Below are positions 1-64,000 of a stretch of DNA of 64,000 bases, piece after piece; position 1 is the first letter of the stretch, and each line of letters opens with the position of its first letter. The DNA is from Myxococcaceae bacterium (GTDB lineage Bacteria > Myxococcota_A > UBA9160). The stretch covers positions 1 to 64,000 of the forward strand of contig CAJPFO010000107.1 of NCBI GenBank assembly GCA_905339255.1, written 5' to 3'. A program made the position numbers and the translations under genes. The notes below the pieces were generated by a model. The model was not told where the DNA came from, did no database searches, and worked only from the letters and a program-made list of their open reading frames with translations.

Positions 1-1326
1 GAGCGAAAGCGACTCGCCGTAGTAATCGGGGCGTCGGAGCTCGTCGAAGCCGAGCGCCGCGAGCCTCTCGACGAAGCGGCCGACCCCGACGAGCCCGGCG
101 ACGCGAACCGCCGGAACGTTGAGCGACGAGGCGAGCGCGACGCGAGCCGGGACGAGCCCGCGAAAGCTCCGATCGTAGTTCTCGGGCCGGTAGATTCCTG
201 CCGCCGTCGCGATCTCGAGCGGTGAGTCGTCGAGAAGAGAGGCCGGCGTGAGCAGACGGGCTTCGAAGGCGAGTGCGTAGAGAAAGGGCTTGAGCGTCGA
301 TCCGGCCTGCCGCCTCGCGCGGACTCCATCGACGAGCGGCGCCGGAGAGAGGTCGGCGCTGCTCCCGACCCAGGCGAGAACCTCTCCGGTCTCGTTCTCG
401 ACGACGAGGACGGCTCCGTCACGAACGTTCCGGTCGGCGAGAGAGACGATCTGCTCGCGAAGCGCGCGGATCGCGAGCCGTTGCACGTTCGCGTCGATCG
501 TGGTGCGGACGTCACCGCCTCCGGGAGCGAGAAGCCTCGTGGCGAGATGCGGCGCGATCGCGACCGCGGGTGCGAGTCCGGGCGGCGTCGAGAGCGCCCG
601 TCGCGCACGCGAGGCGGCCTCGTCCGCGGCGGCGAGATCCGTGCTCGCCGCGAGCGCGGCGGCGCGAGCCGCGACGCGCTCGACGGGAGCGTTCGGTGCC
701 CGCAGCAATGCCGCGAGGACGGCGGCCTCGGCGCCGCCGAGGGCGGCGGGGCTCCGCTCGAAAAGACCCCTCGCGGCGGCGCCGACGCCGCGAAGCTCAC
801 CACGAAAGCTCGCGAGGTTCAGGTACGCCTCGAGGATCTCGTCCTTCGACCAGGACGATTCGATCGCTCGCGCGGCGCGGATCTGGCGGAGCTTTCGAAG
901 CAGGTCGCTCGAATCCCTCCGCGAAAGCCCGCTCCCGACGAGTGCCGCGAGCTGCATCGAGATCGTGCTCGCACCGCGCCTCGACCCGCGGAGGAGCCGA
1001 TCGCGAGCGGCGGCGGCCATGGCGAGGACATCGATGCCTCCGTGCTCGCGGAAGCGACGGTCCTCGGAGGCGATCACGGCGCCGATGAGCGCCGGCGAGA
1101 CGACTTCGAGCGGAACCCAGGCGAGGCTCCGCGAGTCGGCGCCGACGCGTCGCTCGTGGAGAAGCTCTCCCCGCCGGTCGAAGAGGCGGAGATCCGAGGC
1201 GACGAATCCGGAGCGAACCTCCGAGAAGGTCGGCAGGCTCGGCGGGCGGGTCGCGAACGCGAAGCCGATCGCGAGCGCCACGAGGAGGATCGCGGCCGCG
1301 ATGCTTCGTGCGCGGTGGCGCGTCAC
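1..1326 (-). CDS. pbpC: Penicillin-binding protein 1C (bifunctional glycosyltransferase/transpeptidase), 3' end beyond the window
   Basis: Peptidoglycan polymerase of the inner membrane. After an N-terminal membrane anchor (about residues 8-25), the GT51 glycosyltransferase motifs are readable: SEDRRF, then RGASTISMQ, then SKDEILEAYLN. The transpeptidase domain follows with the nucleophile motif S343-T-L-K in QAGSTLKPF and the second motif SSLN. The KTG box and any C-terminal domain lie off the left edge. I chose the GTG start at 1326 because it overlaps the stop of the upstream alpha-2-macroglobulin gene (GTGA), which implies translational coupling. In many Gram-negatives PBP1C and a bacterial alpha-2-macroglobulin are encoded together and thought to work as a periplasmic defence and repair pair; this pairing supports both calls. 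Confidence 0.93.
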   Translation of the reverse strand, partial: MTRHRARSIAAAILLVALAIGFAFATRPPSLPTFSEVRSGFVASDLRLFDRRGELLHERRVGADSRSLAWVPLEVVSPALIGAVIASEDRRFREHGGIDVLAMAAAARDRLLRGSRRGASTISMQLAALVGSGLSRRDSSDLLRKLRQIRAARAIESSWSKDEILEAYLNLASFRGELRGVGAAARGLFERSPAALGGAEAAVLAALLRAPNAPVERVAARAAALAASTDLAAADEAASRARRALSTPPGLAPAVAIAPHLATRLLAPGGGDVRTTIDANVQRLAIRALREQIVSLADRNVRDGAVLVVENETGEVLAWVGSSADLSPAPLVDGVRARRQAGSTLKPFLYALAFEARLLTPASLLDDSPLEIATAAGIYRPENYDRSFRGLVPARVALASSLNVPAVRVAGLVGVGRFVERLAALGFDELRRPDYYGESLSL

Positions 1327-4300
1327 GGCTCGACCGCGAGTGGCGCGATCGGGACCTCGGCGAACGTCTCGGGAGCGTACATCGCCTCGACCCGCGAGGG
1401 CGGGAGCTCGAAGACGCCATCCTGGTTCAGCACCAGCACGTACGAGAGCTCGAAGCGCCCCTGCGGCATCCACTCGTAGAACTGCGTGAACGCCTCGAAG
1501 CTCCGCTCGGTCGACGCGGGGCACGGGCAACGCGGCGCCGCCGCGGCGGCGTCGGCGAGAAGCGATCCGCCACCGAGTCCTCCTCCGAGGATCTGCGCTC
1601 CGGCCGGGATCGGATCGCGGACGGCGACCCACGCCTGGTCGGTCTGCGATTCTCCCTCGAGGACGACCTTCACGATGTCACCGCGGCTCGTGCGGCCCTT
1701 GGTCCGTTGCACGAGAGGCTCGACGCGGCGCGCGAGGGCGAAGCCGCTCGAGATCGGCGCCAGGAGCGGGACGGCGGCCACGCTCCGGACCGTCGCCCAG
1801 GGAGATCCCGTCCCGCTCCGGCGAAGCGCGAGGATCGTCTTCGCGGTGGGCCAATCGAAACGCGAAGCGGCCGTCCCCTTGCCCTTCTCGAAGACGAGCC
1901 TTCGCGTGACGCTTCCGAGCGTGGCCTCGACGGCGCCCGTGACGTTCTCCTTCTCGAAGGTCTTCGAGAAGCGATCGAGCGCGACGACGCCCCAGGCGTC
2001 TGCGAAGGTCGAATCCCAGCGCGCGCCGACCTGCCGGCCGAGCGCGCCGCGAACGAGGCGCGCCATCTCCTGCGCCGGGCTCTTCTGCGAGAGTCCTTCG
2101 AGGACGACTCGAGCCGCGTTCGCGTCCGGGCTCGCCAGCAGCCAGGGAAGCTCGTCGCGCGACTGCGTCGAGAAGCCGAGCGTGGTTCCCTGGAGTACGA
2201 GCCTCGCTCGCAGCGCGCGCCGCGCGGCGTCGAGCTTCGAAGCGGCTCCCGGGATTGCCGGCGTGCGTCGGAGCACGCCGATCCAGTCGAGGAGCGTCGA
2301 GGTCGGCCAGAGATCGACGAGCGGTGTCACGCTCGAGACGAGCTCGGCGTCGAGCCTCCCATGGCGCGAGAGGGCGTCGAGCACGCTCACGCGCCGCAGC
2401 GGATCGTCCGGGGCGGGAACGATCGACTGCCGCGTGATCTGACCGCGAGCGAAGCGATCGAGCCCGTCGAGGAGCGCCTTCTTCGAGGTCTCGGGGATCT
2501 CCCGACCCGCTTCGTGCGCGATCGAGAGCAGGTACGCCGAGAGCACGGGGCTTCCGGCCGACATTCCCGGGAAGAACTTCGCGAGGCCGTCGTCGTCGAG
2601 AAAGCCCGGAAGCTCGTCCGAGAGCGCGCGCCAGGCCTCGGCGTCGCGCGTCCCGATCGCGATCGAGATCTTCTGCTCGAGGCATCCGAACGGGTAGCGG
2701 CGGAGCCAGTCGGAGACTCCCTCGAGGCCGTCGCCGAGCTTTGCTTGCACGCCGACCTCGACGCCACCGCGCCCCGCGAGCGCTCCCGCCGGCTTCTCGA
2801 CCGGGACTTCGAGCGAGGGATCGAGGCGTGCGATGGTGCCCTGGAAGACGCGGACGGGAACCGCCGGGACCACTCGCTGCGAGAGCCGGAGGCGATCCAT
2901 TTCGCGCCCTCCCGCGATGAGCGCGACCTCCCAATCGAGGTGGTCGATCCCCGCCGGAACCTTCACCTCGAAGCCCGCCTCGAACGCCTCGCCCGCGTCG
3001 AGCTTGCGGTCGAGAGGCGCCGGCTGTGCGGCGAGGCCCGTGACCTGCGGGACGACCTTTACCCCGAGTCCTTTCGACGTGGTGTTGCGAAGCGTGAAGT
3101 GCGCGCGGAACGAATCTCCCTCGCGAACGAGCGGCGGAAGCCCCGGCAGGACCATCAGATCCTGCGTGGTGCGGATCGTCGCCCAGCCGTCGCCGAAGAG
3201 GCCCGTTCCGGCGTTCGCGGCCACCGCGATCCGGAAGCTCGAAAGCGAGTCGTTGAGTGGAACCTCGACCCGAGCGTGCCCTTTCGCATCGAGCGCCACA
3301 CGGCCCTGCCAGGTGAGGAGCGTGTCGAAGAGTTCGCGCGTGGGTTTGCGGCCGCCACCGCCGCCTTGCACGAGCGCCTTCAGGCCGAAATGACGCTTGC
3401 CGATCACGAGCCCCTGCGAAGTCGCGGTCGAGACCTCGTAGGAGCGGCGCCCCATCATCGCGGCGAGAAGGTCGAAGCTATCGTTCGCCACGAGTTCGAG
3501 GAGCGCCTCGTCGACCGCCGCGACCGCGATCTCCGATCCCGGAGGAAGCGGAACGCCGCTTTCGGCAGTGACGTTCACGTCGAGGATCGCCTTCTCGCGG
3601 ACGCGGTACACCCCGCGCTCGGGTCGCACCTGCACTTCGAGCCTCGAGCTTCGCGTGCCGACCTCGATCTCGGCGATCCCGAGCCGGAACGCGGGACGTC
3701 CGAGATCGATCCTCCCCGTCGGCTTCACGCCGGACACGCGCCCGCGGACGGCGAGGACCGAGACGAAGACGTTCGGCGCGTTCGCGGCACGCACGGGGAT
3801 TTCGACGATCGGGTCGCGTCCCGAGAGCCGACGGACGAAATGCTCGCCGACTCCGCTTCGCTCGACGGTCACGAGGGCCGTGGCTTCGGGGAAGGGCATT
3901 CGTACCTGGAAGCGCGCCATCTCGCCGGGCTCGTAGCGTCGCTTCTCGGCAAGCAGGTCGATCCGATCGTCGTCCGACGGCTCGAACCACTGCGAGCCCT
4001 CTCCCGCGATCCAGGTCTCGTCCTGGGTGATCGCAATCCTCCCGTTGGCGTCCGTCGAGCGCGCCTCGAGGAGTACGTTGCCCGAGACCGAGACGCTTGC
4101 TTCGCACGAGAAGCGTCCGATCGAATCGGTCGTCCCCTCGCAGAAGCGCCCGAGCGCAAGAGTCTCCTCGATGTTCGTATAGGCGTAGAAGCCACCGACC
4201 AGACGACGCCGATGCGTGTAGATCTTCCGCTCGAAGGCGTCGATCGAGACGCGGGCGTCCGCCATCGGCCGGCCCCCGAGATCGACGACGAGCGCCGCGG

Positions 4301-6974
4301 CGCGGACGACGTCGGGCTTGGCCGCCGAGCCCTCGACCCGGAGCCCGACCACTCGCGACGCGGGCCAGAGCGGAACCGACGCGGCGGCCGTCTGCACCAC
4401 GCCCGCCGGATCCCGGTACTCGACCTCGACGGCGAGGTTGCGGGGCAGGGGAGCGATCGACACCGGAAGCTCGACGCGACCGGTACCCGCCGCATCGAGA
4501 ACGAGCGAGCGGGCTTCGAGCCGGGTCGGGGAGTCGGCGTCCGGAGGGCAATCCGCTCCGTCGCAGGGCGCGTCGGCGCCGTCCTTGCGGACGCCGACCG
4601 CGACCGGGCCGCGAGCGAAGAAAAAGCCCTCGAAGCCCGGAGCGTCCTCGAAGGCCAGGTTCGCCCGGGGCCGGATCTCGCCGCGGACCTGCACGGGAAG
4701 CTTCGCGGCCGCACCTCCCGAGAGGTAGGTGACGGCGACGTCGACCGGCACCTCTGCGACGGCGACCTGCGGTGACGCGGGAACCTGCAGCGCGGCGCGC
4801 ATGAAGGGGAGCCTGAACGCCTCGACGCGGAACGATCCCGCGGAAAGTTCGCCTCCGGCTCCGGGCTGCTTGCGGCGGAGCGAGACGCTGAAGCTGCCGA
4901 GTCGGCTCGACGGGGGAATCCGCCATTCCGAAAGCGCGGTGCCGTCGGCGCCGAAGCGGACCGCGAGAGGAGTCTCCTGCCCGGTGGCCTCGTGACGGAT
5001 CACGACTTCGTCCGGAAGCTCCGCAGGCTTCGGAAGCGCAAAGCCTTCCATCGCGGGTCGCCGGAGCACGTGCTTCATGTGGACCGTTTCGCCCGCGCGG
5101 AGCAGGGTTCTTGCGAAGACCGTGTGCGCGACGAGCGGCGACTCTCCCCACCACGCGGTCGGAATCCGGAATCGCCACGGCTCGATGCCGCGGTTCCAGC
5201 TCGAGTGCACGATCCCGGTATCTCCGCTCTTGCTCGCCAGCACGAGGAGCCCCGTGTCGTACGCGCTCCAGCGTCCGGCGGGACCTTCGCAACGCTCGAC
5301 GGCGCCCTCGTGCGGCAGCCCCTCCGTGCGAACGACGCCGGTCTCGTCGGTGGTGCCTTCGAAGCGCGTCTTGCCGCGGCAATCGACGATCACGACCTTC
5401 GCTCCCGCGACGGGGTCGGCCTTCTCGAGGCTCGTCACGAAGACGAGCGAGGATTCGCGGCCCCAGAGCAGATGCACGGCCAGATCGGTGACGAGCGCAC
5501 CCGCCGAGACGAACATCGGGCCCGGGGGGTCGAGGAGCCGGTCTCCGAGCACCCGGCTCTCGATCTCGACCAGGTGGAGGCCGGGGCCGGGCAGCGGGAT
5601 TCCGACGACTTCGGAGTCGCCACTCGCCGGCGCTGGGGCGAGCGGGAGCGCGATCTTGCGAATGCCCTTCGCTCCCGCGGGCAGGAGCGGCTTCGTCTCG
5701 CTCGTCGCTTCGAGATCGCGAAGCCAGCCGAGAAGCTCGGCTCCGGTCGGCGCGGCGACGCGGACCGCGCGCGCCGGAAGGAGCTTTCCGGCCGCGGGAC
5801 CGAGCAGCTTCGCGCGGACCTCGGGCTCGAGGGCGCGAAGCGTGACGGGGAGCGCCGGATCGGCGCGCAGCTCGACGATTCCGAAACTCGCCGGGAACTT
5901 CGCGAGCGGGGGATAGCCCGCAGTTCGCACGAAGCGGTCGGCGGGAGCGGGCGCCGAAAGCGACCGGCCCGCGTCGTCGCGGAGATCGTCGGGGATCTCG
6001 AGCCGGTAGCGAGCCTGGGGCGCGAAGGGCCCGCGGAACACGATTCGTTCGACGAGCGGATCGGCGTCGCCCTCGAAGGCGCGACGCGCCTCGACGCGAC
6101 CGGGCCCCGGACCGGTGCCCTCGCGGACGAGTGCGATCCGGCTCGCGACGGCCCATGGCACCGGCGCCGAGAAGGCGATGCGGATCGGCGTGATCGGAAC
6201 GCAGTCGGCTTTCGGCCGTTCGCGTCCACAGAGCACGCTCGCTCGAAGCGGCGGCCGCACCTTGAACGGAAAGGTCTGCGCTTCGTGCGTCTCGACCCCG
6301 GAGGGTGTCGAGATTCCGGGGCCCCAGTGCAGCACGACGTCGGCCTCGGCCGGGAAGCGCTGGCGCGCGCGCAGGACGACGTGGGGCTCCCGACGTGCTT
6401 CGGCGGAGAGCGTCGAGAGCACTTCTTCGCGCTCGGCCGGTGCGAGCAGTCGAACGCCGATCGGCTCCTGGATCCCGGTGACGCTGAAGAACACGTGCTC
6501 GCCGACCGAGGCCTCGTTTGCAGCGGCATCGAGGCGGAGCAGGAAGACCTGATCGTCGACGATCTCTGCGCCGGCAAAGGGCGTGGGCTCGACGATCGCG
6601 GGCCCTCCGGTGTCGAAGGAGAAGGCGCGCCGGCCCTCGACGGGACGACCGGCGAGGGTCTCTAGCCCGGCGACGAGCTCGAAGCGGCAGCGAAGCCCTC
6701 CCGGAAGCGGTTCGACGAAGTCGATGGCGAAGCTCCGCTCGTCGACCCAGCGGGCGCTCGCTCGCGCCGGGCAATCGATCACGAAGGGCGAGACGGCGCG
6801 CGCCGGGTCCCCGAACGGGACCATCGCCTCGGAGAAGACCGCCGAGACCTGCGAGACCTGCTTCGCGGTGCCCTCGGGCGAGAAGCTCTCGACCCGCGCG
6901 GGCTCGGCGCCGCCCGCTTCGACGGCGAGGACGGTCGTGAGCGCGGCGGCCGCGAAGCGCGTTCGAGCCGACAT
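1323..6974 (-). CDS. Bacterial alpha-2-macroglobulin (periplasmic protease trap)
   Basis: A protein of 1883 residues, of normal size for bacterial alpha-2-macroglobulins, which trap attacking proteases through a reactive thioester and large conformational change. The N-terminus (MSARTRFAAAALTTVLAVEAGGA) is a signal peptide; no lipobox cysteine is evident, unlike the lipoprotein form of E. coli. Repeated macroglobulin-like beta domains fill the first two thirds. The thioester motif C1431-L-E-Q lies in YPFGCLEQKIS, followed by the helical thioester domain and a C-terminal receptor-like beta domain ending near PIAPLAVEP. The ATG at 6974 is preceded by GAGAGGGGG; the open frame extends further upstream, but that part overlaps the next gene and has no signal sequence. 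It is coupled to pbpC downstream through a GTGA overlap. Confidence 0.93.
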   Translation of the reverse strand: MSARTRFAAAALTTVLAVEAGGAEPARVESFSPEGTAKQVSQVSAVFSEAMVPFGDPARAVSPFVIDCPARASARWVDERSFAIDFVEPLPGGLRCRFELVAGLETLAGRPVEGRRAFSFDTGGPAIVEPTPFAGAEIVDDQVFLLRLDAAANEASVGEHVFFSVTGIQEPIGVRLLAPAEREEVLSTLSAEARREPHVVLRARQRFPAEADVVLHWGPGISTPSGVETHEAQTFPFKVRPPLRASVLCGRERPKADCVPITPIRIAFSAPVPWAVASRIALVREGTGPGPGRVEARRAFEGDADPLVERIVFRGPFAPQARYRLEIPDDLRDDAGRSLSAPAPADRFVRTAGYPPLAKFPASFGIVELRADPALPVTLRALEPEVRAKLLGPAAGKLLPARAVRVAAPTGAELLGWLRDLEATSETKPLLPAGAKGIRKIALPLAPAPASGDSEVVGIPLPGPGLHLVEIESRVLGDRLLDPPGPMFVSAGALVTDLAVHLLWGRESSLVFVTSLEKADPVAGAKVVIVDCRGKTRFEGTTDETGVVRTEGLPHEGAVERCEGPAGRWSAYDTGLLVLASKSGDTGIVHSSWNRGIEPWRFRIPTAWWGESPLVAHTVFARTLLRAGETVHMKHVLRRPAMEGFALPKPAELPDEVVIRHEATGQETPLAVRFGADGTALSEWRIPPSSRLGSFSVSLRRKQPGAGGELSAGSFRVEAFRLPFMRAALQVPASPQVAVAEVPVDVAVTYLSGGAAAKLPVQVRGEIRPRANLAFEDAPGFEGFFFARGPVAVGVRKDGADAPCDGADCPPDADSPTRLEARSLVLDAAGTGRVELPVSIAPLPRNLAVEVEYRDPAGVVQTAAASVPLWPASRVVGLRVEGSAAKPDVVRAAALVVDLGGRPMADARVSIDAFERKIYTHRRRLVGGFYAYTNIEETLALGRFCEGTTDSIGRFSCEASVSVSGNVLLEARSTDANGRIAITQDETWIAGEGSQWFEPSDDDRIDLLAEKRRYEPGEMARFQVRMPFPEATALVTVERSGVGEHFVRRLSGRDPIVEIPVRAANAPNVFVSVLAVRGRVSGVKPTGRIDLGRPAFRLGIAEIEVGTRSSRLEVQVRPERGVYRVREKAILDVNVTAESGVPLPPGSEIAVAAVDEALLELVANDSFDLLAAMMGRRSYEVSTATSQGLVIGKRHFGLKALVQGGGGGRKPTRELFDTLLTWQGRVALDAKGHARVEVPLNDSLSSFRIAVAANAGTGLFGDGWATIRTTQDLMVLPGLPPLVREGDSFRAHFTLRNTTSKGLGVKVVPQVTGLAAQPAPLDRKLDAGEAFEAGFEVKVPAGIDHLDWEVALIAGGREMDRLRLSQRVVPAVPVRVFQGTIARLDPSLEVPVEKPAGALAGRGGVEVGVQAKLGDGLEGVSDWLRRYPFGCLEQKISIAIGTRDAEAWRALSDELPGFLDDDGLAKFFPGMSAGSPVLSAYLLSIAHEAGREIPETSKKALLDGLDRFARGQITRQSIVPAPDDPLRRVSVLDALSRHGRLDAELVSSVTPLVDLWPTSTLLDWIGVLRRTPAIPGAASKLDAARRALRARLVLQGTTLGFSTQSRDELPWLLASPDANAARVVLEGLSQKSPAQEMARLVRGALGRQVGARWDSTFADAWGVVALDRFSKTFEKENVTGAVEATLGSVTRRLVFEKGKGTAASRFDWPTAKTILALRRSGTGSPWATVRSVAAVPLLAPISSGFALARRVEPLVQRTKGRTSRGDIVKVVLEGESQTDQAWVAVRDPIPAGAQILGGGLGGGSLLADAAAAAPRCPCPASTERSFEAFTQFYEWMPQGRFELSYVLVLNQDGVFELPPSRVEAMYAPETFAEVPIAPLAVEP

Positions 6975-6999
6975 TGGGATCCCCCTCTCGGGCCGGATC

Positions 7000-8052
7000 C
7001 TACTTCGTCCGGGGCGGAGCGTGGCGCGCGGTTCGCGGAGGATCGATCCGTGTGGTGTCGAGCAGGCGGAAGACCTCGCCTCGCCGCTCGAAGAGGGCGA
7101 GGAAAGGTCCCATTGCGCGCTGCTGGGTGTCGTGGCGCGCGAGCGCGTCCCGCTTGCGTTCGAGTTCCGACGCATCGAGCCAGAGGGTCCGGATCGCGAG
7201 CCCCCGAGCCGGGAGATCCGCCGGAAGGGCGAACGGAGCGGCGCCGGCCGTGCCGGCGGCCGGCGTCGGCCACCCGGGCCAGTGGATCAGGTAGGTGGCA
7301 ACGCGCGGCGGGTGCGCGCGGAGTGCCCGTTCGACTTCCGGATCGCGCAGCGACGCCAACGCGAACGAGGCGCCGGCCGAATGATCCGGATGCCGGTCGG
7401 CGGGATCTGGAATCACCACGAGGGTCGGACGCTCGTCGGCGAGGATCCTCGAGAGCGCCCGGCGAAGATCCTCGCCGCGGTACGAGAGGGTGCGATCGGC
7501 CGCGTCCGGGTACGGGGGGCTCTCGGTGGCGGTGGTCGCCGAGCGAAGCGGGAGGCTTCGTCCGCTTCGATCGACGAGCAGCGCCTGGAGGCCGCCGTCC
7601 GGGAACCCCAGCACTTCGAGCCGGATTCGCCCGTCGCCGAGGACCTCGAGCGCCGCTTCGAGCTCGTCGATGCGCTTCGATCCGTAGTGGAGGAAGTCGC
7701 TCGGCCCCGGCGGCCGTCCGGGCACGAGCCGCGCCAGCGCCTCGCGGTAGCCATCTCCCGCCGTGAGCGCCACGACCCGCACGCGTCCGCCGCGCGCGAG
7801 GACGCGCTGGATGAGGCCTCCCGCGCCGAGCGTCTCGTCATCGGGATGCGGCGCCACCACCAGCATACGCTCGCCGGGATCGATGCGAAGGCTCTCGGAG
7901 TGGAGTCCTTCCGCAGCCGCGGCGCTCGCCGCGAAGCCGAGCCAGAGCAGCGCGGCCGCGAGTGCGCGGAGGCTCCGCGACCCGGAGCGAGCGCCATCCT
8001 CACCGGGACGCGGAGAGGTCGCTTCCGACGCGAAGATGCGGGCTCTTCGCAC
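7000..8052 (-). CDS. Secreted PIG-L family (LmbE-like) deacetylase
   Basis: Zinc-dependent N-acetylglucosaminyl deacetylase-like protein of about 350 residues. The family motif HPDDET lies at about residues 69-74, and the second metal motif is PADRHPDHSAG. A hydrophobic stretch ending in ASAAAAEG (about residues 28-48) looks like a signal peptide, so the enzyme probably acts in the periplasm or outside the cell, unlike the cytoplasmic PIG-L encoded at 37605. No ATG is available; GTG at 8052 is the only sensible start between the end of acnA and the signal sequence. It lies 17 bases after acnA on the same strand and just before the alpha-2-macroglobulin gene. The substrate cannot be told from sequence. 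Confidence 0.8.
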   Translation of the reverse strand: MRRARIFASEATSPRPGEDGARSGSRSLRALAAALLWLGFAASAAAAEGLHSESLRIDPGERMLVVAPHPDDETLGAGGLIQRVLARGGRVRVVALTAGDGYREALARLVPGRPPGPSDFLHYGSKRIDELEAALEVLGDGRIRLEVLGFPDGGLQALLVDRSGRSLPLRSATTATESPPYPDAADRTLSYRGEDLRRALSRILADERPTLVVIPDPADRHPDHSAGASFALASLRDPEVERALRAHPPRVATYLIHWPGWPTPAAGTAGAAPFALPADLPARGLAIRTLWLDASELERKRDALARHDTQQRAMGPFLALFERRGEVFRLLDTTRIDPPRTARHAPPRTK

Positions 8053-8069
8053 GCTGGCTCGCGTGGCGC

Positions 8070-10760
8070 CTACGCCGCCAGGAGCTGGCGGAGCACGTAG
8101 TGCAGGATTCCGCCGTGCCGGTAGTACTCGATCTCGTCGAGCGTATCGATCCGGCACAGCAGATCGATCTCGTCGCTCGCGCCGCTCGCGCGCTCGATCC
8201 GGCAGCGAAGCTTCATTCGCGGCCGCAGGCCCGCCTCGAGACCGACGAGATCGAAGCGCTCGCGACCGTCGAGACCGAGGCTCTTTCGCGTCATCCCTTC
8301 CGGGAAGACGAGCGGGAGGACCCCCATTCCGACCAGATTCGAGCGATGGATGCGCTCGAAGCTCTCGGCGATGACCGCGCGCACCCCGAGCAGCTGTGTG
8401 CCCTTCGCCGCCCAATCGCGAGACGATCCCGAGCCGTACTCCTTTCCCGCGACGATCACGAGCGGAACTCCCCGTTCCCGGTACGTCATCGCCACGTCGT
8501 AGATCGGCATCACGCGGCCCTCGGGAAGGAGCACGGCGAACCCGCCCTCGGTTCCCGGCGCGGCCTCGTTGCGGAGCCTCACGTTCGCGAGCGTGCCGCG
8601 CATCATCACTTCGTGGTTGCCTCGGCGCGCGCCGTAGCTGTTGAAGTCCTTCTTCGCGACGCCGTGCGAGAGCAGATGGAGCTCGGCGGGGGATTCGGTC
8701 GCGATCGACCCGGCCGGAGAGATGTGGTCGGTCGTGATGCTGTCGCCGAGGAGTGCGAGCACGCGCGCGCCGCGGATGTCGCGAACGGGATCGGGGTCGC
8801 GGCGCATCCCCTCGAAGTAGGGAGGGTTCTTCACGTAGGTGCTCTTCGAGTCCCACTCGTAGACGAGGCCCGAACTCGCGCCGACCGCGGCCCAGCGCGC
8901 GTCGCCCCGGAAGACGTCGGCGTAGCGCTCGCGGTACATCTCGGGGGTGAGCGCGCGCCGAAGCACGTTCGTCACTTCGTCGGGGCTCGGCCAGATCTCC
9001 CGCAGCATCACGGGCCTGCCGTCCGATCCCGTGCCGACGGGCTCACGAGCGAGGTCCTTCCTGAGGCTGCCCGCGAGTGCGTACGCCACCACGAGGGGTG
9101 GCGAAGCGAGGTAGTTGGCGCGGACGAGCGGATGGATCCGCCCTTCGAAGTTCCGGTTTCCCGAGAGGACGGCGCCGACGACCAGGCCGCGCGCACGGAT
9201 CGCCGCGTCGATGGCATCGGGAAGGGGCCCCGAGTTTCCGATGCAGGTCGTGCAGCCGAAGCCGACCAGATCGAAGCCGAGCTCCGAGAGCGGCTCCTGG
9301 AGCCCGGCCGCCGCGAGGTAGTCGGCGACGACCTTCGATCCGGGAGCGAGCGAGCTCTTGACCCAAGGCTTGCGCGAGAGCCCGCGCGAGACGGCCTTCT
9401 GCGCGAGCAGACCGGCCGCGACCATCACGCCCGGGTTCGACGTGTTGGTGCAGCTCGTGATGGCGGCGATCACGACGTCGCCGTGGTGAAGCGAGAACGA
9501 CTCGCCCTCGACGCGCGCCTCGGCCGCCGGATCGAAGTCTCCCTTTGCGAGCGTCGGGAGCGCTTCGGCGAAGGCGGGCGCGGCTCCCGCGAGCGAAACG
9601 CGATCCTGGGGCCGGCGCGGGCCGGCGAGACTCGGCTCGACGCTCGTGAGGTCGAGCGAGAGCGTGTCGCTGAAGACCGGGGCCTTCGTCGCGGCGTCGC
9701 GCCAGAGGCCCTGCTCCTTCGCATAGGCCTCGACGAGCGCGACGCGTTCGGGGTCCCGGGCGGTGAACGCGAGGTACGAGACCGTCTCCCGATCGACCGG
9801 GAAGAAGCAGCAGGTCGACCCGTACTCGGGCGACATGTTCGCGATCGTCGCGCGATCGGGAACCGAGAGTGCGTCGAGCCCGGGCCCGTAGAACTCGACG
9901 AACTTGCCGACGACGCCCTTCTTCCGAAGCATCTGCGTCACCGTCAGAACCAGATCGGTCGCCGTCGTGCCCTCCGGGAGCGCCCCGCGGAGCTCGAAGC
10001 CGATCACCTCGGGAAGCAGCATCGAAAGCGGCTGGCCGAGCATCGCGGCCTCGGCCTCGATCCCGCCCACTCCCCAGCCGAGAACGCCGAGGCCGTTCAC
10101 CATCGTGGTGTGGCTGTCGGTTCCGAGGACGGTATCGGGGTAGGCGAGCGTTCGGCCGTTCTCCTCGCGAGTGAAGACGACCTGCGCCAGGTGTTCGAGG
10201 TTCACCTGGTGGCAGATCCCCGTCCCGGGCGGGACGACGCGGAAGTTCGCCAGTGCGTTCTGTCCCCAGCGGAGGAACGCGTAGCGCTCGCCGTTGCGAT
10301 CGTACTCGAGCGCTTCGTTGCGCGCGGCGGCGTCGGGACTCGCGAAGTAATCGACCTGCACCGAGTGGTCGATCACGAGGTCGACCGGAACGAGCGGATT
10401 GATCCTCTTCGCGTCGCCGCCGAGCGCGACCATCGCGTCGCGCATCGCGGCGAGGTCGACCACCGCCGGGACTCCGGTGAAATCCTGCATCAGGACGCGC
10501 GAGGTCCGGAACGCGATCTCGCGGTCGGAGCGTCGCTCGCGGGTCCAGGACGCGACGGCCTCGAGATCGTCGCGCGTCACCGATCGGCCATCCTCGTGGC
10601 GGAGCAGGTTCTCGAGGAGGACCTTCATCGAGAAGGGCAGGCGCTCGATCTCCGGCCAGACGGCCGCCGCCGCTCCGAGGCTCGCCGTGTGGTAGGTCCG
10701 CGCCCCGACCCGGAGCGTCCTCTCGCAGTCGAGGCTCTTCGATCCACGCTTCGCGCCCAT
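8070..10760 (-). CDS. acnA: Aconitate hydratase, AcnA/IRP type
   Basis: Converts citrate to isocitrate in the TCA cycle using a [4Fe-4S] cluster. The protein has 896 residues, the normal length for the AcnA/IRP1 branch. Cluster ligands are Cys437 (in ITSCTNTSNPG) and Cys503 and Cys506 (in GFGCTTCIGNSG), with the same spacing as in mammalian IRP1. The swivel domain carries GSSRDWAAKGT. The ATG at 10760 begins MGAKRGSKSLDCERTLRVG, a typical family start. It is divergent from the PilT-type gene across a 186-base gap. AcnA proteins of this type can also bind RNA when the cluster is lost; nothing here shows whether this one does. Confidence 0.96.
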   Translation of the reverse strand: MGAKRGSKSLDCERTLRVGARTYHTASLGAAAAVWPEIERLPFSMKVLLENLLRHEDGRSVTRDDLEAVASWTRERRSDREIAFRTSRVLMQDFTGVPAVVDLAAMRDAMVALGGDAKRINPLVPVDLVIDHSVQVDYFASPDAAARNEALEYDRNGERYAFLRWGQNALANFRVVPPGTGICHQVNLEHLAQVVFTREENGRTLAYPDTVLGTDSHTTMVNGLGVLGWGVGGIEAEAAMLGQPLSMLLPEVIGFELRGALPEGTTATDLVLTVTQMLRKKGVVGKFVEFYGPGLDALSVPDRATIANMSPEYGSTCCFFPVDRETVSYLAFTARDPERVALVEAYAKEQGLWRDAATKAPVFSDTLSLDLTSVEPSLAGPRRPQDRVSLAGAAPAFAEALPTLAKGDFDPAAEARVEGESFSLHHGDVVIAAITSCTNTSNPGVMVAAGLLAQKAVSRGLSRKPWVKSSLAPGSKVVADYLAAAGLQEPLSELGFDLVGFGCTTCIGNSGPLPDAIDAAIRARGLVVGAVLSGNRNFEGRIHPLVRANYLASPPLVVAYALAGSLRKDLAREPVGTGSDGRPVMLREIWPSPDEVTNVLRRALTPEMYRERYADVFRGDARWAAVGASSGLVYEWDSKSTYVKNPPYFEGMRRDPDPVRDIRGARVLALLGDSITTDHISPAGSIATESPAELHLLSHGVAKKDFNSYGARRGNHEVMMRGTLANVRLRNEAAPGTEGGFAVLLPEGRVMPIYDVAMTYRERGVPLVIVAGKEYGSGSSRDWAAKGTQLLGVRAVIAESFERIHRSNLVGMGVLPLVFPEGMTRKSLGLDGRERFDLVGLEAGLRPRMKLRCRIERASGASDEIDLLCRIDTLDEIEYYRHGGILHYVLRQLLAA

Positions 10761-10819
10761 GCCGAGACCCCCCTCCTCCACTCGTCGGAACGCCGCCGGA
10801 GCGATCGGAACGTCCCTCG

Positions 10820-10838
10820 AGCGCTCTACGTTAGCGCT
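10820..10838. promoter_or_regulatory. Paired AGCGCT palindromes in the acnA/pilT divergent gap
   Basis: Two copies of the palindrome AGCGCT, at 10820-10825 and 10833-10838, are separated by seven bases (CTACGTT). Together they form a two-half-site inverted repeat inside the only intergenic gap between two divergent genes. The arrangement looks like an operator, but no known regulator motif is recognised and in GC-rich DNA short palindromes arise easily. Confidence 0.2.
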
Positions 10839-10946
10839 TCCGGGTCGGACCCTCCGGGACCTGCGCGGGGTCTGCGGGACGTCTGCCGCCGCGGGGTTCC
10901 TCAAGGGGATCCGCGGCCCGGACGAAACGCCTCCGAGAGGTGCCCG

Positions 10947-12155
10947 ATGCCGATGGACCTGAACGAGATCCTGAAGGTCGCGATCAAGGGCGGCGCCTCG
11001 GACATCCACTTGAAATCCGGGCTTCCCCCGATGTTCCGCGTCGACGGAGCCCTCGTCCCGCTCAAGAATGCCGACCGCCTGGTTCCCGAGGATCTCCAGC
11101 GCATGACGATCGGGATCATGAACCCGGTCCAGCGAGAGCGGTTCGAGAAGGCGCGCGAGTGCGATCTCGCCTACGGAATCCCGGGCCTCGGCCGCTTCCG
11201 GGTGAACGTCTTCCAGCAGCGCGGAACCGTGGCCGCGGTCTTCCGCGTGATCCCGTTCGGCGTCAAGAGCATCGAGCAGCTCGTTCTCCCCAAGGTGATC
11301 GAGTCGATCTCGATGGAGCAGCGCGGGCTCGTGCTCGTCACGGGAACGACGGGCTCTGGAAAGTCGACCACGCTCGCCGCGATGATCGACCACATCAACT
11401 CGCATCGGACCTGTCACATCGTGACGATCGAGGACCCGATCGAGTTCCTGATCCGGGATCGCCGCTCGATCGTGAACCAGCGCGAGATCGGCGTCGACAG
11501 CCAGAGCTTCGCCGCGGCGCTCCGCGCGGCGCTCCGGCAGGATCCCGACGTGATCCTGGTCGGTGAGATGCGGGACTTCGAGACCATCGAGACGGCGATC
11601 ACGGCGGCCGAGACCGGCCACCTCGTGATGAGCACGCTCCACACGCTCGACGCGACGGAGACGATCAACCGGATCATCTCGGTGTTTCCGCCCTACCAGC
11701 AGAAGCAGGTGCGCCTGCAGCTCGGTTCGATCCTGAAGGCCGTGATCTCGCAGCGTCTGGTTCCGCGCGCCGACGGAAAGGGTCGTGTTCCCGCGCTCGA
11801 AGTGCTCGTCTCGACCGCGCGGGTTCGCGAGTGCATCGCCGACAAGGACCGGACGAAAGAGCTGCACGACGCGATCTCGCGTGGCTTCTCGACCTACGGA
11901 ATGCAGACCTTCGATCAGTCGCTCATGCACCTCGTGAAGACCGGGCTCGTGACCTACGACGAGGCGCTCCGCCACGTCTCGAACGCCGACGATTTCGCGC
12001 TGCGGTTCCGCGGAATCGCTTCGACCTCGGATGGCACCTGGGACGACTTCGAGAAGGACGGCGACGAGAAGCCCGAGACGCCTCCCGTCGTCGAGAAGAA
12101 GGCCGCCCCTTCGCGCGCGCCCGAAGAGGACGACCTCCAGATCGAACGCTTCTAG
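10947..12155 (+). CDS. pilT: PilT-type twitching motility retraction ATPase
   Basis: Hexameric ATPase that depolymerises type IV pili. The N-terminal PAS-like half starts MPMDLNEILKVAIKGGASD and is followed by the RecA-like motor with Walker A GTTGSGKST (Lys139). The Asp box and Walker B are in DPDVILVGEMRD, and the His box in TGHLVMSTLHT. The AIRNLIRE-like region found in classical PilT is not obvious. At 402 residues it carries about 50 more than usual: an acidic/lysine-rich tail from roughly residue 352 (GTWDDFEKDGDEKPETPP to the end). The first ATG of MPMDLNE is preceded by a GAGAGG ribosome site. No other pilus genes adjoin; the assembly ATPase is at 55318. Confidence 0.9.
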   Translation: MPMDLNEILKVAIKGGASDIHLKSGLPPMFRVDGALVPLKNADRLVPEDLQRMTIGIMNPVQRERFEKARECDLAYGIPGLGRFRVNVFQQRGTVAAVFRVIPFGVKSIEQLVLPKVIESISMEQRGLVLVTGTTGSGKSTTLAAMIDHINSHRTCHIVTIEDPIEFLIRDRRSIVNQREIGVDSQSFAAALRAALRQDPDVILVGEMRDFETIETAITAAETGHLVMSTLHTLDATETINRIISVFPPYQQKQVRLQLGSILKAVISQRLVPRADGKGRVPALEVLVSTARVRECIADKDRTKELHDAISRGFSTYGMQTFDQSLMHLVKTGLVTYDEALRHVSNADDFALRFRGIASTSDGTWDDFEKDGDEKPETPPVVEKKAAPSRAPEEDDLQIERF

Positions 12156-12285
12156 CGAGCGGGCGTCGCCGCCTTCTCGTCGCGGGAGCGTTCGCGAAGC
12201 GGAACCCGAGTGCGGGTCTTGCCGCGCGGCGCCGTTGCGAGGATGATGGGCGTCGGGAGAGACGACGCGTGCCCGGAGATCCTCG

Positions 12286-13038
12286 TTGAGAAGGAGACAC
12301 CGTTCGGTGTGGGTCGGCCTGATCCTCGCGACGAGCGGGATCGGCTGCGATCGCCTCCCGGGTCGCCCCGAAGAAGCCGACCGCTTCGTCCGGCCCGACC
12401 GGTTGCTCGATCCGGACGCCCTTCTCGCCCGCCACTGCACGGGTTGCCACGGGGAGCCGGGACGGATCGGCCCCGCCCGAGATCTCGGCGATCCGCTCTA
12501 TCTCGCCTGGATCGGAAGGCAGGGGTTCCGTCGCACGACCGAGGAGGGCGTCGCCGGGACGCCGATGCCGGCGTTCGCACGTTCCGCGGGTGGTCCGCTC
12601 ACGGATCGACAGATCGCCGCGCTGGTCGACGGGCTCTACGCGCGTCATGGCGATGCGGCAGCGGGATTCGCCGCGGAGCTCCCGCCGGCATCCGAGAGCG
12701 AAGCGCGAAGACGGGGCCTCGAGCCCGGCGATCCGGCGCGCGGGGAGATCGTCTTCGGCGAGCGTTGCAGCTCGTGTCACGGCGGCCTCGGCGGAGTGGG
12801 CGGATCCGTGACCGACCCGGCGTATCTCGCCCTCACGAGCGATGCGGCGCTCCGCTCCGCGGTCGTCGTGGGGCGTCCCGAACTCGGCATGCCGCCCTTT
12901 CGCGGCTACGAAGGCGAGCCCGCGCTCGGCGACCAGGAGATCTCGGACGTGGTGGCGTGGTTGGCAGCGCAACGACCCGAGCGCCCGAGCGAGGAGCGAC
13001 GCTCCGCGGCGGCCGGTTTGCCCCGCAGCGAGCCGTAG
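12286..13038 (+). CDS. Di-heme cytochrome c, first gene of a bc-type complex module
   Basis: Exported c-type cytochrome of 250 residues with two heme-attachment motifs, CTGCH near residue 51 and CSSCH near residue 160, each followed by a distal region with a methionine (GTPMPAF and LGMPPF) that could be the axial ligand. The N-terminus is hydrophobic and ends SGIGCDRLPG, which could be a weak lipobox. Two starts are possible. TTG at 12286 gives a basic n-region. GTG at 12307 sits ten bases after AAGGAG. I list the longer form. It precedes the Rieske gene by three bases, so it is most likely the electron acceptor subunit of the quinol oxidase module. Confidence 0.85.
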   Translation: MRRRHRSVWVGLILATSGIGCDRLPGRPEEADRFVRPDRLLDPDALLARHCTGCHGEPGRIGPARDLGDPLYLAWIGRQGFRRTTEEGVAGTPMPAFARSAGGPLTDRQIAALVDGLYARHGDAAAGFAAELPPASESEARRRGLEPGDPARGEIVFGERCSSCHGGLGGVGGSVTDPAYLALTSDAALRSAVVVGRPELGMPPFRGYEGEPALGDQEISDVVAWLAAQRPERPSEERRSAAAGLPRSEP

Positions 13039-13041
13039 CCG

Positions 13042-13572
13042 ATGGAGGGGCGGCCGGAGACGGACGCACGCACGAGCGAGCCGCTCACGAGGCGGCGTCT
13101 GCTGCTTCGCGCGAGCGCCGCGCTCGCTTCGTTCGCGGGCTTCGTGGTCGCACTTCCGATCGTGGGCTTCGTGGTGGCGGCGATTTTCCGTCGCAAGCCC
13201 TCCCGCGCCTGGGTCTCGCTCGGCCCGCTCGACGAGTTCCCCGAACGCGAGACGAGGCTCGCCTCGTACCGCAACCCCTTTTCGACTCCACTCGACGGCG
13301 AGACGGCGCAGGTGCCGTGCTTCGTCCGTCGTCTCGACGGCGAACGGTTCCAGGTCTTCGCCGTCCAGTGCACGCATCTCGGCTGTCCGGTTCGATGGTT
13401 TCCCGAGGCCGGCCTCTTTCTCTGCCCGTGCCACGGCGGCGCGTATCATGCGGACGGCCGGCGTGCGTCGGGTCCGCCTCCGCGGGGCCTCTACGAGTAC
13501 GCTTGGCGGATCGAGGACGGCGAACTCTTCGTCCGGGCGGGCGATCTTCCGACGCCTTCCCGGGAGCCGTAG
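13042..13572 (+). CDS. Rieske [2Fe-2S] protein of a bc-type complex
   Basis: Iron-sulfur subunit of 176 residues that takes the first electron from quinol at the Qo site. The cluster ligands are intact: C110-T-H112-L-G-C115 and C128-P-C130-H131-G-G; the extra Cys115 and Cys128 form the usual disulfide. A single N-terminal membrane anchor (about residues 24-48) is preceded by TRRRLL, resembling a Tat motif, as expected for Rieske proteins. It lies three bases after the di-heme cytochrome c gene and six bases before the cytochrome b/c gene, so the three are an operon. Confidence 0.93.
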   Translation: MEGRPETDARTSEPLTRRRLLLRASAALASFAGFVVALPIVGFVVAAIFRRKPSRAWVSLGPLDEFPERETRLASYRNPFSTPLDGETAQVPCFVRRLDGERFQVFAVQCTHLGCPVRWFPEAGLFLCPCHGGAYHADGRRASGPPPRGLYEYAWRIEDGELFVRAGDLPTPSREP

Positions 13573-13578
13573 GCCGCC

Positions 13579-15928
<2,350 letters not shown>

Positions 15929-16036
15929 CCGGCGGCGCCCGGGGTCGCGCGGCGAGGCCGCAGCGGCGAGGCGCGGGGCGACCCACCGCGGAGTTCGGGT
16001 AGCGTCGTGCCCCGAGGGCGATCCGGAGGGGGGCCG

Positions 16037-18508
16037 ATGCGATCGACGAGGCGGCGCGCGAGGCTCGTGGCCGAAGCGGCGGCATGGCTCTTCGTGCCCG
16101 CGCTCGCCCTCGCCGCGCCGCCGGGCCCGGGGGGGGCGCAGGCGGCGGCAGCCGGGGCCGAAACCCCTGCCGTCGCCACCCCGGTCGCGAAACCCGACGC
16201 TCCCGAGGCGCCGATCGCGCTCGCCGAGATCTCGGCCCGCTCCGAGGAGCTCCGGAGCCGCCTGCGCAGTCTCCAGGCCGCCGCCTCGAGAGATGCGGAC
16301 CTGCACGAGATCGAGCGCGAGGTGACGGCCTTCGGCGAGCGGATCGCCGCGAACGAAGAGGAAACCCGGGAGATCCTCGACCAGGGGCCGAGACTCTCGC
16401 TCCTCGAGGAGCTCGAAAGCGGTTGGCGAGAAGGCCGCCGGACGCTCGCCCTACGGAGCGAGCGCCTTGCAGAGCGTGCTCGAGACGCGCAGGTCGACCT
16501 CGAGTTCCTCTCGCGATCGAGGGACCTCTGGCGTCGGACGCTCGATGCCGCCGGGTCCGATGATGCCCCGCAGGCGACACTCGATCGTGTGAGTGAGCTT
16601 CTCGACGAGATCGACGACACGTCGCGTCGCGTCTCGGCGCTCCGCGCGCGGACCCTCGCGCTCCAGGACGGGTCGACGGGGCTCCTCGGCCGGATCGACG
16701 ACATCCTGGCCGCCATCGAAACGCATCGCCGCGAAACCGTCGAGCGGCTCTGGGTCGCCGACGCGCTTCCGCTCTGGAGGCTCGGCTCGGAGCGGGGGGA
16801 CCTTGCCGAAGCAGGCGATCGCATCCGGAAGGACGCGAGGCTGCGTCTCGACCATGCGATCGAGTTCCTTCGCTGGAAGAAGCCGGCGCTCGCCCTCCAG
16901 TTCGCCTTTGGCCTGTTGCTCGCCGTGGTCTGCGTGCGAGCGAGGAGCAAGACGGCGCGTTGGCGCGAAGAGGAGCCCGAGACGGCCGATGCCTTCCGGG
17001 TCTTCGAGCTCCCGTATTCGTCGGCGATCGTGCTCACGCTGATCTCGACGATCCTGATCCACCCCGAGCTTCCCCGCCTGGTTCTCCAGGCGATCGCGAT
17101 GTTCGCGCTCTGGCCCGTGGTGCGGATCCTCCGGCCGCTCGTTCCCTCCGTGCTCCATGGCGAGCTCTACGCGCTCGCGGCCTTCTTCGTTCTCGATCGG
17201 ATCCGGGATCTCCTCGCTCCCTCGCCGGTCATCGAGCAATGCGTGCTCGCGTTCGAGATGGCCTTGGGAGCGGTCCTTCTCGCGCTGATCCTGCGAAACG
17301 CGCGACGGATCGAGCGGGCGGGGAGCGAGCCGCCCCCGGGCCCGGGGCGGGTGCTGTACCGGAGACTCGAGGGAGTCCTGCTCGTCGGCTTCGTCGCGGG
17401 CTTCGTCGCGTCGGTCGCGGGCCTCATGCAGTTCGCGCGGCTCGTCGCGTCTGCGCTCCTCGCCGCGCTCTACGTGGCGATGGCTCTCTACGCCGGGGCG
17501 CGAACACTGCGCGGACTCGTCGCCGTCGCGCTCCGTGTCCGACCTCTCTCGAGACTTCGCCTCGTCGAGCATCACCGGGCGCTCGTCGAGGAGCGGCTCG
17601 GTCGCTGGATCGGCATGGCGGGGATCGTACTCTGGGCGTATGCGACGCTTCGCAACCTCGGCTTCCTCGGCCCGATCGTGGACGGCGCGAGCGCGGTGCT
17701 CGACGCGACGATGCACTTCGGAACCTTCGAGATCTCGCTCGGCGACCTGGTCGCGATGGGGATCACCCTCTGGGTGTCGATCCTCGTCTCACGCCTCGTA
17801 CGCTTCGTGCTCGAGGAGGACGTCTTTCCCCGGGTGGAGCTCGGGCGGGGAGTCCCCTACGCACTCTCGAGCCTCATCGGCTACACGATCGTCCTGATCG
17901 GCTTCTTGCTCGCGCTCGCGACGATCGGTCTCGACGTGAACCGCGCGACGATCCTCGCGGGCGCATTCGGCGTCGGAATCGGCTTCGGGCTGCAGAACAT
18001 CGTGAACAATTTCGTTTCGGGGTTGATCCTCCTCTTCGAACGGCCCGTGCAGGTGGGCGACGTGGTCCAGATCGGCGAGGTCATGGGCGAGGTGCGCCGC
18101 ATCGGGATCCGTTCGAGCACGCTGCGCACCTTCACCGGGGCCGAGGTGATCGTCCCGAACGCGGATCTGATCGCCGAGCGGGTCACGAACTGGACGCTCT
18201 CGGACTCGACGCGCCGCATCGAGATCCCGGTCGGAGTCGAGTACGGGACGGACCCCGAGCGGGTCGTCCGGCTCCTCGAGGAGACGGCGCGCGGGCACCC
18301 CGAGGTGCTCGCCTTTCCGGCGCCGATGTCGATCTTCGTGAGATTCGGCGAGTCGTCGATGGACTTCGAGCTGCGCGCCTGGGTGAGAGATGGGACGCGC
18401 TGGTCGCAAACGAGGACCGAACTCGCGATCGAAGTCTGGAAGGCGCTCCAGGGGGCGGGAATCACGATCCCGTTCCCGCAGCGCGAGGTGCGGGCGATCA
18501 CGGACTGA
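16037..18508 (+). CDS. Large MscS-family mechanosensitive channel
   Basis: Inner-membrane channel of 823 residues. A signal peptide (to about ALAAPP) is followed by a proline/alanine linker and a long helical periplasmic coiled-coil region (about residues 55-270). Some ten membrane segments lead to a C-terminal MscS core. The pore-lining helix and downstream beta domain are recognisable in AFGVGIGFGLQNIVNNFVSG, then VQVGDVVQIGEVMGEV, then IVPNADLIAERVTNW. The length and periplasmic domain resemble MscK/YjeP-type proteins, which release solutes on hypo-osmotic shock. I chose ATG at 16037 because GGAGGGGGG precedes it; an earlier GTG at 16007 lacks such a site. Confidence 0.88.
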   Translation: MRSTRRRARLVAEAAAWLFVPALALAAPPGPGGAQAAAAGAETPAVATPVAKPDAPEAPIALAEISARSEELRSRLRSLQAAASRDADLHEIEREVTAFGERIAANEEETREILDQGPRLSLLEELESGWREGRRTLALRSERLAERARDAQVDLEFLSRSRDLWRRTLDAAGSDDAPQATLDRVSELLDEIDDTSRRVSALRARTLALQDGSTGLLGRIDDILAAIETHRRETVERLWVADALPLWRLGSERGDLAEAGDRIRKDARLRLDHAIEFLRWKKPALALQFAFGLLLAVVCVRARSKTARWREEEPETADAFRVFELPYSSAIVLTLISTILIHPELPRLVLQAIAMFALWPVVRILRPLVPSVLHGELYALAAFFVLDRIRDLLAPSPVIEQCVLAFEMALGAVLLALILRNARRIERAGSEPPPGPGRVLYRRLEGVLLVGFVAGFVASVAGLMQFARLVASALLAALYVAMALYAGARTLRGLVAVALRVRPLSRLRLVEHHRALVEERLGRWIGMAGIVLWAYATLRNLGFLGPIVDGASAVLDATMHFGTFEISLGDLVAMGITLWVSILVSRLVRFVLEEDVFPRVELGRGVPYALSSLIGYTIVLIGFLLALATIGLDVNRATILAGAFGVGIGFGLQNIVNNFVSGLILLFERPVQVGDVVQIGEVMGEVRRIGIRSSTLRTFTGAEVIVPNADLIAERVTNWTLSDSTRRIEIPVGVEYGTDPERVVRLLEETARGHPEVLAFPAPMSIFVRFGESSMDFELRAWVRDGTRWSQTRTELAIEVWKALQGAGITIPFPQREVRAITD

Positions 18509-18572
18509 AGGGGCCCCGCCGCCGGGCCGATGGCTTCGGTACGCTTCGGGCAATCGAAGAGGAGGGGGATCC

Positions 18573-19118
18573 ATGAACCGCGCTGGGCTTCTGTTCGTGG
18601 CGGCGCTTGCGCTCGCGGCCGTGCTGGCCGTTCCGGCGGGAGCCGGGGCCTCGCCCGATACGCTCCGCATGGCGACCGAGAACCTGGTTGAGGGTCCCGT
18701 CGACATGGTGCTCGCCCCCGTCACGGCGGGCCGGGTACTCGCCCACAATGCCGGCGAGGTCGGCCTCGATCCCGTTGGAGGCCCGATCTACGGAGTCCTC
18801 GGCGGCGTCGGGATGACCGCCCTCCACGCGAGCTGGGGCCTCCTGCGTACGCTTTCCGGGGCGCTCCTGATCGTTCCCGGCGTGCTGCTCTTTCCCTTCG
18901 AGGGTGTGGACGTCCCGGAGGAGGTGAACGTCTTCGCGCACGACGAGCCGCTCCTCGAGGCGGAGAACCCGCTCGCCGAGGATCCTCCGGAGCTCAAGTG
19001 GGTGATGCCCGCGACGCCGGTCACGATCGACGCGAAGGTTGGCGTCGAGGTTCCCTACTCGCGCTACCCGGAGACCCGCGACGTCGGCGCCACCTACCCG
19101 GACGAAAAGTCCGAGTAA
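18573..19118 (+). CDS. Small exported protein with glycine-rich hydrophobic core (possibly TIGR04073-like)
   Basis: A protein of 181 residues with a clear signal peptide ending near PAGAGA. The core has an ENLVEGPVDMVLAP segment and a long glycine-spaced hydrophobic stretch (about residues 68-108, PIYGVLGGVGMT through LFPFEG). It ends with an acidic/proline tail. The layout recalls the small exosortase-system-associated TIGR04073 family, and a PEP-CTERM protein is encoded 278 bases downstream. The sequence match is only by eye, so the family call is weak. ATG at 18573 follows GAGGAGGGGG. Function unknown. Confidence 0.7.
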   Translation: MNRAGLLFVAALALAAVLAVPAGAGASPDTLRMATENLVEGPVDMVLAPVTAGRVLAHNAGEVGLDPVGGPIYGVLGGVGMTALHASWGLLRTLSGALLIVPGVLLFPFEGVDVPEEVNVFAHDEPLLEAENPLAEDPPELKWVMPATPVTIDAKVGVEVPYSRYPETRDVGATYPDEKSE

Positions 19119-19122
19119 CGAC

Positions 19123-19263
19123 TCATTCGGGCGACGCCCCGCCGGACTCGACGGCCGGCGACGGCGGAGCCAGGGGCTCCTCCTCGTCGGGCCAGAGCAG
19201 GAACCAGGTCGTGAAGACGATCGCGACGATCACGACCACGATCTTGTTGAGATGCTTTCGCAC
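19123..19263 (-). CDS. Possible small single-span membrane protein (46 residues)
   Basis: A short frame starting GTG at 19263 encodes VRKHLNKI followed by a strongly hydrophobic span (VVVIVAIVFTTWFLLW) and an acidic, proline-rich tail. Basic residues precede the span, so the tail would face the periplasm. GGTGGGGGGAG lies just upstream. It ends four bases past the stop of the preceding convergent gene. The clean membrane-helix composition in a GC-rich region argues for a real gene, but size and lack of a family leave it uncertain. Confidence 0.45.
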   Translation of the reverse strand: MRKHLNKIVVVIVAIVFTTWFLLWPDEEEPLAPPSPAVESGGASPE

Positions 19264-19396
19264 GGCTCCCCCCACCTGCTCCGGCAGGCGCGGGAGATCG
19301 AAGCGGGGGGGGCGCCGGGCGTCAAGCGCAGGAGCGGTCTGACACGCGCGCCCCCCGCGAGCCACTACCGAGCAGAGGTTCTCGGAAGGGGCGGCC

Positions 19397-19954
19397 GTGA
19401 AGGATCGACGTGGGCTCGGGATCTCGCGTGGGGCTGTCGCAGGGGGCCTCGCGATCGCGCTTCTCTTCGGAGCGGGGCTCCCCGCGGTTGCATCCGCCGC
19501 GACCCAGGTCGAGTACCGGACGATCGACCTCCCGGACCCGGGTGGCGACGATCTCTGGCGCGCCGAGTACTTCGTGAGCGGCAGGCTCTTCGTCGAGGGC
19601 GAAGGGCTCTCCATCCTCTTCGATGAGACGAGCTTCGGGGCCCTCGGGGATCCTCCCGCCGCGGGTGCGGACTGGGACGTGATGGTGCTCCAGCCAGATC
19701 CGCTCCTTCCCGATGCGGGCCGCTACGACGCGCGTGCGCTCCGCGACTCGCCCTCGCTCGCCTCGGTCTTCGCGGTCTCGTTCGTCTGGCGTGGGCCCGG
19801 TCCTCCGGCGAGCCAGCCCTTCGAGATCTACGGCCCCTCGTTCGAAACCCTCGAAACCGGTGAGACGAGCCCCGTTCCCGAGCCCGGCGCCTTCGCGCTC
19901 GTCGCGGTCGGATGCGGTGGGCTCGGCGCGGCCATGAGACGCCGCCGGCGCTAG
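19397..19954 (+). CDS. PEP-CTERM sorting-signal protein (exosortase substrate)
   Basis: An exported protein of 185 residues. The signal peptide ends near AVASA. The C-terminus is a textbook PEP-CTERM tripartite signal: VPEPGAF, then a hydrophobic helix (ALVAVGCGGLGAA), then MRRRRR. Such proteins are recognised by an exosortase (EpsH/XrtA), which cleaves at the PEP motif and anchors or releases the protein, usually in bacteria making extracellular polysaccharide. The middle (about residues 35-150) is a small beta-rich region of no recognised family. GTG at 19397 follows GGAAGGGG. No exosortase gene is in this window, so one must lie elsewhere if the signal is functional. Confidence 0.85.
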   Translation: MKDRRGLGISRGAVAGGLAIALLFGAGLPAVASAATQVEYRTIDLPDPGGDDLWRAEYFVSGRLFVEGEGLSILFDETSFGALGDPPAAGADWDVMVLQPDPLLPDAGRYDARALRDSPSLASVFAVSFVWRGPGPPASQPFEIYGPSFETLETGETSPVPEPGAFALVAVGCGGLGAAMRRRRR

Positions 19955-20000
19955 ACGCGTTCGCGGGCTTCGGCGCCGCGATGGCGTACCGTGAGCGGCC

Positions 20001-21242
20001 GTGACGGCTCTCTCGCCCTGGTACCAGGCGCTCGATCGACACGCGCCCCGCCTCGATGGCCTGCGCGGCATCGCGATCCTGCTCGTGGTCCTCTACCACA
20101 CCTGCCGCTACCCGCTCGCGACGACACCGGGCGAGCAGGCCTTCATCACCGTCGTCTCGATGGGGTGGATGGGCGTCGATCTCTTTTTCGTCCTCTCGGG
20201 CTTCCTGATCACGAGCATCCTCGTCCGACAGCGCGAATCGCCCTCCTACTTCCGCACCTTCTACGCGCGGCGGGTGATCCGGATCTTCCCGCTCTACTAC
20301 GCGGCGCTCGTCTTGTTCCTCTACGTACTGCCACCGCTCACCGGCAACCCCGAGGGCTTCTGGACCGAGGGCTCCGACCGCGAGACGCTCTGGTACTGGC
20401 TCTTCCTCTCGAACTTCCAGAACGCCTTCACCGGAAACTGGCAGCATCATTTCCTCGAAGTGACCTGGTCGCTCGCGATCGAGGAGCAGTTCTATCTCTT
20501 CTGGCCTCTCCTGGTGTGGACGACCTCGCGTGCCGGGCTCGTGAAATCGTGCGTGGCGATCATGGTCGGATCGCTCGCGCTCCGGCTCGCCGTACTCTGG
20601 ATCGGCGCTCCGAACGATCAGTTCCTCTACACCTTCACCCCCTGCCGGCTCGACGAGCTCGCGGCGGGAGCGCTCGTCGCGGTGCTCGCCGCCGATCCCG
20701 CCCGCCTCGCGATGCTCTCGCGAATCGCCCGTCCCCTGTTCGGCGCGAGCCTCGCCGTCTTCGTCGGGATCGTCGTCGTCGAGAGGCTCCGGATCGGAGA
20801 GATCCTCGCCGCGGCCCCCGCCGCTTCGCCGAAGCTCGCGGCGTCGCTCTACGTCGGCTGGACGACGTCCCCCTTCATCCAGGGCCCCGGTTTCACGCTG
20901 CTGGCGCTCGCCGGAGCCGCCCTCGTCGTGCGCGCCATGGCCGCCGAGCCGGCGAGTCTTCTCGCGAGGTTCCTCGAGTCGCGGGCGCTCCGGATCTTCG
21001 GCAAGTACAGCTTTGCCCTCTACTTGCTGCACGTGCTCGGAGGCGAGATCGCGAGCGCGATCTTCCATCCCGATCGCTTCGTCGCGGCGGGCGGGGGGTT
21101 TCTCGCCGCGCAGTTCGGCTACTGGGCGGCGGTGCTCGTCTGTTCGATGGCCCTCTCGCTCCTTTCCTGGGTTGCGCTCGAGTCTCCCTTCCATCGGCTG
21201 CGCCGCTTCGTCCCGTATCGCCAGCGCGAAGACGGGGGCTAA
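20001..21242 (+). CDS. Acyltransferase-3 family membrane protein (OafA/YrhL-like)
   Basis: An inner-membrane O-acyltransferase of 413 residues with about ten hydrophobic segments. The family opening is clear: RLDGLRGIAILLVVLYHT, with the conserved His in the first helix, then FFVLSGFLITSIL and ARRVIRIFPLYY. The loop TWSLAIEEQFYLFWPLL is also characteristic. Members transfer acetyl or other acyl groups to surface sugars, peptidoglycan or secondary metabolites; the substrate cannot be assigned. GTG at 20001 is used because it lies just ahead of the conserved N-terminus. It follows the PEP-CTERM gene by 46 bases. Confidence 0.9.
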   Translation: MTALSPWYQALDRHAPRLDGLRGIAILLVVLYHTCRYPLATTPGEQAFITVVSMGWMGVDLFFVLSGFLITSILVRQRESPSYFRTFYARRVIRIFPLYYAALVLFLYVLPPLTGNPEGFWTEGSDRETLWYWLFLSNFQNAFTGNWQHHFLEVTWSLAIEEQFYLFWPLLVWTTSRAGLVKSCVAIMVGSLALRLAVLWIGAPNDQFLYTFTPCRLDELAAGALVAVLAADPARLAMLSRIARPLFGASLAVFVGIVVVERLRIGEILAAAPAASPKLAASLYVGWTTSPFIQGPGFTLLALAGAALVVRAMAAEPASLLARFLESRALRIFGKYSFALYLLHVLGGEIASAIFHPDRFVAAGGGFLAAQFGYWAAVLVCSMALSLLSWVALESPFHRLRRFVPYRQREDGG

Positions 21243-21297
21243 GCTCGAAGGTCGATCCACGCGAGGCACGACGCCTCGGAAAGAGGAGAACCCCGCC

Positions 21298-21822
21298 ATG
21301 AGTCTGATCGGACAGAAAGAGCCGGCCTGGACGGCGACCGCGTACGTGAACGGCGAAGAGAAGAAGATCTCGAGCTCGGACTACGCCGGGAAGTGGCACG
21401 TCCTCTACTGGTACCCCCTCGACTTCACCTTCGTCTGCCCGACCGAGATCCGAGGCTTCCAGGAGAAGCTCGACGAGTTCCGGGACGACCGCATCGAGGT
21501 GATCGGTTGCAGCACGGACTCGTTCTTCAGCCACAAGGCCTGGTTCGCCGACCGCAAGACCTTCCCGAAGGAGATCACGCATCCGATCCTCGCGGACACG
21601 AACCACGCCGTGAGCCGGGCGTTCGGGGTCCTGAAGGAGGACCAGGGGATCGCGTACCGCGCGACGGTGGTCGTCGACGACAAGGGAGTCGTCCGCTCGG
21701 TCGCGGTGAACGACCTCTCGGCGGGCCGGAGCCCGGGCGAGGTGCTCCGCACCGTCGAGGCGCTGCAGAGCGGTGGCCTCTGCGGCGCGGACTGGAAGAA
21801 GGGCGACAAGTTCGCCGCTTGA
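21298..21822 (+). CDS. Peroxiredoxin, typical 2-Cys AhpC/Prx1 type
   Basis: A thiol peroxidase of 174 residues that reduces hydrogen peroxide and organic peroxides. The peroxidatic Cys47 lies in DFTFVCPTE and the resolving Cys162 in the C-terminal GGLCGADWKKG. The length is normal. ATG at 21298 follows AAAGAGGAGAA, a strong ribosome site. A thioredoxin-like gene follows immediately and could serve in its reduction. A perfect GC hairpin starts six bases after the stop. Confidence 0.95.
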   Translation: MSLIGQKEPAWTATAYVNGEEKKISSSDYAGKWHVLYWYPLDFTFVCPTEIRGFQEKLDEFRDDRIEVIGCSTDSFFSHKAWFADRKTFPKEITHPILADTNHAVSRAFGVLKEDQGIAYRATVVVDDKGVVRSVAVNDLSAGRSPGEVLRTVEALQSGGLCGADWKKGDKFAA

Positions 21823-21825
21823 CCC

Positions 21826-22215
21826 ATGCGGGCCGGCCCGTTTGTGCGGGCCGGCCCGCTCGAGGCTCCTTTGTCCCGACTCGAGATCCTCGATGGGAAG
21901 ACCTGGTCCGACCTCGTCGCCGCGCCGAAGGGGGTCCTCGTCCTCGGAAAGAGCGACTGCGACGCCTGCAAGGCGTGGTCGGCCGAGCTCGAGGGGCTCC
22001 TCGACGACGGCGGCCGCTGGCCTGAGGTGCGCTTCGGCAAGCTCCTGCTCGACCACGCCGGGCTCGTCTCGTTCAAGCGGGCGAATCCTTGGGTGGCCGA
22101 GCTCGAGGTGCTGCCCATGAACGTGATCTACCGCGAGGGCCAGAAGGTCGGCGAGTTCGCTGGCGGCGGCGGAGAGCGCCTCGCGGCTCGAATCGAGCGC
22201 CTGCTCGGCTCCTGA
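21826..22215 (+). CDS. Thioredoxin-like protein with a CDAC motif
   Basis: A small protein of up to 129 residues with a thioredoxin-type motif C-D-A-C in LGKSDCDACKAW and a cis-proline candidate in LEVLPMNVIYREGQKVGEF, the usual thioredoxin-fold ending. It probably reduces a partner such as the peroxiredoxin encoded three bases upstream. The ATG start at 21826 would put the hairpin repeat inside the coding region as MRAGPFVRAGP. A TTG at 21871, preceded by GAGG and giving LSRLEILDG, is an equally good start and would leave the hairpin between the genes. Confidence 0.75.
   Translation: MRAGPFVRAGPLEAPLSRLEILDGKTWSDLVAAPKGVLVLGKSDCDACKAWSAELEGLLDDGGRWPEVRFGKLLLDHAGLVSFKRANPWVAELEVLPMNVIYREGQKVGEFAGGGGERLAARIERLLGS
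21828..21859. terminator. GC-rich hairpin / duplicated palindrome after the peroxiredoxin gene
   Basis: The 14-mer TGCGGGCCGGCCCG occurs twice, at 21827-21840 and 21845-21858, with TTTG between. Because the core is palindromic, the two copies can pair as a 13-bp stem with a six-base loop (TTTGTG). It lies six bases downstream of the peroxiredoxin stop, where a terminator or attenuator would be. No T-run follows the stem, so it is not a canonical Rho-independent terminator. Confidence 0.4.
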
Positions 22216-22394
22216 TCCGAGGCTCCTTACATCGTCCGGTGTCGCCTCGTCGGGCCGCGGTGATCGGGCCGTGAACGGCGAGCGCTCGACCTCGGCGGCG
22301 TCGCGAACGGCCGGCCTCCGGCGGACTCCGCTTCTCGCTCGCCCGCGGGGCGTCGATCTCCTATCTTGGGAGGTCACATCGGCGAGGAAGACGC

Positions 22395-25046
22395 ATGTCG
22401 ACGGGCAAGCTCCCGGCGCGAGAGATCCGCCAGACGTTTCTCCGCTTTTTCGAGCAGCGGGGGCATCGTCTCGTGGCGTCGAGCCCGCTCGTTCCCGAGG
22501 GTGATCCGACGCTCCTTTTCACGAACGCCGGGATGGTGCAGTTCAAGCGCACCTTCCTCGGCGAGGAGACGCGCCCCTACGTACGCGCCACGACCTCGCA
22601 GAAGTGCATGCGGGTTTCGGGCAAGCACAACGACCTCGAGAACGTCGGCCGGACGCCTCGCCATCACACCTTCTTCGAGATGCTCGGGAACTTCTCGTTC
22701 GGAGACTACTTCAAGCGCGAGGCGATCGAGTACGCCTGGGAGCTCGTGACGGGTCCCTTCGGTCTCGATCCCGCGAGGCTCGTCGTCACGGTCTTCCGCG
22801 ACGACGAGGACGCTCATCGGATCTGGAGGGACGCGATCGGTCTTCCTGCCGAGCAGGTCTTCCACTTGGGAGAGGACGACAACTTCTGGGCGATGGGCGA
22901 TACCGGCCCCTGCGGCCCGTGCTCCGAGATCTACATCGACAAGGGGCGGCAGCCGGGCTGCTCGAGCGCGTCTTGTGATCCCGCTTGCGATTGCGGCCGC
23001 TACCTCGAGTTCTGGAACCTCGTCTTCATGCAGTTCAACCGCGACGCTTCGGGAAGGATGGAGCCCTTGCCGCGGCCGTCGATCGACACCGGCGCGGGAC
23101 TCGAGCGTCTCGCCTCGATCATCCAGGGCGTGGGATCGAACTACGACACCGACCTCTTCCGCCCGATCCTCGAGCGCGCGCAGGAGCTCTCGGGGGTCGC
23201 GCTCGGGTCCGATCCCGAAAAGGACGTCTCGCTCCGCGTCGTCGCCGATCATGCGCGTGCGGTCGCCTTCCTGATCGGCGACGGAGTCCTACCGAGCAAC
23301 GAGGGCAGGGGGTACGTGCTTCGCCGCATCCTCCGACGCGCGGCGCGCCACGGAGTGCTGCTCGGGGTCGAGAGGCCCTTCCTGCACGGCGTCGCAGACG
23401 CGGTGATCGACGAGATGGGAGAGGCGTACCCCGATCTCGTCGAGCGTCGCGCCTACATCACCGACCGGGTCGCGCGCGAAGAGGAGCGCTTCCTCGAGAC
23501 CCTTTCGAAGGGTCTCTCGCTTCTCGAGGACGAGATCCGCGCCGTGAAGGAGCGTCGCGCCGAGGTGCTCTCCGGCGACGTGGTCTTCCGGCTCTACGAC
23601 ACCTTCGGGTTCCCGATCGACCTGACCGAGGACATCTTGCGCGGGCATGGGCTTCGCGTCGATCAGGCCGGTTTCGATTCGGCGATGGACGAACAACGCG
23701 AGCGGGCTCGCGCGGCCTGGAAGGGAAGCGGAGAGAAGGCCGTCGGCGAGGTCTACGGACGTCTCGCGGCCGTCCACGCGACGCGCTTCCTCGGCTACGA
23801 AGCCCTCGAGATCCGCACTCCGCTTCGAGCGATCGTCCGCGATGGCGTCGAGGTCGAGACCGCCGCCGCGGGCGACCTCGTCGAGATCGTGACCGAAGAG
23901 ACGCCCTTCTACGCCGAGAGCGGCGGGCAGGTGGGTGATCGCGGCGAGATCGTGACCTCGGCGGGCCGCGTCCGGGTCGAGGATACGCAGCGACCGGTCG
24001 AAGGGCTCGTGGTCCATCGCGGACGGGTCGTCGACGGGAGTCTCCGGGTCGGCGACGAGGGTGCTCTGCGCGTCGACGCCGAGCTTCGGGCGGCGACGGT
24101 TCGCAACCACTCGGGAACGCATCTGCTCCACGCCGCGCTCCGCAAGGTTCTCGGTCCGCAGGCGATGCAGAAGGGATCGCTGGTCTCCCCAGACCGGCTT
24201 CGTTTCGACTTCACCCACGATGCGCCGCTCTCGGAGTGCGAAATCGAGCGGATCGAGGATCTTGCGAACGCCTGGATCGAGGCGAACGCGCAGGCGAGGA
24301 TCCGGACCCTTCCCTACAAGCAGGCGATCGCCGAAGGCGCCATCGCGATCTTCGAAGAGAAGTACGGCGACGAGGTCCGCGTGATCTCGTTCGGCGACTT
24401 CTCGACCGAGCTCTGCGGTGGGACCCACGCGTGCGCGACGGGTGAGATCGGGCTGCTCAAGGTCGTTTCCGAGCAGGGGATCGCCGCCGGGGTGCGGCGA
24501 ATCGAGGCGCTCACGGGAGCCGGGGCGCTCGCTCACCTGCGCGAGCAGGAACGCGCGCTCGAGCGCGTGGCGGAGCTCTTGAAGGCGCCGGTCGGAGAGG
24601 TCCCGGCACGGATCGAGAAGCTCCTCGAAGAGCGTCGCGCGCTCGAGAAGGAGCTCGATCGGCTTCGCTCCGAACGCCGCGGAGCGGCGACCGGAGACCT
24701 CGCTTCGAGCGCCCGCGAGGTCGGTGGGGTCCGCGTGCTCGCCGCGAAGGCCGACGGCGTCGACGGGGGAGACCTCCGAGCGATGGTCGATTCGCTTCGT
24801 CAGAAGCTCGGAAGCGGGATCGTGTTGCTCGCCGCCGAGAGTGACGGCCGGGTGACGCTCGCGCTCGGCGTGACTCCCGATCTCGTCTCGCGCTTCCAGG
24901 CCGGGGTGCTGATCCGCGACGTCGCCGCGGTCGTCGGCGGCAAGGGAGGCGGGAAGGCCGATTTCGCGCAGGCCGGGGGCCGCGACGCCTCGAAGATCCC
25001 CGACGCGCTCGCGAGGTTGGTCTCGCTCGTCGAGGCCGCGGCGTGA
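22395..25046 (+). CDS. alaS: Alanine--tRNA ligase
   Basis: Charges tRNA-Ala in the cytoplasm. The protein of 883 residues has the normal size and order: class II catalytic core (LPAREIRQTFLRFFEQRGH, FTNAGMVQFK, RHHTFFEMLGNFSFGDYF), tRNA-recognition region, editing domain (NHSGTHLLHAALR with zinc ligands, then CGGTHA), and a C-terminal DHHA1 domain (GGKGGGKADFAQAGG). ATG at 22395 is preceded by CGAGGAAG. It overlaps ispG by four bases (GTGA), so the two are translated together. Confidence 0.98.
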   Translation: MSTGKLPAREIRQTFLRFFEQRGHRLVASSPLVPEGDPTLLFTNAGMVQFKRTFLGEETRPYVRATTSQKCMRVSGKHNDLENVGRTPRHHTFFEMLGNFSFGDYFKREAIEYAWELVTGPFGLDPARLVVTVFRDDEDAHRIWRDAIGLPAEQVFHLGEDDNFWAMGDTGPCGPCSEIYIDKGRQPGCSSASCDPACDCGRYLEFWNLVFMQFNRDASGRMEPLPRPSIDTGAGLERLASIIQGVGSNYDTDLFRPILERAQELSGVALGSDPEKDVSLRVVADHARAVAFLIGDGVLPSNEGRGYVLRRILRRAARHGVLLGVERPFLHGVADAVIDEMGEAYPDLVERRAYITDRVAREEERFLETLSKGLSLLEDEIRAVKERRAEVLSGDVVFRLYDTFGFPIDLTEDILRGHGLRVDQAGFDSAMDEQRERARAAWKGSGEKAVGEVYGRLAAVHATRFLGYEALEIRTPLRAIVRDGVEVETAAAGDLVEIVTEETPFYAESGGQVGDRGEIVTSAGRVRVEDTQRPVEGLVVHRGRVVDGSLRVGDEGALRVDAELRAATVRNHSGTHLLHAALRKVLGPQAMQKGSLVSPDRLRFDFTHDAPLSECEIERIEDLANAWIEANAQARIRTLPYKQAIAEGAIAIFEEKYGDEVRVISFGDFSTELCGGTHACATGEIGLLKVVSEQGIAAGVRRIEALTGAGALAHLREQERALERVAELLKAPVGEVPARIEKLLEERRALEKELDRLRSERRGAATGDLASSAREVGGVRVLAAKADGVDGGDLRAMVDSLRQKLGSGIVLLAAESDGRVTLALGVTPDLVSRFQAGVLIRDVAAVVGGKGGGKADFAQAGGRDASKIPDALARLVSLVEAAA

Positions 25047-27067
25047 CGCTCCCGCCCTACGTGGCGGATCCCTACCGCCCCGTCCGACGCAGGACGCGAG
25101 AAGTGCTCGTCGGTGACGTCGCGATCGGAGGCACGAATCCGATCCGGGTCCAGTCGATGACGACGACCGACACGCAGGATACGCGGGGTTCGGTCGAGCA
25201 GATCGAGCGGCTCGCGAAGGCGGGCTGCGAGATCGTGCGGCTCACGGCGCCTTCGATCCGCGACGCCGAGAATCTCCGCGAGATCCAGGCCGAACTCGCG
25301 AGGCGCAGGGTTCGGGTGCCGCTCGTTGCCGACATCCATTTCACGCCGAACGCGGCGCTCGTCGCGGCCGAGCACGTCCAGAAGGTCCGGGTGAACCCGG
25401 GCAACTACGCCGACAAGAAGAAGTTCGAGGTGCGCGAGTACGACGATCGCGCCTACGCGCTCGAGATCGAGAGGGTGGCCGAGCGCTTCCGGCCGCTCGT
25501 TCGCCGTTGCAAGGAGCTCGGCCGCGCGATGCGGATCGGGACCAATCACGGCTCGCTCTCGGACCGCATCCTGAACCGCTACGGCGATACGCCGGCGGGG
25601 ATGGTCGCTTCGGCGCTCGAGTTCCTCGACGTCTGCGAGGACGAGGGCTTCTGCGACGTGGTCTTCAGCATGAAGGCGAGCAACACGCAGGTGGCGATCC
25701 AGGCCTACCGCCTGCTCGCCGCGCGGCTCGAAGAGCGCGCCCCGGGCGAGCCCGGCTATCCCTTCCACGTCGGAGTGACGGAGGCGGGGGACGGCGAGGA
25801 TGGTCGCGTGAAGAGCGCGATCGGGATCGGCGCTCTTCTCGAGGACGGCCTCGGCGACACGATCCGTGTCTCGCTCACCGAGGATCCCGTCCGTGAGATC
25901 CCGGTCGCGCGCGCGCTCGCGGATCGCTACGACCGGCGCTTCGCCGGGCTGGCGCCGGCGGCGGGAGTCTCGCCGGGCGCTCCCTTCACCGACGATCCCT
26001 TCGCGCATTCGAGGCGGGCCACGCAACCGGTTCGCGTGGGTGCGATCTCGATGGGAGCTGTGGAGCCCGTTCGTGCCGAGCTCGAACTCGGCGCCGTCCC
26101 GACCGCGCCTCGAGCCGCCGCGGATTCGCTCTCGATCTCGCTCGCCGTGCGCGCGGAAATCGCTTGCGAAGGCGTCGTGGTCGACTCGGACGCCGAAAGC
26201 GCGGCGCGGCTCGCCGATTTCGCGTCGGCGCTGGTCGCAGTCGGCGTGCGGGCGCCGCTCTCGGCGCGGGTTCCTGCGGCGGTCGTCGACGCGGCCGCCA
26301 AATCGGTCGCCCGGGTGATCGTTCCGGTCGGCTCCGCGACCCCCGAATCCGATCTCGACTCGGCTGCGGAGGCCGCCGCCGCACACGGGATCGCGCTCGA
26401 ATGGTCCCTTGCCGGCGCGCCCGCAGCGATCCCCGCTCTCGTCGACCGTACGCTCGACGCCGCGAGGCGGGCCGGGCTCGAGCACGCGCTCTACGGCGTC
26501 GATTCCGAGCTCCCGGTGCACGCATCACGCGCACTCGCTGCGAGGCTCCGCGCGCGAGGCGCCGACGCTGCGCCGATCGTGCTCCGGCACGGACGTTCTC
26601 CCGACCTCTCCGACGAGGAGGCCGTGCTGCGCGCCGCCACCGATCTCGGGGCACCGCTTTGCGACGGGATCGGCGATGCCGTCGCGATCGGGGGTTTCGA
26701 CGATCCGGGCCGGGCGCTCGATCTCGCCTACCGCGTGCTCCAGGGTGCGAGGCTCCGCACCTCGTGGACCGAGTTCATCTCGTGTCCGTCGTGCGGGCGT
26801 ACGCTCTTCGATCTCGAGGAGACGACGGCGCGGATCAAGGCGCTCACGCAGCACCTGAAGGGCGTCAAGATCGCGATCATGGGTTGCATCGTGAACGGCC
26901 CGGGCGAGATGGCCGACGCGGACTTCGGCTACGTGGGCGCCGGTCCGGGGATCGTGAACCTCTACGTCGGCAAGGAGGTCGTCGATCGACAGGTGCCACA
27001 GGACGAGGCACCCGAGAAGCTCGTCGATCTGATCCGCCGCCACGGCCGCTGGGTCGAGCCCGGCTAG
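25043..27067 (+). CDS. ispG: 4-hydroxy-3-methylbut-2-enyl diphosphate synthase, long form
   Basis: Penultimate enzyme of the MEP isoprenoid pathway, converting MEcPP to HMBPP with a [4Fe-4S] cluster. The N-terminal TIM barrel is clear (NPIRVQSMTTTDT, RLTAPSIRDAENL, ADIHFTPNAAL, VRVNPGNYADKK). The C-terminal cluster domain has CPSCGRTLFDLEE and GCIVNGPGEMADADFGYVG. At 674 residues it is far longer than the roughly 370-residue form. About 260 residues (roughly 305-565) are inserted between the barrel and the cluster domain, as in the three-domain IspG of plants, Chlamydiae and Bacteroidetes. The start is GTG, overlapping the alaS stop. Confidence 0.95.
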   Translation: MTLPPYVADPYRPVRRRTREVLVGDVAIGGTNPIRVQSMTTTDTQDTRGSVEQIERLAKAGCEIVRLTAPSIRDAENLREIQAELARRRVRVPLVADIHFTPNAALVAAEHVQKVRVNPGNYADKKKFEVREYDDRAYALEIERVAERFRPLVRRCKELGRAMRIGTNHGSLSDRILNRYGDTPAGMVASALEFLDVCEDEGFCDVVFSMKASNTQVAIQAYRLLAARLEERAPGEPGYPFHVGVTEAGDGEDGRVKSAIGIGALLEDGLGDTIRVSLTEDPVREIPVARALADRYDRRFAGLAPAAGVSPGAPFTDDPFAHSRRATQPVRVGAISMGAVEPVRAELELGAVPTAPRAAADSLSISLAVRAEIACEGVVVDSDAESAARLADFASALVAVGVRAPLSARVPAAVVDAAAKSVARVIVPVGSATPESDLDSAAEAAAAHGIALEWSLAGAPAAIPALVDRTLDAARRAGLEHALYGVDSELPVHASRALAARLRARGADAAPIVLRHGRSPDLSDEEAVLRAATDLGAPLCDGIGDAVAIGGFDDPGRALDLAYRVLQGARLRTSWTEFISCPSCGRTLFDLEETTARIKALTQHLKGVKIAIMGCIVNGPGEMADADFGYVGAGPGIVNLYVGKEVVDRQVPQDEAPEKLVDLIRRHGRWVEPG

Positions 27068-27130
27068 GCGATCGACTCGCCGATCCGCGGAGTCGTCGCG
27101 TTCGGGGCGCGCCGACGGCCGGTGCGGCGA

Positions 27131-29329
<2,199 letters not shown>

Positions 29330-29464
29330 GGGCGCAGCCCGTATCGGCCGGCCTGCCGAAGAGGTTCAGGGGGCCTGCGCCCTGGAGCGATTCGCCACGG
29401 GGTCGTTCCCCGGTGCAGGCGGAGTTGCTGGCTCTCCCGATGGGCGGGTCGGGCTCGAGCGGGA

Positions 29465-29773
29465 TCAGGGGACCTGGCTTGCCCCGAGCGGCGGCTCGGC
29501 TTCGGACGGCTCGATCTCGCTCGCCGGCGCCGGAGCCGCCACCGGCTCGCACTGCTCGACGGTCGCCGTCGTCGCGGCCGATCCGAGCGTGGCCGGGCGG
29601 ACCTCGAGCACCTTCCGGCAACGGAGAGCGGGACGCTCCGTCGAAGCCGGCGCTGCGGGCGGACGCGCCGGCTTGGTGGCGCAGGCGAGCGCAGCCGAGA
29701 GAGCGAGCGAGACGAGGATCGCGGAAAGCGCCGGCACGCGGAGGAGCGTATCTGCGCTCGTCTGCGTCTGCAT
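29465..29773 (-). CDS. Small exported protein, possible lipoprotein
   Basis: 102 residues starting MQTQTSADTLL, with a hydrophobic stretch LSAILVSLALSAALACATKP that could be cleaved before the cysteine as a lipoprotein, although the lipobox (ALAC) is not ideal. The rest is proline/alanine-rich with two further cysteines (LRCRK and EQCEP) and no recognised domain. The ATG at 29773 has only a weak ribosome site. It lies 135 bases upstream of the kinase gene on the same strand and is divergent from the antiporter. Function unknown. Confidence 0.5.
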   Translation of the reverse strand: MQTQTSADTLLRVPALSAILVSLALSAALACATKPARPPAAPASTERPALRCRKVLEVRPATLGSAATTATVEQCEPVAAPAPASEIEPSEAEPPLGASQVP

Positions 29774-29839
29774 CCCGGTCCCGATCGCTCCTCGCCTGCG
29801 TGATGCGCGACGCCACTCACGCCCTAGAGTCCGGAGCGC

Positions 29840-30919
29840 ATGGAGGGGCAGGCCTACCTTCTCGTCCTCATCGGGTTCGTCGCGCTCGCGGGGGGCGGCG
29901 AGCTTCTCGTGCGGGGCTCCGCGCGGCTCGCCCTCGGGCTTCGCATCCCGCCGCTCGTGGTCGGCCTGACGGTGGTCGCCTACGGGACGAGCGCCCCCGA
30001 GGCGGCCGTGACGGTGGCGGCCGCGCGCGAGGGAAGCGGCGCCGTGGGCCTCGGAAACGTCGTCGGAAGCGGGATCTTCAACGTCCTCGTCGTCCTCGGG
30101 CTCTCCGCCGTCGCGGCTCCGCTCGTCGTCACGCGCCAGCTCATTCGCACCGAGGTGCCGATCATGATCGGCACCTCGGCGCTCCTCTGGCTGCTCTGCC
30201 TAGAGGGCACGCTCGATCGTGCCGACGGTCTTCTCCTCGTGGCGCTCATGCTCGCCTACACCGTCTACACGGTGCGAAATGGCCGTCGCAATCACGACGC
30301 CGGCGCCGGGATCGAGGAGGACGTCCCGCGCGGCAGGCGGGATTTCGCGCGCTGCATCGCCCTCGTGGTCGCTGGGCTCGTCCTGCTCGTGCTCGGCGCC
30401 GGCTGGCTGCTCGACGGCGTCGTCGAAGCGGCTCGCCGCCTCGGGGTCTCGGAGCTCATCATCGGGCTCACGCTGGTCGCGGCAGGCACCTCGCTTCCCG
30501 AGGTCGCGACCTCGGTCGTTGCGAGTCTCCGGGGCCAGCGCGAGATCGCGATCGGGAACGTGGTGGGAAGCAACATCTTCAACGTGCTCTTCGCCGTCGG
30601 GGCGGCGGCCTCGGTCGCGCCTGAGCCGCTCGCCGTCCCCCCATCGATGCTGGCCTTCGACCTCCCGCTCCTCGTGGCGGTCCAGGTGGCGTGTCTCCCG
30701 ATCTTCTTCCGGAACCTCCGGATCGAGCGCTGGGAGGGCGGCCTCTTTCTCGCGGGATACGGCGCCTACCTCACCTACCTGGTTCTCGACGCCACCGGCC
30801 ACGATGCGCTCGAGGGCTTCAGTTGGCTCATGGTGACCTTCGTGCTCCCCTTCCTCGTCGCGACCCTGGTCGCGCTCGGAGCCGACGGGATCCGCCTCGA
30901 CCGCAAGCGCCGCCGCTGA
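29840..30919 (+). CDS. Calcium/sodium (CaCA family) antiporter, YrbG-like
   Basis: An inner-membrane exchanger of 359 residues with ten hydrophobic segments. The two inverted alpha repeats that bind the ions are plain: GLTVVAYGTSAPEAAVT with GNVVGSGIFNVLVVLG in the first half, and GLTLVAAGTSLPEVATS with GNVVGSNIFNVLFAVG in the second. These are the signature repeats of K+-independent Na+/Ca2+ exchanger-like proteins. ATG at 29840 begins MEGQAYLLVLIGF. It is alone in its transcription direction until rpsF. Confidence 0.95.
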   Translation: MEGQAYLLVLIGFVALAGGGELLVRGSARLALGLRIPPLVVGLTVVAYGTSAPEAAVTVAAAREGSGAVGLGNVVGSGIFNVLVVLGLSAVAAPLVVTRQLIRTEVPIMIGTSALLWLLCLEGTLDRADGLLLVALMLAYTVYTVRNGRRNHDAGAGIEEDVPRGRRDFARCIALVVAGLVLLVLGAGWLLDGVVEAARRLGVSELIIGLTLVAAGTSLPEVATSVVASLRGQREIAIGNVVGSNIFNVLFAVGAAASVAPEPLAVPPSMLAFDLPLLVAVQVACLPIFFRNLRIERWEGGLFLAGYGAYLTYLVLDATGHDALEGFSWLMVTFVLPFLVATLVALGADGIRLDRKRRR

Positions 30920-30940
30920 GCCTTGCCGCTCGCCCCCCCT

Positions 30941-30995
30941 GTGGTATCCCTCCGCATTCCGAAAGACGGGCCGCTCCTGGGCCCCGGAATACCAC
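30941..30995 (+). promoter_or_regulatory. Structured leader upstream of rpsF, candidate S6:S18 autoregulatory RNA
   Basis: GTGGTATCCC (30941-30950) can pair with GGAATACCAC (30986-30995) with one mismatch. Inside is a second stem, GGGCC (30968-30972) with GGCCC (30980-30984), leaving a CCG trinucleotide (30984-30986) at the junction on the 3' side. Leaders of rpsF operons in many bacteria bind the S6:S18 pair through a CCG in such an internal loop, giving feedback control. Position, operon and general shape fit; I have not matched it to the consensus. Confidence 0.4.
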
Positions 30996-31107
30996 CTCAG
31001 CTCCTGCGCGCCGCCGCCCGCCCGAGGGCCCGGCGAGAGACTCCGGGGATCCTTCCCGGAGCGTCGGGGGCTCGGCGCCGAGCGCGTACGTCCACGAGGA
31101 GGACCAT

Positions 31108-31593
31108 TTGCGGGAATACGAGACCACTTTCATCGTCCAGCCGGAGATCTCGGACGAGGGCCGCGAGGCCCTCTGCCAGAAGCTCGACGCGGCCCTCGAG
31201 CGCGAGGGCTCCGTGCGTCTCCTGCTCGACGACGTCGGCAAGCGCAAGCTCGCCTACGAGATCGCGAAGTTCCAGAAGGGCCACTACCTGACGCTGTCGT
31301 ATCTCGACACCGGCAAGGCCGTGAAGGAGCTCGAGCGGCTGCTCCGTCTCGAGGAGTCGGTGCTGCGCTTCCTCACCGTGCAGGTCGCCGACGACGTGAC
31401 GGACATCGAGGCGCGCAAGACCGAGGCGGCCGAGCAGGAGAAGATCCGCAAGCAGCGGGCGGCCGAGCGCGCGGCCCGGGAGGCCGAAGAAGAGCGCGCC
31501 CGCGAGGCCGCCGAGCGCGAGGCTCGGGCGCAGCGCCCCGGCCTCTCCGACGACGACGATTCCGACGACGAGTCCGACGAGGACGAGGAGTAG
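31108..31593 (+). CDS. rpsF: Small ribosomal subunit protein bS6 with acidic C-terminal extension
   Basis: A 30S platform protein that binds 16S rRNA together with S18. The S6 fold covers about residues 1-95 (REYETTFIVQPEISDEG, VGKRKLAYEIAKFQKGHY, LRFLTVQV). It is followed by a long charged helix rich in Glu, Arg and Ala, and an acidic end (LSDDDDSDDESDEDEE). The total of 161 residues is longer than the roughly 95-135 of most S6. The start is TTG at 31108, chosen because GAGGAGGA lies five bases upstream and the protein begins at the conserved position. rpsR follows after three bases. Confidence 0.95.
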   Translation: MREYETTFIVQPEISDEGREALCQKLDAALEREGSVRLLLDDVGKRKLAYEIAKFQKGHYLTLSYLDTGKAVKELERLLRLEESVLRFLTVQVADDVTDIEARKTEAAEQEKIRKQRAAERAAREAEEERAREAAEREARAQRPGLSDDDDSDDESDEDEE

Positions 31594-31596
31594 GCC

Positions 31597-32040
31597 ATGG
31601 GCGGGAACTTTCCCGGGGGCGACGATCGGGGCGGATTCGGCGGCGACCGCGGCGGCTACGGCGATCGCGGTGGTTTCGGCGATCGCGGTGGGTACGGCGA
31701 CCGTGGCGATCGCGGCGGGTTCGGAGGCGGCTACCGCGACCGTGAGGAGCGCGGCCCGATGGGGCCGAAGGCCAGGCTTCGCGCGAAGGCCCGCAAGAAG
31801 GCGCGCAAGCAGGCCAAGCGGATGTTCAACCGCCGCAAGATCTGCCGCTTCTGCGCCGATGCGACGATTCCGATCGACTACAAGGATCCGAAGGCGCTCA
31901 AGTTCTTCGTGAGCGAGACGGGCAAGCTGATCCCGCGGCGGATCTCGGGCAACTGCGCGCGCCACCAGCGGAGCGTGACGGTCGCCGTCAAGCGTGCGCG
32001 TCAGCTCGCGCTCATTCCCTTCACTTCGTCGGGGATCTAG
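31597..32040 (+). CDS. rpsR: Small ribosomal subunit protein bS18 with a Gly/Arg/Asp-rich N-terminal extension
   Basis: The partner of S6 on the 30S platform. The C-terminal part (about residues 75-147) is standard S18: [46 protein letters not shown]. Cysteines in CRFC and CARH form a zinc-binding pattern of the C+ type. The first 50 or so residues are instead a low-complexity repeat of [16 protein letters not shown] type, followed by a basic linker ([17 protein letters not shown]). Typical S18 is 75-90 residues; this one has 147. rplI starts on the next base after the stop, so this is a tightly coupled operon. Confidence 0.95.
31618..31755 (+). repeat. Tandem coding repeats for the [12 protein letters not shown] segment of S18
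   Basis: Within rpsR, near-identical units built from GGCGATCGCGGTGG encode alternating GGF and GGY glycine blocks separated by DR. The repeat is short and imperfect and stays in frame. Confidence 0.7.
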
Positions 32041-32496
32041 ATGGACCACGTGAAGGTCATCCTGCGACAGGACGTGGCGAGCCTCGGCGAGGCTGGCGAG
32101 GTCGTGTCGGTCAAGCCGGGCTACGCGTTCAACTTCCTTCTCCCCGGGGGCAAGGCCATCCTCGCCTCGGAGGGCAAACTGAAGGAGCTCGAGCATCACC
32201 GGCGCGTCGTTGCCGAGCAGGTCGCGCGTGAGCGCAAGACGCTCGAGGCCGAGCGCGACCGCCTCTCGCAGGTGGTGCTCGAGATCGCCGCGCAGGTCGG
32301 CGAGGAAGGCAAGCTCTTCGGTTCAGTCACGGCGATCCAGATCGCGGAGCTGCTCGCGCAGCGCGGTCATGTCGTCGACCGCCGCAAGATCGCGCTCGAG
32401 GATCCGATCAAGGAGGCGGGCGAGCACGAGGTGCCGATCCGGCTCCATCGCGAGATCGTCGCGAAGCTCAAGGTAAAGGTGGTCGCCGCGGAGTAG
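32041..32496 (+). CDS. rplI: Large ribosomal subunit protein bL9
   Basis: A 50S protein near the L1 stalk. All 151 residues fit the family: the N-terminal domain opens MDHVKVILRQDVASLGEAG with KPGYAFNFLLPGGKA, then a long connecting helix, then a C-terminal domain with EEGKLFGSVTAIQIAELL and the ending EVPIRLHREIVAKLKVKVV. It starts directly after the rpsR stop with no spacer. Confidence 0.97.
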   Translation: MDHVKVILRQDVASLGEAGEVVSVKPGYAFNFLLPGGKAILASEGKLKELEHHRRVVAEQVARERKTLEAERDRLSQVVLEIAAQVGEEGKLFGSVTAIQIAELLAQRGHVVDRRKIALEDPIKEAGEHEVPIRLHREIVAKLKVKVVAAE

Positions 32497-32531
32497 CTCC
32501 GCGTGGCATACTCGGCGCGCGAGCTTCGTAC

Positions 32532-32556
32532 GCCGCGGGCACGTCTTTCCCGCGGC
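32532..32556 (+). terminator. Perfect 8-bp hairpin between rplI and dnaB
   Basis: GCCGCGGG (32532-32539) pairs with CCCGCGGC (32549-32556) around a nine-base loop. It sits 36 bases after the rplI stop and 23 bases before the dnaB start. There is no T-run, so it could be a weak terminator, a processing site separating ribosomal and replication transcripts, or a structure near the dnaB ribosome site. Confidence 0.35.
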
Positions 32557-32578
32557 ATCACCAGCCCGGGGGGGAGAG

Positions 32579-34045
32579 GTGGCGCGTGCGCTGCGCGGGC
32601 TCCGCGGAGGCGGGGCCGGGGGCGATGATTCGGGCCGCAGCGGCGGCCGCGGGCGGGTCCCGCCGCAGAACCTCGAGGCCGAGAAGGCCGTGCTCTCGGC
32701 GATCCTGCTCGAGAACGACGCGCTGCACGCCGTCTACACCGAGCTCAAGCCGGAGGACTTCTACCATCCGGCGCATCGGACGATCTACGAGGCGATGATC
32801 TCGCTGAAGGAGCAGTCGAGCCCCGTCGACCTCCACACGCTCTCCGATCATCTGAACGAGCAGAAGCTCCTCGACGCCGTCGGGGGCCCGGTGGCTCTCG
32901 CAGAGCTCGCGGACTACGAAGCCCACGCCGCGAACGTCCTCCACCATGCCCGCATCGTTCGGGACAAGGCCACCAAACGGCGGCTCATCTCCGTCGCGAC
33001 CGAGATCGTCGAGATGGGCTACGACGGGAGCGAGGACGCCGACCGGCTCCTCGACGCCGCCGAATCGCGCGTGTTCGAGATCACGCAGGCCACCGCGCGA
33101 CCGGCCTTCCGCAGTCTCCACGAGGAGATGCAGGACACCTTCGACTACGTCGAGGCGCTCATGAGCCGCGGCGGCGAGCTCACCGGGCTGCCGACCGGAT
33201 TTCCCGATCTCGACGAGATGACCGGGGGGCTGCAGCCCGGCGAACTCATCATCATCGCGGCACGGCCGAGCATGGGCAAGACTGCGCTCGCGCTCAACGT
33301 GGCACGCAATGCGGCGGTCGATCACGGCCGCAAGGTGGCGGTCTTCTCGCTCGAGATGACGACCCGCTCGCTCGTGCTCCGCCTGCTCTCTGCCGAGGCG
33401 CGGATCGATTCGTCGGCGTTCCGCCGCGGCTTCATCGCGCAGAACGACCACACGCGACTCGTGAACGCCGCAGGACGCCTCTCGCACGCACAGATCTGGA
33501 TCGACGACGGCTCCGCAGCGACGCTGCTCGAGATCAAGGCGAAGGCGCGTCGGCTCAAGGCCGAGCGCGGCCTCGACCTCGTCGTGATCGACTACCTCCA
33601 GCTCGCCCACGCCGACGGGGAGGTCGAGCGCCGCGAGCAGGAGATCTCGGAGATCAGCCGGGGGCTCAAAGGCCTCGCCAAGGAGCTCGACATCCCGGTC
33701 GTGACGCTCTCGCAGCTCAATCGCGGTCCCGAAGCGCGCGCCGACAAGCGGCCGATGCTCTCGGACCTTCGCGAATCGGGGGCGATCGAGCAGGACGCCG
33801 ACCTGATCGGCTTCATCTATCGCGACGAGGTCTACAACAAGGAAAGCGAAGACGAGGGCATCGCCGAACTCATCATCGCGAAGCAGCGAAACGGTCCGAC
33901 GGGAACGATCCGCTTGCAGTTCGAAGGCCGCTACGCGCGGTTCGGGAGCCTCTCGAGCCGCTCCGAACCGGGTGCGGGGGGTGCGCCCGTTCCGCCCGTC
34001 GGCGGCTTCTCCGGAACCGATCCGCTCGATCCGGAGCCCTTCTGA
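32579..34045 (+). CDS. dnaB: Replicative DNA helicase
   Basis: A hexameric helicase of the replication fork. After a glycine/arginine-rich start (about residues 1-26) come the N-terminal primase-binding domain (VPPQNLEAEKAVLSAIL onward), the linker helix, and a RecA-like motor with TGFPDLDEMTGGLQPGELI, Walker A in ARPSMGKTALALN and DLVVIDYLQL. The end contains EQDADLIGFIYRDE and KQRNGPTGTIRLQF, the usual closing motifs. Length 488 is normal. The start is GTG at 32579 preceded by GGGGGGGAGAG. Its stop overlaps the ldcA start (TGATG). Confidence 0.97.
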   Translation: MARALRGLRGGGAGGDDSGRSGGRGRVPPQNLEAEKAVLSAILLENDALHAVYTELKPEDFYHPAHRTIYEAMISLKEQSSPVDLHTLSDHLNEQKLLDAVGGPVALAELADYEAHAANVLHHARIVRDKATKRRLISVATEIVEMGYDGSEDADRLLDAAESRVFEITQATARPAFRSLHEEMQDTFDYVEALMSRGGELTGLPTGFPDLDEMTGGLQPGELIIIAARPSMGKTALALNVARNAAVDHGRKVAVFSLEMTTRSLVLRLLSAEARIDSSAFRRGFIAQNDHTRLVNAAGRLSHAQIWIDDGSAATLLEIKAKARRLKAERGLDLVVIDYLQLAHADGEVERREQEISEISRGLKGLAKELDIPVVTLSQLNRGPEARADKRPMLSDLRESGAIEQDADLIGFIYRDEVYNKESEDEGIAELIIAKQRNGPTGTIRLQFEGRYARFGSLSSRSEPGAGGAPVPPVGGFSGTDPLDPEPF

Positions 34046-34989
34046 TGGCGCGCGGCGCTGCCGCCCGCGATCGGCGGGACGCGCTCCGGCTCCCGCGAGC
34101 GGTGCGCCCGGGAGGCACGATCGGGATCGCGGCGCCGGCCGGCGCCGTCGATCCCGATCGGCTCGCCGCGGGCGAGGCCTCGCTTCGCAGCGCAGGGTTC
34201 GAAGTGCGGCGTCGCGAGGATCTCGTGGCGCGGCACGGGCACTTGGCGGGCGACGACGCGCGCCGCGCCGCAGAGCTCACGGAGCTCGTCTCGGATCCGA
34301 GCGTCGACGCGATCGTCTGCGCGCGCGGCGGGTACGGGAGTCATCGCATCATGGCACGGCTCGACGCGGCGCTCTTCCGTCGCGCCGCGAAGCCACTCGT
34401 CGGCTACAGCGACGTGACGACACTCCTGCTCTGGCAGCGTCGCTGTGCGGGGCTCGTCGGGATCCACGGGCCGATGCTCGAACGCGAGAGCGGGATGGAT
34501 CCCGAGGGGCTCGTGGCGCTCGTGGGGATCCTCACGGGCTCGGGGCGGCGACCGCACGTCCTCGAGGGCGTGATGGGGGAGGGCGGCCGAGCCGAAGGCC
34601 CGATCGTCGGTGGCAACCTCGCGACGCTGGTCGCGAGCCTCGGCACGCCCTGGGAGATCGAGACGGAGGGCTCGATCCTCGTCTTCGAGGACGTCGGCGA
34701 GCGTCCCTACCGGATCGATCGCATGCTCCAGCAGCTCCTGGCCGCCGGCAAGCTCGAGGGGTTGCGCGGAGTCGGCGTCGGCCACCTCGTCGATTGCGAG
34801 CCGGCGAAGCAGGGCTACCCGTCCGCGCTCGACGTCATCCTCGAAGTGGTCTCGACGCTCGGCGTGCCGGTCGTCGCGGGCCTTCCGACGGGTCATGCCA
34901 CGCCGAATCTTCCGTGGCCCTTCGGAGTCCGTGCGACACTCGACGCACGCGAGGCGACGCTCGAGATTCTCGATCCGATGGTCGGCTAG
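34045..34989 (+). CDS. ldcA: LD-carboxypeptidase (peptidase family S66)
   Basis: A cytoplasmic enzyme that removes the terminal D-alanine from tetrapeptides during murein recycling. The protein has 314 residues. Family motifs: GTIGIAAPAGAVD near the N-terminus, ARGGYGSHRI, and the nucleophile Ser122 in GYSDVT. The C-terminal domain has ILVFEDVGERPYRIDRML and a likely catalytic His in GLPTGHATPN. Its ATG overlaps the dnaB stop by one base. The downstream genes (serine hydrolase and mpl) belong to the same peptidoglycan turnover theme. Confidence 0.9.
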   Translation: MARGAAARDRRDALRLPRAVRPGGTIGIAAPAGAVDPDRLAAGEASLRSAGFEVRRREDLVARHGHLAGDDARRAAELTELVSDPSVDAIVCARGGYGSHRIMARLDAALFRRAAKPLVGYSDVTTLLLWQRRCAGLVGIHGPMLERESGMDPEGLVALVGILTGSGRRPHVLEGVMGEGGRAEGPIVGGNLATLVASLGTPWEIETEGSILVFEDVGERPYRIDRMLQQLLAAGKLEGLRGVGVGHLVDCEPAKQGYPSALDVILEVVSTLGVPVVAGLPTGHATPNLPWPFGVRATLDAREATLEILDPMVG

Positions 34990-35011
34990 GCAGAAGGGGA
35001 GCAGCCAAGCG

Positions 35012-36169
35012 ATGAAGCGCAGCCTCGTGCAGCGAAAGCTCGGACGCGTCGAACGTGCGCTCGACAAGGCGATCGCGAACGCCGAGATCCCGGGTGCGGT
35101 GATCGTCGCGAGCCGGCGCGTAGACGGCGAGAGGGTCGAGGCCGCTTGCGTTCGGGGAAGCGCGGCGCTTCGTCCCGAGCGAGTCCCCCTCGCGCGCGAC
35201 ACGATCTTCGACCTGGCGTCGCTCACCAAGGTGCTCGCGACCACGGCGGCGATCATGAGGCTCGTCGACGATGGAAGCGTTTCGCTCGACGATCCCGTCG
35301 CCAAGTATCTCCCGCCCTTCGGCGAACGCGGAAAGGACGCCGTCAAGGTCCGGCATCTGCTCACGCATTCGTCGGGACTCAAGCCCTGGCGCGCGTTCCA
35401 CGAGCTCCTGATCGAAAAGGAGCGCAAGACCGGCCAGCGCCTGTTCGGAACCCCGGAGGCGCGGAGCTTCGTCCTCGAGCGGATCTTCCGCTCGAGCCTG
35501 GTGCACGAACCGGGCGCCGCCGCCGTCTACGGCGACCTCGATTTCATCGTGCTCGGCGCACTCGTCGAGGCCGTCTCGCGCAGTCCGCTCGACGCCGTGT
35601 GCGCCGAACGCGTGTTCCGCCCGCTCGGCCTCGAGACGACTTTCTTCGTTCGCCGCAGCGGCGACGAGCCGCCCGCGCCCGAGAGCGTCCGCCGTCGCTT
35701 CGCTGCCACCGAGGTCTGTCCTTGGCGCGGCCGTGTCGTGTGCGGAGAAGTCCACGATCCGAACGCGTCGGCAATGGGGGGCGTCGCGGGACACGCCGGG
35801 CTGTTCTCGACGGCCGACGAGGTGCACCGCTTCGGCGAGACGCTGCTCGATGCCTGGCACGGTCGGAGCGAGATCTTTCCCCCGGAACGGGTGCGCGAGT
35901 TCTTCACGCGCCAGCGGCTTCCCGAGAGCAGCGATTGGGCGCTCGGATGGGATACGCCCACGCGGGGGGCGTCGTCGTCGGGCCGGTACTTCTCCGAGGA
36001 GTCGGTCGGGCACCTCGGCTTCACGGGCACCTCGATCTGGATCGATCTCCGCCGCGAGACGGTGGTCGTCGTGCTCAGCAACCGCGTGCATCCGATCGCG
36101 CGGCGAAGCCAGTTCAGGCTCCGACCGCTCGTCCACGACCTCGTCATGGAGGCCTTCGACGCCGCATGA
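35012..36169 (+). CDS. Serine hydrolase of the class C beta-lactamase / penicillin-binding fold
   Basis: A protein of 385 residues with the SxxK nucleophile motif S70-L-T-K73 in FDLASLTKVLATT, a tyrosine motif Y173-G-D in AVYGDLDFI, and a HLGFTGTS segment at the third-motif position. There is no signal peptide, so it is likely cytoplasmic. That placement and the position between ldcA and mpl suggest a role on muropeptides or related amides rather than antibiotic resistance; this is inference. ATG at 35012 follows AGGGGAGCAG. Its stop overlaps the mpl start (ATGA). Confidence 0.85.
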   Translation: MKRSLVQRKLGRVERALDKAIANAEIPGAVIVASRRVDGERVEAACVRGSAALRPERVPLARDTIFDLASLTKVLATTAAIMRLVDDGSVSLDDPVAKYLPPFGERGKDAVKVRHLLTHSSGLKPWRAFHELLIEKERKTGQRLFGTPEARSFVLERIFRSSLVHEPGAAAVYGDLDFIVLGALVEAVSRSPLDAVCAERVFRPLGLETTFFVRRSGDEPPAPESVRRRFAATEVCPWRGRVVCGEVHDPNASAMGGVAGHAGLFSTADEVHRFGETLLDAWHGRSEIFPPERVREFFTRQRLPESSDWALGWDTPTRGASSSGRYFSEESVGHLGFTGTSIWIDLRRETVVVVLSNRVHPIARRSQFRLRPLVHDLVMEAFDAA

Positions 36170-37608
36170 CGAAGCAACACGTCCACTTCGTCGCGATTGC
36201 CGGCACCGGGATGGGATCACTCGCCGGGCTGCTTCGCTCGCGCGGATTCGTCGTGACGGGGTCGGACGAGAACGTCTATCCGCCGATGAGCACGTCGCTC
36301 GAACGCTGGGGGATTCCGATCTCGATCGGATTCCGTGCCGAGAACGTCCTCGCCCCGAGGCCGGACCTCGTGGTGATCGGAAACGCGGTGCGTCCCTCGA
36401 ACCCCGAGGCGCGCGCCGTACTCGAGTCCGGAATCCCGTACCGCTCGTTCCCGGATGCGTTGCGCGAGATGGCGATCGAAGGCCGTCACTGCGTGATGGT
36501 CGCCGGTACCCACGGAAAGACGACGACGACGAGCCTCGTCGCGTGGCTGCTCCTCGCCACGGGCCGCGACCCTTCGCTCCTCGTCGGCGGAATCGCCGCC
36601 AACTTCGACGGCAGTTTCCGGAGCGGCTCGGGAGAGCACTTCGTCGTCGAGGGCGACGAGTACGATACGGCCTTCTTCGACAAGACGCCGAAGTTCCTGC
36701 ACTACGCCGCGCGGACCGTGCTGCTCACCTCGGTCGAGTTCGATCACGCCGACATCTATCGAGACCTCGACCACGTGAAGCAGGCGTTCCGCGCGCTCGT
36801 CGCGTCGCTTCCCCGTGACGGGACGCTCGTCGCCGCGACGGCGCACGAGGGAGTTCGCGACGTGATCGAGAAGGCCCCGTGTCGCGTCGTGGCCTACCGC
36901 GCTGGAGCGAGCGAGGGGCCCGGCTTCGCCGGCGAGGCGGTCGAGGTGACTGCCGAGGGGACGCGCCTGCGTTTGCGCCGCGACGGCGGCGAGATCGGCG
37001 AGGCCTGGCTCCCGATGCACGGGAGGCACAACGTCGAGAACGCGGTCGGCGCGCTCGCGACGGTCGCGAGCCTCGGCGTCCCGCTCGACGACGCGATTCG
37101 CGCGCTCGCGGGTTTTCGCGGGGTGAAGCGGCGCCAGGAGGTTCGGGGCGAAGTCCGCGGGGTCACCGTCGTCGACGATTTCGCGCACCACCCGACGGCC
37201 GTCCGCGAAACGGTCGCGGGGCTTCGCCAGCGCTACGCCGGAAGGCGGCTCGTCTCGGTCTTCGAACCCCGGACGAATACGAGCCGTCGCCGCGTCTTCC
37301 AGCAAGAGTACGCTCGCGCCTTCGACGGTTCGGACCGGGTGGTGGTGTCGCGCGTCGCCGATTCGCCGATCTACAGCGCGACGGGCGAGGTGACGGAGCG
37401 CTTCTCCTCCGATGAGCTCGTCGAGGACCTGCGCCGCAGGGGTCTCGATGCCGTCGCGCTCGACGATCCCGACGCGATCGTCGACGACCTCGCGGCGAGC
37501 TCGCGAGCGGGCGACGTCGTCCTCGTGATGAGCAACGGTGCGTTCGGAAATCTCTGGGAGAAACTCCTCACGAGGCTTTCGGCACGCCCCGAGGTGTCCC
37601 GAGAGTGA
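36166..37608 (+). CDS. mpl: UDP-N-acetylmuramate:L-alanyl-gamma-D-glutamyl-meso-diaminopimelate ligase
   Basis: Recycles the murein tripeptide by joining it to UDP-MurNAc. The protein has 480 residues and the Mur ligase layout: N-terminal Rossmann domain (HFVAIAGTGMGSLAGLL), P-loop GTHGKTTTTS at 114-123, the EGDEYDTAFFDKTPKF stretch typical of Mpl, NVENAVGALA, and the C-terminal domain (VVDDFAHHPTAVRET, FEPRTNTSRRRVFQ). The FDKTPKF signature distinguishes it from MurC. The ATG overlaps the stop of the serine hydrolase gene, and its own stop overlaps the next GTG. Confidence 0.96.
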   Translation: MTKQHVHFVAIAGTGMGSLAGLLRSRGFVVTGSDENVYPPMSTSLERWGIPISIGFRAENVLAPRPDLVVIGNAVRPSNPEARAVLESGIPYRSFPDALREMAIEGRHCVMVAGTHGKTTTTSLVAWLLLATGRDPSLLVGGIAANFDGSFRSGSGEHFVVEGDEYDTAFFDKTPKFLHYAARTVLLTSVEFDHADIYRDLDHVKQAFRALVASLPRDGTLVAATAHEGVRDVIEKAPCRVVAYRAGASEGPGFAGEAVEVTAEGTRLRLRRDGGEIGEAWLPMHGRHNVENAVGALATVASLGVPLDDAIRALAGFRGVKRRQEVRGEVRGVTVVDDFAHHPTAVRETVAGLRQRYAGRRLVSVFEPRTNTSRRRVFQQEYARAFDGSDRVVVSRVADSPIYSATGEVTERFSSDELVEDLRRRGLDAVALDDPDAIVDDLAASSRAGDVVLVMSNGAFGNLWEKLLTRLSARPEVSRE

Positions 37609-38297
37609 CACCGGACTGCGTCGTCGCCGTCGGAGCGCATCCGGACGACGCGGAGTTCTTCGCCGGCGCGACGCTCGGAAACTTCGCCGCGAAGGGCGCG
37701 AAGGTCTTCGTCGTGATCTGCACCGATGGCGCCCGGGGCGGTGCCGAGGCCGGCGCGGCGCTCGCGGAGCTTCGCCGCGTGGAGGCCGAGCGAGCGGCGC
37801 TCGCGCTCGGCATCCGGCCTCCGATCCTGCTCGGACGCGCCGATGGGGCACTCGAGGCAGACGAGCCTCTGCGTCGCGACCTGGTTCGCGAGCTCCGGCG
37901 GCTGCGCCCCACGCTCGTCCTGCTCCACGATCCCTCGACCTGGTGGACTCCCCTTCGGGAGCGCACCCAGCTCGGCCACAGCGATCATCGTGCGGCCGGG
38001 CAGGCGACGCTCGATGCACTCTATCCGCGGCTCCTCCTGGCGGGCTTCTACCCCGAACTCGCGGCCGAAGGGCTCTCGCCCTGGTTCGCGCGGGAGGCCT
38101 GGCTCTTCGATACGGCAGCCCCGGACCACTTCGTGCCGGTCGAGGAGCCGGGTGCGGCGGCCAAGCGCGGGGCCCTCTCGTGCCACGAGAGCCAGCACGT
38201 GGGTGGCCTCCTGCGGGGCGCGGCCGAGATCGAGGAAGCATTCGGCAAGCCCCTCGGCGTTCCGGCCGAGGCCTTTCGCCGGCTCGTCCTCTTCTGA
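37605..38297 (+). CDS. Cytoplasmic PIG-L family (LmbE-like) deacetylase
   Basis: A protein of 230 residues with the zinc motif H12-P-D-D-A-E-F and a second motif LGHSDHRAAGQAT, typical of GlcNAc-PI/BshB-like de-N-acetylases. No signal peptide is present. GTG at 37605 overlaps the mpl stop by four bases, so it is the last gene of the long dnaB-side run and may act on an amino sugar linked to cell-wall turnover, or make an unrelated small thiol; the sequence does not decide. Confidence 0.85.
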   Translation: MTPDCVVAVGAHPDDAEFFAGATLGNFAAKGAKVFVVICTDGARGGAEAGAALAELRRVEAERAALALGIRPPILLGRADGALEADEPLRRDLVRELRRLRPTLVLLHDPSTWWTPLRERTQLGHSDHRAAGQATLDALYPRLLLAGFYPELAAEGLSPWFAREAWLFDTAAPDHFVPVEEPGAAAKRGALSCHESQHVGGLLRGAAEIEEAFGKPLGVPAEAFRRLVLF

Positions 38298-38435
38298 GCT
38301 TCCCGGGAGGGCTCTGCTCTGGCACACTCGGTTCGAGTCGTCCCCCCCAACGGGCCGGCGCGTCGGGAGCATCGCTGCCCGGCCGAGGGCTCGAGCGCTG
38401 GCTCGTTGCGAGCCCGCGAGGCGAACGGGGGGAGC

Positions 38436-39215
38436 ATGACGAGCTCGACGATCCCGGGGGCGGACGGAGCTGCGGAGTGGCTCCGAACGCCTCGCACGAT
38501 CTCACGGCGCGTGCGGCGCCGCGTGTGGCATGCGATCACGCCCGGCCGGGAGGGTTCGCCGCGCGGCCGCGCCGTCGAGGCGGTGCGCCGGGCGATCGAG
38601 GCTCACGTCGACGGACAGCGCATCGCCGAGGTGCTCCCCGAGGTCGTCGATCGCGCGCGCCACTTCGAGCGGATCGTTCCGCGTCTCTTGCCGAGCTACC
38701 GCCGTTTCGTCTCGAAGGTCGCCCCGCCGTCACGGACGACTTCGCTCGAGGTGGCGTCGTTTCTCGTGGCACTTTGTGCGGAACGTGCACCGCGGCGCGT
38801 CCTCGAGCTCGGTACGGGCTTCGCCTCGCTCGTGCTGCGCTCCGGCGCGATCGAGCGGGAGATGGAGGTCTGGTCGATCGATCCCGATGCCGCGCGACTC
38901 GGACGAAACCGCGCCTTCCTCGTGGCGGAAGGGGTCGCGACGGAGCGGATGCGCGCAGTTCGCGGTGACGAGCTTCGTCTCGAAGGGCGCTTCGACCTCG
39001 TCGTCCACGAGCTCGGCCCGGATTCCTCGGGCCGGCTCGCGCTGGCCATCGAACGCACCGCCTCCGGGGGCTTCGTGCTTCTCGACGGCGCCCACGACCC
39101 CGGGGCCGAAGGCCCGGCGCGAAACATCCTCGATTCCTTTGGCGCCGAGCAGTGGAGTCTTCGCGCGCTCACGCGCGATTGCTTCGGCCGCCACGCGCTG
39201 CTCGCCAGGCGCTGA
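38436..39215 (+). CDS. SAM-dependent methyltransferase-like protein
   Basis: A protein of 259 residues. The middle carries a class I Rossmann motif, RRVLELGTGFASLVLRSG, then an acidic residue after the second strand (VWSIDPDAARLGRNRAFL) and a FDLVVHELG strand, which together bind S-adenosylmethionine. The arginine-rich N-terminal 120 residues are helical and unrecognised. ATG at 38436 is preceded by GGGGGGAG; an in-frame TTG 30 bases earlier is less likely. The substrate is unknown. It precedes the acyl-CoA dehydrogenase pair by six bases and could be co-transcribed. Confidence 0.75.
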   Translation: MTSSTIPGADGAAEWLRTPRTISRRVRRRVWHAITPGREGSPRGRAVEAVRRAIEAHVDGQRIAEVLPEVVDRARHFERIVPRLLPSYRRFVSKVAPPSRTTSLEVASFLVALCAERAPRRVLELGTGFASLVLRSGAIEREMEVWSIDPDAARLGRNRAFLVAEGVATERMRAVRGDELRLEGRFDLVVHELGPDSSGRLALAIERTASGGFVLLDGAHDPGAEGPARNILDSFGAEQWSLRALTRDCFGRHALLARR

Positions 39216-39221
39216 GTCGCG

Positions 39222-40322
39222 ATGATCGACTTCGAGCTTCCGACCGAGCTCGCGCTCCTCCGGGATACGGCGCGCGCTTTCGCCGAGGGTCGTCTCCGGC
39301 CGCGCGAGCGGGTCTCCGAGGCCGAGCGAGGGGTCGGAGACGAACTCCTGCGGCTGCATCGCGAGATCGGCCTCGCGGGCGTCGGCTGGCCCGAGGCGCT
39401 CGGGGGAGCGGGGCTCGGCGCGCTCGCCCAGGCGCTCGTCCGCGAGGAGCTCGCTGCCGCCGATGCCGGAGCGGCGCTCGCGCTCGATCCGCTCGGGGCG
39501 GCGCTCGACGCGCTGCGGATCTTCGGAGGCGATGAGGCGCTCGAGCGCTTCGCAGCCCCCATCGTCGAACGCCGCGGAGCGCGGGCGCTTCTCGTCTACG
39601 ATGCGGCGCCGCACGTCGAGACCCACTCGGGCCTCGCGCGCGGGACGATCGCTTGGGTTCCTGCCGATCGGCTCGACCTCGTGGTCGTCCTCGAACGCGA
39701 GCGTGCCTACCTCGTCGCCGACGCCCTCCGCTTCGAAGCGCGACGGGGGGCGGGGCTGCGGGCGGCCGGAGCATCGACCCTCCACATCGACGGTGCGCCG
39801 ATCGTCGCCGAGTGGGTGAGCACGCCGGGCGCTCGTGCGGCGCTCGCCGCCGCGCGACTCGAGGTGGCGGCGTTGCTCGTCGGCGTCGCGCGCCGCGCCG
39901 CCGAGTTCTCTCGTGCCTACGCGCTCGAACGGGTTGCGTTCGGTCGGCCGATCGCGCACCACCAGGCGCTCGCCTTCCAGATCGCCGACATGGCCGGCGC
40001 GGTCGAGGCGGCGCGGCATCTGGTGATCGACGCCGCCTGGAGGATCGACTCGGGCCTCGCCGCGGACGAGGCGTGCGCGACGGCCTTCGTCGAATGCGTC
40101 GAGGCGTCGATGTTCGTTGCTCCCCGCGCGTTGCAGATCCTGGGAGGCCACGGCTTCATGCAGGACCACCCCGTCGAGAAGTACCTGCGAGACGCTCGCG
40201 CGCTCGGCCTGCTCGCGGGCGGAGTCGATCTCTCGCGCGAAGACGCGAGCCGCGCGATCGTCGCCTCGAGAGGTGCGATTGCGCTCGCGGCCGATGATCC
40301 GCTCGAGGGAATCGAAGCCTAG
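39222..40322 (+). CDS. Acyl-CoA dehydrogenase subunit lacking the catalytic glutamate
   Basis: A flavoprotein-family protein of 366 residues with the acyl-CoA dehydrogenase fold: FELPTELALLRDTARAFAE at the start, GVGWPEALGGAG, ERVAFGRPIAHHQALAFQIADM and the C-terminal ALQILGGHGFMQDHPVEKYLRDA. The position that carries the general base in most members (usually EGT after RDA) reads LLAGGVD, and no alternative Glu is apparent in the helix before AFGRP. It is also short. The next gene overlaps by one base and does keep the glutamate. This matches the heteromeric acyl-CoA dehydrogenases known from actinobacterial sterol side-chain degradation, where one chain is non-catalytic. Confidence 0.85.
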   Translation: MIDFELPTELALLRDTARAFAEGRLRPRERVSEAERGVGDELLRLHREIGLAGVGWPEALGGAGLGALAQALVREELAAADAGAALALDPLGAALDALRIFGGDEALERFAAPIVERRGARALLVYDAAPHVETHSGLARGTIAWVPADRLDLVVVLERERAYLVADALRFEARRGAGLRAAGASTLHIDGAPIVAEWVSTPGARAALAAARLEVAALLVGVARRAAEFSRAYALERVAFGRPIAHHQALAFQIADMAGAVEAARHLVIDAAWRIDSGLAADEACATAFVECVEASMFVAPRALQILGGHGFMQDHPVEKYLRDARALGLLAGGVDLSREDASRAIVASRGAIALAADDPLEGIEA

Positions 40323-41500
40323 TGGACCTTTCGCTCGATGATCGCCTTCGGCAACGGCTCTTGCGCGTGCGCGAGCTCGGCCGCAGCGAGATGCGTCCGC
40401 TCGGCCTCGAGGCCGACCGGCTCGGTCGACCGCTTCCTGCGGACCACCCCTTCTTCGAGCGACTCGTCGCACTCGGACTCGGTCGGACCCGCTGGTCCGG
40501 CGAGGGTGAAGCGGGCGGTGCGGGCGGCGGGGGAACCCGCGCGGTCGTGCAGCTCGCCGAGGAGATGGCGTATTGGGACCGCGGCGTGGCCGTGGCGTTT
40601 CCGGGGCCCGGCCTCGGCGAAGCGCCGCTTCTCGCGCTCGGGAGCGAGGAGCAGCGCGAGCGATTCCTCGGTCCCTTCCGCTCGCCGGACCGACCGCACT
40701 GGGGTGCGCTCGCCATGACCGAGCCCGGCGCGGGCTCCGACGTCGCGGCGATCCGTTCGCGCGCCCGGCGCGTCGACGGTGGCTTCGTCCTCGATGGCGA
40801 GAAGTCCTTCGCTGCCAACGCGAGCCGTGCGGACTGGATCGTCGTCTTCGCCACCGTCGATCCGGCGCTCGGCCGCGAGGGGCATCGAGCCTTCGTCGTC
40901 GAGCGCGGAAGCCCCGGTCTCGGCAACTTCCACGTCGAGCACAAGATGGGGCTCAAGGCGTACGAGTCGACGAGCTTCACGCTGCGCGACTGCTTCGTTC
41001 CGGATTCGAATCTGCTCGCCGGAAACGATCCGAGCGCCCGTCGGTCCGGATTTTCCGGAGCGCTGCGATCGTTCAACTCGACACGCCCCGCGATCGCCGC
41101 GATGGCCGTCGGGATGGGACGAGCCGTCCTCGACGAGTCGGTGGCCTTCGCGAGAGCGCACGGTCTCCTGCGCTCGATCCGCGTCCAGGACCGCCTCGAG
41201 CGGATGCGGCGCAAGCTCCGTGCCTCGCGTTGGCTCTGCCTACGCGCGGCGTGGCTCGCGGACCTCCGGCGCGAAAACCAGCTCGAGGCTTCGATGGCGA
41301 AGGCCATCGCGCCCGCTGCCGCGCTCGATGCGGCGGTGGCCGGCATGGAGATCCTGGGCGAGGTCGCGGGCCGCGGCGATACGCTCGTCGAGAAGCTCTT
41401 TCGCGACGTGAAAGCGATGGACATCGTCGAGGGTACCGGAGAGATCCAGCGCATCGTGATGGCGCGGCGCCTGGTCGGGCTTCCTCGCGACACCGGCTGA
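40322..41500 (+). CDS. Acyl-CoA dehydrogenase subunit with catalytic glutamate
   Basis: A protein of 392 residues. The FAD/substrate motif is complete (WGALAMTEPGAGSDVAAIRSRARR, then DGEKSFAANASRADWIVVFA), and the C-terminal catalytic base is Glu370 in MDIVEGTGEIQ. It starts with GTG at 40322, one base inside the stop of the preceding dehydrogenase gene, which implies coupled translation and probably a hetero-oligomer. The natural acyl-CoA is not evident. A periplasmic-type alpha/beta hydrolase gene follows after 24 bases. Confidence 0.9.
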   Translation: MDLSLDDRLRQRLLRVRELGRSEMRPLGLEADRLGRPLPADHPFFERLVALGLGRTRWSGEGEAGGAGGGGTRAVVQLAEEMAYWDRGVAVAFPGPGLGEAPLLALGSEEQRERFLGPFRSPDRPHWGALAMTEPGAGSDVAAIRSRARRVDGGFVLDGEKSFAANASRADWIVVFATVDPALGREGHRAFVVERGSPGLGNFHVEHKMGLKAYESTSFTLRDCFVPDSNLLAGNDPSARRSGFSGALRSFNSTRPAIAAMAVGMGRAVLDESVAFARAHGLLRSIRVQDRLERMRRKLRASRWLCLRAAWLADLRRENQLEASMAKAIAPAAALDAAVAGMEILGEVAGRGDTLVEKLFRDVKAMDIVEGTGEIQRIVMARRLVGLPRDTG

Positions 41501-41524
41501 TGCAATCGCCAAGGAGGGCGGGAG

Positions 41525-42532
41525 ATGCGTCGATGGATCGCAATCGTGGTCGGGGCCGTATTCCTCGCCGTCGCGGTGCCGCTCGCCGGGGCGCACTGGC
41601 TCGGCTGGGGAGGCGACGCGGCGTTCGTGCCGGGCGCCGACCGGGAGGTCGAGATCGGCGGCGGACGGAGGTTGAACGTCCGAGACGTGGGGACGGGGCC
41701 GCCGATCGTCCTCGTCCACGGTCTACCCTCGAACATCGGTGACTGGGGCGAGGTGCCCGAGAAGCTCGCTGCGCTCGGGCATCGCGTGGTCGTCTACGAT
41801 CGGATCGGCTACGGACACTCGAGCCGCGACGACGACGCTTCGGCCGAAACGTATACCTACGAGTCGAACGCTCGCGATCTCGAGGCCCTTCTCGACGCGC
41901 TCGGAATCGAGCGTGCGACGCTCGCCGGCTGGTCGTACGGCGGCGCGGTCGTCCAGGAATTCACGGCGTCGCGGCCCGAGCGCGTCGAGGCGGTGGCGCT
42001 GCTCGGGTCGGTGGGCCCCGCGTCGGCGCCGGGAGACGACGCGCTCTCGATCCTACTCGGCTCTCCTCTGGCGCTTCCCGTGCTCCGTTGGGTGGCCGCG
42101 GTGCCGCCGGTCGGCAACGCCTTCCTGGGAGAGAACCTTCGGCTCGCCTTCGCGCGCGAGCGCGACATTCCACCCGGCTTCGCCGAGCGAACCCGTGCGA
42201 TGCTCGCGCTTCCCGGAACGCTCGAGGCCTTCGTGGCCGAGGCCCGCCGTGATGCACCGTCCTCGCTCGAGCCCGAAAGGATCGCCGTCGCTTCGCTGGT
42301 GCTTCACGGGACGGAGGATTTCCTGGTTCCGCTCGAGGTCGGTCGCGATCTCGACCGGAGGCTTCCCGCTTCGCAGCTCCTCGTCGTTCCCGGTGGAAGC
42401 CACATGCTACCGACGACACACGCCGATCTCGTGGCCGGTGCGCTCCACGCACTCGCGACGGAGAGGGCTCAGGAAGCGGCGACTTCGTCCTCGGCCGGGA
42501 CGAGCGGCAAGGCCTCGCGTCTCGAGCCGTAG
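41525..42532 (+). CDS. Membrane-anchored or exported alpha/beta hydrolase
   Basis: 335 residues. The N-terminus RRWIAIVVGAVFLAVAVPLAGA is an uncleaved anchor or signal peptide. The hydrolase core has the oxyanion motif VLVHGLPSNIGDW, nucleophile Ser137 in AGWSYGGAVV, a candidate Asp in LHGTEDFLVP and His in PGGSHMLPTTH, the complete order of an esterase or C-C hydrolase. ATG at 41525 follows AAGGAGGGCGGGAG. The last 64 bases overlap the convergent YihY gene, so both C-termini are encoded by the same DNA. Confidence 0.88.
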   Translation: MRRWIAIVVGAVFLAVAVPLAGAHWLGWGGDAAFVPGADREVEIGGGRRLNVRDVGTGPPIVLVHGLPSNIGDWGEVPEKLAALGHRVVVYDRIGYGHSSRDDDASAETYTYESNARDLEALLDALGIERATLAGWSYGGAVVQEFTASRPERVEAVALLGSVGPASAPGDDALSILLGSPLALPVLRWVAAVPPVGNAFLGENLRLAFARERDIPPGFAERTRAMLALPGTLEAFVAEARRDAPSSLEPERIAVASLVLHGTEDFLVPLEVGRDLDRRLPASQLLVVPGGSHMLPTTHADLVAGALHALATERAQEAATSSSAGTSGKASRLEP

Positions 42533-43368
42533 AAGCGCGAGTAGACCTCGGTGAACTCGGCGCCGATGAAGAGAAGCTGCGCGGAGTAGTAGATCCAGAG
42601 CAGCACGAGGACGAGCGAGCCCGCGGCTCCGTAGACCGACGCCACGCCGGCGCGTCCGAGATAGAGGCCGATCAGGCTCTTTCCGACCGAGAAGAGGATG
42701 GCCGTCACGAGCGCGCCGATCCAGACGTCACGCCATTCGGGCGCCACGTCGGGGAGGAGCTTGTAGATCATCGCAAAGAGAGCCGTGATCACGAGGAACG
42801 AGAACCCGAGGTTGAGCGGTGGGACGAGCCGCCCGAGCAGCGGAGCCTGCTCGTCGACGATCTCGTGGAGCGCGGAGAGCGCCGCCGAGGTCGTGAGCGA
42901 GGCGAGCAGCAGGATCCCCACGACGATGATCATCGCGAAAGCCAGGGCTCGGCGTCGCAGCGCGCTGCGCACCGCGCTCGTCCCCGGATCGGGAGGCGGC
43001 GTGTTCCAGATCTGGTTGAGCGAGCCCTGGAGCTGGCCGACCACGCCCGAAGCTCCGAAGAACATCGTCGCGAGGCTCGCCACGGTGGCGACGACTCCGC
43101 TCGTCGGCTGGCTCGCCTGCTGGATCATCCCCTGCAGGAGTCTCGCGCCCTCGGGGCCGACCATGCTCGCGACCTCCTCGACGATCTCTCCCTCGGCCGC
43201 GGCTCGCCCGAAGACGAGGCCGGCGATGGCGATCAGGAGCACGAGCAGCGGCGCGAGCGAGAAGATCGTGTAGTACGCGAGGGCTGCGCCGTGCGTGAGC
43301 GCGCGGTCGTCGCTCCACTTCGCGTAGACCTCGCGCAGGAATCGGCCCGCCGACGGACGCTCGCCCAT
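42469..43368 (-). CDS. YihY/BrkB family inner-membrane protein
   Basis: 299 residues with six hydrophobic segments. The family opening is present (LTHGAALAYYTIFSLAPLLVLLIAIAG), followed by LFGASGVVGQLQGSLNQIW-like sequence, the conserved YKLLPDVAPEWRDVWIGALVTA and LWIYYSAQLLFIGAEFTEVY. YihY proteins were once miscalled RNase BN; their role is uncertain. ATG at 43368 begins MGERPSAGRFLREVYAKW. Its 3' end overlaps the hydrolase gene for 64 bases. Confidence 0.93.
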   Translation of the reverse strand: MGERPSAGRFLREVYAKWSDDRALTHGAALAYYTIFSLAPLLVLLIAIAGLVFGRAAAEGEIVEEVASMVGPEGARLLQGMIQQASQPTSGVVATVASLATMFFGASGVVGQLQGSLNQIWNTPPPDPGTSAVRSALRRRALAFAMIIVVGILLLASLTTSAALSALHEIVDEQAPLLGRLVPPLNLGFSFLVITALFAMIYKLLPDVAPEWRDVWIGALVTAILFSVGKSLIGLYLGRAGVASVYGAAGSLVLVLLWIYYSAQLLFIGAEFTEVYSRFYGSRREALPLVPAEDEVAAS

Positions 43369-43417
43369 GGCGGGAATCTCTCGCTTGGAGCGGGCGCCGG
43401 CAAGGCGCGCGAAGCGC

Positions 43418-43445
43418 GAGGGTCCGGGCGAGCGCCCGGACCCTC
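43418..43445 (-). terminator. Perfect 13-bp hairpin after the NPPG-repeat gene
   Basis: GAGGGTCCGGGCG (43418-43430) and CGCCCGGACCCTC (43433-43445) are exact inverted repeats with only AG between them. The structure starts 10 bases beyond the stop of the minus-strand NPPG-repeat gene. It is very stable but lacks a T-run, so it may terminate or protect that transcript's 3' end. Confidence 0.6.
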
Positions 43446-43455
43446 GCCGCCGGGA

Positions 43456-43788
43456 TCAGCGCCTGGCGCGATGCGGTCGTCGATCGGGGCTCGCCCCGGG
43501 CCCGCCGATCGGCCCCTTCGGGTTCTCCCAGTTCGTTCCGGGGCCGCCCACCCGTCCCGGCGGGTTGTTGTCGCGGTCGATCCGATGCGGGCGATGGAAG
43601 AGGTTCGGGCTCGCGCCGGCCCCGCCCCTCGGCCCGGGTCGGTTCTCCCAGTTGGTCCCCGGGCCGCCTCCGGGCCCGGGCGGGTTGTCGTCGCGGTCGA
43701 TGGCCGATGCCGGAAGCCCGGCGCTCGCGAGGGCGATCGCGAATGCGGCGACGGGAAGGTTTCGCAGCCAGATGCTCGGGCGATGCAT
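43456..43788 (-). CDS. Secreted NPPG/NWEN two-repeat protein, unknown function
   Basis: 110 residues. The signal peptide runs to ASA at residues 27-29 (LPVAAFAIALASAGLPASA), so the mature protein is almost entirely two copies of a 40-residue unit. The first begins at residue 30 and the second at 70. Each has IDRDxNPPG, then a glycine/proline run, GGPGTNWEN, and a second glycine/proline run ending GAS-P. The unit is rich in Gly, Pro, Asn and Asp, with no cysteine and no hydrophobic core, so it is likely extended or unfolded. I recognise no family. The perfect hairpin downstream suggests a free-standing transcript. Confidence 0.75.
   Translation of the reverse strand: MHRPSIWLRNLPVAAFAIALASAGLPASAIDRDDNPPGPGGGPGTNWENRPGPRGGAGASPNLFHRPHRIDRDNNPPGRVGGPGTNWENPKGPIGGPGASPDRRPHRARR
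43465..43701 (-). repeat. Two tandem copies encoding the NPPG/NWEN unit
   Basis: Copy 1 (43582-43701) and copy 2 (43465-43581) are about 120 bases each and closely similar, both containing CGACCGCGACAAC-like and GGGAACTGGGAGAAC segments on the coding strand. They make up the whole mature protein. Confidence 0.75.
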
Positions 43789-43864
43789 GGAGTCCTCCTC
43801 GGTGCGGCGCGGCGTCGAGTTCCGCCCCGTGCTGCTTCAACCGGGAGGATCCGGGAAGGTTTCG

Positions 43865-44497
43865 CTAGCGCGCCCCCTGCATCGGAAAGTGGAGGATCGG
43901 CGCTTCGACCCGGCGTCGGGGCGGCGCCGTGCGCCGCGCGGATCGGCCGGGGCCGATCTCCGTGGGGCCATGGCGGAAGAGCCGCTCGAGAGCCGATCCG
44001 TCCGACACGCTTCGGTGTAAGATCGGCCGGGCGTCGCCCGGAATCCCGGCGACGAGTTCGCTCGCCAAGAGAACACTCGCACGAAGCCCGTTCGCCGAGA
44101 GGGCGAGCTGGGTCATCGCCGCCGCCAGCGGGACGAGCGCCGTCCACTCGCGGAAGAGGAGCCGAGCGACGTCGCAGCGATAGTGCTCGAAGAACGGAGC
44201 GTCCGCGAAGGCGTGCTCGATGGCACGCATCGCACGCGGTGCGAAAGACGCCGTCGGAGCGAGGCGGATCGCGCAAAGCGGTGTGCCCGGGGTGGCCGCC
44301 CGGATCGGCAGCGTGAGCCAGACGTCGCCCGCGTCGGTCGAGAGCCTCGCGCGATGCGACGCGGGTGCCGCTTCGAGCGGAAGGTCGTCGCGGAGCACGA
44401 CGGCGGCCGCCGAACGCGCGGCCAGGACGAGCCCCGCCGTGGGCCAGAAGGCCGGAAGCGTCGCGAGGATCCCGCGCTCCGAGGCGGCTCTCGCCAA
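43865..44497 (-). CDS. WbqC-like family protein
   Basis: 210 residues resembling the WbqC family: an ILATLPAFWPTAGLVLAARSA start in place of the usual HQP, a VVLRDDLPLEAAPASHRARL stretch, DVWLTLPIRA and a FFEHYRCDVARLLFREWTAL region. WbqC-type proteins occur in O-antigen and glycolipid clusters with an unclear, probably sugar-modifying, role. The start is TTG at 44497 after GGGGGTAG. It lies 38 bases downstream of xthA on the same strand. The C-terminal 35 residues are arginine-rich and unlike the family. Confidence 0.6.
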   Translation of the reverse strand: MARAASERGILATLPAFWPTAGLVLAARSAAAVVLRDDLPLEAAPASHRARLSTDAGDVWLTLPIRAATPGTPLCAIRLAPTASFAPRAMRAIEHAFADAPFFEHYRCDVARLLFREWTALVPLAAAMTQLALSANGLRASVLLASELVAGIPGDARPILHRSVSDGSALERLFRHGPTEIGPGRSARRTAPPRRRVEAPILHFPMQGAR

Positions 44498-44535
44498 GGT
44501 CTACCCCCGGACTCCCCCATCGGAAGATCGGGGAT

Positions 44536-45354
44536 TCACTTGAGCAGGGGGGCGGCGTCGAACTCGACGCCCGCCGGACAATGGTCCGAGCCTTCGACCG
44601 CAGGCTCGAGCCAGGCGCGCCGCAGTGCGTGCGTGGCCTCCGGACAGGCGAGGATGTAGTCGATCCTCCAGCCGATGTTGCGTGCGCGCACGCCGAAGCG
44701 CTGGCTCCACCACGAATAGTGTCCGGGGCCCGGCTCGAAGTGCCGGAAGCTGTCGGTGAGCCCCGAGCGAAGCCAGCGGTCGAACTCCTCGCGCTCCTCG
44801 GGGAGGAAGCCGCTCGTCGTCCGGTTCTCCTTCGGTCGGGCGAGATCGATCTCCTGGTGCGCGGTGTTGAAATCGCCGAGGACCACGACGCACGCCCCCT
44901 CCTGGCGGAGCTTTCCGATCCGCTCGTGGAGCGCGCGGTAGAAGGCGAGCTTGAAGGGCACCCGCGAGTTGTCGCGCTCTCGACCGCTGCCGTTCGGGAA
45001 GTAGGCGTTCACGACGGCGAGCCGCCCGAAGCGCGCGATCTGGAGCCTTCCCTCGGAGTCGAGTTCGCGGTCTCCGAGTCGGGTCTCGAGATCGTCGGGC
45101 TCGCGCTTCGCATAGAGCCCCACTCCGCTGTAGCCCGCGCGCTCGGCGGCAGAGAACGACGTCCAGTAGCCCTCGGGCGACGCGATTTCCGCCGCGAGCT
45201 CCGTGGCGCGCGCGCGGACTTCCTGGACTCCGACCACGAACGCTCCGCTCGAATGGAGCCACTCGGCGAAGCCCCGCCTCGCGCACGAGCGTAGGCCGTT
45301 CACGTTCCACGAGAGCAGCCGGAGCGTTTGGCTGCCGCGAGCTACGCGAGCCAC
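44536..45354 (-). CDS. xthA: Exodeoxyribonuclease III-like AP endonuclease
   Basis: DNA-repair nuclease of 272 residues acting on abasic sites. Catalytic motifs are in order: LLSWNVNGLRS, VQEVRA (metal Glu), GYSGVGLYAKRE, NAYFPNGSGRERDN, LGDFNTAH (Asp and Asn), NIGWRIDYIL and the terminal GSDHCPAGVEF (catalytic His). The usual LQETK Lys is Arg here. The start is GTG at 45354, inside the end of the upstream GST-like gene (13-base overlap), consistent with coupling. Confidence 0.9.
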   Translation of the reverse strand: MARVARGSQTLRLLSWNVNGLRSCARRGFAEWLHSSGAFVVGVQEVRARATELAAEIASPEGYWTSFSAAERAGYSGVGLYAKREPDDLETRLGDRELDSEGRLQIARFGRLAVVNAYFPNGSGRERDNSRVPFKLAFYRALHERIGKLRQEGACVVVLGDFNTAHQEIDLARPKENRTTSGFLPEEREEFDRWLRSGLTDSFRHFEPGPGHYSWWSQRFGVRARNIGWRIDYILACPEATHALRRAWLEPAVEGSDHCPAGVEFDAAPLLK

Positions 45355-46337
45355 GTGCGGCAGCCCGCTTCTTCGAGGATCGGATCGAGCGTCGACCGGT
45401 CGACGACGGCCGCGTAACGCTTGCGCAGCACCGCGAGCGATCGCGCGTGGTACTTCTGCGTTTCCTGCTCGAAGTCCGTGCCATCGAGCGTCAGCCTGAA
45501 CGTCGGCTCTCCCTTTTCGAGCGCGCGGGCGTTGGCGGTCGACCAGGGCAAGAAGATCGCACCGACCTCGTCGCGGAGCAGCGGCAGGAGCGTCGGTCCG
45601 AGCGACTCCCACGCCTCGAAGTCGCCTTCGGCGCGCGGGTCGAGCATGCGCTCGATCCAGCGCAGCACCGAGCGGCCTCGCTCCTGCATCACGCGCGAGG
45701 GGGTGGGATCGACCGCGCACTCGTAGAGCTGCGCGAAGCAACCGAAGTCGGCGAGTGCGGGGCGCCCGCCGAACAAGAAGCGACGCGAAGCGAGATGCGT
45801 CTCGAGGATCCGGACGAGTCGCTCGAACGAACCCTCGATCACGCCGCGAGTCGCCTTCGACGATCCGACCAACCGGAGGCGCGGGATCATCCGCTTGCGG
45901 ATCATCTCGGCGGTGCTCGAGATCTGCTCGGCGGAGGCTCCCGGGAGCGTCTCCTTCGCGATCCTCTCGGCCGCCGAGAGCTGATCGTCCTCGTACGTCC
46001 AGCGGTAATGGAACATGGGCTTGTTGCCCCATTCGTCGGCGTACTCCTCGACGAGCGCCGAGAGGAACGCGAGGGCCGGGTCCGCGGGTTGGAGCGGCGG
46101 CTCGGGGAAGCGCTCCTCCATCCTCTCCAGGATCGGTGTCGAATCCTGCAGCGCCTCGCCTTCGGGCGTCAGCACGAGGGGAACGAGCGGGAGCTTCGCG
46201 TGCCGCTGGAACTCGGCCATCGTGTTCTGGTCGCGGACGATCCACTGGTGGGGGATTCGCTTGTAGCGGAAGTACGAGCGCACCTTGACCGAGTAGGGGG
46301 ACATCTCGCTGCCGAAGATCCGATGGCTCGCCGTCAA
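45342..46337 (-). CDS. Glutathione S-transferase-like protein
   Basis: 331 residues. The N-terminal thioredoxin-like domain starts SHRIFGSEMSPYSVKVRSYF with the S-P-Y-S motif, then a cis-proline segment LPLVPLVLTPEGEALQDSTPIL, matching GST N-domains. The C-terminal part is all helical (EEYADEWGNKPMFHYRWTYE, RPALADFGCFAQLYE) as in the large bacterial GST-like proteins. No ATG is available; TTG at 46337 is preceded by CGGGGAGAG at good spacing. It is divergent from the transporter gene and coupled to xthA. Confidence 0.8.
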   Translation of the reverse strand: MTASHRIFGSEMSPYSVKVRSYFRYKRIPHQWIVRDQNTMAEFQRHAKLPLVPLVLTPEGEALQDSTPILERMEERFPEPPLQPADPALAFLSALVEEYADEWGNKPMFHYRWTYEDDQLSAAERIAKETLPGASAEQISSTAEMIRKRMIPRLRLVGSSKATRGVIEGSFERLVRILETHLASRRFLFGGRPALADFGCFAQLYECAVDPTPSRVMQERGRSVLRWIERMLDPRAEGDFEAWESLGPTLLPLLRDEVGAIFLPWSTANARALEKGEPTFRLTLDGTDFEQETQKYHARSLAVLRKRYAAVVDRSTLDPILEEAGCRTWLA

Positions 46338-46565
46338 TGCTGCTCTCCCCGAACGCCCGGGGCGCCGGACGCCCGTCCATGGTGCCCGCGATACGAAGTC
46401 GCGCCAAGCCCCGATCCGGGCTCCGGCTCGGCCTCGGGCCGAAACGCGGCGCGCTCTCGGCGCAGCGGGGCGGGGAGGCTGGCGACACCGGGCGGTCCGT
46501 CGTACATCTCGGCAGCGCGATCGTCGCGACCGCCTGCGCGGCAGGCTGCCATCGGAGAGGACCCC

Positions 46566-47921
46566 CTGCCGCCCCCGCCGCCCGACGCCGTCGCCCTGCG
46601 TTCGATCGTCGCCTATTCCGCACCGGCGCTCGGCTTCGGCGCGATGTTCTTCCTCGTGAACCTCTATCTCTTGAAGTTCTCGACCGACGTGCTGCTGATC
46701 GCCCCGGGCGTGATGGGCCTGCTCTTCGGGGCTTCGCGGATCTGGGACGCCGTCTCCGATCCGCTCGTGGGTTTCCTCTCGGACCGCACGCGCTCGCGTC
46801 TCGGCCGCCGCCGTCCCTGGGTGCTCGCCTCGATCGTTCCGACGGTCGTCGTCTTCCTCATGATCTGGAGCCCTCCCGCGACGCTCTCGGACACGGCGCT
46901 CGTCACCTGGATGGCGGTCGGGATCTTCGGCTTCTACACGGCGGTCACCATCTTCGGCGTTCCGCACGCGGCGCTCGGCGCCGAGCTCTCGACGGACTAC
47001 GACGAACGCAACCGGATCTTCGGCGGGCGCCAGATCGCCTACAACATCGGCGCCTTCCTCGCCGTCGGCGGGATGACCTGGTTGATCCGATCGGACGAAC
47101 CGCGAACCACCGCTTTCGAGATCGCGATCCTCGCGAGCCTGATCGCCGTGCCGACGCTCGTCTGGTGCGTGGTCGGCTCGAGCGAGAGGATCGAGCACCA
47201 GGGCCGGGGAGGCGGAAGTCCCTGGACCGCGACGCGCGACATCTGGCGCAATCCGCACGCGCGGCTCCTGCTCGTCGTGATCTTCATCGAGCACCTGGGC
47301 TCGGCGACGATCGCGATCCTGACGCCGTACGTCTCGCAGTACGCGATCCACACGCCCGAGAAGACGGGGCTCTACATCTTTCTCTACATGCTGGCGTCGA
47401 CGATCAGCGTCCCCGTCTGGATCCGGTTGGCGGCGAGCCACGGCAAGAAAAGGCTCTGGCTCTTCTCGATGGTCCTCGCGGGGGCGTCGTTCGGCGCGAT
47501 GTTCCTCGGTGGCCCGGGGGACTGGATCCTGATCGCGACGCTCTCGTTTCTCGGTGGGACGGCGAGCGGGTGCGGGATGGTGGTGGGGCAGTCGATCAAG
47601 GCGGACGTGATCGACTACGACGAGTGGAAGACGGGCGAGCGCAAGGAGGGGGCGTATTTCGCCGCGTGGAGTTTCGTCTTCAAGGGAGCGGGCGGGATCA
47701 CGATGATGATCACGGGGCTCGTGCTCGAATACTCGGGATTCGTCCCGAACGCTCCGCAGACGGAGACCGCGACGCTCGCGATGCGAGTGCTCTTCGCGAT
47801 CTTCCCGCTCGTCTGCTACGCGATCGGAGCGATCCTCTTCACGCGTTTCTCGTTGAATCGTGAGGAGCACGCGCAGATTCGTGCCGCGATCGATGCACGA
47901 CACGCGGCCGGCGAAGCGTAG
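46566..47921 (+). CDS. MFS transporter of the glycoside-pentoside-hexuronide (GPH) family
   Basis: An inner-membrane cation symporter with about twelve helices. Signatures of the MelB/GPH branch are visible: SRIWDAVSDPLVGFLSDRT, RLGRRRPWVL, and in the second half KADVIDYDEWKTGERKEGAYF. The start is uncertain. ATG at 46323 would add an arginine/proline-rich stretch of about 80 residues unlike any transporter and would overlap the divergent GST gene. The alternative is a CTG at 46566, preceded by GGAGAGG, which gives an N-terminus of normal length (about 451 residues); I list that. The substrate is unknown. Confidence 0.85.
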   Translation: MPPPPPDAVALRSIVAYSAPALGFGAMFFLVNLYLLKFSTDVLLIAPGVMGLLFGASRIWDAVSDPLVGFLSDRTRSRLGRRRPWVLASIVPTVVVFLMIWSPPATLSDTALVTWMAVGIFGFYTAVTIFGVPHAALGAELSTDYDERNRIFGGRQIAYNIGAFLAVGGMTWLIRSDEPRTTAFEIAILASLIAVPTLVWCVVGSSERIEHQGRGGGSPWTATRDIWRNPHARLLLVVIFIEHLGSATIAILTPYVSQYAIHTPEKTGLYIFLYMLASTISVPVWIRLAASHGKKRLWLFSMVLAGASFGAMFLGGPGDWILIATLSFLGGTASGCGMVVGQSIKADVIDYDEWKTGERKEGAYFAAWSFVFKGAGGITMMITGLVLEYSGFVPNAPQTETATLAMRVLFAIFPLVCYAIGAILFTRFSLNREEHAQIRAAIDARHAAGEA

Positions 47922-47962
47922 CGGCCGAGCGGCGTCGAACCTCGCGCGGAGCCGGGTCCGGC

Positions 47963-49441
47963 TCAGGCGGCCGCTGCGAGGATCCCGATCATCTCCTCGC
48001 GCGAGGGGCCGAGAACGGCCGGATCGCGCTCCTTTCGTCTCGCGTGCGAAGCGAGCACTCGCGCCGCGAGGTCCGGCCGCGCGAGGAGGTCCTCGGGCGA
48101 ATCGAGCATGTGGATCACCCGAACGAAGGCGCGAAGCACGTGGAGGTCTTCACGGAGCGCCGGGAGCAACCCTTCGCGGATCACACTCCGGGCGAAGGCC
48201 TTCGGATCGATCGTCCCGTCTGCGCGTTCGAAGCGGTAGGGGTCCTCGCCGCGACGAAGCGCCTCGTTCACGAGAACCGCATCCTGATCCTGCGCGATCT
48301 GCGCGCGAACCCACGGCCCGCACTCGCGCTCGACCGCGGCGTCGAGATCGAGCGCGAGCGCGCGGAGGTCGTCGCCGTGGCGTTCGAGGGATCGAGCGAG
48401 CGCATAGGCCGCGAGCCATGCGAGCGTGCAGCCCCGGCCGGTGATCGGGTTCGCGTGCGCGAGCGAATCGCCGATCGCGACGATCCCGATCGCGATCGGC
48501 TCATTGTCTTCGACGAGGAAGCGGCGCACGTCGTTCAGGTTCGCCATGCCGTGGACCTCGGAGATCGGCGTCGAGACCTCGGGGCGAACCCACTCCGCAA
48601 CGAGGGGCAGGGCGCTCGCGGCGGCGTCGAAGCCCGGACCACGCAGCACTCCGCGGATCGGATCGTCGTCGGGGGCGGCGGCGAGGGTGACCGAGAAAGT
48701 CCCCGAATCGCCGGGGAAGATCCCGCACTTGAGGTAACCGAGATCCGCACCGATCACGGCATCCGGGCTCGGGCGTCCGACGCCCGGAAGGAGCCGGTAG
48801 AAGCGCGAGCCGTAGAAGATCCCGCACGGCTGCCGGATCTCGCGAGGTCGCGGGGCTCCGATCGCGTGGAGCCAGTCGCCGAGGCGGGTTCGACGGCCGC
48901 TCGCATCGACGACGAGCCGTGCTCGGAGGCTCGTCTCTTCGCCGCCGCCCACGCGAAGGCGGACGCCTCGGACGCGCGGTGGAGCGCCGTGTTCGGAGAC
49001 GAGGCCCGTCACCTCGACGCCGCCACGGTACTCGACGAGACCCGTCGCGAGAACGTGCTCGCGAAGCGCCCACTCGAGCGTGACCCGGCGACAAGCGAGG
49101 AGCACGGCTTCGTCGTCGCGAGGCTCGAAGACGGCATCCGGGAAATGGCGGAGCGCTTGTGCACGGAACGGGATCGGCTCGGCGCCGAGCGCCAGCAGGC
49201 GCTCGAGAAGCTCGGGCTCACGGTCGCGGATCAGGTTGTGCATCCGAGCGAGAAACGCATGCGAGTGTCGGATCTGCGGGGAGCCGCGCCGCTCCCAGGG
49301 GTCGAATGCCTGGTCCGGGCCGTCGGGAAACGGAGTCGGATCCCGATCGAGGACCACCACGCGCTCGCCCGTTCGTGCGATCGCGAGCGCGCCGATCAGG
49401 CCCGCGACGGAGCCTCCGACGACGACGATCGGCTCGCTCAT
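47963..49441 (-). CDS. FAD-dependent oxidoreductase of the aromatic-hydroxylase/GGR type
   Basis: 492 residues. The N-terminal Rossmann fold is IVVVGGSVAGLIGALAIARTG with the acidic end VVVLDRD. The GG-type DASGRRTRLGDWL motif and the second FAD motif GIVAIGDSLAHANPITGRGC place it with p-hydroxybenzoate hydroxylase/geranylgeranyl-reductase-like flavoproteins. The C-terminal 150 residues are helical and not recognised. ATG at 49441. The substrate cannot be assigned; neighbours do not help. Confidence 0.85.
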   Translation of the reverse strand: MSEPIVVVGGSVAGLIGALAIARTGERVVVLDRDPTPFPDGPDQAFDPWERRGSPQIRHSHAFLARMHNLIRDREPELLERLLALGAEPIPFRAQALRHFPDAVFEPRDDEAVLLACRRVTLEWALREHVLATGLVEYRGGVEVTGLVSEHGAPPRVRGVRLRVGGGEETSLRARLVVDASGRRTRLGDWLHAIGAPRPREIRQPCGIFYGSRFYRLLPGVGRPSPDAVIGADLGYLKCGIFPGDSGTFSVTLAAAPDDDPIRGVLRGPGFDAAASALPLVAEWVRPEVSTPISEVHGMANLNDVRRFLVEDNEPIAIGIVAIGDSLAHANPITGRGCTLAWLAAYALARSLERHGDDLRALALDLDAAVERECGPWVRAQIAQDQDAVLVNEALRRGEDPYRFERADGTIDPKAFARSVIREGLLPALREDLHVLRAFVRVIHMLDSPEDLLARPDLAARVLASHARRKERDPAVLGPSREEMIGILAAAA

Positions 49442-49513
49442 CGCCGCCGCGCGACGCGAGGGCAGGTTTCGGGCATGCCGCTCCGGCCTCGATGCGGATT
49501 TCGGTCCGGCTCG

Positions 49514-50080
49514 CTAGGCCAGGAGCTTCTTTGCACCGGCCACGACCTCCTTGCAGGCGTCGGCGCAGGCACGGCACTCGGGCTGGTGTTCCTCGTGCAC
49601 GCGGCACTGCTTCTCGCACTCCTCGCAGACTGCGATGCACGCGCGCGCCATCGGCGCGAGGACCGCCGAATCGTTCGCGGCGAGGAGCGCGAAGGCCTGG
49701 CAGGTCGCGATCATCTCGTCCACCGCTCGCGCACATTCGGCCATCTTCGTATCGCCGGCGACGAAGGTTTCGAAGCAGTGGCTCAGGCACGCCTGCCCCT
49801 TCGCGACACAGTCGTTGATGGTGCCGACGAGCGCGGCGTTCCTCTTGAACGCCGTGGCCTCGCTGTAGGGATGCGCAGTCCCGGCGCTAGAAGCCCCCGC
49901 GGCAGGAGCGTGGTGATCGTGGTGCTCGGCGGCGCGAGCGACGCCGGCGAGTGTCGCTCCTGCGAGGAGCGTGGCTCCGGCGAGAAGATCCCGCCGGTGG
50001 AGCGACGGGGTATCCAGGGACTCGTTCGTCCGGGCGTCCTTCTGCAAGGGCTTCCTCCTGCGCGGTGGGGTAGCGCTCAC
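49514..50080 (-). CDS. Tat-exported Csp1-like copper storage protein
   Basis: 188 residues. A twin-arginine signal (HRRDLLAGATLLAGATLAGVARA) is followed by a His-rich linker (EHHDHHAP) and a four-helix bundle with twelve cysteines spaced like Csp proteins: NDCVAKGQACLSHC, CARAVDEMIATC, CIAVCEECEKQC and CRACADAC. Csp1 proteins hold many Cu(I) ions inside the bundle, storing or detoxifying copper in the periplasm. The start MSATPPRRRKPLQKD precedes the Tat motif by 27 residues, and a later start may be used. It lies 55 bases downstream of the DUF2231 gene. Confidence 0.85.
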   Translation of the reverse strand: MSATPPRRRKPLQKDARTNESLDTPSLHRRDLLAGATLLAGATLAGVARAAEHHDHHAPAAGASSAGTAHPYSEATAFKRNAALVGTINDCVAKGQACLSHCFETFVAGDTKMAECARAVDEMIATCQAFALLAANDSAVLAPMARACIAVCEECEKQCRVHEEHQPECRACADACKEVVAGAKKLLA

Positions 50081-50135
50081 CGCTCCCGGGGAGCCTGCCC
50101 GGTGGCGTTCGACCCTGCAAGCCGGACTTTTCGTC

Positions 50136-50648
50136 TCAGTCCCGGTCGTGCGCGTCGTCGCTACCGGCCCCGGCCGGGCCGGAGGAGGTCCGCTTCGCGT
50201 ATGCGTCCGCGGCGCCGTGCTCGTAGACGAGGGCGCCTCCCGAGTGGCCGACGCCGAGCGCAGCGGCGAGGACGATCCCGCCCGCGACGACCGTCGCGGC
50301 CCGACCCGCTCGACCCGCGCCTGCCGGCAGCAGACCCGTGCCCGAGACGAGCGTGGCTCCGATGACGAGCCAGAGCAGGCGCTCGGCGGCCTCTTCGTGC
50401 GCCTCGATCGGGTCGTGGCCCACGACCTTCTCGACGCGCTCCTCCTGCTGTTCCCCGGTTTCGAGCGCGACCCACACCGAGCCCGCGAGCAGGATCTGCA
50501 GCGCGACGAGAGTCCCCCAGAAGCGAGGCGGGAGCGCTCCGCGGGAGATCGCCACCGCAGCGGCCAGCGCGAAGACCGGCAGCAACATCGCGAGCGCGAT
50601 GGGAAGATGGACGAGTGCGGGGTGGAGCGGATCGGGAAGCATGGTCAT
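50136..50648 (-). CDS. DUF2231-type four-helix membrane protein
   Basis: 170 residues with four hydrophobic segments. The family opening LPDPLHPALVHLPIALAML and the His in VVGHDPIEAHEEAAERL match DUF2231, small inner-membrane proteins often found beside copper or cytochrome genes; their role is unknown. Two adjacent ATG codons (50648 and 50642) are possible starts, preceded by TGGAGGAA. It is upstream of the copper-storage gene on the same strand and divergent from the LuxR-type gene. Confidence 0.8.
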   Translation of the reverse strand: MTMLPDPLHPALVHLPIALAMLLPVFALAAAVAISRGALPPRFWGTLVALQILLAGSVWVALETGEQQEERVEKVVGHDPIEAHEEAAERLLWLVIGATLVSGTGLLPAGAGRAGRAATVVAGGIVLAAALGVGHSGGALVYEHGAADAYAKRTSSGPAGAGSDDAHDRD

Positions 50649-50749
50649 TCCTCCAACGGGAAGTTGCGCCTACCTTGGAGCCGCTGCACGGCCGGCGCCA
50701 TCCGACACCCGTCGCATCGCGCAACTCCCGGCGGCTGCGGGGAAATCCG

Positions 50750-51292
50750 ATGCGGACCGAGACGAAGGACGGAACCGCGAGCTTCGAGGGCTGGCTCGTC
50801 GCCGGGCTCGTCGTGCTCGCGCTCGGAACCGGGATCGACCTCGTCCTCGATCGCCCCGAAACCATCTTCTCCTTCCACGTCGCTTTCGAAGCGGGTCTTC
50901 TCGCATTCGCGACGGGGCTCCTCGTCCGCTTCGGGCTCCGAGCGGCGCGCGATCGCCGCGCGCTCGGCCGGGCTCGCGAGGCGCTTGCTTCGCGGCAGGT
51001 CGAGCGCGACCTCTGGCGAGCAAGGGCCGAGTCGTTGCTGCGCGGCCTCGGCGAGGAGATCGACGCACAGCTCGGCCGCTGGGGGCTTTCCCCCGCCGAA
51101 CGCGAGACGGTTCTCCTGCTCCTCAAGGGGTACGGACACAAGGAGATCGCCCGCCTCCTCGGCAAGAGCGAGCGCACCGTCCGGCAGCAGGCGGCCTCGG
51201 CCTACAAGAAGTCGGGGCTCGCTGGACGCGCCGAGCTCTCGGCCTTCTTTCTCGAGGATCTGCTCCTGCCGAGAACGGACGCGTCGCGCTGA
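50750..51292 (+). CDS. Membrane-anchored LuxR-type transcription regulator
   Basis: 180 residues. Two hydrophobic segments near the N-terminus (about 16-33 and 40-62) are followed by a basic helix and a C-terminal GerE/LuxR helix-turn-helix: LSPAERETVLLLLKGYGHKE, then ARLLGKSERTVRQQ. There is no receiver or ligand domain, so the signal is probably sensed in the membrane. ATG at 50750 follows GGGGAAA; the frame is open further upstream without membrane or RBS features. It is divergent from the DUF2231/copper-storage pair across 101 bases, which makes that pair a plausible target. Confidence 0.85.
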   Translation: MRTETKDGTASFEGWLVAGLVVLALGTGIDLVLDRPETIFSFHVAFEAGLLAFATGLLVRFGLRAARDRRALGRAREALASRQVERDLWRARAESLLRGLGEEIDAQLGRWGLSPAERETVLLLLKGYGHKEIARLLGKSERTVRQQAASAYKKSGLAGRAELSAFFLEDLLLPRTDASR

Positions 51293-51361
51293 TCGGCGAG
51301 GCGCTCGCTCACGACCGGATCGACGCGGAGGGCCTTGGCGAGATCGCGGTCCGTGGGCCCG

Positions 51362-52510
51362 CTACGCGATCCCGAGCCGCTTCGAGATGATCACCTTCAT
51401 GATCTCGTTGGTCCCGGCGTAGATCGATTGCACGGCGGCATCGGCGTAGTCGTCGCAGACCGGGTACTCGCGCATGAAGCCGTAGCCCCCGTGGAGCTGC
51501 AGGCACTCGCTCGAGAGGCGCTTTTGCAGCTCGGTGGTCCACCACTTGGCCATGCTGACCTCGGCCACGATGTCGTCGCCGCGAACGTGCGAGACGAGAA
51601 GCCGGTCGACGAAGGCCCTTCCGACCTCGACCTCGGTGGCGAGCTCGGCGAGGCGGAACTGCGTGTTCTGGAACGACGCGATCGACCTGCCGAAGGCCTT
51701 GCGCTCCTTCACGTAGTCGATGGTGTCGAGAAGCGTTCGGCGGCACGACGCGATCGACGCCACGGCGATGCAAAGACGCTCCTGCTGGAGTTTTTCCATC
51801 AGCATCCGGAAGCCCCGGCCCTCCTGCCCGAGGAGGTTCGAGACGGGGACGCGGCATTCCTGGAAGAAGAGCTCGCTCGTGTCCTGGCCCCGGAGGCCGA
51901 GCTTGTCGAGCTTGCGGCCGCGGACGAAGCCCTTCGTCCCGGCTTCGACGAGCAGGAGCGAGATGCCGTCGTGCGGCGGGACGGCCTGCGGATCCGTCTT
52001 CGCGACCACGACGAAGAGGTCGCCGATCTGCCCGTTCGAGATGAAGGTCTTGGCGCCGTCGAGGACGTAGTGGTCGCCGTCGCGGATCGCTCGGGTCTGG
52101 ACGTTGGCGAGGTCGGATCCCGTCCCGGGCTCGGTCATCGCGATGCCGAGGATGATCTCGCCCGTCACGGTTCCCGGCAGGTAGCGCTGCTTCTGCTCCT
52201 CGCTCCCGTACGTCTCGAGGTAGGGCCGGCAGATGTTCGAATGCAGCGAAACCATGATGCCGTGCGCGCGGAGATCCGAGAGCTCCTCCATCACGATCGC
52301 GTCGTAGAGAAAGTCGCCGCCCGCGCCTCCGTACGCCTCCGGAGCCGAGACCCCGAGGAATCCCTCGTCGCCGAGCCGGCGCCAGGTCTCGCGATCACTC
52401 ATGCCCCGCTCGTTCCAGACCGCGACCTTCGGAGCGATCTCCTTCTCCGCGAAGCGCCGGAACTGGGAGCGGAAGAGCTCGTGCTCGTCGCCGAACAGAT
52501 CGCGGCGCAT
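51362..52510 (-). CDS. Acyl-CoA dehydrogenase, long-chain type
   Basis: 382 residues. Motifs: FGDEHELFRSQFRRFAEKE, IAMTEPGTGSDLANVQTRAI, GAKTFISNGQIGDLFVVVAK, KERKAFGRSI and LQLHGGYGFMREYPV. The usual C-terminal Glu is replaced in IYAGTNEIMK, but the alternative general base of the long-chain/isovaleryl subtype is present as the Glu of LQQERLCIA. It should therefore be active. ATG at 52510 follows CGGAGGG. It stands 69 bases downstream of the convergent LuxR-type gene. Confidence 0.93.
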   Translation of the reverse strand: MRRDLFGDEHELFRSQFRRFAEKEIAPKVAVWNERGMSDRETWRRLGDEGFLGVSAPEAYGGAGGDFLYDAIVMEELSDLRAHGIMVSLHSNICRPYLETYGSEEQKQRYLPGTVTGEIILGIAMTEPGTGSDLANVQTRAIRDGDHYVLDGAKTFISNGQIGDLFVVVAKTDPQAVPPHDGISLLLVEAGTKGFVRGRKLDKLGLRGQDTSELFFQECRVPVSNLLGQEGRGFRMLMEKLQQERLCIAVASIASCRRTLLDTIDYVKERKAFGRSIASFQNTQFRLAELATEVEVGRAFVDRLLVSHVRGDDIVAEVSMAKWWTTELQKRLSSECLQLHGGYGFMREYPVCDDYADAAVQSIYAGTNEIMKVIISKRLGIA

Positions 52511-52675
52511 GGACCCTCCGGGGTGGCGCGGCGTCGTCCGCGTCGCGCGACTCCGGAGTTTGCTCGGAGCGACGCCCGCGCGCCACCCTCCGCGCGCGGA
52601 GAAAGCGCGTTCGCTGCCGCTCTCGCGCGAGGCGGACGAGCCGCGCATACCGGGAGGTGCGAAGCGATCGGGACC

Positions 52676-53473
52676 TCACGCGACGCTCGGCCTCGCGAAT
52701 CCGGCCAACGGTCTCTCGACGCCCGGAAAGCTCGCCGCGAGCGGCTGCTGCATCACGGCGAGCCTCGAGCCGATCCAGCGCTCGGTCTCGCCCTTCAGGT
52801 CGCGGACCTCGCCGGGGCGGAGGATCGGGCCGAACGAGAGGCGGGCGCGGACGCGAGGCTTGCGGAACGAGCGGACGAAGTGGCCGAGGAAGGGGTCGTC
52901 GTCGACCCACGCGTCGTCGGGGTCGTCGAACTCGATCGCCGCCGGCATCACCGGAAATCCGTGCAGTTCGGCTTCCTGGAACAGGCCCGGGAAGAACGGA
53001 AGGAGCCCCGGGCCTCGCGAGGTGGTTCCCTCCGGAAACGCTGCGAGCGTGAGGCCCTCGAGCAACCGCTCGACCGACGCTCGCCGCGCCGCACGCCTCG
53101 AGAGCTTGTCCTCGCGCTTCACGAAGACCGCGTGGGAGAGCCGCGCGGCGCTCCCGAAGACCGGCCAGTCTGCGATCTCGGCCTTCGCGAGGAAGGCGCA
53201 CGGAATCTGCGAGAGAAGGATCGGGATGTCGAGGTACGAGCGGTGGTTCGAAAGAAGGAGCACCCGCTCGCGGGGCGGTTGCCCGATGACCTCGAGTTCG
53301 ACGCCCACCGAGGGCAACATCCGCTTCGCCCAGGCATGACCGAGCGCGACGGCATCGTGCGGACGGACCCCACGGAGTCTCTCTCGCCACTTCATCCTCT
53401 GGACGGTCGCCGCGGTGGTCGCCGCCATCGTCACGAGGCGCGCTCCGACGCGCGCCGAGTCCACGAGTCCCAT
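52676..53473 (-). CDS. 1-acylglycerol-3-phosphate O-acyltransferase-like protein (PlsC family)
   Basis: 265 residues. The acyltransferase motifs are complete: NHRSYLD (the HX4D catalytic pair), the VKREDK region and FPEGTTSRGPGLLPF. They point to transfer of an acyl chain to a lysophospholipid or similar acceptor at the membrane. ATG at 53473 is preceded by AGGAGGAAAGCG, clearly better than the open frame further upstream. A 234-base gap separates it from the divergent GNAT/PlsC fusion gene, and the pair may work together in lipid synthesis. Confidence 0.9.
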   Translation of the reverse strand: MGLVDSARVGARLVTMAATTAATVQRMKWRERLRGVRPHDAVALGHAWAKRMLPSVGVELEVIGQPPRERVLLLSNHRSYLDIPILLSQIPCAFLAKAEIADWPVFGSAARLSHAVFVKREDKLSRRAARRASVERLLEGLTLAAFPEGTTSRGPGLLPFFPGLFQEAELHGFPVMPAAIEFDDPDDAWVDDDPFLGHFVRSFRKPRVRARLSFGPILRPGEVRDLKGETERWIGSRLAVMQQPLAASFPGVERPLAGFARPSVA

Positions 53474-53707
53474 CGTTCGCTTTCCTCCTGCGGGGGGTTC
53501 GTGCACGCCCGGAGGGTCGGCTCCGAGCGTCACGTTCCGGTGACGGGAGGCCGGAGAATGGACGGCACCGGTGCAGCGTCGTTGCATCGTGCGGACTCCT
53601 ACCCTCTTTCGTCACGGACCGACACGCAACCGTGACGGAGCGAGTCGATCCTCCGGGCGTCGAGGAGCGATGCGCGCGAGCGTGACGCTCCGAATGGGGG
53701 ATGATCG

Positions 53708-55201
53708 ATGTCACTCGAGAGTGTGAGCGCGTTCGACCCTCTTCTGATGGACCCGACACCGCCCCGTAGCGGGCGGCGACGCTCGGCAGGCGCCTTCGGG
53801 AGAGGACTCGGCCGGAGGCTCCTCGCGTTCGTGGGCCGTCACGAAGGGCACGCGTTCGTCGCGAAGCTCTGCAGCGCGAGAGGAGTGTCCGGCGTCGTCG
53901 AGGGCCTGCGCGGAGTGCTCGGAGACGGCTTCGGGACCCTGGTGTCGGGTGAGGATCGTGTGGCGAAACCCGAAGCGTTCCTGCTCTGGATCCATCTCCC
54001 GGGCGATCTCGCTCGCGCGGCCCGAGTCGACGAACCGTCCCCGGTCCTCGCAAGGCTCGTCCGCGAAGGCCGCACGAGCATCGTTCCCGTCCACGTCGAG
54101 CGCATCGCGAAAAGACGCCTTCGTGCCACCCTCGGCGCGCCGATCCCGGGTTCTCGTCTTTCGAAGATCTCCACCGCTCGCGAACTGTTCCGCTTCCTCG
54201 GCCAAAGATGCGCCGCCCTCGAGCATCGGAGCCGCACGCGGGCGGCTCCTGCAGGAGCGCTCGTGGGCGCGGCCCCCGTCGCGGACGCGATCTCCACGGA
54301 CCTCGTCGAGCGGGAGATCCGCGCGCTCCCGCGCGACCAGCAGCTCGTCGAGAGCGGTCGCTTCGTCGTCGTCCAGGCGCACGAGCACCAGATTCCCGCC
54401 TGCGTTCGCGAGGTCGGAAGGCTCCGCGAGATCACCTTCCGGGCCGCGGGCGAGGGGACGGGCCGCTCGCTCGACCTCGACGCTTGCGATCGGAGCTACC
54501 GCCATCTGCTGCTCTTCGATCGCGAGGCGAGCGTGATCGCGGGGGCCTACCGCTTCGCTCCGACCGATGAGATCGTCCCCGTCTTCGGAGTCGAGGGCCT
54601 CTACACGAGCACGCTCTTCCGCATCGATCCACGGCTCTTCGAAGCGCTCGGTCCGAGCCTCGAACTCGGTCGCTCCTTCGTGCGGCTCGAGTATCAGCGC
54701 GGCTACGCGCCCCTGCTCCTGCTCTGGAGGGGGCTCTCCGCGTTCGTCGCGGCAAATCCTCGCTACCGGATCCTCTTCGGCGCCGTGAGCGTGTCCGCGA
54801 CCTACGCGGCCTTTTCCCGGGAGCTCCTCGCGACGGTGCTCGGTCGCCCGCCTGCGCTGCATCCGCTGGCGTCGTTCGTTGAACCCCGCAATCCGCTGCG
54901 ACCTCGTCGCGGGGTGCGGAGCGCACTCGATCGCTTCGGCGCCTCGATCGAAGATGCAAGCGATCTCGCGGCGATCGTCTCCGACGTCGAAGCCGATGCC
55001 AAGGGGCTTCCGGTCCTGCTGCGCGAGTACCTGAAACTCGGCGGTCGCCTCCTCGGATGGAGCGTCGATCGAACGTTCGCCTCGGCGCTCGACGGGTTGA
55101 TCGCCGTCGATCTCCCGCACGCCGACCCGCGACTGCTCGGCCTCTACATGGGGCGAGAGGCGGCCGAGGCCTACTGCCACCATCACGGCGTCGCGGGCTG
55201 A
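53708..55201 (+). CDS. GNAT-type N-acyltransferase fused to a truncated PlsC domain (ornithine-lipid enzyme-like)
   Basis: 497 residues. Residues 60-185 resemble only the second half of a PlsC acyltransferase (GKP-like SGEDRVAKPEAFLLWIHLPGDL, SIVPVHVERIAKRRLRATLG, ARELFRFLGQRC); the HX4D catalytic motif is missing. Residues 230-400 resemble the OlsB/hemolysin-type N-acyltransferase fold (VGRLREITFRAAGEGTG, CDRSYRHLLLFDREASVIAGAYRF, LELGRSFVRLEYQRGYAPLL). In related full-length proteins these two halves make ornithine or similar amino-acid lipids. The separate PlsC encoded divergently at 52676 could supply the missing O-acylation. ATG at 53708 after a GGGGGATG stretch. Confidence 0.8.
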   Translation: MSLESVSAFDPLLMDPTPPRSGRRRSAGAFGRGLGRRLLAFVGRHEGHAFVAKLCSARGVSGVVEGLRGVLGDGFGTLVSGEDRVAKPEAFLLWIHLPGDLARAARVDEPSPVLARLVREGRTSIVPVHVERIAKRRLRATLGAPIPGSRLSKISTARELFRFLGQRCAALEHRSRTRAAPAGALVGAAPVADAISTDLVEREIRALPRDQQLVESGRFVVVQAHEHQIPACVREVGRLREITFRAAGEGTGRSLDLDACDRSYRHLLLFDREASVIAGAYRFAPTDEIVPVFGVEGLYTSTLFRIDPRLFEALGPSLELGRSFVRLEYQRGYAPLLLLWRGLSAFVAANPRYRILFGAVSVSATYAAFSRELLATVLGRPPALHPLASFVEPRNPLRPRRGVRSALDRFGASIEDASDLAAIVSDVEADAKGLPVLLREYLKLGGRLLGWSVDRTFASALDGLIAVDLPHADPRLLGLYMGREAAEAYCHHHGVAG

Positions 55202-55317
55202 ACGAGAGCGCCGTCCTGCGCGGATCGGTCCGCGCGAGTCCCGGAACGGACAGAGCGCTACGGCCCGCGTGGCCCGTCCGGTCAAGGCCGTGCCGGGGAC
55301 GGTCGAGCAGGACCGGC

Positions 55318-57597
55318 ATGAGCGGGGAAGAAGCCGAACCGGCCCCGGGGACGAGGGCGAGGGTCCGCTTTCTCGACGGCGTCGAGCGCGACGGTTGGAT
55401 CCGCGGCTTCTCGCCGACGAACGAGACGATCGATCTGACCGAGGCCCCCGGCCTTCCCCCGACGCCCTTCGACGTCGCAACGATCGCGTTCGTGGCCTTC
55501 GAGCCCGAGGACATCGCCGGAGCGCCCTCCGAAGCGGACGCCAGTCCGGCGGTGCGGGTGCATCTTCCGGGCGGGGCGAGCCTCGCCGTTGCGCCGCTCG
55601 AGGCGACCGGATCGCCGAACGGCTTCTGGGGTCGCCCCCTCACGATCTCGGGATTTCTCCGGGTCTACGTTTTCGGACATGCGGTGCACCTGCTCGAGGT
55701 GGACGAGTCGATCGGGGTGCTGCTGCTCCGAGAGGGGGTCGTGGCCCCCGAAGCGCTCGAGCGGGGCCTCGAGCGCCAGGCCGAGCTGCGGCGGCGCCGG
55801 ATCGGAGAGATCCTCCTCGAGCGAAAGGGCCTCGCGCCCGAAGCGCTCGATGCGAGCCTCGATGCTGCGCGTCGCCGTCGCCTCCGGATCGGCGACGTCC
55901 TGGTCGAGGCGGGCCTCGTTCGCGCGGAGGACATCGAGACCGCCCTCGCCGAGCAGCGCAAGCGTCGAGGCAAGCGCATCGGAGAAATCCTGGTCGAGAT
56001 GGGCGCCGTGACCGAACCGGCGCTCGCGACGACCCTCGCCGCCAAGTTCAATCTTCCGTTCGTCGACCTCGACGCGTGCCTGATCGATCCCGACGCGGTT
56101 CGGTCCGTCCCGCGGGCGGTGATCGAGAAGCACCAGATCCTGCCGATCGAGATCGAGGACGACCACGTGACCGTGGCGATCGCCGACCCACTCGACATGG
56201 AGCCGATCGATCTGCTCCGCTTCCAACGGCGCGGCCGGGTTCGCGAGGTGATCGCGACTCCGAGCCAGATCCGGCGCTACGTCGCGGGGCTGCTTTCGGA
56301 GGGAGAGTCGGGCGAAGCGGCTGGCGAGGTATCCACGCTTCTCCAGAACCTCGGCTCCGCGCTTCCGGAGGACGCATCGGAGCGCCACGACGACGCCGCA
56401 CTCGAGGTTCGAGAGTCCGACAACGCGATCATCCAGCTCGCCAACCAGATGATCCTCGAGGCGCTCCAGCGCGGCGCGTCGGATCTCCACATCGAACCCA
56501 ATGGAGCCCGCGACGGCGTCCGGATCCGGCTGCGGATCGACGGAGAGTGCGTTCAACTCCCCGACGTTCCCGCGAGCCATCGGGCGGCGCTCGTCTCGCG
56601 GATCAAGATCATGGCGAACCTCGACATCTCCGAGCGGCGGAAGCCGCAGGACGGAAAGATCCGGCTGCGGCTCAAGGATCGACCGGTCGAGCTTCGTGTG
56701 GCGACGGTGCCGACGGTGGGGGGCGAGGATGTCGTGATGCGCGTCCTCTCGGCGTCGAGGCCGATCCCTCTCGATGCGCTCGGCCTCGCCGATCGAAACC
56801 GCAGCGAGCTCGATCGGTTGGTGAGGCGGCCTTACGGCCTCATCCTCTGCGTCGGACCGACGGGGTCGGGCAAGACGACATCGTTGCATTCGCTCCTCGG
56901 GCACATCAACGGGCCTTCGCGAAAGATCTGGACGGCGGAGGATCCCGTCGAGATCACGCAGGCCGGGCTTCGCCAGGTCCAGGTGCAGCCGAGGATCGGA
57001 TTCGGCTTCGGAGAGGCGCTTCGCGCCTTCCTGCGAGCGGATCCGGACGTCATCATGGTGGGAGAGATGCGTGATCGCGAGACCGCGACGATGGCCGTCG
57101 AAGCGTCGCTCACCGGACACCTCGTGCTCTCGACGCTCCACACCAACAGCGCGGCCGAGACCGTGGTCCGTCTGATCGACATGGGTCTCGATCCATTCAG
57201 CTTCGGCGATGCGCTCCTCGGGGTTCTCGCGCAACGACTCGCGAGACGGCTTTGCGAGAGTTGTCGATCGCTCGAACCCGCGGACGAGCCGTCGCGCCAG
57301 GCCTTGCGCGATGCCCTCGGATCCGATCCCGCAGCGGAGCGCGTGGGGCGTCTGCTCTGGAAGGCCAACGGATGCAGCGCGTGTCGCGGCAGCGGATACC
57401 GCGGCCGGGTGGCGCTCCACGAACTCCTGGTCGTCGACGACGAGCTGCGGACGGCCACGCACGCCCGCGCCGATGCGGATCGGCTTCACGAGCTCGCCAC
57501 GGCGGGCGGGATGACGACGCTGCTGCAGGACGGCGCCCGCAAGTGCCTCGAGGGGGCCACGGACCTCGCGCACGTCCTCGCCGTCTGCTCGCGCTGA
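55318..57597 (+). CDS. PilB/GspE-type assembly ATPase with extended N-terminus
   Basis: 759 residues. Residues 10-140 are an extra beta-type region (RVRFLDGVERDGWIRGFSPT through TPFDVATIAFVAFEPED) that resembles the DUF6982-like domain found in some pilus and PilZ proteins. Two MshEN/GspE N-terminal segments follow (about 140-235 and 235-330). The motor has a Walker A GPTGSGKTT (Lys519), Asp/His boxes (DPDVIMVGEMRDRET, TGHLVLSTLHTNSAAE) and a zinc-binding tetracysteine (CESC and CSAC). It powers pilus or type II secretion fibre assembly. Only a pilin and two unusual proteins follow; no PilC platform is nearby. ATG at 55318. Confidence 0.9.
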   Translation: MSGEEAEPAPGTRARVRFLDGVERDGWIRGFSPTNETIDLTEAPGLPPTPFDVATIAFVAFEPEDIAGAPSEADASPAVRVHLPGGASLAVAPLEATGSPNGFWGRPLTISGFLRVYVFGHAVHLLEVDESIGVLLLREGVVAPEALERGLERQAELRRRRIGEILLERKGLAPEALDASLDAARRRRLRIGDVLVEAGLVRAEDIETALAEQRKRRGKRIGEILVEMGAVTEPALATTLAAKFNLPFVDLDACLIDPDAVRSVPRAVIEKHQILPIEIEDDHVTVAIADPLDMEPIDLLRFQRRGRVREVIATPSQIRRYVAGLLSEGESGEAAGEVSTLLQNLGSALPEDASERHDDAALEVRESDNAIIQLANQMILEALQRGASDLHIEPNGARDGVRIRLRIDGECVQLPDVPASHRAALVSRIKIMANLDISERRKPQDGKIRLRLKDRPVELRVATVPTVGGEDVVMRVLSASRPIPLDALGLADRNRSELDRLVRRPYGLILCVGPTGSGKTTSLHSLLGHINGPSRKIWTAEDPVEITQAGLRQVQVQPRIGFGFGEALRAFLRADPDVIMVGEMRDRETATMAVEASLTGHLVLSTLHTNSAAETVVRLIDMGLDPFSFGDALLGVLAQRLARRLCESCRSLEPADEPSRQALRDALGSDPAAERVGRLLWKANGCSACRGSGYRGRVALHELLVVDDELRTATHARADADRLHELATAGGMTTLLQDGARKCLEGATDLAHVLAVCSR

Positions 57598-57657
57598 TTC
57601 AAGGCTCGTCGCCGGAGGGCCGATGAGCGAGCGGGCCCTCTTGGGCCGGAGGGAGCG

Positions 57658-58092
57658 ATGCGTGCACGAACCACCTCGCGCAGGCTTCGGCGACACGGCG
57701 GCTTCTCGATCATCGAACTCTTCGTCGCGCTCTCGATCGTCGCGATCCTCGCCGCGGCGGGGCTCGCGATGTTCCGGTCGCAGTCGCTCAAGGCTCGGCG
57801 CGCCGAGGCCGTGATGGGCCTCAAGGCGATCCATCGGGCGCAGCGATCCTACTTCGCACAGAACAACGGCTTCGGAGACACCTTCGACGAGCTCGGGCTT
57901 TCGCTCGACGGAGCGACCCGGGTCGACGCGCAGACGCTTCGAGGCGAGACGTACACCTTCACGATGCGGGCGCTTCCGCTCGGCGGAAATGCCCGCGGCA
58001 ACTTCCAGGCGATCGCGACCGGCGACCTCGATCCCGGAGACGGCGTGCTCGACGTGCTGATGATCGAAAACGGCTTGACGGTTTCGCCGTAG
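57658..58092 (+). CDS. Type IV pilin-like protein
   Basis: 144 residues. The leader MRARTTSRRLRRHGG ends in the prepilin peptidase site Gly15|Phe16, followed by FSIIELFVALSIVAILAA with the conserved Glu5 of the mature form and a hydrophobic alpha-1 helix. The globular part (about 70-144) has no cysteine pair, unlike many major pilins, and includes a SYFAQNNGFGDTFDELG stretch of the kind seen in type IV pilins. ATG at 57658 follows GGAGGGAGCG. It lies 60 bases after the ATPase gene. Confidence 0.9.
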   Translation: MRARTTSRRLRRHGGFSIIELFVALSIVAILAAAGLAMFRSQSLKARRAEAVMGLKAIHRAQRSYFAQNNGFGDTFDELGLSLDGATRVDAQTLRGETYTFTMRALPLGGNARGNFQAIATGDLDPGDGVLDVLMIENGLTVSP

Positions 58093-58118
58093 GGCGATCC
58101 CCTGGAGAAGGAGAGCAG

Positions 58119-58706
58119 ATGAGTCGGATCGAATCGCGGTCTGGGAGGCTCCTGGTCGCGGCGTTCACGCTCGCCGGCCTCGCCGCACCCGCCATGGCCG
58201 ACGAGAAGGTCGACGCGGACCAGATCGTGATCCTTTCGGACGACATCTCGAACACGATGCGAAGCGTCGACCGCTCGGGAGCCGACTCCGGTTCCGGAAG
58301 TGGTGCGGACTCGGGCTCCGGTAGCGGCGCGCCGTCCGGCGCGGGCGGCCCGGGAGCGGGAGCGGGATCCGGAAGCTCGAACGACGACGCGGCAGCGGCA
58401 GCAGCCGCCGCCGCGAAGGCTGCGGAAGCGGCAAAGGCTGCAGAGGCAGCGAAGGCTGCGGACGCGAAGAAGGCGGCCGAGGCGGCGAAGAAGGCCGAAG
58501 CCGCCAAGGCGGCGGAGGCCAAGAAGGCGGCCGCTGCCGCGAAGAAGGCGGAGGCCGCGAAGGCTGCGCAAGCGAAGAAGGCGGCCGAGGCGGCGAAGAA
58601 GGCCGCGGCCGCGAAGGCCGCCGCAGCGAGTGCGGCTTCGAAAGGCGCGAGCTCGCAGCCCCCGGCTTCGCCGGCGGCCGCGTCGAGCAGCGCGAAGGGC
58701 CGTTGA
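58119..58706 (+). CDS. Secreted Ala/Lys-repeat protein
   Basis: 195 residues. A signal peptide ends at APAMA; a short conserved-looking part (DEKVDADQIVILSDDISNTM) follows. Next comes a Gly/Ser-rich linker with a duplicated GADSGSGSG unit (about residues 54-90) and a long Ala-Lys-Glu repeat (about 92-180) built from AKAAEA and KKAAEAAKKAE units. The repeat would form a long straight helix like that of TolA or histone H1-like proteins. No globular domain is present. It lies 26 bases after the pilin and 22 bases before the next gene. Its role is unknown; a periplasmic spacer or wall-binding filament is conceivable. Confidence 0.8.
   Translation: MSRIESRSGRLLVAAFTLAGLAAPAMADEKVDADQIVILSDDISNTMRSVDRSGADSGSGSGADSGSGSGAPSGAGGPGAGAGSGSSNDDAAAAAAAAAKAAEAAKAAEAAKAADAKKAAEAAKKAEAAKAAEAKKAAAAAKKAEAAKAAQAKKAAEAAKKAAAAKAAAASAASKGASSQPPASPAAASSSAKGR
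58275..58650 (+). repeat. GADSGSGSG duplication and Ala/Lys tandem repeat DNA
   Basis: The Gly/Ser block is an imperfect direct repeat (GCCGACTCCGG and GCGGACTCGGG units). It is followed by about 260 bases built from GCGAAGAAGGCGGCCGAGGC-like units, all in frame with the secreted Ala/Lys protein. Confidence 0.75.
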
Positions 58707-58728
58707 GCATCGACGGAGAGGTCGGTTC

Positions 58729-60075
58729 GTGACGCAAGCCCGGGAGGTCGGGACACGGAGTATCGCGACGGCGGATGCCGAAGAGCGCCTGCGCCGGCTC
58801 GAGGCCCTCTCGCGTCTGCTCGCGAACGCGAAGCCATCGGGCGCTCCCGGATCTCTCGCCGAGAAGCTCGCGGGCCTCCGTCGCGCTCTCGAGAGCCTCG
58901 CCTCGCGCCGCCGCGCACTCGAGGCCCGACTCTTCGACGCTGCGACGGCCGCGTCGGAGCGAGCGGCCATCGAAAGCGAGCTCGAACGCGTCGACGCCGC
59001 CCTCGCGATGCACGCCGGAACGCTCCGGTCGGCGTTCGACGACGTTCCGCTCGCAGGACTTCGCCAGACGATCAGCGCCCGCGGAAGCGATGGGCGTGAC
59101 GAGGCGGCCGTATTGCTCGATCTCCTCCTCGAAGACGAGGACTTCCTCGCCCGACGCATGGAGCTCTTCGATCTCCTCGTGACGCTGCTCTCGACGGAGG
59201 AGACCTCGAACCGCAGACGGATCGCTCGGGACCCCGTCTCGCTCACGCCCCGCCTCGCGGCCTCGTGCGAGAGGGCCGCCCGCACCGGGGCCGAGGACTC
59301 CGCGTCGATCGAGCAGGAGTTCTTGCGGGCGGCCGAGCGCTGCGAGTCCGGCGAGATCGCCGACCTCGTCTCCGAGATGCGCGCTCGCAAGGCGACGCTC
59401 GGCGCCGTGCTGCTCGTGCCCGACGTGTTGCGCGCGGCCGTCTTCTACAACGCGAGCGTCTGGAGCGTTCTCCGCTCGCACCTCGGCCACGAACGTGCGG
59501 CTCCGTCCGCCATGGCGACCGCGGTCGGCTCGTCTCGCGTCGAAGCGCCGGAGGTATCGGAGGTCGAGCCGATCTGCGAGCAACCCGAAGCGAACCCCGA
59601 GGCCGGCTCGACCGAGGCGCCCGTCGAAGAGCCGCCTCCCGAATCGGCGGTGCACTGGGCCGTCGAAGGTCTACCAGAAGCGGTGCGGTCGCCGGCCGCC
59701 GAACGCGCTCCTCGAGGGTCCGGTCGGCGCATCGTCGCGGGAATCTGCGCAGCCGTCGGCGTCGCTGCGGTGGTCGCCTGGTTCGCTCTCGACGCGCCCC
59801 CGCACGCCGCATGGCCGCTCTCCGCTGGCGAACTCCGGGAGGTCTCGCCGATCCTTCGCACGGGGTATCGAGATCGATCGCAGCGGGGACGCGTGTTCAT
59901 CGGAACGGTCGGGCCGGAATGGGAGCGCCTTCCCGGCCCGCAACGCCGTGAGAGCGTCGATCGCCTCGTCGGGCGGCTCTCGCGATCGGGGATCCGGGAG
60001 GTGCTGCTCTACGACCCGAAGCAGCGGCTCGTCGTGCACCACGCCGAGGGGCTCCCGCGGCGACTCGTTCTCTAG
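58729..60075 (+). CDS. Coiled-coil membrane protein of the pilus-like operon, unknown function
   Basis: 448 residues. Residues 15-110 are strongly helical and heptad-like (AEERLRRLEALSRLLAN, LESLASRRRALEARLFDA). A helical bundle runs to about 265, then a Pro/Glu linker (about 275-330), one membrane span (about 342-360, IVAGICAAVGVAAVVAWFAL), and a periplasmic domain of about 85 residues with GRVFIGTVGPEWERLPGP and GIREVLLYDPKQRLVV. There is no signal peptide, so the coiled coil is cytoplasmic and could contact the ATPase encoded upstream. GTG at 58729 follows GGAGAGGTCG. Its stop overlaps the convergent gene by four bases. Confidence 0.8.
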   Translation: MTQAREVGTRSIATADAEERLRRLEALSRLLANAKPSGAPGSLAEKLAGLRRALESLASRRRALEARLFDAATAASERAAIESELERVDAALAMHAGTLRSAFDDVPLAGLRQTISARGSDGRDEAAVLLDLLLEDEDFLARRMELFDLLVTLLSTEETSNRRRIARDPVSLTPRLAASCERAARTGAEDSASIEQEFLRAAERCESGEIADLVSEMRARKATLGAVLLVPDVLRAAVFYNASVWSVLRSHLGHERAAPSAMATAVGSSRVEAPEVSEVEPICEQPEANPEAGSTEAPVEEPPPESAVHWAVEGLPEAVRSPAAERAPRGSGRRIVAGICAAVGVAAVVAWFALDAPPHAAWPLSAGELREVSPILRTGYRDRSQRGRVFIGTVGPEWERLPGPQRRESVDRLVGRLSRSGIREVLLYDPKQRLVVHHAEGLPRRLVL

Positions 60076-60887
60076 GGTTCCGGGTCGAGCGCTCGCGGCG
60101 CGATTCCGGTCCGCACGATCAGGACCGCCGGGCTCTTCGAGCCGAGCGGCATGCGATGCGCGACGTACGAATCCCGCGATCCCGGGTTGAACCAGAACGA
60201 GAAGCGCGGTAGAAAGGGCCTCGCGATCGCTTCGAGCACGGGGTTCAGGTCGAGCTCGTAACGAACCTCGACCAGCGCGGGAGCCCCTTCTCGCGCCGGA
60301 AGCTCGCGAGCCACGGTGGCCCTGGCATCGACGAAGCGCGGACCGAGCGCGCAGAGGAGAAACTGGAACTCGATCTTCTCGGTCTCGCCCTTCGCGAGCG
60401 GGAGGAAGAGGAGGTTCAGCGGGACGTGCGCGACGCGGTCGGGCTGCGGAACCTCGAGCTCGTCGGGGGGCTCGCTGCGGCCGTCTTCGTGCGAGCAGAA
60501 AGCCCGCTTCTTCTCGTGATCGATGAACATGATCCCGAGCGAGCGGCCCTGCTTGTCGTAGGAGTGCGACATCTGCCAGAGCGGAGCGAGCGCCTTGCCT
60601 CCGTCGACGGGGGCGAGCTCGGTCGAGAGCACCATCGCCTCGCCGTGGTCGATCCCTCCCGATGCGAGCAGGTAGGTATTTCCGTTCGGAAGCTTCATCG
60701 AGTCGATGCGTGCTTCGCCGAGACGCTTGCCGGTGTCGTCGTAGGTCGCAGACGGGATCGTCCCCATCACCGCCGGAAGCGGGAGCCGCAGGCTCGACTC
60801 CGCCGCCGCGGGAAGATCGGGACGAGCGAGCGCGAGAAGGAGCGCGACGCCGAGCCAGTGCGCCGGGTTTCGTCGGGGAAGGGACAT
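60072..60887 (-). CDS. Exported protein of unknown function
   Basis: 271 residues with a signal peptide (HWLGVALLLALARPDLPAAAE). The mature part has a beta-rich sequence with repeated strand-like blocks (MGTIPSATYDDTGKRLGEA, KQGRSLGIMFIDHEKKRAFC) and two cysteines (FC near 124 and LLC near 178). No family is recognised. ATG at 60887 follows TGGTAGCG-poor sequence, but the signal peptide fixes the start well. It is divergent from the LysE-type gene and convergent with the pilus-operon coiled-coil gene. Confidence 0.7.
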   Translation of the reverse strand: MSLPRRNPAHWLGVALLLALARPDLPAAAESSLRLPLPAVMGTIPSATYDDTGKRLGEARIDSMKLPNGNTYLLASGGIDHGEAMVLSTELAPVDGGKALAPLWQMSHSYDKQGRSLGIMFIDHEKKRAFCSHEDGRSEPPDELEVPQPDRVAHVPLNLLFLPLAKGETEKIEFQFLLCALGPRFVDARATVARELPAREGAPALVEVRYELDLNPVLEAIARPFLPRFSFWFNPGSRDSYVAHRMPLGSKSPAVLIVRTGIAPRALDPEP

Positions 60888-60947
60888 GGAAACGTCATGG
60901 TAGCGAGCGGTTCGCGGGGGGTAAGTTTCCGTCGCCACGAAGGACTC

Positions 60948-61922
60948 GTGACCGAGGGGGGCACGATCGGCGAGCTCGCAGAGTTCTGGCGCGGTGTCCT
61001 GACGGGCGTCGCCCTCTCGGCGCCCGTCGGCCCGGTGAACCTGCTCACGTTGCGCAGGACGCTCGCGCACGGGGGCAGCTCGGGGGTCGCGACGGGTCTC
61101 GGCGCAGCCGTCGCCGATGCCTGCTACGGCGCCATTGCGGCCTTCGGCCTCACGCTCGTGTCGAGCTTCTTGGTTTCCCACCAGGCGTGGCTTCGCATCG
61201 CCGGGGGTTCGTTCCTGGTGTGGATGGGGCTCCGCGCGCTTCGGATTCGAACCCTTCCCGAGCTCGCGAGCGACGAGCGTCCACCGCTGCTCCATGCGGC
61301 CGGGTCGAGCTTCTTGCTCACGCTCTCGAATCCCATGACGATTCTCGCCTTCGTCGCCGTCTTCGGAGCCGTGGGCGCGATCGATCGGCGAGCGGCATGC
61401 TCGAGCGCGCTGCTGCTCGTTGCGGGGGTGTTCGTCGGCGCGATGGGGTGGTGGCTCGCACTCACCGCGATCGTCTCGGGCCTGCGACGCCGGACGAGCC
61501 CTCGCAGCGTCGAACGATTGAATCGCGCGAGTGCCCTCCTGCTCGTCGTCTTCGGGATCGTTCTCGCAGTGAGTGCGCTCGGGGGCCACGTGAGTCGTGG
61601 CGCGGAGCCGCCGCAGGCGCACCCGGCGGGCTCAGGCGGGTCGAGGAGCCTCGTCGAGGGGATCGGTCCGGATCTCGGCAAGCACCCCGAAATGGTCGCT
61701 CGGCCAGACGCCATCGATCTCGTCGTCGCAGACCACACGGCAGCGCTCGATGCGACCGATCCCGCTCGGCTGCGGATAGCCCGCGAGCACGTAATCGATC
61801 CGCCGGTCGGGCTCGATCGCCGCTCGCGCGTAGGGGTTCCGGTTCGACCAGGTGAAGCCCGGGCCTCCGTCGCCGGCGAGTCGCCACGCGTCGTAGAAGA
61901 GCGTGCTCCTTCCCTCGAGTGA
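60948..61922 (+). CDS. LysE/RhtB-family exporter with an anomalous C-terminal extension
   Basis: The first roughly 215 residues are a complete LysE-type amino-acid exporter: FWRGVLTGVALSAPVGPVNL, ADACYGAIAAFGLTLVSSFL, GGSFLVWMGLRALR, FLLTLSNPMTILAFVAVFGA and a last helix ending VFGIVLAVSALGG. The frame then continues 110 residues with no hydrophobicity, overlapping the minus-strand EEP gene for 291 bases. A TGA lies at 61591-61593 in the next frame, directly after the natural end and just beyond a GGGGG run (61581-61585). A one-base indel there would restore normal length. GTG at 60948 follows GAAGGA; ATG at 60897 is an alternative. Confidence 0.75.
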   Translation: MTEGGTIGELAEFWRGVLTGVALSAPVGPVNLLTLRRTLAHGGSSGVATGLGAAVADACYGAIAAFGLTLVSSFLVSHQAWLRIAGGSFLVWMGLRALRIRTLPELASDERPPLLHAAGSSFLLTLSNPMTILAFVAVFGAVGAIDRRAACSSALLLVAGVFVGAMGWWLALTAIVSGLRRRTSPRSVERLNRASALLLVVFGIVLAVSALGGHVSRGAEPPQAHPAGSGGSRSLVEGIGPDLGKHPEMVARPDAIDLVVADHTAALDATDPARLRIAREHVIDPPVGLDRRSRVGVPVRPGEARASVAGESPRVVEERAPSLE

Positions 61923-62459
61923 TTGGAGCCCGGTGAGAAAGCGGATCTCCGCCGAGTCGGGCTCCGCGTTCAGATCGCCCGCGATGATCGGCGGCAGCTC
62001 GAGCCCGGGGCGCCTCGCACGCGCGAACTCGGCGAGTGCCAGCACCTGCCGCTCGCGAACGAAGCCGTGATGGAGCTTCCAGTTGAGATGGGTGCAGGTG
62101 AGGCCGAGCGGGCCGTGCGGCGTCGCGATCGTGACCGCGAGCGCGACCCGCCGCTCGCCATCTCCGGAACCGGGAAGCACGCAGACATCGCGATCGCGGA
62201 TCGGAAACCTCGAGGCCACTGCATTCCCGAAGCCGATCGACGAGTCGCGCCAGAAGGGCGTTGCGGCCGCAAAATCGAGTTGGAACCCCGAGCCGCCGAA
62301 GAGCTCGACGAGCTGATCGCACGAAGCTCCTCGAAGCACCTCCTGCAAGGCCACGACGTCCGGGTCGAGGCGCGTGATCCACTCGCGGACGCGCTCGCGG
62401 CGGCGCGGCCACGGGCCCTCGTCGTGCCAGAGGTTCAACGTGAGGATGCGGAGCGTCAC
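61632..62459 (-). CDS. Endonuclease/exonuclease/phosphatase family protein
   Basis: 275 residues with the full metal-dependent EEP core: LRILTLNLWHDEGPW, VVALQEVLRG (metal Glu), GFGNAVASRFPI, CTHLNWKLHHGF, PIIAGDLNAEPDSAEI (Asp and Asn), RRIDYVLAG and WPSDHFGVLAEI (terminal His). No signal peptide is present with GTG at 62459, chosen because GAGGTGCTGC precedes it. Members include DNases, phosphodiesterases and sphingomyelinases; the substrate is not decided by sequence. Its 3' end overlaps the extended LysE frame. Confidence 0.85.
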   Translation of the reverse strand: MTLRILTLNLWHDEGPWPRRRERVREWITRLDPDVVALQEVLRGASCDQLVELFGGSGFQLDFAAATPFWRDSSIGFGNAVASRFPIRDRDVCVLPGSGDGERRVALAVTIATPHGPLGLTCTHLNWKLHHGFVRERQVLALAEFARARRPGLELPPIIAGDLNAEPDSAEIRFLTGLQSLEGRSTLFYDAWRLAGDGGPGFTWSNRNPYARAAIEPDRRIDYVLAGYPQPSGIGRIERCRVVCDDEIDGVWPSDHFGVLAEIRTDPLDEAPRPA

Positions 62460-62644
62460 GCAGCACCTCGAGATCTCGGTCACGAATCGATGGCCGCCGT
62501 CCCTCCCGGGCGCAGGCCTGCGTGCTCGAAACGCGATGCAGCATAGCGGCGACCCTCGTTCCTGCGGGCGCCCGGCGGGGGCTCGCACGCGTGGACAATC
62601 GGGAGAGCCGCGGTCACGCTGCCGCCACGAGGAGGGCGTTCGGA

Positions 62645-64000
62645 GTGCAGGGGGCACGGCTCGTCGCCGGGGTCGCGAGCGTTCCGCTCGATGCGACGCC
62701 CGGGCTCGCGATGATGGGCTACGCCCTCCGGACGGGTGCTGCGCAAGGCACGCTCGATCCGCTCTCCGCGCGGGGCCTCTACGTGCGGGGAGCGCAGGAC
62801 TTTCTCGTGGTCGCCCTCGATCTGTGTCTGGTCGCCGTGTCGCAGGCGGCCGAGATCCGCGATCGGCTCGCGGTCCGGACGGGAGTCGGGCGCGATCGGA
62901 TCACGGTGACCTGCATCCACACGCATTCGGGTCCCGATACGGGATTCGCCGCCATTCTCGCGGGTGCCCCGGTTGCGCCGCCGGTCGCCCGTCTTCTCGA
63001 CGCGGCGGTCGAAGCGGGAGCGCGTGCCTTCGACGCGGCGACGCCGGCGCGAGCCGGTTTTGCGACGGCGCCGCTCGCGATCGGCCGCAGCCGCCGCAGG
63101 GCCGGCGCAGACGCCGACCGGAGGGTGCGCGTCGTCCGCATCGATCGCGACGACGGCTCTCCCCTCGCGATCGTCTGGCACCACGGCTGTCACCCGACGG
63201 CGCTCGGACACGAGAACCTGCTCTTTTCCGCCGATTGGCCGGGGGCGGCGCGGTCACGGATCGAGGCCGAGTTTCCCGGCGCGCTCTCGATCTTCTTGCT
63301 CTCGGCGCATGCGGACGTCGACCCGCGAACGCGTGGTCTGCAGGATCTCGCGCTCGTGAACCGCAGCGTCGGGGTCGGGGTGGCGGCGATGCGCGAACTC
63401 GGCGACGAGGCGGGCGACGCCGTCGTGCGCGCGGCCAGCCGCGCCGAGACGCACTCCGAAGTCGCGGTCGGCGTGGGGGCGACCCGCGTTCGGGTCCCCG
63501 TGCATGGCGGCGACGATCCCGACGCGGCCGCGACGGCCCTCGCGCGGCGGCGCGGCGAAGCGTTCGATGCGATCGGGCTCGACCCCGGGGCCCGCGTCCG
63601 CAATGCCGATCTCTTCCGGCTCGCCGAGGCTCGAGCAGCAGCGCTCGGCCCGGCGGCCGCTCGCGAGATCTCGTCGAAGCTCCGTCTCTATCTTCGCGAT
63701 CGGAGCGCGTCGCAGATCGTCGGTGCGCGGGAGGCCGAGTTCGATCTCCAGGTGCTCTCTTTCGGCGAGGCGCGCTGGCTCGCAGTCCCCTTCGAGCCCA
63801 CGCTCCGGGTGGGGCGGGCCTTCGAAGGCGCTGGCGCAGGCGAGCATCGTGCGGTCCTCTCGATCGCGAACGGCTGGCTCCGCTACCTTCCACACCCGAT
63901 CGATTTCGCAGACCCGCCGGGGGGTTACGGGTACGAGGTGCTGAACTCGACCCTGCTTCCCCGGGGGGCGACGCACATCCTCGAGACCGCGCTCGAGATC
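62645..64000 (+). CDS. Neutral/alkaline ceramidase-like protein, 3' end beyond the window
   Basis: The first 452 residues of a protein of the neutral ceramidase N-domain family. Zinc-site motifs are TCIHTHSGPDTG and WHHGCHPTALG, with the SADWPGAA strand after them. The position of the catalytic Ser of true ceramidases (GDVSPN) reads SAHADVDPRT, so the nucleophile appears to be replaced by Asp. There is no signal peptide. It is more likely a different hydrolase or a non-catalytic relative than a ceramidase. GTG at 62645 is preceded by GAGGAGGG at eight bases. It is divergent from the EEP gene. Confidence 0.85.
   Translation, partial: MQGARLVAGVASVPLDATPGLAMMGYALRTGAAQGTLDPLSARGLYVRGAQDFLVVALDLCLVAVSQAAEIRDRLAVRTGVGRDRITVTCIHTHSGPDTGFAAILAGAPVAPPVARLLDAAVEAGARAFDAATPARAGFATAPLAIGRSRRRAGADADRRVRVVRIDRDDGSPLAIVWHHGCHPTALGHENLLFSADWPGAARSRIEAEFPGALSIFLLSAHADVDPRTRGLQDLALVNRSVGVGVAAMRELGDEAGDAVVRAASRAETHSEVAVGVGATRVRVPVHGGDDPDAAATALARRRGEAFDAIGLDPGARVRNADLFRLAEARAAALGPAAAREISSKLRLYLRDRSASQIVGAREAEFDLQVLSFGEARWLAVPFEPTLRVGRAFEGAGAGEHRAVLSIANGWLRYLPHPIDFADPPGGYGYEVLNSTLLPRGATHILETALEI

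Follow-up and report, generated by a model that had tools for sequence, protein, structure and literature searches.

The locus at 55318-60075 of the window, a 64,000-nucleotide stretch from the genome of a Myxococcaceae bacterium (contig C107; assembly of 4.28 Mb in 335 contigs, 90% complete), carries a conserved three-gene cassette behind an unusual secretion-type ATPase gene. Our comparison supports a pilin, a secreted "SDD" protein and a membrane protein, P4, as a real conserved cassette that recurs in many Myxococcota. We tentatively favour, at slightly less than an even chance, a reading in which the locus is two separable things: an orphan ATPase, and a specialised pilin module that has its own membrane adaptor or receptor and uses the housekeeping platform. 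The base of comparison was draft assemblies, sampled genomes and one congener (G001), and start codons in the relatives are approximate because they come from a home-made gene caller.

Layout and genome setting

A sequence-only reading of this DNA had described closely spaced genes for an ATPase, a pilin, an Ala/Lys-repeat protein and a coiled-coil protein. All four ORFs were confirmed, with successive gaps of 60, 26 and 22 nt, and a sequence scan found no terminator-like sites in these gaps.

55318-57597, + strand: PilB/GspE-type ATPase, confirmed ORF of 759 aa (Pfam T2SSE and MshEN)
55318-55719, + strand: N-terminal beta domain of the ATPase, about residues 1-134, conserved in the subfamily
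55885-56307, + strand: c-di-GMP-motif (MshEN-type) region of the ATPase, about residues 190-330 (NF053729, two stretches)
57658-58092, + strand: short ("type A") type IV pilin, confirmed ORF of 144 aa (N_methyl above cut-off)
58119-58706, + strand: secreted SDD protein with Ala/Lys repeat, confirmed ORF of 195 aa
58410-58629, + strand: tandem repeat coding for the Ala/Lys tail, 36/54-bp units (Tandem Repeats Finder)
58729-60075, + strand: P4, coiled-coil single-span protein, confirmed ORF of 448 aa with a GTG start
59800-60072, + strand: periplasmic domain of P4, residues 358-448 (AF2 pLDDT 89.6, pTM 0.80)

A GNAT-type acetyltransferase gene (53708-55201, + strand; Pfam Acetyltransf_5, E=1e-21) lies 116 nt 5' of the ATPase gene, and the next gene 3' of P4 (60072-60887) is on the opposite strand. 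Elsewhere in the window, at 11.0-12.2 kb on the + strand, there is a PilT-like ATPase gene, whose best match to the ATPase of the locus is at 11298-11762.

The locus was said to have no platform gene, and this was borne out. The T2SSF platform proteins found in the genome are PilC (contig C163) and GspF (contig C68), both away from the locus, and a third T2SSF protein was not found in the genome; the locus is thus not a complete type IV pilus or type II secretion cluster with a linked platform gene. Besides PilC, the genome encodes PilB, PilT and a GspE-clade protein. On another of its contigs (C108, L206:8049-12847), two pilin genes, an ABC-transporter pair and a prepilin-peptidase-like gene stand in series, a row that, judged by eye, resembles the pilD-I-H-G-A part of the Myxococcus pil cluster.

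An orphan ATPase subfamily

The ATPase belongs to the type II/IV secretion ATPase superfamily (Pfam T2SSE E=4e-120, 401 bits; MshEN E=5e-24; Walker A GPTGSGKT), and it scores below the cut-offs of all three models for named extension ATPases that we used: PilB (TIGR02538, 520.7 bits against 675.65, with the genome's own PilB at 823.9), GspE (TIGR02533, 490.8 bits against 630.25) and TfpB (NF053534, 419.6 bits against 850). In a tree it clusters only with the congener's protein, outside the PilB clade and the GspE clade of the order, its exact position being unsure because of a long branch. A phylum-wide search added 16 genomes that have the subfamily, none of them in the order, mostly at 45-53% identity over near the full length of the ATPase. 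Judged from these sequences, the ATPase represents a third GspE/PilB subfamily, patchily distributed in Myxococcota.

The non-standard N-terminal beta domain proposed earlier turned out to be real: it has no Pfam match, and the alignment shows it to be kept across the subfamily. Its similarity to LSM/Sm proteins was weak (E 0.15 and 0.31) and is a hint only. The proposed doubling of the N-domains held in part, since the NCBIfam c-di-GMP motif NF053729 scores 82.7 bits against a cut-off of 38 in two stretches, whereas Pfam counts a single MshEN (residues 244-330). In its MshEN domain, c-di-GMP motifs above cut-off and T2SSE motor the protein is like MshE and MshEN-bearing PilB (PMC5013675), but it differs from them in the added beta domain, in forming a clade of its own and in lying outside pilus clusters in relatives. 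It also recalls TfpB, the second extension ATPase beside PilB in Acinetobacter baylyi, in being an extension-type ATPase distinct from PilB in a PilB-bearing cell (PMC8213720, PMC11656802), but it falls far below the TfpB model cut-off and has the extra beta domain.

In the congener G001, the ATPase gene is solitary and P4 is absent. Near 14 further, more distant copies of the gene, searches for P4-family and SDD proteins came back empty, and the called genes round these copies included no pilin (two of the 14 stretches, L247 and L251, have almost no gene calls, and there only the profile searches count). Since the gene stands alone in G001 and the partners are missing near the 14 copies, this is a subfamily of solitary genes, whose adjacency to a pilin is so far unique to the window genome.

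The conserved pilin cassette

We counted 44 P4 loci (family E<1e-40), 40 of which could be assessed upstream, meaning that about 700 nt or more of upstream sequence was present or a pilin was already visible. A same-strand type IV pilin lies directly 5' of P4 in 28 of these 40 loci (27 by profile, plus L072, read by hand where the ORF had merged), and 12 have no upstream pilin. The SDD gene is missing from most pilin-P4 pairs of the order. The neighbourhoods searched, many of them 7-8 kb on each side and some shorter at contig ends, contained no such ATPase apart from that of the window, and linkage of the cassette to a standard pil cluster, which would have spoken against a separate gene set, was not observed among relatives. 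The last two genes are therefore kept beside the pilin but not beside the ATPase, and the description of their products as unlike any known pilus component stood.

The pilin passes both general pilin models (Pfam N_methyl, 22.1 bits against 21.2; TIGR02532, 20.9 against 16.3) and has the prepilin motif GG/FSIIE with Glu5, so by sequence it is a type IV pilin. A subtype alignment places it in the short type A subtype, with a TGDLDPGDGVLDVLMIEN segment in its C-terminal part. The subtype ends in a D.DP.D...D segment, and the equivalent region in the distant family described below matches FG-GAP (E=8e-5), hinting at a metal-binding loop. It is the one pilin-like ORF in the window, and Pfam detected no PilY1 family member among the scanned neighbours; the locus does not have the make-up of a minor pilin/PilY1 cluster.

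The SDD protein consists of a signal peptide, a strand-like EPVVISDDI (VDADQIVILSDDISN) motif and a variable polar tail, which is Ala/Lys-rich here and Asn/Gly/Asp-rich or Lys/Gly-rich in relatives. The pilin-P4 intervals of five genomes encode SDD sequences: G007 (...GDFEVDASRVIIISDDISNETTDV), G048 (...ALADYVVGAGEPVVISDDVFDRTTEV), G202 (...AQADRVVSANEPIVWFDDVRGTSVEL), G360 (...SAADREAGPGEVLLLSDEIFGNSVEV) and G349 (...HGDRVVNANEPVVIFDDIRKTVTTV); in G073, the SDD gene adjoins the same pilin subtype at a contig end. A profile built without the window protein recovered it at E=2.1e-9 among 384 ORFs (runner-up, 0.3), and none of 1000 shuffles of its mature N-terminus reached the real score. Matches of the repeat protein to Pfam Nop53 and to NCBIfam IgA-binding and EntC models were low-complexity artefacts.

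Within the class, seven genomes have the SDD gene next to this single short pilin subtype. Across the order, the full-length pilin subtype occurs in 5 of 80 genomes, and all five have an SDD gene (E<1e-10) as against 1 of the 75 others (Fisher p=2.5e-7, an optimistic value because the SDD family was first recognised next to such pilins). The search of the order also showed that in G014 the pilin subtype has no adjacent SDD gene, the SDD gene, absent from the profile, lying elsewhere; in G316 it likewise lies elsewhere in the genome.

Several observations concern SDD proteins at large. A stretch of about 40 aa, NNGHGNN.DGVDSSNPGQG.GGPNG..D.SC, is conserved in SDD tails (L157, L202-L204, L208-L213, L215, L216, L218, L226), and a literature search for its DGVDSSNPG motif gave no result. 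The stretch also turns up in other proteins: one is a putative lipoprotein (G327, L208), and two more (G095, G179) are long and Ser/Gly-rich, with a Flp/Tad-like pilin N-terminus and Ala/Lys-repeat ends. SDD genes away from a pilin were seen in G047 (L226:1593-1928, - strand) and G014 (L267:1355-1753, + strand), each followed 3' by a gene for a similar multi-pass membrane protein.

P4 gave no credible match in Pfam or NCBIfam. Of the order's 80 genomes, 33 encode a P4-family protein, as do 5 genomes that belong to another family of the class; two further ones in the phylum match it by the C-terminal part only. The single membrane span claimed for it was confirmed as one transmembrane segment at about residues 331-352, followed by a conserved domain of about 90 aa. 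P4 of the window is itself a shortened family member: relatives have about 590 aa, and the window and G009 copies are short by about 130 aa in the middle. Basic residues before the transmembrane segment suggest an orientation with the N-terminus inside and the C-terminus outside. A single-chain model of the window's periplasmic domain has the element order E-H-E-E-H-H-E-E, and that of a full-length relative has a helical cytoplasmic part (mean pLDDT 82.6, pTM 0.47). Fold searches against the PDB returned nothing below E=0.15 with the full-length model and nothing below E=0.09 with the periplasmic domain alone. PPR and RecA-fusion chains matched the domain through repeat-summed scores whose single stretches are insignificant, and these, like other marginal PDB sequence matches, were set aside as chance. 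Proteins with a P4-like C-terminal domain were also seen beside a convergent pilin gene in G303 (L155:7765-9734) and, as two proteins with no pilin directly 5', in G087 (L153, L154).

A distant version of the gene set was found in one genus of family f21, in another part of the phylum, where six genomes have related subtype pilins with the SDD-type tail motif nearby. In the three genomes inspected, a kinase-like membrane protein gene comes first, followed by the pilin and SDD genes. The membrane protein has a degenerate kinase-like cytoplasmic part (Pkinase E=0.0007, below cut-off; catalytic motifs apparently missing, by eye), a transmembrane segment and a P4-related C-terminal domain, the relationship of the periplasmic domains being modest (E 3e-5 to 3e-4 at Z=100000; hhalign probability 94%). 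The common theme thus appears to be a pilin, an SDD protein and a membrane protein with a related periplasmic domain and an exchangeable cytoplasmic part. In G230 (L202:5948-7651), the kinase-like protein and the pilin are in one frame with no intervening stop; in L204 and L203 they are separate, and the G230 case is a fusion or a sequence error.

Possible roles of the cassette

A shared periplasmic domain combined with an exchangeable cytoplasmic domain is a receptor or adaptor layout, and the main rival is a GspL-like stator. GspL of type II secretion has a cytoplasmic domain, a single span and a small periplasmic alpha/beta domain, and P4 has the same layout. As a dedicated stator of the GspL or PilM-PilN kind, P4 would hold an extension ATPase by its cytoplasmic part and organise the machine by its periplasmic domain, in a private module sharing the platform alone; the extension-type ATPase adjoining the cassette in the window fits this. 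We nevertheless consider it unlikely: P4 has neither a Pfam match nor a convincing fold match to a stator (the best folds, at E=0.15 and 0.09, are non-stator proteins), its cytoplasmic part is helical or kinase-like rather than actin-like as in GspL, and the other P4 loci searched had no ATPase nearby. Another reading, in which the four genes are one functional operon and the orphan ATPase was recruited at the genus level as the private motor of the cassette, strikes us as very improbable. The 60-nt gap, the common strand and the lack of terminator-like sites between the genes agree with such a unit, as the sequence-only reading had proposed, but a single draft genome shows it, the congener has a lone ATPase gene and no P4, neither partner family was found at the 14 other ATPase loci, and the other P4 loci searched do without the ATPase.

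A further possibility is that the ordinary type IVa pilus uses this protein as an accessory or minor pilin, with SDD and P4 tuning its stability or surface exposure and no separate fibre being made; in our view this is quite unlikely. The genome does have PilB, PilT and PilC, with longer pilins and a peptidase-like gene on contig C108, and Myxococcota commonly have minor-pilin clusters at a distance from the main pil cluster (PMC13190605). But the described clusters, which are part of Myxococcus type IVa pili, hold several minor pilins plus PilY1 (PMC13190605), and our locus has a single pilin with no PilY1-like neighbour by Pfam. The two arrangements do share a pilin with a secreted partner, a position off the main pil cluster and a shared machine (PMC13190605); the cassette differs in having one pilin, no PilY1, a short disordered secreted protein and a membrane protein of a new family.

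On the reading that we prefer, in which the pilin module is specialised and P4 serves as its membrane adaptor or receptor, the pilin would be processed by the housekeeping prepilin peptidase and assembled on the PilC platform. As PilC and GspF are the only platform proteins found, the pilin most likely uses one of the two. The earlier proposal of a specialised fibre borrowing housekeeping machinery is upheld as to the platform: its genes lie only elsewhere in the genome, so any fibre would have to borrow it. The SDD protein would be exported by Sec and dock by its strand-like motif, with either the pilin or the periplasmic domain as partner, leaving a disordered tail; the position of the motif directly after the signal peptide suggests strand addition, purely by analogy with what has been modelled between PilX and PilY1 (PMC13190605). 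P4 may be a transmembrane adaptor or receptor whose periplasmic side touches the pilin and the SDD protein and whose exchangeable domain, a helical bundle here and a degenerate kinase in the distant family, couples this contact to the cytoplasm. In the window genome, the fibre may be powered by the c-di-GMP-motif ATPase encoded next door. Fibre formation, contact among the three proteins and signalling by the adaptor are all inferred. A purely functional precedent for P4 is MasA of the Myxococcus xanthus MasABK complex: in two-hybrid tests, its periplasmic domain, about 100 aa long, bound PilA (PMC3546991). MasABK has two membrane spans and another domain order.

Two protein families beyond Pfam and NCBIfam belong to this recurrent set of genes around a pilin, and one of them, P4, is present in roughly 40% of the genomes sampled from one Myxococcota order. 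The locus also illustrates that gene adjacency may be misleading when it is seen in just one metagenome-assembled genome, as the ATPase that prompted this analysis belongs to a separate subfamily of solitary genes. The cassette offers a concrete way into the question of how several pilins may share a single housekeeping pilus platform. It is possible, if still on the doubtful side, that P4 and its distant relatives are undescribed pilin-coupled transmembrane receptors of Myxococcota, in which the periplasmic domain, for which no close relative of solved structure emerged, would read the state of the dedicated short pilin and the SDD protein and pass it to a helical scaffold or a pseudokinase; if P4 is such a receptor, it would give the state of a pilin a direct route into the cell interior.
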